A DNA stretch of 64,000 bases, taken from positions 4,050,501-4,114,500 of the forward strand of contig OZ004586.1 in the NCBI GenBank assembly GCA_963924555.1. Reading direction: 5' to 3'. This DNA is from Crambe crambe (Eukaryota > Porifera > Demospongiae > Poecilosclerida > Crambeidae). Every line of letters starts with the position of its first letter. The first letter of the stretch is position 1. Both the position numbers and the translations under genes were made by a program. Positions 1 to 64,000 of the stretch are shown piece by piece. Below the pieces are notes generated by a model. The model did not search any database, was not told the DNA's origin, and saw only the letters and a list, made by a program, of their open reading frames with translations.

Positions 1-3000
1 CAAGATATCCAGATTTGAGACAAGCAAGTGAGCTGGTCTACACGGATAACGACTTTTTCAAGGATTTGGACTTTGCCATGTCGTCCATTGACTCAGATAA
101 ACCACTAATGTTTGTCCACGATCGTATCAGTTCCAGCCTGGCCAAATGTCTTCAAATCAGGCCCCTCAGTGAAGAACTTGACATCGCTGAGGATACTTTC
201 GGAGATGCTGGTCAACAAGAACCTTTGATTGTGCGACTGAAAAACATTTTACGAAATTACAAGGATGGCTTGACAATCGTCAAGGAGCTGATTCAAAATG
301 CTGATGATGCAGAAGCCACTGAAATCAATATTTGCTTTGATGCTCGGATTCATGATATCAATCGTAAGAAGCTATTCTTTCCAGACATGGTCGAGTCACA
401 TGGTCCAGCTTTGGTAGTCCACAATAACACCACATTCAGTGATGAGGACTTTGATAATATCCAGAAGTTAGCAGGTGCTACTAAACAGGAAAAGCACTTG
501 AAAATCGGGAAATTTGGCATAGGATTCTGTTCAGTCTATCATATCACTGATGTACCTTCCTTCATCAGTCGAGATAGACTGTACATATTCGATCCAACAC
601 TTAAACATCTTAGCACTGCGGTTAAAAATCGAGCACAACCAGGACAAAGAGTCAAATATTTGTCCAGAGTCATCAAGAAATCTCAGCAGCTTCAGCCATA
701 TGCTGGACTCTTTGGGTTTGATATGAATACTCAATATGATGGTACAATATTCCGACTGCCATTTCGAACTTCAGTGAGTGAACTTAGTAGTACTTGCTAC
801 TCCCAAGCAGCAATAGGGGAGCTCATCGAATCCATTCAACAATGTGGTGATAAACTTTTACTGTTCCTGCAACATATAAAGCACATCACTGTCCAAAAGA
901 TTGAAACTGGTCAGACCAAACCTACACTTCTCTACGAAATCTGTAAAACAACTCCACATTTTCCAATTGCTCTTAACTGTGCTTCAGTCATTTGTGTAGA
1001 ATCGAATCATGTCAGAGGAAGGACAAAATCGAGCAATAACTGGCTGGTTTCAAAGCATGAGTCCCTTTATGGAAGGAAGAGTGGAATAGCTCATGTAGCA
1101 TGCATGTTAAACACAATTAGAGGAGGCAGGAGCTCTTATAATGCAGATACTGACATTCAAGGAGAAATCTTTTGTTTCCTCCCTCTCTCACAGACCACTG
1201 GCCTTCCCGTCCATGTGAGCTGTAACTTTGCTGTCATTAATAACCGGCGAGGAATATGGACTTCTGACGAATCCACTTCACGATCTGGTACTGAAGTTCA
1301 GTGGAATATTTTCTTGATGACAAAGTTAATCCCTCAGGCTTATATTGGACTTCTCAGTAACCTGCAAAGATTGCATGAGAACAATATGCTACAAAATTAC
1401 ATATTTTATTATTTATGGCCACTAAAGTCTGAACTTCAACAGAAAAATCCATGGGAACACTGTCTCAATGCATTTTATAATATCTTAGCATCACAAAAGT
1501 TGTTTCACTCAGAGTCAATCAAAAAGTGGTTGACTGTTCAGCAAAGTAAATTCCTTGAATCGAACATCCTTTGCCAGTCTGGTACACCATCTTGTGTGTT
1601 TGATGTTGTACATCAACTGTCTCTTCCTATAGTGGACCTGCCCTCTTCATATAGATCCCAACTTAATCTTAAAGGACTCACTATTACTGAGGAGGTTTTC
1701 ACACATTTGTTTTTTAATAGTTTACCAATACTTGCTGGAATCAAAAGTAGCCGAAATGAAGTTGTATGCTACATGCTTGAAGTTTATGTTTCACAATGTG
1801 ATAGGCAATCAACTATAAGTAGGCTACTCAAGCAGTATTTTAATAGCCATGCTTGTATCCCATGTGGTAAAGATGGAGATGTGCTCAGGAAATGTACTGA
1901 AGTGATTCATCCAAGTGCCTCTTTTGCTAGTTTATTCGATGAGTCTGAAAACAGATTTCCTCTCGAGGTACTTGTCACTAGACACCTAGCTAGCACAGCT
2001 ATGCAACGCTTGGGAATGATGTACCAATCCATATCTTGGACTCTTGTGTTGGAAAGAGCCGGAACTGTAGCAACTCTCATTGAAGTTGATAGTCTGAAAG
2101 CACTCAATCGTGTAAAGCTAATTCTCGAGACAATATCAGATCCCACTCGCGTATCAGGTGATCCACCGAATGGTAGTGCCACAATAGACAAGATTCCCTT
2201 TCTCCCTGTCATGAAAAAACCCAATAAATACCCACTACAATGGTATGGAGATAAGCAACAGTTGCTCTGTGGGAATCAGTTAATGTTATCTGGGGTATAC
2301 AAGCCTAACCCTGATTACACAAAAACAAGGATAGCGGGATCACAAGTTGCATTCGTTTGTGAAGCTCAGCCTGAGAGAGGTGGGTGTGGCTTTATAAACA
2401 AAGGAATGAGAGAGCTATTGCATCTGAGATCTTCTCCCACTAGTGATGAAGTAATAGCACACTTGAAAATTGTAATCAACTCAGAACCTTCACTCGATCC
2501 CAAATGGACAGACATTACTTGTTCCAGAGTATATGACTTCATTGACTCAGCCATGAACAAATCTAGTGATTCTGGACTTGATTTACATGGATTAGAGTGT
2601 CTTCCATGCATCTGGAGTGGACAGAGATTCCTGAGCCTCGATGCAGTTGCAATAGAGTGGAAGTTGAAAGATGGTCCATACTTACATGCAGCACCACCAT
2701 CCATTGGGTCTAAAGATAAGCTTTTATCAGCTCTGAAGTTAAAGAAAGAGTTCTCCCATCATGATGCCCAGAACGCTCTAGAAAAGATGAAAAAAGACTT
2801 TGGAAATGAACCAGTTGATGAATCCTGCAGAAAGCTCATCATTGAGTTGATAGCAATCTTTCAGAAAGTGGAGCCCCCAGAAGAGAAATTTAAGGATTTT
2901 ATAGTCTATTTGCCAAATAAGAATTATATTCTTCGGAAGTCTACTGATTTATCATACAATGACGCCCCTTGGGCTGCAATTGATGATATTCAGAACTATG

Positions 3001-6000
3001 ACTACGTGCACGAGGAGTTCTCTCGACATCTTGCTGTCAATCTGGGAGTGAAGCTAGTAAGATCAAAGATGCTTGAGCATTTTGTTTCCAAGAAGGCTAC
3101 ATACTTTGGTGGCACCGAGTTTGGTCAGCATGAGCATATTACCAGGAGAATTCAGAACATAATAAGAGATTATCCCTTTGATATCACTGTTCTTAAAGAA
3201 CTATTGCAAAATGCTGATGATGCAAAGGCAGAAAAGATGTACTTTATTCTCGACAAACGTACTCATGGTACAGGTAGCTTAATATCTGCTGAATGGGAAG
3301 AGCTACAGGGACCTGCCTTGTTGGTTTGGAATAACAGCATCTTCACTGAAAAAGATCTGAAAGGCATCCAGCAACTCGGTCTTGGTAGCAAACGTTCAGA
3401 TGCAGAAACAATTGGTCAGTATGGTATTGGTTTCAATGTGGTATACCATCTCACTGACTGCCCAAGTTTCATAACAGGCGGTGAGACACTTTGCATCATG
3501 GACCCTCATTGTAAATATGTCCCGGAAGCCACTCCATTACGTCCTGGGAGAAGATATGACAGCTTACGAGAAGGCTTCTGGCAGCAATTCCCCGATATGA
3601 GTTCAGCATACCTTCAAAAGGGTTTAGAAGGCCTGCCAACTGAATTGTCAGGTGGTTCACTTTTTCGTTTTCCTATACGTCATTCTCAGCATATGATAGA
3701 TTCTTCTCAAATAGTTGATCTTAATGACTCGAGGCGACCACGTCCTCTTACTGCTGCAGAGCTGCATAAACTCTTGCGTGAATGGATGCCTCAGATGAAG
3801 AAGGCCATGTTTTTCCTTAATAATGTGAAAGAATTGAAATTCATGGTGATTGATAACAGGAGCACAAAGTTGGACACACAGTTTCACTTTAAAACCGATA
3901 TTCCACAAACAGCAGCTCACCTCGAGGCATCACGGAATTTTCATGAAACTCTCTCAGCATTTGTGAATGAGAGGAATTGTAAGACCTCTGTCATTCTTTA
4001 TCCTTTAACAATCATTGAGGTCAACTGCCAAGGAACAGGTAAAGATCAGCAAGAAATATGGTTGATTCAGCAAGGTGTTGGTGACATCAACAATCAAGCT
4101 CAATCATGGCAGTATGTGAAGACAGTTAAACCAAGACATGGAATAGCTGCACCTTTGAGCCTTCCTCCATCTAACACTGAAAAGTTAAAGGGACAGATGT
4201 TTTGTTTTCTGCCTCTTCCTATAGAAAGTGGTCTACTTGTTCATGTGAATGGTCACTTTATTTTGGACTCGAATAGAAGAGGCTTATGGAAGAGCACTGA
4301 CCCAGAAGCCCAAGACGACAGATCAAGATGGAATGCTAATCTGTTCAAAGCAATAGCATCTTCATATGCCAACTTCCTTGCAAATGCAAAGAATCATTAT
4401 ATTGATTCCAGATATAAGAATTGGATGTTGGCTTTAGAAGCTCTAAATGATTATTATGGTTTATTCCCCTATTTTGCTACAACAGATGTCAATAAGAAAT
4501 GGAGAACAGTACCATGCAGTGATGTTTACAAGATCTTGCTGAAAGATAATGCTCAAATTTTGTGTGTATTTGAATCTGACCATTCTAAATCAACTAGTCG
4601 TGGAACTGAATCAAGTGGAAAACTGACCACTACTTGGCATCCTTTAAAATCACCAGTACAAGCAAATCAAGTCTACTTCTGGGCTTCAACACCTGGTGCT
4701 GAGCGCAAGATTATTCATCCAATATTAGCATCCATTGGAATGAAAATAACTTCCGCTTCACCCAGGGTGATGGATTGCTTTAATGCTGTGATTCTTAAGC
4801 TTGAACAAGAACGTTCTAACCCCAAAACAGCAACTTCTGCTTTACCAAGTGCTTCTAACCTCCAAACAGCAACTCCTGCTTTACCAAGTGCTTCTAACCT
4901 CCAAACAGCAGCTCCTGCTGTACCAAGTGTTTCTAGCCTCCAAACAGCAGCTCCTGCTGTACCAAGTGCTTTGAAGCACAAAATTCCTCCAGTATCCCCA
5001 GATTCAGTTTTTGATTATTATACTAAACACAGTAAGTTTGCATCAACTGGCACCATGCAGCCATGTCCAGTAACAAAGACTGTTTTCAACGACACCAAAA
5101 CATTCTTGGTTTTTACTAAGTATTTGTTGGAGATGGAACTCGAAGAAAAGCAAACTGAACCAAGCAAACCTAGTTTTGTGTCACGTGGAATTTCATATAT
5201 GCAGTCTATGATCAGTTATAGTAGTCCGCCTAAACTGCCTCGAACTTTCCCGCAACTACCTTTCTCACATTTTCTCTTGCTATCAGCCGACGGAATTCTG
5301 AGAAAGTTTGATGTACAACTCAAGATTCTGAATTCGCGATATTCACATCTCTTTCCACATCACCTTGATAAATTCTTACATCCGGCATTGAGAGTCATAT
5401 ATTTCGATAGTTCTTACTTTATCGATCATTCAGTTGATGATGACAGAGAAAAGGTTTCAAAAATGATCCTTGAAATCTTCGATGGCACATTTAATCAAGA
5501 GTTGAAATCCAAGAAGAGCATCACTTATCGTTTTGACTTAATCAGTGAAGAAAAATTAAAGGAACACTGGAGGTGTTTTTCTGGAGATGCAGTCTTCTCA
5601 AAGCATATAGGGGATTGTTTGAAGGAATGGGCTCTTTTGTTGACTGATGATCATCGCTTATTCTCTACCAGTTCTGAGGTATTGCCAATGTATCTTCCTG
5701 ATGATGAATCTGATCCCAAAATTCAGAGCATTATGTGTACTGTGATGAAGAAATTAAAAATGCCATTTCTAAACACTTCAGTTGTCACAGCCAAAGTTGA
5801 CTGTCCAAAATTATCTCAGTATGATCGCATTTTATCAAATATTTATCACACTAATGTTAATAAGCCTCTTCTCTCTCTGTTGAAGAAGAAAGAAATTGAT
5901 ATCATTATATATTATTTTTCTTGTGAACCAAAACCAAATGATCAAGAATGGCTTTCCCTCATACGATCACTCCCTTTTTTTGAAGATGTGTTAGGGAATT

Positions 6001-9000
6001 ACCTGCCAATAAAAGAGTGTAAGGCACTCCTCTGGCCTCCTTCTGCTTTGGATACTGGCTATGTATCATGGTCAATTGGATCAAACAATGTCTTCATCAA
6101 ACGTCATGCAAAATGGAAGAATTTAGGCTCAAATGAACAGTTATCCATACTCTCGATCAGTGAAGAACAACTCTACATACAATTCATATTCCCCAATTTT
6201 TATAAAATGAATGAAGAAGATCGCTACAGTCACTTGGAGCACATTAGAGATATGATGTACTCATCATGCAAAATGTATAGTCAGAAAAAGAAGAAAAGTT
6301 CACTATCAGATTCAGTTCGTGTCCAAATGCGTGAAGCAAGAACTTTTATATCTGACTTGACAATTTTGGAATGTATCGGTCCCAATAATTCGCGCCTTCT
6401 CCCTATTAGTGCCTTCAGTGATCACACAGTTGAGATATTCAACATCTTTTCCTGCAATTTTAAGATTTTACCAGAACAATTTCGAACTAAAGAATGGCTT
6501 GTGTTTTTCAGAGAATTAGGACTGAAAGTGGCTTTGAAGCAATCTGAATACCTGGATCTATGTGAAATGACAGCAAGGAGAAATGTAAAAGACGTCAGAA
6601 AATGCTCTGATATTTTGATCGAGTATATATTTTCAAGAGATATCAGGACATCATGGTATGATGATAGATATTTTTTGAGCAAAGTTTCTAATATTGCTTT
6701 TGCATGTACACGAAATCTGTCATCTCTTAATTGGATAGCACCTAGTGCTACTACTTCTCTGCTAGTGAAGTTGAATGGTGCTGCTTCTGATTCACTGAAG
6801 AATCTTTTATGGACAGTGAGACCAATTGTAATGCTTCCAAAGGAATGCACTCAATCAAGCTTTTTTATAAAAGACATGGAAACAGATAGTCTTTTAGAAC
6901 ACATGAATATTAAAGTCGATGTTAATATTGATGATGTCGTATCCAACATAAGAAACATTTGCCAAAAGAGTCCTTATGCTGATGAAGCACTTCTTTACAA
7001 TTATCCTATGAACTTGTACCCTCCTGAGGGAGCATGGAATCTTATTCATGTTATGTTGGACAACCTGAAGTTCCTGAATCGTAATCTTTCAAATGATATT
7101 CCATTTGCTACCCTTACTGAACTCCCATGTATTCCAGTAAAAAGTGATTTATTCGATAAAAATGTCAAAAAAGTAGTACTCGTAAAACCTAGCTGTGTAC
7201 TATTTTGTGATGTTGAAGCTTATCACCCATTCTTGCTGAAAGTGCCAGATGAGTTGTATGATGTATCACAGTTACTGAAAAAGCTTGAAATCAAGTATGC
7301 TTTAGACATGAGCCATTTACAGATTGTTTTGGAGAAGGCATTTGTGAATTCACAGAAATCAAAGCTGGACCCAAATACCAAAGAAAGTGTCAAATGTGCT
7401 ATGAAAGAACTTGTATCCCTTCTACAGAAAAGTGGAGGAGAAGAGTCTTCTCTTTCTCCTTTATATCTACCTGATACAAGAGGAAAGATGGAGCTCTCAA
7501 CAAAGATGCTTTACAGTGACACTCCCAGCTATTTCGGTCACATCCATGTCAATCTTGACAATACTCCCTATTCTCACTTTGACATTATAGATGACGAGTA
7601 CGGTGTGAATGCTTTGGATCTTTGTCGCTTGCTACCAGAACAAGTTAAACCCATGGGCATGTCAGTCAAATGTCAACAAGTACTTGATTCAAGCTGTGCT
7701 CCTACAGAAAATTCTGAATTAGCAATACACTTTGAGAAATCAATTGCACACGAGTGCAATCCATCAATGATTGTGAAAGTTGTAAAAAAGTTTATAGCCA
7801 CGAAGAAGAAGGAAGATGATCTCTCAGAGCCCATTAAAATCTTTCTATCATCTCTCAGGATATTGTGTGTAAAAGGTTTACGAACTGATATCAAATTGAC
7901 AGAAACCAACACGACAATTGGTAACCTCAAAAGTAATTTTTTCTTGCAGCGTGGTGCAGATACATCTCACCTCTATATTGATTTTGATTATGAAGAACCC
8001 GATGATATTTCAGCTGAAATTGCCGAACATTTATATGGTGTGCTGTCTATTGAAATAGGGGATTCTGAAAAGATACCATTAGATTCAAGAGATAAAGTGA
8101 TGAAATTTATTGCTGCATTTTTTAAAGCGGGTTCAATGAAACGAAAGCAAGACATGCTCTCCACCAAGTTTAGATTATCAATCACAAATAGTGCTTTTGA
8201 AGATTTCACAGTAATATTGGGGGAGGAGGTGCCTCAGTGTTATCACCATCGACTTGACCAGGACCTCTATAATGTCTTCAAGCCCATGGAATATGTCGGT
8301 TATGAGAAAAAGGAAGGTTACATCATCATAGCTCAAATCATGCACCCTGTCCAAGCAGAAGTCGATCACAAGCTCTACAAGAGTTTCAAAATCTGCACAA
8401 GTAAAAATGACTTGGAAGGCAAGGACGTGAGTATTCTTGACCTCTATAAGTTCCTAATTGGCCGTGAGAAACACAGAGTAGTTCCACTGGTGTCAGAAGA
8501 TGACAGAGCAGCTTTGGTGCCTTATAATGCTGATAATGATACTTCCGATCTGAGGGCATCTCCGAATGATGAAAACCTAGTTGATGTCAAAACTTTCCTA
8601 TGCAAACAACTGAAGGAGATATGGGAACTTCCTCCTGAATTGAAAGGCAAAGCTGTACGTCGTTTGTACCTCAAATGGCATCCAGATAAAAACTTGAATG
8701 ATCCGGCAAGAGCTGAAAAGGTTTTCTTATTTCTCAAAAAGCAGATAGACCACCTGGACAATGAAGAGCCCCTTGATGATCCTACAGAGGAAACAGAGAT
8801 GATGTCAGAGACAGATGATGAAACATCGTATCAGTCAAGAGCAAGTCATAAGAGACAGGCTGATTACAATCACTGGGATAGCACTGCAACTAGACACCAT
8901 GAAGCTTCTACCAATGAGAGAAAGCGTGCTAATCCTAGTTCACATTCAAAACCGTCTCCATTTGACGAATTTATCAATCAAAGAAACCCAGAAGAAGGAA

Positions 9001-9618
9001 GACGTTGGGTGGAGCAAGCTGCAGTAGACTACAAAGTTCTCACTGGTATGTGTGAGCTATTGTTATGATGAACATATGTAGCTTCTTTATTTATCTATAT
9101 ACGTATGATTTTTTATATTTACCTCATGATACTAGAGCATTAATTGGGGTTGAAAATAATTCTAGCTTTTTGATAATTTCATCAAAGAATGTTTTCCAAA
9201 AAGCTCATTAAAAACTTTTTTCTGTTACCCGTTAATTAAGAAATGTCATTACATCATAGGTATCTACAATGAGGCACAAGTTAACTCTGGTTATGGTCAC
9301 GTGTGTTTCATGGCTCACCAAGTGGTGGAGAAGGCACTGAAAGGAGGTGTGTATGCCCTCTGTGGATTGGATGGACGAGGTCTCCAAGACCACAATCTGA
9401 CTAGACATGCTTATGCCCTTCTGGATGTTGCAGCTGGAACCCAGAGTCTTGCTCAGCATTGTATCCCACTCGAGGACTATTACTTGGACACACGATATCC
9501 TAATCGCTGGCCAGGGTATGCTGACATACCCTCAAATCACTACACACCTGAGCAAGCCAGTGAAGCTAAAGATCATGCCAAAGCTGTCCTGGATATTGTT
9601 GATACAATCATGCCTTAA
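1..9618 (+). CDS. Sacsin-like protein A, 5'-truncated by window edge
   Basis: Large HSP90-like/J/HEPN co-chaperone of the sacsin family. Coding is joined from 1-9045 (open from the window edge, codons in phase from base 3) and 9260-9618, stop TAA. The TTG at 15 is not a start: gene B shows the same residues continuing upstream. Visible domains are the SIRPT2 ATPase module (N-box ELIQNADDA from 285; GKFGIGFCSVYHITD near 507-551), the SIRPT3 ATPase module (ELLQNADDA from 3198; GQYGIGFNVVYHLTD near 3415), an EYVGY segment near 8289 as in the sacsin C-terminus, a J-like domain with HPD at 8679-8687, then a HEPN domain in the last exon. The exon boundary is GTATGT-like donor at 9046 and AG at 9258-9259; splicing gives VLTGIYNEAQ. 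SIRPT1 and the true start lie upstream. Past about 2290 it diverges clearly from genes B and C. Family assignment is firm; cellular role is inferred from vertebrate sacsin. Confidence 0.93.
4824..4975 (+). repeat. 39-bp coding minisatellite in gene A linker
   Basis: Nearly four tandem copies of a 39-bp unit encode a 13-residue Ala/Pro/Ser repeat (SNLQTATPALPSA-like). It lies in the linker after SIRPT3 and keeps frame. Genes B and C have unrelated Gln/Ser/Thr-rich sequence here, so the linker is fast-evolving and probably disordered. Confidence 0.85.
9046..9259 (+). other. Last intron of gene A
   Basis: A 214-bp phase-1 intron with GT at 9046 and AG at 9258-9259. Position and phase equal those of the last intron of gene B (31305-31521). 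Skipping it would end the protein before HEPN at the stop ending at 9068. Confidence 0.88.
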
Positions 9619-9625
9619 GAATTTT

Positions 9626-9631
9626 ATTAAA
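9626..9631 (+). terminator. Possible poly(A) signal of gene A
   Basis: ATTAAA lies 8 bp past the stop and is followed by a T-rich stretch. An AATAAA-containing alternative lies near 9988. Neither is verified. Confidence 0.3.
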
Positions 9632-10605
9632 TGTGTAAAACTTATTTTTATTTCATAGCTACATGTATAAAAACATTGAAACTATTATACACACATCATA
9701 TTTTTAGTTTATGGAAGTGACTATCGAATAGTTTTCATCCCTTTGCTATACTGTCACTAGTTTTTATTATAATTGTGAAAGTTTGCACTGCACATAATTA
9801 TGGTGGCCATTTCCTTCAAAAGTGTGTGCTCTGCCGTATATGATGCTGCTGGGCAAGCTAGCCGTCTTTTCATCCCAGCCAGCCAGTTATTTTCACTCTA
9901 GCGATCTAGTGTTGTTTTACTCATAATTTATTGTCAATTTGTTTACTATTTGGAGCCAAGGATATCTATAGGAAAAACTGTCTGATAAATAAATGAACTT
10001 TCTGCACCTGTGGTAGATATAGCATACACTTCTCAACACCTGCGACCAATTATGATGCACACACACTTCTCAACACCTGGGGCGACATAGGTTGGTTTGC
10101 AGGATATCAGCAGTTTAGAGAGGTAAAGTAGAAGCTTAAGTTCCCCGTTCCCTGTTAGCTTTATTCTCTTCAGAGTAGGAGCCGGTGTCCAGGATTACCC
10201 CGCGTCTGAAATTACCTCAGGTTACCTTACACTAGCTACAAAGATAAAAGCCACATGAATAAAGTGAAGTGATTTGACAACCCTCAAAGTCCAGGATCAG
10301 CTCTTGCATACACTTCTTCCAGAGCATGCACCCCATGGCCCAAGAATCTAGGAAGGAGTTTAACAGGTTGAGGTCTATCTTCAGACCCTAGGATAGTCAT
10401 AGCTGATCTTTTTGTCACTTAACTTTACATGGTTCCTTAGAGGCAGCTATGCCACTGTACAAAGTACATGCTGACCTCTAAAGATCTTCATCAAGTAAAG
10501 CCTTGGAGGTGGTAGTACAAAGATAGGGCCATACAATCCAAGGGAAACTCACCCCAATCCTAGATCCTGCAATTGCTCTCCTGCATGCTATTTCCCACTA
10601 CGTAC

Positions 10606-10696
<91 letters not shown>
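10606..10696. repeat. (AAT)n/(ATT)n palindromic microsatellite
   Basis: About 14 AAT units run directly into about 16 ATT units, so the two halves are reverse complements and could fold into a hairpin. Confidence 0.95.
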
Positions 10697-10699
<3 letters not shown>

Positions 10700-10723
10700 C
10701 AGACGGAGGAAGGAGGGAGGGAG

Positions 10724-10839
<116 letters not shown>

Positions 10840-11837
10840 GAAAGAGAGGAAGGAGGACAGAGGAGGGAGGGAGGGAGGGAGGAAAATGCAAGAGGAAGTG
10901 AAAGGGAGGAGGTGAGAGGATAGGAAAGAGAGGGAAGTGAGAGGCAGAGGAGGAAGGGACGGAAGACAGTAGGGAGGAAAGGAAAAGAAGGAAGTGAAAA
11001 GGAAGAGGTGAGAAGAGAGGAGAGAGAGAGGGAAAGAGAGGACAGAGGGAGGGAGGGAGGAAGAAGAAAGAAGGAAGTGAAAGGGAGCAGTATCACGGCC
11101 AACTTATTATAATAAAATGGTGACATTAGATATTTTAAATCTATATAGCTAACCCATGATTTTCAAAAAAAGCTGCAAAGCTAACTATTTGGGAATGTGG
11201 TGTGTCTATCCCATGCCCCTCACAAAGTCCTCTTGCCATTAGCAATTTCTGCCAGATCCATGCATCCCAGGAATCTACAATCACTGTTAGCTAATTACAA
11301 AATGACATGTTATTAAGTCGTGCTCTTGCAGCATGAGCCAACATGTAGATGGAGGAGTAGGCAAAGTCCACTCATCATCAAGCTAAATAATATACGAGTA
11401 TAATGAGATGGTGCAAGATAGATAGCTGCCAATAATGAAAGTTAGCTACAGAAACACCAACCCACACACGTGGCATGTGTACCTATCATTTTTCTACACC
11501 CCCAATAGCCTGTACAATGATGTAGAGCAATACTTATTATTGTTGCAGATATGTGTCATGATAGTGTCATGTATTGTAACAGGGAGTACATTAATGATCA
11601 ATACCTAGCTACATGGTGTTTGGAAGCATCATAGACTAGGTAGCTATATATTTGTTGCAAGTACATTAGCTATACCTAGTATTTAGCCTACCTAGTTGTA
11701 AGCTTATGCATAAAAAAATACCAAATTACATAATGAGATGTTTAGAGTTCAGAGATTAAAGGCTCAATCTTTTATATGCAGGGGAGGGGCCTGGTATATC
11801 CATTGCTTGCACAAACCATCACTACACTCTCATCATG

Positions 11838-12130
11838 GAGTGGGAGTGGCTTTTCAGACAGTACAACTGCTGCTAGAGATGGTTATCATAAATGTTGACA
11901 GTATACAATTAGCTAAAGTGTAGGAATCATTGTAGGTTCGGACCTCAGTTATAAAATAATGAAATCATTAAATATGTGCGGCTGCCGGACAGGAATATTA
12001 ATTTTGGAATGGCCTATTCATTATTCATTTTTACAATTGTTAGCTATATACACAGAGTAGCAGGGGAAAATATTAGCAAGATCAATGTCCGAATGCAGGC
12101 GTAAAAGTTACTATGAAAACTATATAGCTA
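11838..12130. repeat. Spacer block paralogous to 34790-35045
   Basis: Shares ordered islands with 34790-35045: GAGTGGGAGTGGCTTT, then CTGCTGCT, GTAGCAGGGG, AAGATCAATGT and AAAGTTACTAT/AAGGTTACTAT, in the same order and similar spacing. It looks like a diverged remnant of the duplication that made the array. Confidence 0.65.
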
Positions 12131-13019
12131 GCTAGATTTGTTCTCAGTCTGACTTGCAAATTCCTTGGCAAAAATAGTGTCAGTGATGGATCCAGCTAGC
12201 TTATATCACATCACAGTGGATCTTACCTGTCCTTCAGTTCACCTTACAGGCTAGCAAGCATACTGTATTCAATCTCAGACTGCGGTGGTAATAGCGTTTA
12301 TGATTATGGTGACCATTTCCCACTAGCTGGATACAGGTGCTTTGACGATCATTTCCTCTAATTCGTCTGAGCATGCGCATAATCACAGTACTGGAATTCA
12401 CAGACTGACCCACCATCATCGAAAAAAAAAAGAGGTCACGTTATTAGGGGACAAGCAGAAGAGGAAGCTATAAGTTATGTAAGGCTGTTATGTTTTAATG
12501 ATTATTAGCAAACTAATAATGACCCAGCTCAGAGTCAGATGAAGCTACTGAGCTAGCTAACTTGTGTGGTGTGAGGAAGGGAGAAGATAAGCTAGCTAAA
12601 GTGTAACAAGCTATTTGCTGAGTTTCCCTTATACTACTGGGTAACCTGTGCAGACACGTGCAATAGAGGTGTGTTGCAGTAGATCATAGGGGATGAGATC
12701 ATAGGGGATGGGCCATGCAGGCAGGCAGGCTGGTGAATATAAATTCTCAGAATGATAGCTAGCTACAAGCAGAGGAAAGAGTGCATGGTGGTTTATAGGG
12801 GAAGACGTAGCATAAAGTGTTGTGGTCTCTTGGAAATTCACCACTTAGTAATATACTGAGAATGAATAGTTAATTATATTCATAGTTCACTTGTAATTAC
12901 CTTTTACCCACATGTGAGTACTAAGACCTTTACACAAGAACTGTACATAGCTAGTGATTGTTGAGATTAAAGATACCAAGAAAATTTCCCTTAGTAGTTA
13001 ATGGTATAAAGAAAAGGGG

Positions 13020-13077
13020 TGGTCAGCAGCTTATTTAAAACACTAGGCTGATTCACCGGTTCAGTCTCATCCAGAAG
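13020..13077 (+). promoter_or_regulatory. Core promoter and non-coding exon of gene B
   Basis: A TATA-like TTATTTAAAA lies at 13031-13040, followed about 20 bp later by an initiator-like TTCAGTCTCA, then CCAGAAG|GTAAAG, a good splice donor at 13078. The same elements with the same spacing precede gene C (49306-49355), although surrounding bases differ. I infer a short 5'UTR exon ending at 13077, joined to an acceptor at about 13190-13191 (or 13202-13203). Transcription start is not proven. Confidence 0.55.
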
Positions 13078-13216
13078 GTAAAGTCTGAAGTAGTTGATAA
13101 GAATAGCTAGTGTTAGTAGCTAGCAAGCGGAAGTACTGTAGTGATTATTTTTTGTGGTCAATTTTGATGATGCTATTCATTACCCTCGTAGGAATTTTCA
13201 CAGGAATGAACCTACC

Positions 13217-16200
13217 ATGAATAGGACCAACGCTGGAGAACAGTTCGGCCAGAGAAGGCCGCCACTCTCTGTTACTATCAAGCAGATCCTGGATAGGTAT
13301 CCAGATGGCCAGATATTCAAGGTATTACCAGCTGGCCATTGTCACGTAGGCCAGTATGTAATGTGTAATAGTGGGGAACCCCTAATTTGGGAAGACAATA
13401 GATTCAGTTGTTAGCAGTTGGCAGTTACGTGGTACAAGTACAGAGCCTTCACATTAATTTAAACTTTGCATAGCCTGATCAGGACACAATTTTTCCCCTG
13501 TTCCCAAGAGTATCTGGATTGAGGGGTTCCAGTGGGACGGACAAGTCTGAACCAAGCATTTTCCCCATAGTAGTCCTTTATAACTGAGAACAAGTCTTAT
13601 GTATTTAGAAGTTGACTTTATTCGAAGGTAACACTACCAAATCCAGCATTCAATGTGTACTTACTGTATAGAGAGTGGTAGGAAACTCACAGGCTACCCA
13701 GTAATGGGTCATTGCATGAAGCTTATACAACACTACTAAATAAGCATCTATTAGATATGGTATGCATGGGTGTGAACCATGGCTACCACTGACATGGGAA
13801 ATGAATAGGTGTAACTATAGCTAAAAGCAACAACAGCAACAACAACAACAAAAACAACAAAAACAACAATAAACAAACAAGCAAACTAAATAACCAGGTC
13901 CTATCCTTATTGTGTTCTAGAGATATATCCCTGACACCTCTCTAATCAGGACAAGTTATTCTAATGTATAGAGATGTGTACTTAACCAGGACACCTCTGT
14001 ATAGGAAATGATCCAGAATGCTGATGATGCTGGAGCAACCAAAGTCCAATTCTATGTGGACTGCAGACAGCATGGATCTTCATCCCTGCTTCACCATGGT
14101 CTTTCCCCTTACCAAGGGCCTGCTCTCATCTCAGCCAATGACGCCATGTTCTCTGACGAGGACTGGGAGGGGATACAGAACCTCCAGCAAAGCATCAAGG
14201 CTGAGGATCCCTTCAAAGTGGGAAGATTTGGAATTGGCTTCAACTCTGTCTACCATCTCACTGGTGAGGCATGCCAACAGTTATAGATTACAAAAGCTTG
14301 ATTGGAGTGATGAATTCACACAAGTTCCAGCAGGGATAAGCTGGCTCCATTGTGTATAGAGAGTTGTTGTTTAAAAAAAAAAAAAACTCAGTTATTTAGA
14401 GAGAATGAATTCACAGAAGTGAGTGAACTGGCTCTATAGTGGCTCGTAGAAATTCCATGAATCATAGTACCCATACTTGCAGGCAGGTTATAGTACCTAT
14501 ACTTGCGGGCAGGTTATAGTACCTATACTTGGACAGGTCACTTGTGGTCTATCATTCATAGACCAATGAATAATCTTATTGGATATCTCAGGTCATGAAT
14601 AGTAACTCTAGCAACGTGTGTGCACATGGTACACTACATATTTCTAGAGCACTTCTATAGCTATTGTGAGTAATTCTGAACACAACACTATATACATTTC
14701 CCATCATTAAGGAGCTGGCCTTAAGGGTGGCAGTCGGCATTAAAAAAAAATCTTAGGTCTCAAAAGAGAGCTCTCTTAGAGAGCTTCTACTTTATACCCC
14801 CTCTCTATATGAAAGAGTCAGGCTTGTTAAACATATATACCACAATCATACTTAGGAGGCCTTTGATTGTGTTCCTATTGTAGGTTCTATGGGGAGATGT
14901 TGAAAAAAATATGAAGGTACATAGATGTTGAAAAAGTGATTTTTCAACATGTACATTCGAAGTGATTTTTTAACATGTACCTTCATAATTATTTTTGAAA
15001 CCATACCCCCCCCCCCCCCCCCCCCCCCCCCATTTTATAATGAACCGTCTTCCTTGTATGGAATAGTTTGCTTAGCGAGCATGATTTGGGGTAACGTTGT
15101 GGTATATAATAAAAAACAGTCTAATAGAGCATACTGAAAGTTTATAAAATTTTTAATATGAGCTAATAAAATTCCTGTTATTGATAACCCCATACTCAAG
15201 CATAGAGATAACAATTAGAACGTGGGTGCCGAGTGCGAGGGTCATTTATGATCCAAAAAACCCATGGCATTTGAAGAGGAGTGGCATTGGAATAGTGAAG
15301 AACTGGTGGTCTGAGTATGCCCAGATCCTACAAAGTTATGAAAAACAAAAAATAATAACAAAGAATGGAAGTATACGTAGTTAGTAGAAAGTAGTAATAG
15401 TGGAACTTAATTCCAATAAAGGACACTACCCATGTTCTAAATATTTCATATCTAGCTAAGGTGAGTATAGACTATACTAGGTACAGTTAAGTAACTTTAC
15501 CTTGACGCTTTAGTGGCTGCGCTTTCTTGTCTCCATGGAGTTAAATGTTGTTTCCATGGACAATGGGCAATATGACTCATAATACCCATTGTTCATGACG
15601 ACGGGCATTATGGCTTATAAACCACACTGATCTCGCCCACGCATGGGATATAAATGAGGTTTGAAGAGTATATTCATAAATCTGGAGGAGGTTATGGTGG
15701 GGAAGTAATAAAGAAAAGCAATCAATATTAGTTGTGTACTGGATCCTAGCTAGTTTATTAAGGGTTCTCCTGAAAAGAGTGACAGACTGGCAAGCCACTA
15801 AGGATTGAGGGCTGCATCCTTGACATTCACCTCCTTTGCTTGTAGAATGACTAGGCCTGGCCCTTTATTAAAGCTAAGAAGCCTACCCCCTTATTTGTAG
15901 CGTGGCTTTGACTGAGCCTGCATGGCTAGCTCTTTAAGAATCTGATCATTAGGAGTATAATCGCATACACAGCCTAGTGGCAAATCTCTATGCCAGCATT
16001 CTCTTGTGTTTTGATAGCTGTGCTGTGTATTCATTAGCCTGCCAAAAATATGCAACATTCATAACATGGGTAATGGGTGTAATGCATGAGGGGTATGATG
16101 TTAGAAGGGACAGCACCATGGGGGTTACTCCAACCACAATAATGTCACAACCAGAGGAACCCTTTGATCTTGGCCTGGGTCAGCCATTGTCATGTGTATC

Positions 16201-17633
16201 AAATTATAAACTGTATAGACTCAATGCTTATACACACAACGACCATTCTTAGGCCAACTTATATTAATTTTGCTTATTCAAGGTAAAGTATCATGCTTAT
16301 TTCTTGCCTGGTACTACTTGGCAGCCAAAGGCTCTTATTCATAGAGACAAGAATAGGCCACACACAAAACAAACATACTCTGTAGTGATACACCATTAGT
16401 ATAAATATTGACCGGTATTTCCGTATAGCAGGTGGACTTTATGATTTCTACAGAATTTATCTATTATGGTTCACACTTAAATGCACGAAAAGTGTACCCC
16501 ACAAAAATTATGTGCTATACTGTGAACAGAAAATTTAGCAAGTGTGTGGCTGGCCTTGGCAGACAGTGCTGGTTACTTGGTATCAGAGAGTGCGGTAGCA
16601 CTCTCTATGTAGGGATGACTCGGACGGCCGCGCGCGCCGCCTATAGACTAATACAAAAGTGAAATTCCAGTTCCCCCACTTAGACCTAACAAAAGCTACT
16701 GTGAATGATTATCCAGCCTACTAGAGCCTACTACAATGTGCAGACCAAGTTTCAGGACCAGGGAGCTTACCGTTTCAGAAATACGGCAAGCAGGTAAATC
16801 GCTATATTCTTCTTCTTCTCTATTATTATTATTATTCTTCTTCTTATTATTCTTCTTAGACAACCATATCTCTCGAACCACTCAAGCTACAGCTATGATT
16901 TCTGGACAAATCCACTCCAAATTCTACGAACTACGATCTTTTCTACTCGTTGATCCTCGAAAGAGTCGATGAAAAAGGAGACACTAAGGAGCACAGCACT
17001 TGACTAATTCAATTAGGAAGCCATCTTTTCTATAATACGCATGCGCATGTATTTGATATCCAATTATTCGAAATTATAATATTATTCAGCTGCCTCTAGC
17101 TAGCTAGCTAGGTATAGGTATATGTAGCTAGAATAATGATGATGATGATGATAGACTACTGTATCGACTCGGGGATTTAGATTCAACAAGGTAGACTCTA
17201 TTTCAGCATCTTCTACCTCCACCTTGACTCGTTGATAGTGATTGGGCTGGTATGCTATTGGAGAACTATTCTTCTTTCATCTGTCCCTGCATACACATAG
17301 AAGAATGAACTCTATACATAGCTAAAACCATAAAAGAGAGGAAAAAAAGACCAGGAACAAGTAAGGGAAAAAGCATTTCGTGAAATGAAAAAAGATGTAG
17401 GGATGACCACTGCACAAAAAAGTAAAGAAACAAGAAGGATGGAATCTTTGTTCTGTATATCCAGCCAACAATCCCTACATGTACGTACATTACTAAGGGA
17501 TGTTCAGTTTAATGCAGACAACAATTCAGACATAAAAGTACACTGGTTGGTTGTGCAAAACAAAACAAAACGCATAGAGCTACCTCTTGTCACCTCACTC
17601 AGACTCTCTCACATGTGCCATTCCCTAGTACGT

Positions 17634-17668
<35 letters not shown>

Positions 17669-20600
17669 GTGCGTGCGTGTGTGTGGTGTGTGTGTGGGTG
17701 GGTGGGGGGGAGGAGGATTGCTCATTATCCCTGCATTAGTTTAGTATTTCTTTCATGTAGTATTACTAGCAAGCTTGTTAGTCTTTCAATGTCTCTTAGC
17801 TATTACATTGTAGCTATCATGTCATGAATTTTTTATGATGGTTGTGTTTTGGAGATGCACAAAGTCAGTTTTCATGCCCATCATTGCTAGCCTTGATTGC
17901 TATTTGACATGTTCAATGCTTCTCTAAGTGTTCTTGACTGGGGCAAGCTATAGTTACTCATTGTCTTCTTTCAATGACTTGCTAACTTTCACTACGATAG
18001 TTTGACTAAGTTCCAGGCATCTGAAAGTTAAGAAATGTCTGAACCTAGGAAGTAAGTGATGACATTTCATTTATGTGTGTGGTTTAAACTTTGAACTCGA
18101 AACCGTCATAGTCTGGTGTTTGGTAAAGGGTCAGCTACGCCAGACTATCACATACACCTATGTACATATCCTTCAACCTGGCACAGTGTCTCAGCACTCT
18201 GATGCTAACACTACTTACAAAAATATTTTCATGACACTGATAGTCTAGGGTAAGTTGTTCTAGGAATTCAGAATTCAGATAAGGTGGCTTGAACTTGTGG
18301 GATTACCTATTGTATTCACTTAAAAGGCTTCACACACAGACTCGGTGTTCTTCTGAATTGATTAATTTCATCTGTGTGGTGGTGTTTACTGTGAATCATT
18401 ACACAAGAACAAGTTCAAAATATTTTTTTCTGGATTACCTACGTACCCCTTAACTGATGTCGCAGACTGGGACGCAGAGAACTTATAGTTAAGTCAATTT
18501 TAATAGAGAAAACTCAGCAACTCGCAGGACTCTTCGGTCCAACACAAAAAACTACTTAAATACATCAATAACACATGAATGTACAAAGTAATGATTTAAC
18601 ACACTATACAGAGAGGGGAGAAATAACACGCATAAACATGAAGGGTGAGTTTGACAAATATGACAGAAAAGAATAACACTTAACTACTTAGACACTGATC
18701 ACTTGGATCATTTATCTGCGCATGCGTACAAGTCAGGTACTATTTTCTATGTATAGTTGAAATTTTTAAGTTGAGGCCTCTGGCAGGCATAATCCTTTGT
18801 AATTTTTGCACTTTTATTTACCAGATGTTCCCACTATCATTAGTGGTAGCAAAGTTGCTTATCTTGAACCTCAAGAAGAATTATGGAAAGGAGAGTCAGG
18901 AAGATCTTACCAGTTATCTGAAGTAGCTGGTACTGAACACCTTACACCATTTTACGGCATAGCTGGTTTCAGTCCTATGATTGCCAGCTACAATCAAACT
19001 TTGTTTCGTTTTCCTCTGCGCAACGCAGTGTCCAAATTATCGAAGAATATCTACTCCATCGAGAAAGTTAAGGAGCTTATAAATGCACTGAAATCTGAAG
19101 CAAAGCTTCTACTACTGTTTCTTCGTTCCATAACAACAATTGAAATTTATAACATAAATGTACATGGGCAGCAAACTCTCTCCTTTCAGGTCAAGGTTTC
19201 CTATGCTTTTATGGACGAACTTACCAGGAAACGAAGATCACTTCTGGATGATCTCAGACGTATACACATTAAGTGTCAGTATAATTTCTCCAACATAATC
19301 AAATTTACTGCCAAATTTGATGTCAGTGTGTACGATGCCAGCACTAGACAGACCCTTACCAGCCACTGGCTTGTGGCCAATCAAGTTGGTTCCTCAAATT
19401 CTACTGTTAGAGAAGCATCTGTCAAGCAGAAAGTTTTCCCTTGGGTTGGAACAGCCTTGGAATTGGATAACCCTGGTAGTGGCAGGATATTTTGTTTCCT
19501 TCCAATGCCCATAGAGGCTGCTTCTGATCTTCCTGTTCATGTCAATGGGACATTTGGGTTAACTGACGACCGTAGGAGTCTGAAGTGGCCTGGTGTGGAG
19601 AGGAGAAACGATCCCACGGCAGATTGGAACAAGCTCCTTGTAAAGGAAGTCATACCATCCTGTTATGTCGATCTCTTGCTTGAAGCTAAGAATCATCTTA
19701 GCATGCATGACAGTAGCATCTTCTACAAAGCTTGGCCTGAAGTCAATAGGCTCAGAGGATCACACTGGGGAGATGTTTTAACTTCACTATTTCAAACTCT
19801 ACTGAGAAACAGTGTGATCTGGTCTGCACCACTTAGGCAATCAGGTGAGTGGGTTTTACCAACCAATGCTGTCTACGTCCCCAAGTCACAAAGATTGATA
19901 TCGATTGTTGAACGCACCCTTACCTCTTGTGGTGTGAAGCTAGCAGATGTTCCCACATGTGTATGGGATGCTTTCTCTTATGTGAGAACCTCTGTGACTT
20001 CAGTTAGTCCAAAGTTAGTACGTGATAAACTCTGTGCATATCCAAATAGCTACACATCTATTGATGCTGTAGGAAAGTGTGAGCTGCTGAAATACTGTCT
20101 TTCTGATGGCATTTCTAACTACAATGAATTGGCCAATTTACAACTACTCCCACTAGCCAATGGCACTTTTGCTGCCTTTCTGACTAGCAGTTATTTTTTT
20201 AGTCCACCCATATACCTATGCACACCAGAATGCCCAAGGTATTTACTCCCTAATCTTGATTCAAAACTTGTTGATGTTTCAAGTGATCCAACTTTGCAAC
20301 ATCTCCTAACACAAGTTGCCAATTCTAACCATACACAGCTCAAATTGTTAAATGTGGCCACTGTGGCTTCCCTGTTGGATGAAGCCATGCCTTCACAGTG
20401 GAGTAGTAGGATGGAAGTAGTTTCATTTACAAGCTCGCAGTTTCCAGTTGATTGGTTCAAGAAGTTCTGGGATTGGGTACAAAACAAGAATCTGGGAAGT
20501 TTTCAAGGCAAGTTCATTGTCCCAATTGAAGTTCCTGGCTATCATCCAATAGCGAAATTCAATGTTGCCAAATTATCCAATCAAAACCTCCTCTACTTTT

Positions 20601-23600
20601 CATCCCACGTTTCTCTCAGTAATGAGATGATCACCATATTGAACAAGTTCAGCATTCTCTATGTCAAACAGAGCAGCTTTCCTTACCTCATACACAGGCA
20701 GATATCACAATACCTCACACCTTTTACCCCTGAGAGTCTGCTGCAAGCTATATCCAAGAATAGCTATTATAATAGTGTTTCACTGACTCCACAAGAAGCA
20801 ACCACTTTAAAAACACAATTCTATAATATGCCAGGTATTCGGAACTACCAGCATATTATTATGAACTTAAAAATGTTCACTACTTCTTCAAATACTTCAG
20901 GAAGGCTTTGCTCCGTATCTGAAGCTTCTTCTCAGTCAATTCTTAAAACAGCTTTATCTGAACCTTCCAATCCAGTAGTTGACATCTCTGTCTTCCCTCC
21001 ATCGTTAGTTTTACTCTCCAGCAGTGATTACTATCAAAATGAATTGCTAAGGAAACTTTTTATCCAGGCACAAAATGATGTTAACTTCTTAACAGGCTAC
21101 ATCTTCCCTTACATTCAGAATGGCACTATTACTGGGGATGATGTCGACAAAATCATGACTCGAGTGCTGGATGCTTATCAATCATTACAGTTCAAAAATT
21201 ACGGCATAACTAACTACATACAGCAACTGAGATTTGTCAAGATAGCATCAGGTCTCAGGAAATGTCCAAATGAACTGTATGATCCAAATGATGTCACCAG
21301 TCAGATATACTTAGGTGAAGATGTCTTTCCACGTGCACCATATGACAAATACTTAAACATACTTAGATCTTGTGGCATGAAAACATCAGTCAGCCCTCAG
21401 GAAGTTCTTGATGTCATATACAGCATAAGCACAGGATCGAGTAGCCATCCACAACAAGTCAATTCAACCAAACTTAATCGTGCTAAGGCCATCTTGAAGT
21501 ACATTGGAAATAGAAGTTTCACAAGCCAAACCTCAGGCAGCTTTACTCTCAACAGAAGCATTCACAGAGGTTACCTTCCTTTCAATACTGCTGTGCAATT
21601 GCTCTCTTGCAACAGGAGTTGGCTTCCTGTTCTCTCCAAACGACCTAGAAATTACCCCAGTTCTCTACCCTGGAGAGGAGATGGCTGTACATCACATTTC
21701 ATTGCTCTGAATGGCTCTGCTTGTGTGTCTTGTTCGAGTTCACCTTCTCTTCCCTTACTGTATGGTTCACAAGTGTATTTCATTGCTCCAGATGTAGATG
21801 GCGTGGATGCCAATGTTTCTGCTCTTCTGGGCTCTGAAGAACCCACAACACATCTTGTCCCACACTTCACTCAAGTAATAGCCTATATGAATTCCATCTC
21901 ATCTGACCAAATGATATCAATTGTTCACAACATTTACTCAAAAATGTTACAGCTGGTGAACCAGGGTTCAAAAGGTCAACTCAATGGTCTTAGATCCATG
22001 AATGATTGGATATACATAAAGAAATATGGCAGATTTGTTGGTGTGAATGCCATAGCATTGCAGCAGAATCCAGGGTTCCGTCATAGTGTAGAACCTTATT
22101 TGCATATACTCCCAGACAGCATCTCCAGTTTTTCTACTCTATTCACTTCATTTGGCATGAATAGGACTCTTTCTGACACACAAATTATATCCATATTGAG
22201 TGTTATCAAGAAAGAGATTACTAGTAATCCTAGTTCTGTAAATCCTGGAGAAGCATGGAGCACAGTTATGGCCATTCTCAACTGGTTAACGAATAATGGA
22301 ACAGAGGAAACATCTCACGATTCTATTCTTGTTCCAGCTGAATCTGAATCAAGATATCCAGATTTGAGACAAGCAAGTGAGCTGATTTACACGGATAACG
22401 ACTTTTTCAAGGATTTGGACTTTGCCATGTCATCCATTGACTCAGATAAACCACAATTTTTTGTCCACGATCGTATCAGTTCCAGCCTGGCTAAATGTCT
22501 TCAAATCAGGTCCCTCAGTGAAGAATTTGACATTGCTGAGGATACTATCGGAGATGCTGGTCAACAAGAGCCTTTGATTGTGCGACTGAAAAACATTTTA
22601 CGAGATTACAAGGATGGCTTGACAATAGTCAAGGAGCTGATTCAAAATGCTGATGATGCAGAAGCCACTGAAATCAATATTTGCTTTGATGCTCGGACTC
22701 ATGATATCAATCGTAAGAAGCTATTCTTTCCAGACATGGTTGAGTCACATGGTCCAGCTTTGGTAGTCCACAATAACACCACATTCAGTGATGAGGACTT
22801 TGATAATATCCAGAAGTTAGCAGGTGCTACTAAACAGGAAAAGCACTTGAAAATTGGGAAATTTGGCATAGGGTTCTGTTCAGTCTATCATATCACTGAT
22901 GTGCCTTCCTTTATTAGTCGAGATAGACTGTACATATTCGATCCAACACTTAAACATCTTAGCACTGCGGTTAAAAATCGAGCACAACCAGGACAAAGGG
23001 TAAAATATTTGTCCAGAATCATCAAGAAATCTCAGCAGCTTCAGCCATATGCTGGACTCTTTGGGTTTGATTGCAATAGTCAATATGGTGGTACAATATT
23101 CCGACTACCTTTTCGAACTTCAGTGAGTGAACTTAGTAGTACTTGCTACTCCCAAGCAGCAATATGGGAGCTCATTCAATCCATCCAACAATGTGGTGAT
23201 AAACTTTTACTGTTTCTGCAGCATATAAAGCGCATCACTGTCCAAAAGATTGAAACTGGTCAGACCAAACCTACACTTCTCTACAAAATCTGTAAAACAA
23301 CTCCACAATTTCCGATCACTCTCAACTGTGCTTCAGTCATTTGTGTGGAATCAACTCGAGTCAGAGAGAGGAAAAGGTCGAGCAATAACTGGCTGGTTTC
23401 AAAGCATGAGTCCCTTTATGGAAGGAAGAGTGGAATAGCTCATGTAGCATGCATGTTAAACACCATTGGAGGAGGCAGGAGCTCTTATAATGCAGATACT
23501 GACATTCAAGGAGAAATCTTTTGTTTCCTCCCTCTCTCACAGACCACTGGCCTTCCCGTCCATGTGAGCTGTAACTTTGCTGTCATTAATAACCGGCGAG

Positions 23601-26600
23601 GAATATGGACTTCTGACGAATCCACTTCACGATCTGGTACTGAGGTTCTGTGGAATATTTTTTTGATGACAAAGTTAATCCCTCAGGCTTATGTTGGACT
23701 TCTCAGTAACCTTCAAAGATTGCATGAGAACAATATGCTACAAAATTACATATTTTATTCTTTATGGCCACTGAAGTCTGAACTTCAACAGAAAAATCCA
23801 TGGGAACACTGTCTCAATGCATTTTATAAAATCTTAGCATCACAAAAGTTATTTCACTCTGAGTCGATCAAAAAGTGGTTGACTGTTCAGCAAAGTAAAT
23901 TCCTTGAATCGAACATCCTTTGCCAGTCTGGTACACCATCTTGTGTGTTTGATGTCGTACATCAACTGTCTCTTCCTATAGTGGACTTGCCCTCTTCATA
24001 TAGATCTCAACTTAATCTTAAAGGACTCACTATTACTGAGGAAGTTTTCACACGTTTGTTTTTTGATAACTTACCAATACTTGCTTGCATCAAAAGTAGC
24101 AGGAATGAAGTTGTATGCTACATGCTTGAAATTTATGTTTCACAACGTGATAGGCAATCAACTATAAGTAGGCTACTCAAGCAGTATTTTGATAGCCATG
24201 CTTGCATCCCATGTGGTAAAGCTGGAGATGTGCTCAGGAAATGTACTGAAGTGATTCATCCAAGTGCCTCTTTTGCTAGTTTATTTGATGAGTCTGAAAA
24301 CAGGTTTCCTCTTGGGGTACTTGTCACTAGACACCTAGCTAGCACAGCTATGCAATGCTTGGGAATGATGTACCAATCCATATCTTGGACTCTTGTGTTG
24401 GAAAGAGCCAGAACTGTAGCAACTCTCATTGAAGTTGATCGTCTGAAAGCACTCAATCGTGTGAAGCTCATTCTCGAGACGATATCTGATCCCACTCGCA
24501 TGTCAGGTAATCCATCGAGTGGTAGTGCCACAATAGACAAGATTCCCTTTCTCCCTGTCATGAAAAAACCCAACGAATACCCACTTCAATGGTATGGAGA
24601 TAAGCACCAGTTGCTGTGTGGGAATCAGTTAATGCTATCTGGAGCATTTTCGTATATCCCAGATTTGACCAATATGAGAATAGCAGGATCTCAAGTTGCA
24701 TTTATCAATGAAGCCCTACCAAAAGATGGTGGGTGTGGCTTTATAAAAGGAGGAATGAGAGGATTATTGCATCTGAGATCTTCTCCTACTTGTGATGAAG
24801 TGATAGCACACTTGAAGATGGTAATTGACTCGTCGTCTACAATTGACTCCCAGTGGATCAATTATACTTGTTCTGAGATTTATGCTTTCATAGAATCAGC
24901 CCTCATAAAATCAGGTGATTCTGGACTTAATTTGCATGGATTGGAATGTATTCCATGTATCTGGAATGGGCAGAAATTTTTAAGCTTTGACACAGTTGCT
25001 TTAGATTGGAAGTTGAAGGAAGGTCCATACTTATATGTGGTACCACCATCTATAGCATCAAAACAAAAGCTGCTATCAACTCTGAAGGTAAAGAAAGAGT
25101 TCTCCCATCATGATGCCCAGAAAGCTTTGGGAAAGATGAAAGCAGATTTCAGAGATAAACCTGTTACTGAATCATGTAAAAATCTCATAATTGAGTTGAT
25201 ACCAATCTTTCAGAAAGTGGAGTCTCCTCAAGAGAAGTTCAGAGGTTTCAGTGTATATCTACCGAATAGGAAGCTTGTCCTTCAGAAGGCAATCGATTTA
25301 GCATACAATGATGCCCCATGGGCTGCCTCTGATGATGAATATGACTATGTACATGAAATGTTCCCTCGAAATCTTGCTGAAGAATTGGGTGTGAGACTGG
25401 TAAGATCTAGGATGCTTGACCAGTTTGTGTCCAAGAAAGATACATACTTTGAAGGAGTTGAATTCGGTCAGCATGAAAAACTTACCAGGAGAATTCAGAA
25501 CATTATCAGAGACTATCCCTTTGATATTACCATTCTCAAAGAATTACTACAAAATGCTGATGATGCAAAAGCTAAAAAGATGTACTTCGTTCTCGACAAA
25601 CGTACCCATGGCACAAATAGCGTGATATCTCGAGGTTGGTGTGAACTACAAGGACCAGCTCTTTTGGTTTGGAATGACAGCACATTCACTGAAAAAGATC
25701 TGAAAGGCATTCAAGAACTGGGCCTTGGTAGCAAACGTTCAGATGCAGAAACAATTGGTCAGTATGGTATCGGTTTCAATGTGGTATACCATCTCACTGA
25801 CTGCCCAAGTTTGATAACAGGTGGTGAAACACTTTGCATCATGGACCCTCATTGCAAGTACATCAAAGAAGCTGATCAACTGCATCCTGGGAGAAGATAT
25901 GATGACTTGCATAAAGGTTTTTGGAAGAAATTCCCGGATATGAGTTCAGCTTATCTTCAAACTGGCTTAGATGATGTCCCACCTGAAATTTTAAATGGTT
26001 CTCTTTTTCGGTTTCCTATACGTCATTCCCTTGACATGATTAAGTCTTCTCGAATTGTGGATCATCAGGATCGAAAGTCTTCACAACCTCTCACTGCTAA
26101 GGATCTGTATGATCTCATGCATAAGTGGATGCCTCAAATGAAACAGGCCATGTTTTTTCTTAATAACGTGAAAGAAATCAAATTTATGGTGATAGAGGAA
26201 GAGGGCATCAAGTTGGACACAAAGTTCCACTTTAAAACCGAGATTCCACAATCAGCTGCTTTCAAAGACGAATCACAAAAGTTTCATGAAACTCTTTCAG
26301 CTTTCAAGAATGAAAAGAATTGTAAGACTCTTGTTATTCGTTATCCTCTGACAGTAACTGACATCAACTGTCAAGAAGATGGAGGTAAAGATGTACAGGA
26401 AAAATGGCTGGTTCAGCAAGGTGTTGGTGACATCAACAATGAGTCTCAAATGTGGCAGTATGTGAGAACAGTTAAGCCAAGACATGGAATTGCTGCACCT
26501 TTGAGCCTACCTCGTAGTACTACATCCGGAATTGCTGCACCTTTGAGTTTACTACCTTCTAATACTGAGGGACAGCTATTTTGCTTCTTGCCACTTCCTG

Positions 26601-29600
26601 TGAAAAGTGACCTACCTGTTCATGTGAATGGTCACTTTATTTTGGACTCAAATAGAAGAAATTTATGGAAGAGCACTGACCCAGATGTCCCAGATGACAG
26701 ATCAAGATGGAATGCCAATCTGTTCAAAGCAATAGCATCTTCATATGCCAACTTCCTTGCTAATGCCAAGGATTATTACATTGATTCCAAATATAAAGGA
26801 TGGACACTTGCTTTAAATGCCTTGCACAACTATTATAAATTGTTCCCAAGATTTAGTGTAGTCAGTGTCGCCAAACAGTGGGATAAATTGAACTGCATTG
26901 TTCACAAGATATTACTAAAAGAGAATGCCCAAATTTTGTGCGTATTCGAATCTGATGGTTCAACTAGTAGTGGACAAACGATTATTGCAACTTGGCATCC
27001 ACTGATTGCCCCAGCACAATCTGATCAAGTATACTTTTGGACACATGAAATGACTAGTGCAAAACGTAAAGTCATTCATCCGATCCTCTCATCCATAGGA
27101 ATGAAACTGACCTCTGCTCCACCCAGAGTGATGGAGTGTTTTAATGCTGTAATATCCAAACCTGAACAAGAATGTGTAACCCGATCTTCTGACCAAAAAG
27201 AAGTGGCTCTTGCTTCAACTAAACTCCAACAAAAATGTGCAACTCCTTCTAACCCTCAAGAAGTGGCTCTTACTACGTGTACAAGGCGTAAAATTCCTTC
27301 TCTCTCTCCACAGTCAGCTTTTGATTATTACACAAAGCATAGTAGTTTTGCATCAAGTGGCACTATGGAGCCATGTCAAATATCAGAAACTATTTTCCAT
27401 GATACTGAAACATTCTTAGTCTTCATCAAGTATTTGCTAAAGATTGAAATAGTGGAAAATAAGAATGAAACTAGTAAACCTGGTGCAAGAGAGACGGTGA
27501 GCGCAACACCTGAACCCCCTAAGACATTTCCAGAAGAGCCTTTCTCACATTTTCTTTTACTGTCAGCTGATGGAGTTCTGAGGAAATTTGATGCAGAGAG
27601 TAAGATACTGAATTCTCATTTTTCACATCTCTTTTCACATCAGCACCTTGATAAATTCCTACATCCAGAGTTGAGAACTTTACACTTCCATCCCTCTTAT
27701 TTCATTCATCCTGAGGATACTGACAAAGACAGAATATTGAAAGTTTTTTTAAATATATTTGATGACACCTTCCATCAGAAATTAAAATCTCAAAATTGTG
27801 TGACCAACTATTCACCTATGATTAGAAAAGATGCACTAAAAAAATATTGGACGTGTTTCTATCTTGATGGTGTTTTTTCAGAGTATCTAAATATGTTTTT
27901 AAAGAATTGGGCTTTGTTGTTAACTGTTGATGATCGCTTATTCTCCTTGAGTTCTGAAGTAGTGCCAATGTATCTTCCTGAAACACCTGATTACACAATC
28001 CAGAACATGTGTATCGTAATGCAGAAATTGAAAATGCCATTTCTTGATGCTTCTGTTGTCAGGGCCCAAGTCAATTGTCCAAAACTGAATGAGCAGGATC
28101 GTATTTTAAATAATGTTTCTCAAGTTAATAATAGCACCCCTTTGATCTCTACATTGAAGATACAGGAAATTGATATGATGATACACTATTTCTCTCAAAG
28201 TCCAAAACATTTGGATGAGAAGTGGCTAACCCTTATACAGTCACTTCCTTTCTTTGAAGATGTTTTGGGACAGTATCAGCCAATAATTGGCAGAGAAGCA
28301 TTCATCTGGCCTCAGGATGCATCAGCTGCTGGTTACAAGTCATGGTCAAAAGGATCAAACAGTATTTTTATCAAAAATTATGCAAAATGGCAGGAATTAG
28401 GCTCTCATCAGCAGTTATCTCTGAAGACTATAAGCAAGGAACTATTATATGTAAAGTTCATATTCCCTAATTTCTGTGAGTTGGATGAAGATGAGCGTTA
28501 TAAACATTTGGAGCACATAAGAGATACCGTGTACTCTACTTGTAAACACTATAAAGATCTTGATGCACGTTACCAGTCAAAATCTACACTTAAACTAATT
28601 CGTGAAGCAAGACAGTTCATTGGATCCTTGACTGACTTGAAGTGCATAGGCTCTGAGAGTTCCTGCCTTCAACCCGTCAGTGCTTTCTGCGATCACACGA
28701 TAGAGATATTCAAGGTCTTCTCTTGTGATTTCCAAAAGTTACCAGAACAATTGCAATCTGAAAAATGGCTGACATTCTTTAAAGAGCTGGGTCTTAAGGT
28801 CATTTTAACTACAACTGAATATTTGAATATTTGCAATAAGACTGCTCAGAGAAAAGTAAATGCAGACATTTCTAAGTACTCAGCTGCTTTAATTAAGTAC
28901 ATATTCACTAAAGAAATTACGGAAAAATGGTACCATGACTGTTCTTTCTTAAGTCAAGTTTCTAATATTGCATTTGCTTGCACTGAAAATCTGTCTTGTT
29001 TAGAGTGGATACATCCTGGTGCTCATCAAGAGGCTGCATTAGTGAGTTTGAATGGTGCTGCTTCTGACGAACTGAAGAACCTCTTATGGACAGTAAGGCC
29101 CATCATTAAACTTCCGTGGATATGCACATATTATCCTGATAAGAAGACAAAATCCCTTCTAAGTAATCTGAAAATTGTTGTTAAAGCTAGCATTGATGAT
29201 ATTATATCAAACATCAGGAATATCAGTACGAAGAGCCCTTATGCTAATGAGGCACTCTTTGGCAATTACCCAAGTGACTTGACTCCACCTTCTGGAGTGT
29301 TGACAAATTTAATGTTAGTTATGTTGGATAATCTGATATTCCTTAATGACGACCTATCAAATGTTCCCATTTCAGCTCTTGCCAAACTTTCATGTATCCC
29401 AGTCCACAGTGATCTATTCGAGAAAGACAGCAAGCAAGTGGTACTTGTAAAACCCAGCTGTGTTCTTCGGTATAATAGTGATGCTGAAAGATATCATCCA
29501 TTCCTGCATAAAATTCCTGAAGAGTTGTTGAGAGTATCCAACTTAATGGAAAAACTTGAAATTAAACACCAGGTGGGTTTACATCACCTGAAAATCGTTT

Positions 29601-31889
29601 TAGAAAAGGTATTCATCAGTTCCCAAGGGTTAAGGCTTGACCCAAATACTAAGCAAAGTGTTATAAAAGCTATGGAAAACCTCAAGAATCTCTTACCAAG
29701 AAAAGGACAAGGAGATAAATCAAGTGGTATTCTATCTCCATTATACCTACCTGATACAGAAGGCAGGCTAAAGCTATCAACAGACTTACTTTATGGTGAC
29801 ACTTACAATTATTTTGGTCACATGAAACTCACCCTTACTGATACTCAATACTCTCATTTTGACATTACAGAGGAAATGTATGGTGTAGATGCTTCAGAGC
29901 TTTGTCATTTGTTACCTGAACAGGTGAGACCACTAGGGATGTCGTTAGTATGTAAGCAAGTGCTTGATGAAGATAGCGACATAGTAGAAGATTCAGAACT
30001 TGCTATACGGTTAGGGAAATCGATTCAGCATGAAAGTCAGCCATTAGCAATTGTGAAGGTTGCTAAAAAGCATAATATTGCAGACACCAATGATGGTGAT
30101 CTGAAATCCACTGTTTCCACATTTCTATCATCTCTCAGGATTATAACAGTAAGGAATTTAAAAACTGACATCAAATTGATTGATTCAGACACTCTGATTG
30201 GAAATATTACAAGTGATTTTGTCCTCAGTGTTGATGAGAATGAGCCTTATCTTTATCTTGACTATGACTGCGATGATCCTGAGGAAGTCACTCTTCACAT
30301 CGCTCAGCATATATGCAAGACATTGTTCCAACAAGAGAAATCATCTGATTCAATAGAGAAATTCATACGATTTATCTCTCTATATATGAAAGCAGAATCG
30401 CCAAAGCAGAGAGAACGTCTACTTTCCAAATATAGTTTATCAATTAAAAGTAGAAGTGCTGATGAGTTTACAGCGAAACTTGGAGAGGAAATACCAAAGT
30501 GTTTCCACAGCCGACTTGATCGAGACCTTTATAATGTCTTTAGGCCCATGGAATATGTCGGATATGAGAAAACAGAAGGTAACATCATAGTAGCTCAAAT
30601 TCTGCACCCTGCCGTGCAAGAAGAAGTGGATCACAGACTCCACAAAAGGTTTAAGATTAGCACCAGCCAAGATGATATGGATGGTAGGGATGTGAGTATT
30701 CTTGATCTCTACAAGTTCCTTATAGGCCGCAGGAAGGAGAGAGTAACTCCACTTGTGCCAGAAGGTGACAGAGCAGCTTTGGTTCCATATGATGCTGATA
30801 ATGACTTAATCAATTTAAGGAGGGCTATGTATGAAGGAAATCTAGTTGATATATTGGCTTCCATATGTAAAGAACTGAAGGAAGTGTGGGAACTCACTCC
30901 TGAACTGAGGAGAAAAGCTGTGCGACGCTTGTACCTCAAGTGGCATCCAGATAAAAACCTTGATGATCCAGCAAAAGCCAAAAAGGTTTTCTTATTTCTT
31001 ACGCAGCAAATAGAGCACCTTGACAATGGGGAGCCCCTTGATGATCCCTCTGAAGAGATGAAGAAGACAGAAATGGAGCGACCTTCAACTCCGCCACCAG
31101 CATCTAGTCGTTCAAAGATGCAATCTGATTTTGATCGCTGGAATCGTACTGCATCCGATATCAATGAAGCTTACATAAATGAACAAACTCGTGCAGATTC
31201 TAATAAAGATTCATCTCCATTTGATAAAATTATCGATCAAAGAAACCCAGAAGAAGGAGGACGTTGGGTGAAACAAGCTGCAGTTGATTATGAAGTCCTT
31301 ACTGGTATGTATATACTGTATGTAGCTATTCTCCCCAGCCAAACAATGATGTTTAGGGACCCACTAGCTATCACTGATATGATTGATGGACTGCTAATTA
31401 AATTATTAAATGCACCATGTTCCCCCCCTCACCCAAAGACTTTTTGTATCTAACCAACACATCACTTTCATGATAGCTAGATACAATATTGACATCACTT
31501 TTATTATAATCACTATAATAGGTATCTACAACGAGGCTCAAACTAACTTGGGTTATGGTCACGTGTGCTTCATGGCTCACCAGGTGGTGGAGAAGACACT
31601 GAAAGGAGGCGTGTATGCCCTCTGTGGATTGGATGGACGTGGTCTGATGGATCATAACCTGACAAGACATGCTTATGCCCTGCAGGCCCTACAGGATGTT
31701 CCCCCAGAAACTCAAAATCTCGCTCAGCATTGTATCCCACTTGAGAACTATTACTTGGACACACGATATCCTAATCGCTGGCCAGGGTATGCTGATATTC
31801 CCTCAAACCACTACACACATGAGCAGGCCAGTGAAGCTAAAGATCACGCAAAGGCTGTTCTGGATATTGTGGAGACACTCATGCATTAG
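13217..31889 (+). CDS. Sacsin-like protein B, complete (4403 aa predicted)
   Basis: Complete sacsin-family gene. Coding exons are 13217-13321, 14005-14263, 18825-31304 and 31522-31889, with GT-AG introns of phase 0, 1 and 1. The ATG at 13217 is preferred because gene C has its start at the matching place; an in-frame ATG at 13154 lies in sequence that gene C does not keep coding. SIRPT1 has its N-box at residues 36-44 (EMIQNADDA) and [17 protein letters not shown] split across the second intron. SIRPT2 has ELIQNADDA at about 1392 and SIRPT3 ELLQNADDA at about 2361. A J-like domain has HPD at about 4162-4164, and HEPN fills about 4282-4403. Human sacsin is 4579 aa with the same order plus an N-terminal Ubl, which is absent here. 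By family knowledge it should be a cytosolic ATP-binding Hsp70/90-type co-chaperone. All three N-boxes keep the Asn and Asp of HSP90-like ATPases. Confidence 0.93.
13322..14004 (+). other. Intron 1 of gene B
   Basis: A 683-bp phase-0 intron, GTATTA...TATAG, lying between coding for DGQIFK and [10 protein letters not shown]. The matching intron in gene C is only 138 bp. It contains a CAA-rich stretch near 13826-13880 and no coding sequence. Confidence 0.85.
14464..14537. repeat. 26-bp tandem repeat, about 2.8 copies
   Basis: A unit starting ATAGTACCTATACTTGCGGG is repeated with few changes. It sits just inside intron 2 of gene B and is missing at the same place in gene C. Confidence 0.85.
15006..15031. 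repeat. C26 homopolymer
   Basis: An uninterrupted run of 26 C in intron 2 of gene B. Two similar runs lie at 34547 and 43047. Confidence 0.95.
16581..16617 (-). mobile_element. Hairpin element terminus, copy 1
   Basis: Perfect 9-bp stem AGAGAGTGC/GCACTCTCT with a 4-base loop (16585-16606), plus flanks TATC and GTAGGGATG. The same 37 bp occurs in reverse orientation at 58642-58678, where it closes the insertion in gene C. The shared stretch ends sharply, as expected of a transposon end with a subterminal hairpin. Confidence 0.6.
16807..16858. repeat. TTC/ATT mixed microsatellite
   Basis: Alternating blocks of TTC and ATT triplets, about 52 bp. Confidence 0.85.
17637..17716. repeat. CT then GT/G-rich simple repeat
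   Basis: A (CT)n run passes into GTGCGTGC, GTGT and a G-rich tail. Confidence 0.9.
26490..26565 (+). repeat. Internal duplication in gene B coding
   Basis: The GIAAPLSL segment appears twice in frame (GIAAPLSLPRSTTS then GIAAPLSLLPSNTE). Genes A and C have it once, so this is a recent short in-frame duplication specific to B, in the region after SIRPT3. Confidence 0.8.
31305..31521 (+). other. Last intron of gene B
   Basis: A 217-bp phase-1 intron, GTATGT...ATAATAG, separating the J-domain side of the giant exon from the HEPN exon. It matches the last intron of gene A. Confidence 0.88.
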
Positions 31890-31960
31890 TGCATACATTA
31901 GTGGAATGTTAATAATGTGTTTACTAGCTAGCTACCTACCTATACACACTTGCCATAATA

Positions 31961-31966
31961 ATAAAT
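31961..31966 (+). terminator. Poly(A) signal of gene B
   Basis: AATAAA lies 72 bp past the stop, followed at once by a strong GT/T-rich stretch (about 31971-32028), the usual downstream element for cleavage and polyadenylation. Confidence 0.65.
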
Positions 31967-32622
31967 AGCTAGTTTTATTTTGTTGTTGTTTTTTGTTGGT
32001 TTTTTTTGCTTTTGTTTTGTTGTTTGTTCTCGATATAGCTCTTTTGTACATATAACTACTACAGTGTGGTTTTTTGAGCAATTATTATTACATTAGCCCC
32101 ATAAATTTATTCAGTGCTGTTAATCATGACTGTAGCTATGAATATACACTGCTTCATGGCTGACCTACGTACCTATTAGGCTATCAATGTCTATTGAGTC
32201 AATTATCAATTACTGGACACTTTTTCTGGCATCTGGTTTATACCATGCAGTAGCTATGATTTAGATATCAGAAGATAGCCCATTGAAAACTGATTCGGAA
32301 TCCTGACTTTTAGTTATGGCAGATTCTATACATCATTAAAGCAGGTGTTCAAAAAAAATCAATAATCAGACAAAAGTATCAATTATTTCAGACTGCTACC
32401 AATTTAAAAACTTTACACCAGCTCCTACAGACTAACTGGTAGCCCCAAGCTGCTACTACAAACCTTAGCTATGAGCTTACCTATACCAAGGGGTCTTTGG
32501 CCTGGTTTCGCTACTTAACAAAGGTGCCACTGCTGGTGAAGTCCAGGCAGTTAGCTATTCATGATGTTATCATACATTAGGTCAGAATGATTGAAGACTA
32601 TTTGTGTGGCTCCTCCCCTCCA

Positions 32623-32870
32623 AATTGATCATAAACATGTCTATAAGAGTGCTGGATAGGCAGCCAAAAGCTTTGGAGTTTTGACTGTACTAGTGCTTGA
32701 TAATTGATCATAAACATGTCTATAAGAGTGCTGGATAGGCAGCCAAAAGCTTTGGAGTTTTGACTGTACTAGTGCTTGATAATTGCTGTATTTGTATTAT
32801 AGTTGGCTGATTCGTGGCCAATTATTGAATAGCAAACAAGTCAAAGAGTGCTGGATAGGCAGCCAAAAGC
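32623..32870. repeat. 79-bp tandem repeat, two full plus one partial copy
   Basis: Copies at 32623-32701 and 32702-32780 are essentially identical. A third partial copy near 32840-32870 keeps AGAGTGCTGGATAGGCAGCC. Confidence 0.92.
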
Positions 32871-33211
32871 TTTTGACTATATATAGCTACTTCCTTGTAT
32901 AATACATGATGCTGTCACGACACACGTCTGCATAGCTATTACAATTTTGCTAAGGAAGAGATGTTTTAGAGCATATTTAGCTAGTGCTGCATGGTGTTTA
33001 TCAGGCCTGTAGCCAGCAGGCGGCTCAGCGGGCTTGAGCCCCCCCTTTGATTTAGGAAATACTTATAGAATAAGAATAGAAGATTATTAATAATAATTAT
33101 TTGCTTCCATGTGCTCAAGAAATTATTGATCAGCACAGTTATCAGCATGTGGAGTGCTAGTGATGCATAAATGTGAACACCATGACCTTCACTTTCATCC
33201 TGACATTCTAA

Positions 33212-33325
33212 TCAATATTTCATCTGTGATAGATGAATTGCTAATGTTGATTCAACTTTTCAGGAATCGTTGAGTCAATCATCATGGCCAATCTACTCAA
33301 CGATTCTTGCACAGATGAAATATAG
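33212..33325. repeat. Imperfect foldback
   Basis: ATATTTCATCTGTG and CACAGATGAAATAT form outer arms; GAATCGTTGAGT and ACTCAACGATTC form inner arms around a short loop. Confidence 0.65.
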
Positions 33326-34041
33326 CTAATGCAAGACCTTAACACTATTCACATTCAGTTGACACGAGCACTGATCACTGAATGGGTCATTTGAGGATTT
33401 TGACATTCCTAGAAACATTTCAGGCCAAACCCATCAACTACAGGCATCATACACACTCTCCTGGTGAGCACTTAGGGTACTTGAACCTTTAGAATTCCAC
33501 GGGCTTCTAAGATTATACCTGTACATGCTTCTCTAGACATCAATGCTCCAGCTTCCCCCCTCCCCCCAAATTTTTTATGTTGTTTATATATGTAGCTAAC
33601 TACAAAAAAGTTAGCACAAGGTCACTTGGGCCCTCATCTGAGACGTCACTAGAATCGGCCTAGCCTAGGCCTTCTAATAACAAATCTGTTCATGATGGTC
33701 ATGTGCTTAAGCCATGCCAACAAAGTGTCTTAGGCAGACCACAGCTACTTAATGGTCAGGCTTAAGATGGTGTGTGGTTTAGTTCATGCATTGCAGGGTT
33801 TCATAGGATTTCCTCACCCAAGAAAAAATCCCAGTATTGGTATTTGCTAAAATGGAGAATTAGCCAATGCAAGAGGGGGCACATCCCCTCCCACACCCCC
33901 CTCGCCGTGGCCTATGGCCACACAATTGGTGAAATTCCTAGATGAAATCCTACACATACGTAATTATCACCATTTTCTATATTCTAGCTATAGAGGTTCA
34001 CCACAGCAAAACTGCTACATATGCCTGACCAGTTATATAAC

Positions 34042-34147
34042 CTACATGATACCTAGTCTTGCGAGCCAGATGTATTGCGTGCCAGACGTATTTCTCCTTC
34101 CCCCCTTCTTCCACAATACGTCTGGCTTGTGAGACTACATGATACCA
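34042..34147. mobile_element. 82-bp foldback MITE with flanking direct repeat
   Basis: Inverted arms of about 22 bp (AGTCTTGCGAGCCAGATGTA and its counterpart at 34114-34136) enclose a pyrimidine-rich loop. The 12-bp CTACATGATACC stands on both sides, apparently a target-site duplication, so the core insertion is about 34054-34134. Confidence 0.7.
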
Positions 34148-34546
34148 TACATCATTAATTGCAAGACACTGTCAACACCACCCTCGGAGAATGAAAATGT
34201 GTAACATTTTAGCTGATAGACTTAATAAGCTATAAAATTTGTTTAGAAATTTATTCTGGCTTGTGATCCTCCTCAGGCCAGAGGTGGTTTGGGGACTGCC
34301 TCATATCAAGGAATGCAGCTGTTTGCAGTGGACATGCTTTAGGGTGTGGTTTAACTGGTTAAGCAAAAGTGGTCGTGGCCATGAAAAAATTTTCCCCACA
34401 CAAAAAGTGCAAGTGCATGGATATCTATCCTTCAGCCACCCCTTTTCTAAAATCCTGGCTACAGCCCTGTTTATTGACACATAACTTTGCATGGAGGAAG
34501 AGGCAAGGGTTTATCATTTGATACATAATGACAGGGTAGAGGGAAG

Positions 34547-34571
34547 CCCCCCCCCCCCCCCCCCCCCCCCC
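34547..34571. repeat. C25 homopolymer
   Basis: 25 C in a row, then T and CCC. Confidence 0.95.
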
Positions 34572-34789
34572 TCCCAAGCTGGAGACTATTCCTGGCCCAA
34601 AACTTTGGCAGCTCATTCCTCAATGATAAGACTCAATTCACTCCAACCTCATTAATTCTCATTCCACCAAAATAATTATATCCAGTTGCTTTCCAAAGTT
34701 TAGTCTTTGAGAGTCCTAACTGGCTTCATAATAATGCATTGATTCTCAGAATCCAGATTCTGATTTGGAGACTATTGCTAGAATATCAA

Positions 34790-35045
34790 TAGAGTGGGAG
34801 TGGCTTTGCAGAGCACTAGCTACACACTGCTGCTGGAGCCTGGGGGATGGCTAGAAAGTACAAATAACTAAGTATAGGATGTCAGTATAGTGGAAATTAT
34901 AAATGTGTGCTTCACAGGATGGAAACAAAAAATAATAGTGACTAGTGACCTATTCAACAGTAGCTACACACAGTAGCAGGGGATAGCTATTATATCAGAT
35001 GCAAGATCAATGTTTGAATACAGGAATAAAAGGTTACTATAGTTT
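34790..35045. repeat. Spacer block paralogous to 11838-12130
   Basis: Same ordered islands as the A-B spacer block. Its position beside the NLR suggests that the NLR-containing segment was either inserted into, or lost from, one of two duplicated spacers. Confidence 0.65.
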
Positions 35046-35103
35046 CTGCATGAACTACCTACCACTTCTTCAACAAAAAAATTGCCCACGTGGAAAGTCA
35101 AAC

Positions 35104-35132
35104 ATAATTGCCTCGGTCTCGTTGTCTAACTA
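35104..35132. repeat. Solo end of the 43978-44122 foldback family
   Basis: GGTCTCGTTGTCTAACTATT is the exact reverse complement of the left end of the element at about 43974. Only one arm is present here. Confidence 0.6.
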
Positions 35133-35479
35133 TTATAATGAATTATCCAACCGCTGCCACCAAAATAACTGACAGAGCGCTAGCAGTTGATAATGGAGTA
35201 AATGTTTAATAAACAAAGAGAGAACCGGCTGAATGAAAACAAATGTTCACAACAACTGAGAATTTTGAATTCTGTCTCTATGGTTATGAAATACTCCCTT
35301 TTATAGGGACAGACATTGATTTCCTCTGATTGGTCGAATGTTTTCCAATAACTAGATATCTCTATAAAAATAAACAATGACTGGTTACAGCCAATAAGAA
35401 TGATGATTTTGTATACTGCTTCAGGTGAATGAACGATAATAATTATATGATTACAGAATGATGCTTACAATACTTACAG

Positions 35480-38400
35480 TTAATAAAGAGTTAGTCTATA
35501 ACAACCATATAACCATGCAAACAGGTTATGCTTATAGATTTTAAAATCTTCTCTGATATCGTTTTCACTCATGTCAAGAGTAAGGAAAAGATTATACACT
35601 GTTGTGAAACGTTCTAAACCACGACATCCAATGCCACAATGGCGCATATTCAGATAACGAAGTGTACTACAGTGTCTAAGATAATAAACTAGAGCTCTTG
35701 CACCAACATCAGCAATGAAATTATGATCAAGTGTGAGTGTAACTAAGTTATTGCAGTGCTTGAGACCATCAGTGAGAGCAATTGCACCATCAGGACCAAT
35801 AGAATTATTACTAATATCAAGTGTATGAAGGTTGCTGATGTGCTTCATGATATTCGCAAAAGTCTTTACAGCACCATCACCAATGTTATTACCACATATA
35901 ATAAGTGTATGCAGATTACTGCAGTGCTTTATGACACCAATAAGAGCTTCCATGCCCTCTCTTCCAATATCATTATAACTGACATCAAATGTATGAAGAG
36001 CACTACAATGCTTTAGGCCATCAGCAAGAGCCCTTGCACCAGCCTCATAAATTTTATTATGTTGAATATCAAGTGTTTGTAGAACATTACAGTTTTTAAG
36101 TGCATCAGCAAGAGCCTTTGCACCATCCTGACCAATATTATTATAACCAATCTTCAGCGTATGGAGGTTCTTGCAGTGCCGTGTAACATCAGAAAAAGCT
36201 CTCATGCCATCTGCATCAATCTTATTGTAGCTAAGTTCAAGTGTGTGCAAAATACTGCAGTGAGTAATAGCACCAAAAAGAGATTTTGCACCAACAGTAC
36301 TGATGTAATTCCCATTGATTTTAAGGCTACGTAAATGAGAGTAGTTGCATACATGTTCAGCAATAGCCTCTGAACCACTATCACAAATGTCACTGTAGCT
36401 AATATTAAGTGTACAGAGACTGTCACAATTGTTTATGATGTCAGCAACTGCTACTGCAGCATCTCTACAATTATTGTAGGATATATCGAGTATACTAAGG
36501 TTGCTACATTGCTTACTAACATCTGCTAGAGCCTTTACTCCGTCTTTACTGATATCATTACTACTTACATCAAGAACATGAAGGTTAACACAAAGTCCAA
36601 GTGCAGAAAATAGGAATTTTGCGCCATCATTGCTAATACAATTTCCACTAATTCTCAATGTATGTAAAAAAGAATGTTTTCCTAAATGTTCAGAAAGAGC
36701 CTTCACACCATCATCTTGAATATCGTTATAACTGAGGTTGAGTGTATGAAGGTGATTATCATACTCAAAAATTTTAGCAAGGGCAAGAGCACCATCTTTA
36801 CCAATATGATTGTGGCTAATATCCAGTGTGTGAAGATTGTTGCAATACTTAAGATATGCGAACAGAGAATTTGCTCCATCATTACCAAATCTATTGCCAT
36901 CAAAGTAGAATGCATGTAAATCAGGCCTATGGTTTCTTAACTGCACAGCAAGATGGTCACCATGAATGTTATTACCACTAACATGAAGTGTATGCAACTT
37001 ACTCCAATACTTCATGACATCGGAGAGAGCCTCGGCACCATCATTACCAATATTGTTATGACCAATATTAAGAGTGTGAAGGTTATGGCAGTGCTTGAGG
37101 ACATCAGCTAGAGCCTTTGCACCATCACTATGAAGAGCATTATGACTAATATTGAATTCCTGTAGATTAATGTTAATGAACATATCACCAAGAACCCCAT
37201 CATAAAAAGCAATCTTGCTGATATAATTATTACCAATATCAAGAGTGTGTAGATCAGTGCAATATTTAAGACCATCTGCTAGAACCTTCACACCATCATT
37301 TCCAAGAACACTATTACTGATGATAAGGGTATGAAGTTCAGTGCAACTTTTTAAAGCCTTAGCAAGAGCTAGACAGCCAAGTTTATATAGGTTATTATGA
37401 GAAATATTAAGTTCATGCAAGTTATCGCATGCTTTAAGAGCACTCGCTAGAGCTTCAGCTCCTTCTTCATCAATCTTATCGAAGTCAATGCTATTTTCAC
37501 TGATATTTAGGGTACGGCAATGTTTCAAAACCTTAACAATAGCTGTTGCTCCATCAGTTCCTATTCGATTACAAGAAATATCAAATGTAAGCAAGTTATA
37601 GCAGTTTATGAGAGATGAAGCAAGTATTTTAGCACCATGACTATCAACACAGTTATTGGATAAGTTAATTGTGTGCAGGTTACTCAAGTCATTAAATTCA
37701 AGTGTATCAGATAAAGGCTTTACATTGGATCCAGAGCAGGCCGTCAAGTGAGAACAAACAGCAGCTATTCCACTATTCCCACTACCAACATTTTTTATAT
37801 CAAGTGTGTCAATAATGACATCTATCTTAACCAGAAATAAGGCATCTGCACCATGCTTAGTGATATTATTATTCCATAAAAGGAGTTCAAATTCACCAAT
37901 ATCCTTTACACAATTGGTTATTGCCATTGCTCCTTCATCGCCAATAAGATTACAGCTTAAGTTCAGTGTACGAAGATTGAGGCAAGATTCAATACTACCA
38001 GCTAGAGCAAGTGCTCCATCATCACTGATAAGATTAATGCTCAGTTGAAGCTCTTTGATGCTAGTATATTTTATGCCATTAGAAAGAACTCTAGCTCCTT
38101 CATCATCTATACTGCAGTTAACAAGGCTGAGCTTGCGACAAACTGAAATCCTTTTTAGGTCAATTGAAAGGACCTTAACTAGTACTGGTTGTAGCTTAGA
38201 ATTGCACATGCTGACATCATTTAAGCCACTCACGTTGTGAAAGTAGAAGGGAAGTGGAATAAGAGTTGAAACCAAATATTGTTTGCTGTAATTACTACCA
38301 AACCAAATATTGAGGAATCGGCTGCACTTAGATTTCAAATTGTCTACAAATAATTGTAGTACATCATCTGAAGAATAAAGCGGATTGTTTCCAGTGGAAT

Positions 38401-41400
38401 CAATCTTCACTACTTGTAAATTGGAATGGCTGATGTTATCAGTCAGAGCTTTTACCTCATCATTTCCAAGGTAAGTGTTTGTAATGTCTAATATTTCCAG
38501 TGAATCCAGCCTGTTAAGTAATCTAGTCACCAAGTGTAACTGTTCAGTAACACAGTTGCGTCCATGATAGCAAAGTGAATATATAAAGGACAATTTTTTT
38601 CCAGTTTTCTTCACGAGTGCATCAATTCCTTCTTGTCCTATTGTACAGGCATCAAATGAAAGACAACTGCAAACATTTGGTGTATCAGATGAAATAACAT
38701 ATGCAATGGCTGTGAAATCTGTGGGAGTAAGAAAATCATCTTTAAAAAGGAGACAACTATTTTCAATTATGCTGTTGCATGTGCTGGGTTGCTGAGATTC
38801 GAAGGAGCACTGAACTTTGTATAAAGTTCCATATTGCGTGTCACTCATGAGCTCTTCGAACCTGTACTGATCATCAAATTCACTTAATCCACAGTAAAAC
38901 TTCCAAACTGTTTTCATCTGTTCAGCTTTTCCATATGTTCTAACTAGCTCAGTCTGCTCTATGAGATCAAGATTGAAAATATAGTATGCTGCAAGAAACT
39001 CTTGGAAGGTAAGATGAAGGAATGTGTACAATTTTTGAGAACCACATCTTGAAGCCATTTTATCGACCGTTATCAAACCAAGAGAATCCTTGTCACTAGA
39101 AGCATCAAAAAAATCTTTTACATCGGCTTCCATCACAACTTGCTTTGATGATGCAGTCATTTTAAAGGCTAATTTACAAATCTTTTCATATGGTATCCTC
39201 TCCAAGTCGGATAGAGATTTGATTGATTCTATGTACATATCTTCGTTATAGCGGCATAGAGTACGAAGGAGTGTGTATTTGGTGAATTCTTTATAAATAC
39301 CACTTTCTGTTTCAGGAAGATCATTACCACACTGGTCAAAGAGAAAGCATATCATGGCAGTGTGGATGGGCAAATAGCACATATGATGCACATTGGGGTG
39401 GTAATCAAGGTATTCATGAAGCTTATCACATTTGGATTTAACTGAAAATCTATACTTCTCGATATAATCATATATTTGATCTTTAAAAAATCCAAGAACC
39501 TCTATCTGTGTATTTGCCAAATCCCTAAACTTAGCTGCAGCAACAGGACGTGATGCTACGATGACTGCAGCTTTTGGAAGCTCCAATTTCTTAATGAGTT
39601 TAAAAATATAAGCATTATTGTTTTGTGGCAAGTATTCATCAAGACCATCAAGTATGAAGCAGAACCCCAATCCACTACGCTTATGAGCATACTTCATGAT
39701 ATCATCAACTGCTGATTCAGTATCATCCTCATAATAACACTCTAGTATATTCCGCAACTTAATAGCTGGATCACTAAGGAATCCACGAAGGTGAATTAAA
39801 AATAAAAGTTTGATATGACTAAATTTTAGTAAATCCTTAGCCCAATCCTGGCTGATTTTGTGAACTAGAGTGGTCTTCCCACTACCTGGACGGCCTTCAA
39901 TCATTAGACGTGTTCCAGCACCAATATTTTCAAAAGCCTTTTCAAATGGAATACTCACCTTATCTTTGAAGATATCGTCTGCATCTCCTCTAATGGTACA
40001 GCGAGCATATTCCCCTGCATTATCAAGAGCCTCTTGTTTGATTAGAGCTAAGTTGATGTAGGTATTTTTGTTTACTGGAGGCCAAGAATCTGTTGGTACT
40101 TCAGGCTGTGCAGTATAGATATCAGTAAGCTTTGATCTGTACTGATCTAATGGAGTCTCTACATCCAATATTATAGGATTAGTTTCTAATGTTTCACCTA
40201 AAGAGCTTTGAATCTCACAGGTATATGATGAGCCTTCCATGATCAGATCATCTACATATATACTGACTATGCTTTCTCCAGAACCATGGCATTTATGCTC
40301 TTTTTCATGATCATTTAGTTTTTTCCCATTTCTGTACCACTGATAACTTAGAGAGGTTTCAGAACTTGCACTAACCACCACTTCAAACAAAGCACATTTA
40401 CTTTCATTGATTTTGGTGCCATGAGATTGGCTAATAATTGAAATGCTTTCATTCTCAATTATACTACTATTCTCACTATCACTAGATTGGACTGAATCAT
40501 CATGTCTTGATGATAGAATACCTAACCTAACAAGATTCGCTTGGAGATTATTTGCTTCTACACCAAGTCCAACAATTTCACTGCGTAGTGTAGTTTCCAG
40601 ACTATTTAATGTAGGGGGTTTAGAATGGTCACATTCCTGCATCACCCATAAGTGCAATACTTTATTTAAACAGCCAATCATACCATACATATGTATCATG
40701 GATTCAATACCTCTTATCTCATTGTAAGGCAGCTGTAGGGATATAGCTATATCTCTCCATTTACTCGAATGTGCAGCTAGCACTTCTGTCAAAGCTGAAA
40801 TGTGCCGATCCTCAAAGTGAAAAGCAGGAGTAAGACACCCCTTCATACCTGCTGCAAACTCTTCCTCAGTGTTAATTAAGTTGCCAGGAGAAGCTTCCTC
40901 AGTGTTTCTCATAGTGTCAGAAGAAACCATTACTTTTAAACTTTCAGGTAAGGGTTTGGAAGCTGATTTTTTCTTCAATTTATTAAATATCTTTTTCACC
41001 TTGGGAAATAGCTTTCTCTTAGATGACTTAGAAACTACATGACCACTATAATATTGGGCTTCATCATCCATGGGTACTACGCTACCCAAAGACTCTGCAT
41101 CAGGTAACGCCTCAACACTCAAAGAAAGTGCTCTAACACTTTGCATGTCTCTTGAATCCATAAATAATGCATTATCAGATCTTGCAGGACCTAAAGATGA
41201 TGGATCAAAAGATAGTGCACTATCAGCCAGCAAGTCTCCTGCATCAGAAGATGCTGTACAAGCATCAAACTTTAAATTGGCTCCTGAATTCTTCAGTGAT
41301 TTTGCATAATGGTGCCTTGCTTGGTTGATTATGTTTCTATCTCCTCCATATTTTGATACCATTTTTAACCAATCCTCAAATAAAATATGACTGCTCTCTA

Positions 41401-41977
41401 TCGCTTTGTTTACATACAACATCAGATACCGGCACACTACTGGGTGTGGCACTCTGGAGTCAACCAAATCAATACTATCCTTTACTTTTTGAGGGATATA
41501 TGTAGCATCACTTGCATTCTTTATCAAAGATCGTAAGTCAGTGTCTTGGAGACTGGATATCATATTTTCGTAATGTTTTAAAGCTTTTATCGCAGACAAT
41601 ATCTTATAGACTTCCATGTAAATATCTTTAGCTATTGCTACTTTCTTCAATAGCTTAGCAAATTGTTTCACTTTAGCCTTTTTTAATTCCTGTACCAAAA
41701 CCTGTAAATTAGCACTATGGAGGTGAGCTACTACACTTTTGTAACTAATTGAAGTTTTCGATATTTTCTTTTTGGATATGAGTTCCTGTGTATTCGCCAG
41801 TTCCATCATTTCTGTTAATAACTCTATGAATTCTTTGAGTCCGGTTCCTTTTGCCTTTTTAACTAAAGTTGGCAGGTTTAATTTAGGAATAGCTTGAAGA
41901 AGAGTGGTTATCTCATCATTGTATTTATTCAGAGCTTCTGCAACTTTTACAGCTAGGGTAACCTCTGTGGCAGACAT
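35480..41977 (-). CDS. NLR-type receptor: helical region-Death-Ig-like-NACHT-LRR (2165 aa)
   Basis: Intronless, from ATG (41977) to a stop at 35480-35482. Residues 1-230 are Lys-rich helical sequence of unknown family; a low-complexity linker with a basic patch (about 315-340) follows. A Death-fold domain spans about 388-450 (ISALTEVLAAHSSKWRDIA). An Ig-like domain spans about 510-605 (SYQWYRNGKKL, then SSYTCEIQSSLG with the C-strand Trp and YxC). NACHT has Walker A GRPGSGKTT at about 695-703 and Walker B FCFILDGLDEY at about 772-782. LTFQEFLAAYYI (about 989) matches the NLR winged-helix end. About 32 ribonuclease-inhibitor-type LRRs of 28-29 residues (LHTLDISHNxIGxDGAxALA) fill about 1140-2130. 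Family knowledge: intracellular sensor, ATP-dependent oligomerisation, Death-domain signalling. No transmembrane segment or signal peptide is evident, so the Ig-like domain would be cytosolic, which is unusual. Ligand and pathway are unknown. Confidence 0.92.
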   Translation of the reverse strand: MSATEVTLAVKVAEALNKYNDEITTLLQAIPKLNLPTLVKKAKGTGLKEFIELLTEMMELANTQELISKKKISKTSISYKSVVAHLHSANLQVLVQELKKAKVKQFAKLLKKVAIAKDIYMEVYKILSAIKALKHYENMISSLQDTDLRSLIKNASDATYIPQKVKDSIDLVDSRVPHPVVCRYLMLYVNKAIESSHILFEDWLKMVSKYGGDRNIINQARHHYAKSLKNSGANLKFDACTASSDAGDLLADSALSFDPSSLGPARSDNALFMDSRDMQSVRALSLSVEALPDAESLGSVVPMDDEAQYYSGHVVSKSSKRKLFPKVKKIFNKLKKKSASKPLPESLKVMVSSDTMRNTEEASPGNLINTEEEFAAGMKGCLTPAFHFEDRHISALTEVLAAHSSKWRDIAISLQLPYNEIRGIESMIHMYGMIGCLNKVLHLWVMQECDHSKPPTLNSLETTLRSEIVGLGVEANNLQANLVRLGILSSRHDDSVQSSDSENSSIIENESISIISQSHGTKINESKCALFEVVVSASSETSLSYQWYRNGKKLNDHEKEHKCHGSGESIVSIYVDDLIMEGSSYTCEIQSSLGETLETNPIILDVETPLDQYRSKLTDIYTAQPEVPTDSWPPVNKNTYINLALIKQEALDNAGEYARCTIRGDADDIFKDKVSIPFEKAFENIGAGTRLMIEGRPGSGKTTLVHKISQDWAKDLLKFSHIKLLFLIHLRGFLSDPAIKLRNILECYYEDDTESAVDDIMKYAHKRSGLGFCFILDGLDEYLPQNNNAYIFKLIKKLELPKAAVIVASRPVAAAKFRDLANTQIEVLGFFKDQIYDYIEKYRFSVKSKCDKLHEYLDYHPNVHHMCYLPIHTAMICFLFDQCGNDLPETESGIYKEFTKYTLLRTLCRYNEDMYIESIKSLSDLERIPYEKICKLAFKMTASSKQVVMEADVKDFFDASSDKDSLGLITVDKMASRCGSQKLYTFLHLTFQEFLAAYYIFNLDLIEQTELVRTYGKAEQMKTVWKFYCGLSEFDDQYRFEELMSDTQYGTLYKVQCSFESQQPSTCNSIIENSCLLFKDDFLTPTDFTAIAYVISSDTPNVCSCLSFDACTIGQEGIDALVKKTGKKLSFIYSLCYHGRNCVTEQLHLVTRLLNRLDSLEILDITNTYLGNDEVKALTDNISHSNLQVVKIDSTGNNPLYSSDDVLQLFVDNLKSKCSRFLNIWFGSNYSKQYLVSTLIPLPFYFHNVSGLNDVSMCNSKLQPVLVKVLSIDLKRISVCRKLSLVNCSIDDEGARVLSNGIKYTSIKELQLSINLISDDGALALAGSIESCLNLRTLNLSCNLIGDEGAMAITNCVKDIGEFELLLWNNNITKHGADALFLVKIDVIIDTLDIKNVGSGNSGIAAVCSHLTACSGSNVKPLSDTLEFNDLSNLHTINLSNNCVDSHGAKILASSLINCYNLLTFDISCNRIGTDGATAIVKVLKHCRTLNISENSIDFDKIDEEGAEALASALKACDNLHELNISHNNLYKLGCLALAKALKSCTELHTLIISNSVLGNDGVKVLADGLKYCTDLHTLDIGNNYISKIAFYDGVLGDMFININLQEFNISHNALHSDGAKALADVLKHCHNLHTLNIGHNNIGNDGAEALSDVMKYWSKLHTLHVSGNNIHGDHLAVQLRNHRPDLHAFYFDGNRFGNDGANSLFAYLKYCNNLHTLDISHNHIGKDGALALAKIFEYDNHLHTLNLSYNDIQDDGVKALSEHLGKHSFLHTLRISGNCISNDGAKFLFSALGLCVNLHVLDVSSNDISKDGVKALADVSKQCSNLSILDISYNNCRDAAVAVADIINNCDSLCTLNISYSDICDSGSEAIAEHVCNYSHLRSLKINGNYISTVGAKSLFGAITHCSILHTLELSYNKIDADGMRAFSDVTRHCKNLHTLKIGYNNIGQDGAKALADALKNCNVLQTLDIQHNKIYEAGARALADGLKHCSALHTFDVSYNDIGREGMEALIGVIKHCSNLHTLIICGNNIGDGAVKTFANIMKHISNLHTLDISNNSIGPDGAIALTDGLKHCNNLVTLTLDHNFIADVGARALVYYLRHCSTLRYLNMRHCGIGCRGLERFTTVYNLFLTLDMSENDIREDFKIYKHNLFAWLYGCYRLTLY

Positions 41978-42060
41978 CTTTTGGGACAGAGGCTTGCAGC
42001 TATTATGTAGCTATGTACTGTATAATTATCCTTGTATCAGACTCTATTATACCTTTTGAT
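41978..42060 (-). promoter_or_regulatory. Possible NLR core promoter and 5'UTR
   Basis: On the minus strand a TATAATA-like motif lies about 70 bp before the ATG (near 42045-42052). The leader has no ATG between it and the start. Weak evidence from motif and spacing alone. Confidence 0.3.
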
Positions 42061-42993
42061 AACAGTGAAATTGAGTGTGTTGAAGAGAAGACAACTGATG
42101 AATAGATGTGCACTGCCAAAATGAAATTTACGTAGAAGATCACACTACACGTGCATCAATCTGCATGAACGAGAATATATAGTTATGATCCGGTGATATA
42201 TAATATTTAGCTACAGGCCATGCCCACTAATACATTTGTCTCATAGTCAAGCCGTGTAATAAATCCACGCTTATATCTCACACTCTATTGCATATGCACA
42301 GACTAGCCTAGTAACATTTTTGGTTGATATTTCTGAAGATGATAGGCAAGTTTTAACATTCTAAAGTTAGTTAATTGTTTGTAGGCCTGGTAGGCTGCTA
42401 GGCTTATCTAAGTGCTTCGTGGAAAGTATTACACATTCCCATATATGGATTGTTTGGAGGTCTGTCTTGGAACCGCCAATAATAATGTCCGCCAATATCT
42501 ATAGCTAGCTCTATAGGGCTAGGGGCCAGGGCACACAACTATATAGTCAAGTGAAACTTCATGCCATGCTCCTGGCTTGCTTGGGGCTCAACTAATGGCA
42601 TGCACATGTGCACGCAGTATAAGAATGCATGTGTGAGTGTGCGAAAATGCACTGTTGCCAATAATAATGTCCACCAAAAGCCTTCCATGGCCAATAAAAC
42701 TCCTGCCGAAATTAACTCGTAGCTATATAGTATGGTATAAACACTAATCATATTTACTAGTACATTTACCCTCATAAGTTCAAGTGAAATTAATCCTTAA
42801 TTATTTCACTCGTACTTCATAATTTCACTCCTACCTACTACGCATGTGCAGACTAACCTAGTCATGACATTTCTGAAGATTGTAAGGCAAGCTTGATTGA
42901 TTTTTCTACAGGGTGAATTGTAGGCGGCTAGGCTGATCTAAGTGGATTGTTGGCCTTGTAGGCCACGTTCACATAAACAGCTTCCTACATGCT

Positions 42994-43215
42994 GCCTGGC
43001 TGATACAAGTAATTTATCATTATGATTAATAGGCAATCACATGCTTCCCCCCCCCCCCCCCCCCCCCCCCGTGCAATTTGGGTATAATTGCATTCAGAAC
43101 TGTCTAAAATTGCACTCGGCTTCGCCTCATGTAATTACTTGACTTGGCCATTTCCTCGTGCAATTATACCCAAATTACACTCAAAAGCATGTAATTACCT
43201 ATACTAATTAGACTT
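42994..43215. mobile_element. Foldback element with C24 insertion
   Basis: GTGCAATTTGGGTATAATTG and CAATTATACCCAAATTACAC are inverted about a CTCGGCTTCGCCTC core. Outer ends (TTAATAGGCAATCACATGCT and AGCATGTAATTACCTATACT) also pair. The left arm is broken by the C run at 43047-43070. It looks like a MITE. Confidence 0.6.
43047..43070. repeat. C24 homopolymer
   Basis: 24 C in a row inside a foldback arm. Confidence 0.95.
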
Positions 43216-43977
43216 GTTAGTATAGTAGTGTATGTTATGCAGTGTAAGAATAAATTACTTGTTACACTTGGCCATATCTCATCCTGACTCATGTAATACG
43301 TAAGTGATTGCAAATTCATTCACAAAAATTTTAAACCTTAAAAATTTCCTGCTATATTATGGTAAGCTATAACAATAGAAAAATGGATTAATTATTGCCA
43401 CTTGAAATTTTCCAGATGCAGCTGCATGACCTAGCTAGAGCGCTAATCTAATTACGAAGATGCATGGTGGTGATGACTGGATATAGAAAATTGACTGCAA
43501 TATTCATCGTATGTACATCCTAAGTGGTTATTTCAATGCCAACCATCGGGTAAACACTATTCCACAATGCGGTGAGCCCCAGTCGACTGGAGAATTTCTA
43601 GCTATTGTATATAGCTATGTCCTAAGTGTTTATTTCAGTGACAACCATTGGGTAAACTGAGCATGCAAGCTCACCCCAGAATGCCTAGTAGAGTAGTTAT
43701 CCTCAAAACAGAACTGTTATTTTTGACCATTCACAGTTTTCTTTACTCGCCAATTAAATAGTGTCATAACAAGTGACTAAACATGTTTGCTAAAATAGCA
43801 ATTCTGCTTTTGCGGTGAACTCAATTATAGAATTCCATAACTGCACAAATACAAGACAAGTTAATAACGATACCACAATTGCATAAATGAACTATAGAGT
43901 TCAAGGAACATATAACCCAACACATTGAATGATTATAGCTAGATACATACTAGAGCTGTGACAATGTCTATATAATA

Positions 43978-44122
43978 GTTAGACAACGAGACCAAGGGAT
44001 CTACGGTCTATTTAGAAACCTGAGAGCCCTGGGCTGTAGCGTCCCGAGCGTAGCGAGGGCGCTACTAAGGGCCCGAAGGTTTCTAAACAGACCGTAGATC
44101 CCGTTGGTCGAGGTGTCTAACT
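43978..44122. mobile_element. 145-bp foldback MITE
   Basis: Arms of about 54 bp pair with few mismatches (left AGTTAGACAACGAGACCAAG; right GGTCGAGGTGTCTAACT). The core GTCCCGAGCGTAGCGAGGGC is itself partly palindromic. A lone arm of the same family is at 35104-35132. Confidence 0.75.
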
Positions 44123-44295
44123 TATTTAGACTATAGCCAATCACTGGAGTTGTTTAACTTACCTCAACACGCACTTGGAAACAATAACCATGGTTTTTAA
44201 ATGCAACAAACATGAGTCAGAGCGCACCTAGAAACAATAACCGTGGCCACCGCGATGCGTTGCTAGAATTGGACCAATTGGAATGACCATCTTTA

Positions 44296-44390
44296 CCGGG
44301 TTTACCTAGGGCAAGTGAATTCTAAGTGCTGTAAGGCGTGATTCTAAGTGCCATAAGGCGTGATTCTAAGTGAATAGAATTCACCAAATG
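44296..44390. repeat. Short tandem repeat of GATTCTAAGTGC units
   Basis: Three near copies of a 22-bp unit containing TAAGGCGTGATTCTAAGTG, bounded by inverted GTGAATTCTA and TAGAATTCAC. Confidence 0.75.
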
Positions 44391-44535
44391 GACCAATGAG
44401 ATTCCTTGATTGTGACTAGCTATAGTCTATTGTTACATCAGAACAGCTAGCAAACAACGATCAACCAGCTGATTTTATGTTGACGTCATGGGCTTTTCAG
44501 TCTGCTGCCACTGAATTAGTCTATGAATTAAGTGA

Positions 44536-44744
44536 CTATTCCTCTACCAACGATTCATGACATGAGTTGACTTCTACTTTGGAGATCATTTCGATAAAAA
44601 TACTAGGTACTATATTTTTTATCAGTTCATCACCTTTCACAGGCAATACATCAACACCTACATAGTTACTCAGTGAAGGGGTACCTGACATATTAGCTAT
44701 AACATCATGAAAACCTTTCCCCATCATGCATCCCTCGGTTGTAA
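44536..44744 (-). other. Possible orphan exon or gene remnant
   Basis: A 63-codon frame (minus, 44727-44536) has a protein-like composition. It is preceded by a T-rich tract and an AG that could be an acceptor (near 44744). No partner exon or family was recognised; it may be chance or a remnant. Confidence 0.2.
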
Positions 44745-44779
44745 AAAAAATTTGATAAACATAACTACCTGTTAGGCAA

Positions 44780-44963
44780 AACTAATCATTGTTGAAATAA
44801 TTAATCAATGCAGTTTTTGTTACATTCACCCAAAATATAGTGTCATGCTGTCAGATTAATCTCACGCACCTAACTAAACTAATCATTGTTGCCCATGCAG
44901 TTTTTGTTACATTCACATAAAATATAGTGTCATGTTGTCAGATCAATCTCACGCACCTAACTA
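44780..44963. repeat. Diverged tandem duplication, about 97 and 87 bp
   Basis: ACTAATCATTGTTG...CTCACGCACCTAACTA is present twice in a row, with a 10-bp length difference and scattered substitutions. Confidence 0.9.
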
Positions 44964-45736
44964 TAAGCTAATTTGTTAAAATAACACATGTTGTTTTTAT
45001 ACTGCTACATCAAATCGCTATACAAACTAGCAGGGACCACAATCCTCCATGAACCTGGCTGGTTTGGGTTCTCAATACAACACACCATTGACCAAATCAT
45101 ACTGTACACTAAGTTCCTGATTACCTGGGAGAGTATCATCCTTCAGGTAGTGAATAAAAGATAGCTATCAAGTCCAGATTGATGCAACATCATCCAAGGA
45201 ACTAGCTATACACGGACAAAACATTTGACTTTGTTTGGTTTACTAGCTGGGATTATGGGAAAGTGTATCAGCGTACTTGTCACTTCTGTATACTTGATCA
45301 TGAGATGATCATGGCCCATGCAAACCAGTCACCTATCATTATATTATTTAAAGAGATGGTGTGATCAAACCCTCCTCCAGTCCATGGGCCAGCACTGTCA
45401 TACTAGTACGTGCCCCAGGATGGCAGTTACAGATTCTGTATTGACTATACAGACACCTAAACAGTATTACCAAGAAGGATGTTTATCCGCTCCCCAGGAT
45501 TGACAATATTTTGGACACACTCTTCTTTGGACCTTGCTGCTGGATACTGGCAAATAGGATAGGATTCCAACTCAGCAGCAAAACCTGCTTTCATCGCCCA
45601 TCAAGGACTACATGAATTCGTCAGTACTAGGGCAATGTACAACATTTGAGTGAAAGCGAGCGAGCGAGTATTCCTATAGCTTTTGTGCTTATAGCTATTC
45701 ATTTTTTAAAAACTCCTTAGAAGATGTGGGTTTATA

Positions 45737-45995
45737 TATGTAAGTGGCAGGCAACTGCATACATAGAAAACTGTAATGCTTACCTCAAAGAATTTAGATA
45801 AGCCTAGTTCCTACAAGCCACTTAGAATGATAAGCCTTGTGCCAAAAGGCTGTAGTTAATGTTGAGCTGATAGTTCATTTGTGCTTTGCTATTGAGTTAT
45901 GTAAGTGGCAGGCAGCTGCATGCATAGAAAGCTAAGTACATACTTACCACAAAGCACTTAGATATGTCTAGTGCCTACAATCCACTTAGATAACC
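45737..45995. repeat. Diverged direct repeat of about 100 bp
   Basis: TATGTAAGTGGCAGGCARCTGCAT through CCACTTAGA occurs at about 45737-45833 and 45897-45995. Confidence 0.85.
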
Positions 45996-46869
45996 CAAGC
46001 CCCTACTATCCACCACGCTATAAACAAAGCGATATAGAAATCAATTACAATTGGAGCATGCGCATAAATGCATGCACAGGGCGCTACTATTGCACAACAC
46101 ATACGTACATACGGTACATAGGTACATACGTACGTACACCTGGGGCATTTTGGAGTGTAGACCTAGATAATTATGTACGTATATATTTTATAATTTCAAT
46201 GAGTCATGACCTGAGAGTCAGCTCGCTCACTGCAATAATATTCCAGCAATTTCAGCTCCCTCATTGATTTTGTAAAAATTAAAAACACATTTCTTTGCTA
46301 TGCCCAGAGTTCAAATAACTGCTGGCCCTTGGTGCAAAATGGCCAAATCACTTTCTAAAGTGTTTGATGCACTGCAAAAATAAGAGGGTGCATGTACTTC
46401 ATACCAATTGTATACAATGAACAGTAAAGGTATAGCTTCCTTACTGTTTTTATGGAGAGCATTCAAAAAGATATTCAGTAAACACTTTCACTTACATAAG
46501 CACTTCCAGCTATATTTTAACACGTAGAGCTGGGTAGCTAGCTAGCTACATTATCTACATTTTAATTTACTAGATAACTTGGTCCGCATAGTGTGTGTGT
46601 GCATTGTGGAACTTTAAGAAGTCTCTCTATCACTGTGTGAGACTGGCACACAGTTAAAAATAAAGCTGGGTAGTCATAGCAATAAAACATGAGAATATAA
46701 CAATCAGAAATTAAGCATTATCGCTGGTCATGTGCACATGGCTCACTTTATTGCTGTAAATAATACACAATTAGCTATAATTTTCCACTTCTAAGCTATA
46801 GCTACACGCAGCATTGATTTTTTTTTTTTGGAGGAGATTTAATTGGTTTGGCCTTATGTAGTAAATAGA

Positions 46870-47060
46870 GCTGAAGCCAATTACCCATATAGCTAGATCA
46901 TAGTTGTCACTTCGTAAGGCAAGTAGCAAGCACTAGATGATGTACAATTATAAAGTTATCCTAGCTTAGAATATGAAGCCAACTAACCATATCATACTAG
47001 TTGTCACATCTGTCACTTTGTAAGGAAAGTACCAAGCACTAGATGATGTACTATTGTTAC
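46870..47060. repeat. Diverged tandem duplication of about 95 bp
   Basis: TAGTTGTCAC...AGCACTAGATGATGTAC occurs twice, with a short insertion (ATCTGTCAC-like) in the second copy. Confidence 0.85.
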
Positions 47061-48083
47061 TCTCTAGAATATGCTAATAAGTACTGGCATGAATGCTCCC
47101 AACTTAGAGATTTTACTAACTCTCTCCATTATTATAGGCATCTATGCTGGTCATTTCCTCTACCCAATAACCTTATATAAGTATACCATACCATAAGAAT
47201 TCTCCAGGAGTTTGTTAGACAGCAGAGAGCTAGAGCAAGTCAGTCTTGTAGTTGCCAGTTGACTTTTGACCCTATCTACATGGACTTAAAAGCGGCAACC
47301 GCGCACGCCGTGCCGCCGATGGCCGGCCGGCCGAAGTCTGGCGTAGCGGCGACCCTTACCAATACTAGCGGCAAAATTCTACTTACTCACTGTTGTCTGC
47401 AATTCATGTGCCAGGTGCTTGGAATACAATAGCAGATGCAAATCCTGGAGCTATTCTTTGCACGCTATTCTTTGCACATAGGTACCCAATCCCAGCTCGA
47501 ACTTCTGGTGCACAGCAAGCCAGATTGGACATCTCCTTCCTGGAGCGAGATGTTCAATCGTATATTTGATCAGCACTTAGTCAAGTCATAGGTACAGGCT
47601 TATGGGGAAATATAAAGATGGGATGACAGCAGTTGGTGTGGAATTCACCACATAGCTAAAATTACTGCAAATAGCGATTTCAGACCTAACTACTTCCATA
47701 TATTGACAAATTGGATCGCCAAAAGCAATAATACCAACTTAAATTGTCCTGAATTGCACTCTCTACTTCATGATTAAAGTTGTTTGAATTATTGGTTAAG
47801 CGGTTTTTAAGATAATTGCGGTAGAATCATGTTTCAAAGAAAAAGCCATACAAAACAAATACGAATATTTGCGTACGTAGTGCGTTAATTAGAGTGGTGG
47901 CACCGCTTACCTCAGCGAAGTTTTGATCCAAGTCACGACCAACGCGATAAAGTAAGTGGATTCAATTTGTCCCAGGGAAAGTGGGGGCGCTGATTTCAAA
48001 TCTGAGGTCAGTTTTGTGTTCTAAAACGCAGAAGTCGAAGTCTAAGAGAGAAACCAAACCTTATTATTTGTTGCTAGCCTAAG

Positions 48084-48287
48084 GTGAGTTTTGTACAACA
48101 ATGTTACAGGTAGTTATATTACTCTAGTGCTAGGTACTAATCAATCAACTGTAGATAAGGCAGTAAAACTCAGCGGAAATGCGCGGATTTTAAACTGTGC
48201 TATTGCATGACATTAGTGTGCATTAATTTAAAACGATCATTGTGCAAATTGCTAGTATGTTATAATAGTTCAAATATTTTGGCATAG
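48084..48287 (+). other. 5'UTR intron of the small gene
   Basis: Consensus donor AAG|GTGAGT at 48084 and acceptor TAG at 48285-48287, six bases before the ATG at 48294. This supports a spliced transcript with a non-coding first exon ending at 48083. Confidence 0.6.
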
Positions 48288-48701
48288 GATACAATGGCCA
48301 CACGATTAGACCTAGGAGTTCACTGCAGGCAGGCTGGTATTTGTGAAGAAGATTTGGTAGCAGCCAACCAGCCAAAGTTAACCAAGCCTGTGAGTAAGGG
48401 TGTAGCATATGAACTAAATATTTACAGGAAAAAAAATGAATACTCTTGGAACATATTTTATGAATGGTTAGAACAATTATCGTGTGAAGCACTACCACCA
48501 TTAGCAACCGTTCGAGTTTCTATTTCTAGATTGCAAAAAAAGAGATCTGAACTATCTCGCAATAAACGGCATAATGAAATAGAAGAATTATTTCAGGAGC
48601 CATTTTTTCCTGCCATTCCAAGCCGGAAGACTATATCCCGTTCTGTTTCTTCCCACAATGGAAGTGAGTCTGCCAGTCAATTAGAAACCGTCGTGAATTG
48701 A
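48288..48701 (+). CDS. Small unrecognised protein (135 aa)
   Basis: ATG at 48294, stop at 48699-48701. The protein begins with a plausibly globular segment. Its middle has an aromatic stretch (NEYSWNIFYEWLEQL), then a Lys/Arg-rich probably helical segment (ISRLQKKRSELSRNKRHNEI) and a Ser-rich tail. I do not recognise the family. The upstream consensus intron argues for a real gene. A GTGAGT donor-like site at 48664 could splice out the last codons, so the full product may be longer or different. It may be a domesticated or broken transposon-encoded protein, but no catalytic motif is visible. Confidence 0.55.
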   Translation, partial: DTMATRLDLGVHCRQAGICEEDLVAANQPKLTKPVSKGVAYELNIYRKKNEYSWNIFYEWLEQLSCEALPPLATVRVSISRLQKKRSELSRNKRHNEIEELFQEPFFPAIPSRKTISRSVSSHNGSESASQLETVVN

Positions 48702-49294
48702 AACTGTCTGTTCATTTGTGTCTTCCTTTTGTATCTGGAAGTGTATGTTCAGTTTGTGTAATGAGATTTTGACTAATAGTGAAATATAATGTATTATTTC
48801 CTGTTAAACAGGAAGTGGGTGTGGTTATATGCTGGCTATCTACTCAGTGAAATGTAATAGTTCATCCCTCCAAATCTTGTATCCTGATTGTACACCAAAA
48901 AGGAGTTATGGTCTTCTAATATCTTTGTGGTATCTTAGGTATACTATCATATTACAGTACCATTGTTTATATGGAGTTTGCTGTGTAAATTCTGTACAGG
49001 AAATCTATGACATTGATATCTTTATTTTTGCATAACTCTCCTTAGGAACAAGGTATTGGTATGATTCTTGCACTAATGTGTTGTGTAGGAACCAAAGAAC
49101 ACAGCTGCATAAAAATCAAGGCAAAATTTAAAAAATAAAAAAAAAGTCTGACATCGCTACTGCAAACAAAAGAATGATCAATTAGATTCATAGATTGTAG
49201 TTCCCTTATAGTCATGAATAATTTTACCCAAAAATTATAACTGTGCGAGTAATAAGACCTCACAAGAACTGTACTTTTAAAGAAAAAAAGGGGT
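48702..49294. other. Spacer before gene C
   Basis: No gene seen. Its last part (from about 49230, CACAAGAACTGTAC) begins to match the region upstream of gene B (about 12920), marking the start of the duplicated gene unit. Confidence 0.6.
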
Positions 49295-49355
49295 GGGTAG
49301 ACAGCTTATTTATACAATAGGCTTAATCATTTCTGGTTTAGTCACATCCAGAAGG
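49295..49355 (+). promoter_or_regulatory. Core promoter and non-coding exon of gene C
   Basis: TATA-like TTATTTATAC at 49306-49315, then GTTTAGTCACATCCAGAAG|GTAAAG with the donor at 49356. The counterpart in gene B has the same order. The inferred UTR intron runs 49356-49459 (acceptor TCGCAG), or to 49470 using a second AG. Confidence 0.55.
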
Positions 49356-49979
49356 TAAAGTGTGTGCTGCAAGCTCATTGGTAAGAGTTTCTGGCTAGCT
49401 CGGAAACAGAAGTATAGTGTTTTGTGGTCAATTGATACTGCTATTCAATACCCTCGCAGGAACTTTACAGGAACAGGCCTACAATGACTAATGTTGGAGA
49501 AGAGTTTGGCCAGAGAAGACCACCACTCTTTGTCACTATCAAGCAGATCCTGGATAGATATCCAGATGGCCAGATATTCAAGGTAGTGAAAGAATTTATA
49601 ACAGGTGCCATGGTAGCTAATAATGGATCACAAAGTATAATGCAAAAAAATGGCGAGTTATTAAAAGTGAGAAGGTAATGTGAATGTAGATGTGTACTTA
49701 ACCAGGATACCTCTGTATAGGAAATGATCCAGAATGCTGATGATGCTGGAGCAACTAAAGTCCAGTTCTATGTGGACTGCAGACAACATGGAACTTCAAC
49801 CCTGCTTCACCCTGGTCTTGCCCCTTACCAAGGACCTGCTCTCATCTCAGCCAATGACGCCATGTTCTCTGACGAGGACTGGGAGGGAATACAAAACCTC
49901 CAGCAAAGCATCAAGGCTGACGATCCCTTCAAAGTGGGACGATTCGGAATTGGCTTTAACTCTGTCTACCATCTCACTG

Positions 49980-51689
49980 GTAAGGCATGGCATGCCAACA
50001 GTTGTAGATCATAAAAAGAGGGTGAATTCACAGAAGTTGTGGCAGGGAAAAGCTGGGTGGGTCCACTCTGTTAGATAACAGTGCTTCCGAACTTTGACTC
50101 ATTTTCACCAATCTTATTAAATGTGTTTGAATTTGGAAAAAAAATATTTTTGGTCAAATAGCTACTGGTGAATCAGTATGGTTGGAGGCTCTGAGATAAC
50201 ATAATGGAAAAGAGTTTTAAGGAGAGAATGAACTCACAGGAGTAAGGTGGCTAGCTAGTGGCTACACTTCTGTCAGATTCCTCCATGAATCATAGACCTG
50301 GGTAGGTCATGCATTAATTTATATACCAATAAATAATCTTATTGGATATCTCAGGTCATGAATAGTAACTCTAGCAATGTGTGTGCACATGGTATTTAAG
50401 CATCCCACTATTATAATGTTATTTCTAGAGCACTTTCGATACTACGTTGTACATCATTAAATCTAAATTGGTAATGGAGCTGGCTTTAAGGGTGGTCAGA
50501 CATATGGTTGCTAAGGGGAAATATCTCTACAACTATTTGCAGCAGGATCTTTTAACAATCACAGGACTATGAAATGTAGTACTACACAGCAAAAAATGAA
50601 GGGAAATTTAGCTATTTTTTACCAAGGTTACGAGCGCACTCTATCTCGATGATCATTGGCAGGCAATCACTGATTTTTGCTCTAGTACCTTCTATTCCAG
50701 TCTCCTACAAAACTATGATTAGCATTATTGATTTTTATAAGATCCTGTGTATTCAGCTGCCATACAAACTCTAGATCATATATGCATTAAAGGAATCTCA
50801 TCTTACCACTTACTAGCAGCTTGCAACATATGGGCCCAATCCCCTGAATTAGATTAGCTAGAACTGTAGAACCAATATAGAAATCTGCCCACTAATATTA
50901 TTGCTAGCCATGCCCCCTTAATAATAGGGCTTTTTTTTTTTTTCAAATTCTTGATAAATTAATTTTGCTTGGCCTAGAGGTTGGTCATTGTGTTTGTAGG
51001 TATTATTCGACTGAACCATCCGAACCACCCCTGGCTACACCCATGCACAATGACCATCAGTCCATCACTAGGCCAAGCAAATTAAAAAAATAATAACCTT
51101 GCATCGTAACACCCTACCAAAGCCTTATTCAATCATGATAACAAATACAGATGTCAGTTACAAGACAGTAGCACAAAATACGCTCAGTGGTTTGGGCTAC
51201 CTGGATTGGAATATGGGTTGGCACGTACTGTTCATACATGAAGCGAATTCACTACAGCTATCTATGCATACAGCTTCCTGCAACTTGCATCAAAGATTTG
51301 AAGCACGAATGAGTATAAAACTGAGCCATAGAAATACTACACTTGCTTCTTGCTCGTTCAAATGTTAAACATTGCACTAGTAACCATTCTCACATGTATC
51401 GGAGGGTGAGGGGGTAATCCCTCAGACAACACTTAGAATTTCTATTGTGTTCACTTACATTTTATAGGCTTCACGCACCGAGTGTGGCAGTGAATCATAA
51501 TACATATTTCAGGTATTGCTTACACCCAGAGCACAGTTATAACCATTTTTATTTATTGTTATTATTTATCCGCGCATGCACGAGGTACGTACGTAGAATT
51601 ACTGTATGGGAAAGTGTATGGCAAGCCTCAATTTGATCCAGCACTGCAGTCATAATATTTTGTACTTTTTGCACTCTTGTATTCACCAG
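49980..51689 (+). other. Intron 2 of gene C
   Basis: A 1710-bp phase-1 intron, GTAAGG...TTCACCAG. Its first part resembles gene B intron 2 (TCAGGTCATGAATAGTAACT occurs in both); the rest differs. It contains the foldback at 50960-51083. Confidence 0.85.
50960..51083. mobile_element. Foldback MITE in gene C intron 2
   Basis: AATTTTGCTTGGCCTAG and CTAGGCCAAGCAAATT are inverted, as are GGTCATTGTG and CACAATGACC inside them. A T-rich left flank and A-rich right flank extend the pairing. It is absent from gene B intron 2. Confidence 0.7.
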
Positions 51690-54600
51690 ATGTTCCCACT
51701 ATCATTAGTGGTAGCAAAGTCGCTTATCTTGAACCTCAAGAAAAATTGTGGAGCGGACATTCAGGAAGATCTTTCCAATTATCTGAAGTACATAAGCTTG
51801 GTACTGGTGACCTTACACCATACTACGGCATAGCTGGTTTCAGTCCAACGATTACGAGCTATGATCGAACTTTGTTTCGTTTTCCTCTGCGCAACACAGT
51901 GTCCAAATTATCGGAGAATATCTACTCCATAGAGAAAGTTAATGAGCTTTTTGATGCACTGAAATCAGAAGCAAAGCTTCTACTGTTGTTTCTTCGTTCC
52001 ATAATAACCATCGAAGTTTATAACATAAATGAACATGGGCAGCATACTCTCTCCTTTCAGGTCAAGGTTTCTGATGCTTTTGTGGACGAACTTACCAAGA
52101 AACGAAGATCACTGCTGGATGATCTCAGATGTATCCACATTTCGGATCAGTATAATTTCTCAAATATAATCAAATTTACTGCCAAATTTGATGTCTGTGT
52201 GTACGATGCCAGTACTAGACAGACCCTTACCAACCACTGGCTTGTGGCCAATCAAGTTGGTTCCTCAAATTCTACTGTTAGGAAAGAATCTGTCGAGCAC
52301 AAAGTTTTCCCCTGGGTTGGAACAGCCTTGGAATTGGATAACCCTGGTAGTGGCAGGATATTTTGTTTCCTTCCAATGCCCATAGATGCTGCTTCTAATC
52401 TTCCCGTTCATGTCAATGGGACATTTGGGTTGACTGACGACCGTAGGAGTCTGAAGTGGCCTGTTGGGGATAATCAAAATGATTTCAGAGCAAAATGGAG
52501 CAAGCTCCTTGTAAAGGAGGTCATACCATTCTGTTATGTTGATCTCTTGATTGAAGCTAAGAATCATCTTAGCATGCATGACAGTAACATCTTCTACAAA
52601 GCTTGGCCTGATGTCAATAGGCTCAGAGGATCACACTGGGAAGATGTTTTAACTTCACTATTTCAAACTCTGCTGAATAACAGTGTGATCTGGTCTGCAC
52701 CACTCGGGCAATCAGGTGAGTGGGTTTTACCAACCAATGCTGTCTACGTCCCCAAATCACAGGAATTGATATCGATTGTTGAACGCACCCTTACCTCTTG
52801 TGGTGTGAAGCTAGCAGATGTTCCCACATGTGTATGGGATGCTTTCTCTCATGTGAGAACCTCTGTGACTTCAGTTAGCCCAAAGTTAGTGCGTGATAAA
52901 CTCTGTACATATCCGAATAGCTACACATCTATCGATGCTGTAGGAAAATATGAGCTGCTGAAATACTGTCTATCTGATGGCATTTCTAACTACAATGAAT
53001 TGGCCAATTTGCAACTACTCCCATTAGCCAATGGGATTTTTGCTGCCTTTCAGACTAGCAGTTATTTATTTAATCCATCCATATACCTATGCACACCAGA
53101 ATGCCCAAGGTATTTACTCCCTAATCTCGATTCAAAACTTGTAGATGTTTCAAGTGATCCAACTTTGCAACATCTCCTAACACAAGTTGCCAATTCTAAC
53201 CATACACAGCTCAAATTGTTAAATGTGGCCACAGTGGCTTCACTGTTGGATGAAGCCATGCCTTCACAGTGGAGTAGTAGGATGGAAGTAGTTTCATTTA
53301 CAAGCTTGCAGTTTCCAATTGATTGGTTCGAGAAGTTCTGGGATTGGGTACAAAACAAGAATCTAGGAAGTTTTCAAGGCAAGTTCATTGTCCCAATTGA
53401 AGTTCCTGGCTATCATCCAACAGCGAAATTCAATGTTGCCAAATTATCCAATCAAAACCTCCTCTACTTTCCATCCCATGTTTCTCTCAATAATGAGATG
53501 ATCACAATATTGAACAAGTTCAGCATTCTCTATGTGAAACAGAGCAGCTTTCCTTACCTCACACACAGGCAGATATCACAATACCTCACACCTTTTTCCC
53601 CTGAAAATCTGCTGCAAGCTATATCCAAGAATAGCTCTTACTATAATGTTTCACTGACTCCACAAGAAGCAACCACTTTAAAAATACAATTCTATAATAT
53701 GCCAGGTATTTGGAACTACCAGCATATTATTATGAATTTAAAGATATTCAGTACTTCTTCAAATACTTTAGGAAGGCTTTGCTCTGTATCTGAAGCTTCT
53801 TCTCAGTCAATTCTTAGAAAGGCTTTATCTGAGCCTTCCAATCCAGTGGTTGACATCTCTGTCTTCCCTCAGTCGATAGTTTTATTCTCCAGCAGTGATT
53901 ACTATCAAAATGAATTGCTGAAGAAACTTTCCATCCAGGCACCAAATGATGTTAACTTTGTAACAAGCTACATTTTCCCTTACATTCAGAATGGCACTAT
54001 TACTGGGGATGATGTCGACAAAATCATGACTCGAGTGCTGGATGCTTATCAATCTTTACAATTCAAAAATTACAGCATAACTAACTCCATACAGCAACTG
54101 AGATTTGTCAAGATAGCATCGGGTTACAGAAAATGTCCAAATGAACTGTATGATCCAAATGATGTCACCAGTCAGATATACTTAGGTGAAGATGTCTTTC
54201 CACGTGCACCATATGACAAGTACTTAAACGTACTTAGATCTTGTGGCATGAAAACATCAGTCAGCCCTCAGGAAGTTCTTGATGTCATATACAGCATAAG
54301 CACAGGATCGAGTAGCCATCCACAACAAGTCAATTCAACCAAACTTAATCGTGCTAAGGCCATCTTGAAGTACATTGGAAATAGAAGTTTCACAAGCCAA
54401 ACCTCAGGCAGCTTTACTCTTAACAGAAGCATTCACAGAGGATACCTTCCTTTCAATACTGCTGTGCAATTGCTCTCTTGCAACAGGAGTTGGCTTCCTG
54501 TTCTCTCCAAACGACCCAGAAACTACCCCAGTTCTCTACCCTGGAGAGGAGATGGCTTTACATCACATTTCTTTGCTCTGAATGGCTCTGCTTGTGTGTC

Positions 54601-56936
54601 TTGTTCGAGTTCACCTTCTCTTCCCTTACTGTATGGTTCACAAGTGTATTTCATTGCTCCAGATGTAGATGGTGTAGATGCCACTGTTTCTGCTCTTCTG
54701 GGGTCTGAAGAACCCACAGCACATCTTGTCTCACACTTCACTCAAGTAATAGCCTATAAGAATTCCATCTCATCTGACCAAATGATATCATTTGTTTACG
54801 ACATTTACTCCAAAATGTTACAGATGGTGAACCAGGGTTCAAAAGGTCAACTCAATGGTCTTAGATCCATGAATGATTGGATATACATAAAGAAGTATGG
54901 CAGATTTGTTAGTGTGAATGCTGTAGCATTGCAGCAGAATCCAGGGTTCCGTCATAATGTAGAACCTTACTTGCACATACTTCCAGACAGTATCTCTAGT
55001 TTTTCTACTCTATTCACTTCATTTGGCATGAATAAGACTCTTTCTGACACACAAATTATATCCATATTGAGTGTTATCAAGAAAGAGATTACTAGAAATC
55101 CTACTTCTGTAAATCCTGAAGAAGCATGGAGCACAGTTATGGCCATTCTCAACTGGTTAACGAATAATGGAACAGAGGAAACATCTCATGATTCTATTCT
55201 TGTTCCAGCTGAATCAGAATCAAGATATCCAGATATGAGACAAGCAAGTGAGCTGATTTACACGGATAACGACTTTTTCAAGGATTTGGACTTTGTCATG
55301 TCGTCCATTGACTCAGATAAACCACTAATGTTTGTCCACGATCGTATCAGTTCCAGCCTGGCCAAATGTCTTCAAATCAGGCCCCTCAGTGAAGAACTTG
55401 ACATCGCTGAGGATACTTTCGGAGATGCTGGTCAGCAAGAACCTTTGATTGTGCGACTGAAAAACATTTTACGAGATTACAAGGATGGCTTGACAATCGT
55501 CAAGGAGCTGATTCAAAATGCTGATGATGCAGAAGCCACTGAAATCAATATTTGCTTTGATGCTCGGACTCATGATATCAATCGTAAGAAGCTATTCTTT
55601 CCAGACATGGTCGAGTCACATGGTCCAGCTTTGGTAGTCCACAATAACACCACATTCAGTGATGAGGACTTTGATAATATCCAGAAGTTAGCAGGTGCTA
55701 CTAAACAGGAAAAGCACTTGAAAATCGGGAAATTTGGCATAGGGTTCTGTTCAGTCTATCATATCACTGATGTACCTTCCTTCATCAGTCGAGATAGACT
55801 GTACATATTCGATCCAACACTCAGACATCTTAGCACTGCAGTTAAAAATCGAGCACAACCTGGACAAAGGGTCAAATATTTGTCCAAAGTCATCAAGAAA
55901 TCTCAGCAGCTTCAGCCATATGCTGGACTCTTTGGGTTTGATTGCAATAGTGAATATGACGGTACGATATTCCGATTACCTTTTCGAACTTCAGTGAGTG
56001 AACTTAGTAGTACTTGTTACTCCCAAGCAGCAATAGGGGAGCTCATCCAATCCATTCGACAATGTGGTGATAAACTTTTACTGTTTCTGCAACATATAAA
56101 GCGCATCACCATCCAACAAATTGAAACTGGTCAGATTAAACCTACACTTCTCTATGAAAGCTGTAAAACAACTCCACAATTTCCAATTGCTCTTAACTGT
56201 GCTTCAGTCATTTGTGTAGAATCGAATCATGTCAGAGAAAGGACAAAATCGAGCAATAACTGGCTGGTTGCAAAGCATGAGTCCCTTCATGGAAGGAAGA
56301 GTGGAATAGCTCATGTAGCATGCATGTTAAACACCATTAGAGGAGGCAGGAGCTCTTATAATGCAGATACAGACATTCAAGGAGAAATCTTTTGTTTCCT
56401 CCCTCTCTCACAGACCACTGGCCTTCCTGTCCATGTGAGCTGTAACTTTGCTGTCATTAATAACCGGCGAGGAATATGGACTTCTGATGAATCCACTTCA
56501 CGATCTGGTACTGAAGTTCAGTGGAATATTTTCTTGATGACAAAGTTAATCCCTCAGGCTTATATCGGACTTCTCAGTAACCTGCAAATATTGCATGAGA
56601 ACAATATACTACAAAATTACATATTTTATTCTTTATGGCCACTAAAATCTGAACTTCAACATAAAAATCCATGGGAACACTGTCTTGATGCATTTTACAA
56701 CATCTTAGCATCACAAAAGTTGTTTCACTCAGAGTCTATTCAAAAGTGGTTGACTGCTCAGCAAAGTAAATTCTTTGAATCGAACATCCTTTGCCAGTCT
56801 GGTACACCATCTTGTGTGCTTGATGTCGTACACCAGCTCACTCTCCCTATAGTTGACTTGCCCTCTTCATATAGATCTCAACTTAATCTTACAGGATTGA
56901 CTATTACCGAGGAGGTTTTCATACGTTTGTTTTTTG

Positions 56937-57385
56937 ACAAGTGAATGCAAAAAATTTCTTCGAAATAAAAATGTGAAGTAGGGATGCTATTATAACTGCA
57001 GCTTCATTATGAAAACCAAGTACTGCAGCATCGAAGCAGTATGGCCCAAAAATCTAGCTGGAATATGTATTATAACTGCATGCAAGAGAGTGAACTTAGT
57101 GAAGTGACCCTTACCCATCATCAAGTACGAGATACTATTCCTACTTCACTCCCTTGGCCCTTGATCATGGGAGTGAAGTAGGAATAGTATCTTGTACTTG
57201 ATGATGGGTAAGGGTCACTTCACTAAGTTCACTCTCTTGCATGCAGTTATAATACATATTCCAGCTAGATTTTTGGGCCATACTGCTTCGATGCTGCAGT
57301 ACTTGGTTTTCATAATGAAGCTGCAGTTATAATAGCATCCCTACTTCACATTTTTATTTCGAAGAAATTTTTTGCATTCACTTGT
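56937..57385. repeat. 449-bp near-perfect inverted repeat
   Basis: Two 217-bp arms (56937-57153 and 57169-57385) with very few mismatches surround a 15-bp loop. One mismatch lies in CAAGTACGAGATAC versus CAAGTACAAGATAC. The left arm reaches into the last exon bases (ACAA). Confidence 0.93.
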
Positions 57386-57780
57386 TTGCATTCTTTTTCT
57401 TTGTGATTATGAAAATTGATAGACACTAAAGGCTTCCTTGATTGAACTAAATTTATTTAATGATCAGTATTTCATTCTGTTCAGGGAGGAGAGTTTGAAG
57501 GATGATCATCTGCAGTGTAATGGAGTACCGAAAGGAGTGAACATTTTAAAAAGTGAACAGCATTAGCTAATTGTTACATATGTGATCACTGAAATAATTA
57601 TTGAGATGGTACGTATGTCTTGCTTGAGGGAGGAGTATGGGGAGTTTATGCATTTGGTGTAGTGATCATAATAGTGGATGCCATCAAATGGCCACATCCT
57701 GTGCAGGTGTTAGCTATATGAGGAGAACTGCTATTAATTGCCCCACCCCTTTTATGAGGTAATATCGCTAAGATTTTTTT

Positions 57781-57896
57781 CATACGAGGCTGCAGCACAT
57801 TATAGATAGCCCAGCTAGATTTTAGGCTATCCCTACTTAACCTTTTTATTTGAAGAAATTTTTTACGCTCACTTGTTTCTATCCTTTTTCTTAGTG
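57781..57896. repeat. Degenerate copy of the foldback arm
   Basis: CCAGCTAGATTTT, ATCCCTACTT, GAAGAAATTTTTTACGCTCA and CTTGTTT follow the same order as the right arm near 57260-57385. Similarity continues past the arm end (CTTTTTCTTAGTG versus CTTTTTCTTTGTG), with internal deletion. Confidence 0.65.
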
Positions 57897-58403
57897 CTTG
57901 AAGTTGAATGAGGGAGGCTACAGTACAGTAATATCACAAAGCCAGCTCTACATAAACCTCTTTTGTAGGTACATACAGTGTCTCTGGTTGAAGAATTTGT
58001 TTAGCTATTTAAGTTTTGTTGATATAAAACTTTACAGCAACAGCAATGTAAATGACATGTACACGGCATGGTGAAGTGAGCTGACTACACTACAGTACTG
58101 GCTATAATGCTACTATAGGATGAGCATCTGTACTGTAATTCAGCAAGGAGTGACTGGAACATCATCAGATAATGAATGAAGACCTTGGCTATAGCTAAAC
58201 TTAAGCTTACGTGGCTCCGCCCATAAGCCCCGCCCCCTTCAAAATGGCGTAGAAAGATTAGCAGCTGTGTTCCGAGTGCTATCGAATAGTGAAGTAGAGC
58301 CTTAGTCAAAACTAATAGCAAAAGATCAGCCTCTAGGTGCCGCTCTAACAGATGGCCAAAGCAGAATTTTGATGACTATAGCCAGTAAGTCGGTACGTCG
58401 ATC

Positions 58404-58446
58404 TTATTATTATTATTATCCTTATTATTATTATTATTATTATTAT
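58404..58446. repeat. TTA microsatellite
   Basis: About 14 TTA units with one CC interruption, inside the insertion. Confidence 0.9.
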
Positions 58447-58641
58447 AAAGAAAAAGAACGAAAAGTCAATTTTAGAACTCGTTTTTTTCTTATGTTGGCG
58501 AATGAATTTTTGGCTTTTGAACATTCTCCTCTCTTCTTTGTAGATATAATAATTCACTGTAGCCTTCTGAGAACCTGTAGAGTAAGGGTAGAAGAGAAAG
58601 AAGAGTTTTTAGTTTATACTGTCCTATGGACTTTGACCTGC

Positions 58642-58678
58642 CATCCCTACTTAGAGAGTGCTACCGCACTCTCTGATA
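58642..58678 (+). mobile_element. Hairpin element terminus, copy 2
   Basis: CATCCCTACTTAGAGAGTGC, then TACC and GCACTCTCTGATA: the reverse complement of 16581-16617 with two or three differences. It ends where gene C coding resumes, and supplies the pyrimidine-rich stretch and AG of the candidate acceptor. Confidence 0.65.
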
Positions 58679-61600
58679 GTTTACCAATACTTGCTTGCAT
58701 CAAAAGTAGTAGGAATGAAGTTGTATGCTACATGCTTGAAGTTTACGCTTCGCAATGTGATAGCCAATCTACTATAAGTAGGCTACTCAAGCAGTATTTT
58801 GTTATCCATGCTTGCATCCCATGTGGTAAAGATGGAGATGTGCTCAGGAAATGTACTGAAGTTATTCATCCAAGTGCCTCTTTTGCTAGTTTATTCGATG
58901 AGTCTGAAAACAGGTTTCCTCTCGAGGTACTTGTCACTAGACACCTAGCTAGCACAGCTCTGCAATGCTTGGGAATGATGTACCAATCCATATCTTGGAC
59001 TCTTGTGTTGGAAAGAGCCGGAACTGTAGCAACTCTCATTGAAGTTGATCGTCTGAAAGCACTCAATCGTGTGAAGCTCATTCTCGAGACGATATCTGAT
59101 CCCACTCACATGTCATGTAATCCACCGAGTGGTAGTGCCACAATAGACAAGATTCCCTTTCTCCCCGTCATGCAAAAACCCAACAAATACCCACTTCAAT
59201 GGTATGGAGATAAGCACCAGTTGCTGTGTGGGAATCAGTTAATGTTATCTGGAGCATTTTCGCATAACCCAGATTTGACTAATACGAGAATAGCAGGATC
59301 TCAAGTTGCATTTATCAATGAAGCCCTACCCAAAGATGGTGGGTGTGGTTTAATAAGAGTAGGATTGAGAGAATTATTGCATCTGAGATCTTCTCCTACT
59401 TATGATGAAGTGATAGCACACTTGAAGATGGTAATTGACTCATCGTCTACAATTGACTCCCAGTGGATCAATTATACTTCTTCCAAGATTTATGCTTTTA
59501 TAGAATCAGCCCTCAATGAATCAGGTGTTTCTGGACTTAATTTGCATGGATTGGAATGTATTCCATGCATCTGGAATGGGCAGAAATTTTTAAGCCTTGA
59601 CACAGTTGCTTTAGATTGGAAGTTGAAGGAAGGTCCATACTTATATGTGGTACCACCATCCATAGCATCAAAACAAAAGCTGCTATCAACTCTGAAGGTA
59701 AAGAAAGAGTTCTCCCATCATGATGCCCAGAAAGCTTTGGGAAAGATGAAAGCAGATTTTGGAGATAAACCTGTTAATGAATCCTATAAAAATCTCATCA
59801 TTGAGTTGATATCAATTTTTCAGAAAGTAGAGTCTCCTCAAGAGAAGTACAAAGGTTTCAATGTATATCTACCAAATAAGAACCTTGTCCTTCAGAAGGC
59901 AATTGATCTAGCATATAATGATGCCCCATGGGCTGCCTCTGATGATGAATATGACTATGTACATGAAATATTCCCTCGAAATCTTGCTGAAGATTTGGGT
60001 GTGAGACTAGTAAGATCTAGGATGCTTGAACAGTTTGTGTCCAAGAAAGATACATATTTTGAAGGAGTTGAATTCGGTCAGCATGAAAAACTTACCAGGA
60101 GAATTCAGAACATTATCAGAGACTATCCATTTGATATTACCGTTCTCAAAGAATTACTTCAAAATGCTGATGATGCAAAAGCTCAAAAAATGTACTTCAT
60201 TCTCGACAAACGTACCCATGGCACAAATAGCATAATATCTCGAGGTTGGTGTGAACTACAAGGACCTGCTCTTTTGGTTTGGAATGACAGCACATTCACT
60301 GAAAAAGATCTGAAAGGCATTCAAGAACTGGGCCTTGGTAGCAAACGTTCAGATGCAGATACAATTGGTCAGTATGGTATTGGTTTCAATGTGGTATACA
60401 ATCTCACTGACTGCCCAAGTTTGATAACAGGTGGTGAGACACTTTGCATCATGGACCCTCATTGCAAGTACATCAAAGAAGCTGATCAACTGCATCCTGG
60501 GAGAAGATATGATGACTTGCATAAAGGTTTTTGGAAGAAATTCCCAGATATGAGTTCAGCTTATCTTCAAAGTGGCTTAAGTGATGTCCCTCCTGAAATT
60601 TTTAATGGTTCTCTTTTTCGATTTCCTATACGTCATTCCCATGACATGATTAAGTCTTCTCTGATTGTGGATCATCAGGATCAAATGTCTTCACAGCCTC
60701 TCACAGCTGATGATCTATATGATCTCATGCATGAGTGGATGCCTCAAATGAAACAGGCCATATTTTTTCTTAATAATGTGAAAGAAATCAAATTCTTGGT
60801 GATAGAGGAAAAGGGCATCAAGTTGGACACAAAGTTCCACTTTAAGACCGAGATTCCACAATCAGCTGCTTTCAAAGCTGAATCACAAAAGTTTCATGAA
60901 ACTCTCTCAGCTTTCAAGAATGAAAAGAATTGTAAGACTCTCGTTATTTGTTATCCTCTGACAGTAACTGACATCAACTGTCAAGAAAATGGAGGTAAAG
61001 ATGTACAGGAAAAATGGCTGATTCAGCAAGGTGTTGGTGATATCAACAATGAGTCTCAAATGTGGCAGTATGTGAGAACAGTTAAACCAAGACATGGAAT
61101 TGCTGCACCTTTGAGCCTTCCCCATTCTAACACTGAGAGGTCAGAGGGACAACTATTTTGCTTCTTGCCACTTCTTGAGAAGAGTGGCCTACCTGTTCAT
61201 GTGAATGGTCACTTCATTTTGGATTCAAGTAGAAGAAATTTATGGAAGAGCACTGACCCAGATGACAAAGATAACAGATCAAGATGGAATGCCAATCTCT
61301 TCAAAGCAATAGCATCTTCATATGCCAACTTCCTTGCTAATGCCAAGGATTATTACATTGATTCCAAATATAAAGGATGGACACTTGCTTTAAATGCCTT
61401 GCGCAACTATTTTAAATTATTCCCAAGATTTGGTGTAGTCAGTGATACACTGAACTGTGATATTTACAAGATATTATTGAAAGACAATGCCCAAATTTTG
61501 TGTGTATTTGAATCTGATGCTTCAACTAGTAGTGGGAAAAAAGTTGTTGCAACTTGGCATCCACTGATTTCTCAGGCACAATCTGATCAAGTATACTTCT

Positions 61601-63560
61601 GGTCATACAAAATGACTGGTGCAGAACGAAAAGTCATTCATCCTATCCTCTCATCCATAGGAATGAAACTAACCTCTGCTCCACCCAGAGTAATGGACTG
61701 GTTTAATGCTCTAATATCCAAACCTGAACAAGAAAGTGTAACCCGATCCTCTGACCAACAAGAAATGGCTCTTGCTTCAACCAAACTCCAACAAAAATCT
61801 GCAACTCCTTCTAACCCTCAAGAAGTGGCTCCTACTTCACCTAGTACTACATGTACAAGCCATAAAATTCCTTCTCTCTCTCCACAGTCAGCTTTTGATT
61901 ATTACACAAAGCATAGCAGTTTTGCATCAAGTGGCACTATGGAGCCATGTCAAATATCAGAAACTGTTTTCCATGATACTGAAACGTTCTTGGTCTTCAT
62001 CAAGTATTTGCTAAAGATCGAAATAGTGGAAAATAAGAATGAAACTAGTAAACCTGGTACAAGAGAGACAGTGAGTATTAGTGCAACACCTGAACCCCCT
62101 AAGACATTTCCAGAAGAGCCTTTCTCACATTTTCTCTTACTGTCAGCTGATGGAGTTCTGAGGAAATTTGATGTGGAGAATAAGATTCTGAATTCCAATT
62201 TTTCACATCTCTTTCCACGTCAGCACCATGATAAATTCTTACATCCAGAGTTAACAACTATATACTTCCATCCCTCTTATTTCATCCATCCTGGGGATAC
62301 TGACAAAGAAAGAATATTGAAAGTTATTTTCAATATTTTAGATGACACCTTCCACCAGAAATTAAAATCTCAAAAGTGTGTGACCAACTATTCAGCTGTG
62401 ATCAGAAAAGACACACTAAAACAATACTGGACATGTTTTTATCTTGATGGTATTTTTTCCAAGTATCTAAACAAGTTTCTAAAGAATTGGGCTTTGATGC
62501 TAACTGTTGATGATTGCTTATTCTCCTTGAGTTCTGAGGTAGTGCCAATGTATCTTCCTGAAACACCTGATCACACAATCCAGAATATGTGTATTGTAAT
62601 GCAGAAATTGAATATGCCATTTCTGGATACTTTGGTTGTCAGGACCCAAGTTGATTGTCCTAAACTGGATGAGCAGGATCGTATTTTAAACAATGTTTCT
62701 CAAGTTAATAATGGCACTCCTTTGGTCTCTACATTGAAGACAAAGGAAATTGATATGATGATATGTTATTTCTCTCAAAGTCCAAAACATTTGGATGAGA
62801 AGAGGCTAGCCCTTGTACAGTCACTTCCTTTCTTTGAAGATGTTTTGGGACAATATCAACCAATAATTGGCAGAGAAGCATTCATCTGGCCTCAGGATGC
62901 ATTAGCTACTGGTTACGAGTCATGGTCAAAAGGATCAAACAGTATTTTTATCAAAGATAATGTGAAATGGCAGGAATTAGGCTCTTATCAGCAGTTATCC
63001 ATGAAGACTATCAGCAAGGAACTATTATATGTAAAGTTCATTTTCCCTAATTTCTGTGAGTTGGATGAAGATGAGCGTTATAAACATTTGGAGCACATAA
63101 GAGATATGGTGTACTCTACTTGTAAACACTATAAAGATCTTGATACACGTTACCAGTCAGAATCTACACTTAAACAAATTTATGAAGCAAGACAGTTCAT
63201 TGGATCCTTGACTGACTTGAAGTGCATAGGCTCTGATAGTTCCTGCTTTCAACCTGTCAGTGCTTTCTGCGATCACACGATAGAGATATTCAAGGTCTTC
63301 TCTTGTGATTTCCAAAAGTTACCAGAACAATTGCAATCTGAAAAATGGCTGACATTCTTTAAAGAGCTTGGCCTCAAGGTTGTTTTAACTACAACTGAAT
63401 ATTTGAATATTTGCAATAAGACTGCTCAGAGAAAAGTAAATGCAGACATTTCTAAGTGCTCAGCTGCTTTAATTGAGTACATATTCACTAAAGAAATTAC
63501 GGGAAAATGGTACCATGACTGTTCTTTCTTAAGTCAAGTTTCTAATATTGCATTTGCTTG

Positions 63561-63570
63561 CACTGTCTTG
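63561..63570 (+). other. 8-bp frameshifting deletion in gene C
   Basis: Gene B reads CACTG-AAAATCTG-TCTTG; gene C reads CACTG-TCTTG. The lost 8 bp ends in CTG like the preceding bases, consistent with slippage at microhomology. The original frame then reaches a stop at 63637-63639. Confidence 0.9.
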
Positions 63571-64000
63571 TTTAGAGTGGATACATCCTGGTGTTTGTCA
63601 AGAGGCTTCATTGGTGAGCTTGAATGGTGCTGCTTCTGACGAACTCAAGAACCTCTTATGGACAGTAAGGCCCATTGTTAAACTTCCATGGGTATGCACA
63701 TCATATTATCCTGATAAGAAGACAAAATCCCTTCTAAGTAATCTGAAAATTGTTGTTAAAGCTAGCATTGATGATGTTATATCAAACATAAAGAATATCA
63801 GTACAAAGAGCCCGTATGCTAATGAGGCACTCTTTGGCAATTATCCAAGTAACTTGACTCCACCTTCTGGAGTGTTGACTAATTTAATGTTAGTCATGTT
63901 GGATAATCTGATATTCCTCAATGACAATCTATCAAGCGTTCCCATTTCAGCTCTTGCCAAACTTTCATGTATCCCAGTCCACAGTGATCTATTCGAAAAA

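Follow-up and report, generated by a model that had tools for sequence, protein, structure and literature searches.

An antisense non-autonomous Helitron with a long palindromic 3′ terminus in a sacsin-like exon of the sponge Crambe crambe

The insertion that interrupts a sacsin-like coding exon of Crambe crambe is almost certainly a recently transposed, non-autonomous Helitron, which lies antisense to the gene. The window, that is, the whole stretch of DNA analysed, comprises 64,000 nucleotides (assembly GCA_963924555.1, contig OZ004586.1, positions 4,050,501 to 4,114,500 of the forward strand), and coordinates are those of the window unless another contig or locus is named (Table 1). A preliminary description of this DNA had spoken of a transposon-like insertion that may act as a newly gained intron. 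The transposon is borne out, and is identified as a Helitron by its ends, its other copies and a RepHel partner. The new-intron reading is unproven, and the main argument for it is accounted for by chance. The event is an ordinary one, a Helitron landing in an exon, produced by a somewhat unusual Helitron clade.

Table 1. Features of the sacsin-like exon, its paralogs and the inserted Helitron (window coordinates)
Feature	Position	Strand	Basis or remark
Sacsin-like coding exon, open frame upstream of insert	51677..56937	+	SACS domain, Pfam PF25794, E=2.4e-97; the start at 51677 is that of the ORF, set mechanically, rather than a mapped exon start
Same exon, open frame downstream of insert	58677..63639	+	SACS domain, E=4.8e-74
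In-frame TGA, element nt 5-7, if the transcript is unspliced	56942..56944	+	ORF 51677..56944; protein would end ...FFDK
Paralog A, empty site TTTTTTAATAGTTTACC	1710..1735	+	Gap-free alignment
Paralog B, empty site TTTTTTGATAACTTACC	24059..24084	+	Gap-free alignment
Non-autonomous Helitron, 1739 nt	56938..58676	-	TCAG 5′ end at 58676, CTTG 3′ end at 56938; shared ends, empty/filled sites
A of A^T target	56937	+	Empty sites
T of A^T target, first + strand host base past the element	58677	+	Paralog alignment, measured copies
5′-terminal hairpin AGAGAGTGC-GGTA-GCACTCTCT, 9-bp stem	58653..58674	-	Fold -15.8 kcal/mol; within the 35-nt end found 803 times
Near-perfect palindrome, 449 nt, Helitron 3′ terminus	56937..57385	.	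220-nt arms, 2 mismatches, 9-nt loop; 56937 is the host target A
Subterminal inverted repeat, 11 nt, 5′ copy AAGTAGGGATG	58642..58652	-	Sequence reading, repeat pairs
Subterminal inverted repeat, 3′ copy CATCCCTACTT (Helitron orientation)	56976..56986	-	Sequence reading, repeat pairs
TTA/TAA microsatellite within element	58404..58446	.	Repeat and copy junctions
GT of proposed donor (CAA/GTGAAT), element nt 4-5	56941..56942	+	Window letters, copy ends
AG of proposed acceptor (GA^TAG), host exon 2-3 nt past the element end	58678..58679	+	Paralog empty sites

The limits and the antisense orientation of the 1739-nt element were established from 25 measured copies and two comparisons of empty with filled sites. 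A similarity search with the insert supplied thirty loci, L001 being the window copy; five of them (L014, L022, L023, L028 and L030), whose alignments did not extend from end to end, were left out of the measurements. Read in Helitron orientation, the insert runs from 5′-TCAGAGAG to CACTTG-3′, with an A before it and a T after it. All 25 measured copies start with 5′-TC, finish with CTTG and are followed by T, and 24 are preceded by A; the sole copy without this A, L010, is a head-to-tail junction in which CTTG is directly joined to TCAG. The empty paralogs give the pre-insertion site as TTTTTTGA^TAGTTTACC, coding F-D-S-L-P rather than F-D-N-L-P, and an empty allele at the window site would read TTTTTTGATAGTTTACC. 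The second pair comes from RepHel copies, L065 being empty (CTACTATAACAG) and L061 filled between CTACTA and TAACAG. Target duplication is absent at both sites (the paralogs, and L065 against L061 at CTACTA^TAACAG). A Helentron-type T^T insertion, an early idea drawn from the microsatellite and the hairpin, was dropped because the target is A^T.

The preliminary description had instead taken GT and AG as the exact edges of the insert, at 56941-58679. The letters are as it reported: that stretch starts with GTGAAT and ends with CTCTCTGATAG (GATAG at 58679), and its removal keeps the frame (...TTT GAC AAT TTA CCA, F-D-N-L-P-I-L-A). As the true edges of the element, however, GT and AG are ruled out by the empty-site comparison, and the other copies agree with the empty sites in placing the element at 56938-58676. 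The exactness of these ends also bears on whether the assembly has wrongly put a repeat into an intact gene. The repeat is a high-copy one and a single assembly was examined, but the clean A^T site resembles that of other copies and the flanks align gap-free with the paralogs, and we regard such an artefact as very improbable.

The interrupted exon is matched by eight paralogous stretches in the 143-Mb, 119-contig genome, all of them on C9, the contig of the window. The insertion point is empty in seven of the eight – five recognized by a pattern match to the uninterrupted site and two more by direct reading – and the window copy alone is filled. In paralogs A and B, as had been described, gap-free alignment shows the exon to be without interruption. 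The nearest other copies of the element, L002 and L003, each show 4 substitutions relative to the window copy over 1739 nt, with 1 and 2 gap openings, respectively. With the nearest copies only 4 substitutions away, the insertion is, by sequence comparison, recent. Without the element, positions 55502-60500 contain zero stops and have a dN/dS of 0.26 against paralog B; because the element is so young, both figures largely reflect the gene as it was until the element arrived. The 3′ end of the element brings in an in-frame TGA, so the sacsin-like gene is most likely disrupted and this paralog probably truncated, with a product ending in FFDK. Such a truncated product is a likelier outcome than splicing of the insert.

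The family is abundant. The 35-nt 5′ end, in which one loop base is C or G, has 803 exact matches in the whole genome (386 + 417), a number that counts ends and includes the stacked ends of nested copies. The 36-nt 3′ end has 619 exact matches over the same genome, with the inner arms of the palindrome counted too. In the 25 measured copies, the arms of the 3′ palindrome differ at 1-5 positions, against 2 in the window copy. At other loci, copies sit in or beside the TAA microsatellite of another copy, that is, as telescoped self-insertions, and a string rule flags 12 of the 25 measured copies as lying in or adjoining such a microsatellite. The long inverted arms at one end recall a fold-back or MITE-like cut-and-paste element, in which the palindrome would be the pair of terminal inverted repeats. 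Both arms, however, lie on the same end and the other end is unlike them; target duplication is absent, and the ends are common to the RepHel partner. On these grounds the palindrome was rejected as terminal inverted repeats, and a cut-and-paste origin is hardly credible beside a Helitron.

A search with the PF14214 (Helitron_like_N) profile gave 67 matches in the genome, fragments counted. At C1:5039213 (L067) lies a family 5′ end with 99.6% identity to the first 232 nt of the insert; a second 5′ block, which has diverged, comes after it. A 2428-codon open frame is found 1.3 kb downstream of this end, and a Pfam search (E up to 0.001) identified in it the domains Helitron_like_N (2.2e-26), PIF1 (7.1e-27) and OTU; no endonuclease domain was reported for this frame in that search. 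In a PDB search, the helicase part of the frame hit PIF1 helicases as well as Helraiser 7lcc (E 8.4e-33). These matches suggest that the Rep/PIF1-helicase element is the likely autonomous partner of the insert family. The 5′ end of the partner is taken from the C1 copy and its 3′ end from sister copies on C5 and C16 only. In the L065-L066 group, the 3′ end is a 235-nt palindrome (L065 2767-3001) that finishes in GCACTTACTTG followed by T, and is related but not identical to that of the insert (about 88% over the outer 49 nt). In the L062-L064 group, an inverted repeat of ~160 nt precedes CCCTTACTTG and T. Both groups thus end in inverted repeats finishing in ...CTTACTTG before T. The loop of the inverted repeat in L062 is in opposite orientation to those in L063 and L064. 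In L061, the RepHel frame has a CAAG...CTGA unit downstream of it, which was considered as the 3′ end of that element and rejected; because L065 has the empty site, the unit is a separate nested insertion, and the 3′ end proper is located farther along in sister copies.

The main argument for a new intron was that a random insertion would be unlikely to give an in-frame GT...AG. This argument does not hold. CAAGT stands at the antisense-read element end in 28 of the 30 loci (L022 and L023 have altered ends), and the GT lies within the 3′ terminus of the element, as the complement of ACTTG; therefore only a host TAG is needed for GT...AG. Among the triplets next to 806 exact 5′ ends followed by T, TAG occurs 70 times (8.7%), TAC 66 times and TGA 24 times, and TAG adjoins the 5′ end in 4 of the 25 measured copies. 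AG is not favoured beside the family ends, G after TA having no advantage over C. By this reckoning, about 1 in 11 antisense insertions would carry a frame-keeping GT...AG with no need of selection for splicing, and possibly a larger share at independent host sites, because the 806 include stacked ends, where TAG is not expected. The frame around the insert looks like the coincidence of a GT fixed by the element and a TAG at one target.

Nor does the end of the element appear to be built to splice, as had been proposed. The AG of the acceptor belongs to the host exon, and the family as a whole neither supplies both splice sites nor captures them reliably (TAG against TAC above). The acceptor pyrimidines form a short run in CTCTCTGATAG, which is an arm of the Helitron's own 5′ hairpin. 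In the donor, CAA/GTGAAT, the GT, the A at +4 and the T at +6 are retained, and the G that the usual donor consensus has at -1 and +5 is lacking; its weakness is judged by this general consensus. The relatives L065 and L066 carry a donor-like CAAGTAAGT that is near the consensus donor.

To ask how often coding sequence is interrupted, the flanks of the 25 measured copies were joined and the longest stop-free frame over the junction was compared with 50 shuffles each. The window copy gives 799 codons across the junction, far over its shuffles, a figure bounded by the stretch used. L019 gives 291 codons, also far over shuffles, and L016 is marginal with 122 against 113 in shuffles. L019 was examined as a second exonic insertion and rejected, its right frame being shifted relative to its left; this copy lies in a gene, and from its sequence the site is probably in a native intron of short length. 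Clear interruption of a long open coding frame is thus seen in 1 of the 25 copies, L001 only, in a sample picked by similarity to the insert.

It is possible that the insert is fortuitously spliced as a new intron, with a donor from the element and an acceptor from the exon joined at 56940/58680, but we consider this unlikely. In favour of it, the GT and the AG stand in the right frame, and splicing would give F-D-N-L-P, with N for the S of the ancestral site; the gene without the element is stop-free and has the low dN/dS given above. Against this, the donor departs from the usual consensus at -1 and +5, an acceptor TAG adjoins 8.7% of ends anyway, so young an element would leave an open frame even if unspliced, and the 449-nt palindrome would fold back right after the donor. 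Introners that bring their own donor and borrow the acceptor are known (PMC9860276). That the whole family consists of introners, with antisense ends maintained for splicing, is extremely improbable. CAAGT is conserved in 28 of 30 loci, and CAAGTAAGT in L065 and L066 is near a consensus donor, but AG is unpreferred at the other end (TAG 70 and TAC 66 of 806), 1 of 25 copies is clearly in a coding frame while 12 of 25 are flagged at the microsatellite of another copy, and the same bases are those of the Helitron 3′ terminus, which transposition accounts for. A narrower proposal, distinctly doubtful, is that antisense Helitrons of the clade bring a ready donor at nt 4-5 counted from the 3′ terminus (GTGAAT here, GTAAGT in relatives) and, at an exonic A^TAG, are born as frame-preserving introns.

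With a recently transposed Helitron as the preferred reading, the claim of intron gain mostly dissolves. A transposable element with GT near one end can create a frame-keeping GT...AG by chance in ~9% of antisense insertions, and this could serve as a null for introner scans. The true oddity is a clade in which the 3′ hairpin of the abundant non-autonomous copies has turned into a near-perfect palindrome of 449 nt; long inverted-repeat ends also occur in the RepHel elements of the clade, which bears on the requirements of a 3′ terminator. The youth of the family makes testing feasible. Should this copy prove to be spliced, it would represent a new intron derived from a Helitron, and if antisense copies do bring a ready donor, a rolling-circle transposon would be an occasional intron maker.

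By analogy with the Helraiser model, a RepHel protein would nick the 5′-TC end and peel one strand away, the helicase would pause at the 3′ palindrome, allowing cleavage of the CTTG end and formation of a circle, and the circle would go in at the A^T dinucleotide of the sacsin-like exon (PMC4778049). Searches of literature titles and abstracts found neither the insert's family nor an intron-making Helitron, and a search covering literature listings and the papers cited here found no description of a palindromic Helitron 3′ end of such size. In the main text of the introner paper, the word 'Helitron' is absent (PMC9860276).

The insert is not a textbook Helitron1, because it ends in CTTG rather than CTRR and its 449-nt palindrome replaces the usual 16-20-nt hairpin. 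It resembles Helitrons in the A^T insertion without duplication, in the 5′-TC and in a RepHel partner that shares its 5′ end and has a similar 3′ end; it departs from Helitron1 in that CTTG occurs in 25 of 25 measured copies and no short hairpin stands ~10-12 nt before the 3′ end, the palindrome reaching the terminus. Helraiser has TC/CTAG ends, and its terminator is a 19-bp palindrome placed 11 nt upstream (PMC4778049). Like Helraiser/Helibat, the insert has 5′-TC, A^T insertion, no duplication and a RepHel partner, and the head-to-tail junctions of its family are compatible with circles, as there; in contrast, it has CTTG instead of CTRR/CTAG, a 449-nt terminal palindrome instead of a 19-bp one, and a hairpin with a subterminal inverted repeat at the 5′ end (PMC4778049).

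Other known systems share individual traits. The asymmetric subterminal repeats AAGTAGGGATG/CATCCCTACTT and the 5′ hairpin are terminal features of Helitron2 type. Among the FoHeli elements of Fusarium, FoHeli1/2 start with TCAG and have a hairpin in their first bases; asymmetric inverted repeats and multiple 5′ ends ascribed to self-insertion are also described (PMC5148889). The insert shares TCAG with the hairpin, the asymmetric repeats and the multiple 5′ ends, but ends in CTTG where FoHeli ends in ATTTT, and a giant 3′ palindrome is unmentioned for FoHeli in the available text (PMC5148889). HELPO2 of Pleurotus has a CTTG-3′ end and AT insertion like the insert, but is fungal and has an ordinary subterminal hairpin (PMC4289320). 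Helentron/DINE-1 elements resemble the insert in their subterminal inverted repeats, internal microsatellite and many non-autonomous copies, whereas DINE-1 favour TT as the target and their 3′ stem loop is short (PMC4067079). Introners may bring one splice site and borrow the other, and their family medians are 30-654 nt (PMC9860276). Like them, the insert is a transposon inside a coding exon with a frame-keeping GT...AG; unlike them, it is 1.7 kb long, lacks a family-wide splice signal and owes its acceptor to the chance of the host sequence (PMC9860276).

A telescoped pattern of self-insertion by the non-autonomous Helitron family is seen at loci L068 (1–1402), L067 (114–734), L016, L026 and L065 (3001–4500). 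At these loci, 5′ blocks of the family, each of 230 nt, are stacked, with many of the junctions reading CTTTA^TC, and the CTTG end of one copy is followed by the 3′ remainder of another, which begins at the internal TAA microsatellite. The stacked blocks and 3′ remainders fit a history in which the (TAA)n of older copies would have been hit repeatedly by new insertions of the family. A simple string rule flagged 12 of the 25 measured copies as lying in or beside the TAA microsatellite of another copy.

Copies are also joined head to tail. A CTTG|TCAG junction links two full copies on contig C16 (position 2874513; L010 3224, equivalent to L018 1501), and the same junction joins the 3′ end of a relative to a family 5′ end at L016 3453 (C5:6720490). 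Read-through could account for such junctions, as could a circle junction.

The sacsin-like stretches, eight in number, are clustered within 263 kb of contig C9 of genome G000 (3930941–4193636) and share 95–100% identity over 421 nt; two of the eight lie on the opposite strand.

Coordinates of a further family end and of a RepHel repeat array
Feature	Location	Strand	Remark
Second Helitron family end, CATCCCTACATAGAGAGTGCTACCGCACTCTCTGA then T	window 16581–16617	minus	between gene copies
15-residue repeat array HRQELKVRSQEYNRA	P0001 residues about 43–207		read by eye from L061 frame

The RepHel open frame of L061 carries, by eye, approximately 11 repeats of the 15-residue unit in its N-terminal part. 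RepHel group 1 elements have terminal inverted repeats of 160 nt, and the loop that these enclose is inverted in L062 (1627–2421) relative to L063 (1613–2384), which suggests flipping through recombination between the inverted-repeat arms. Relatives of the family terminate in CAAGTAAGC or CAAGTAAGT (L061 8512–8560, L065 2767), and the antisense reading of these ends is close to the splice-donor consensus.
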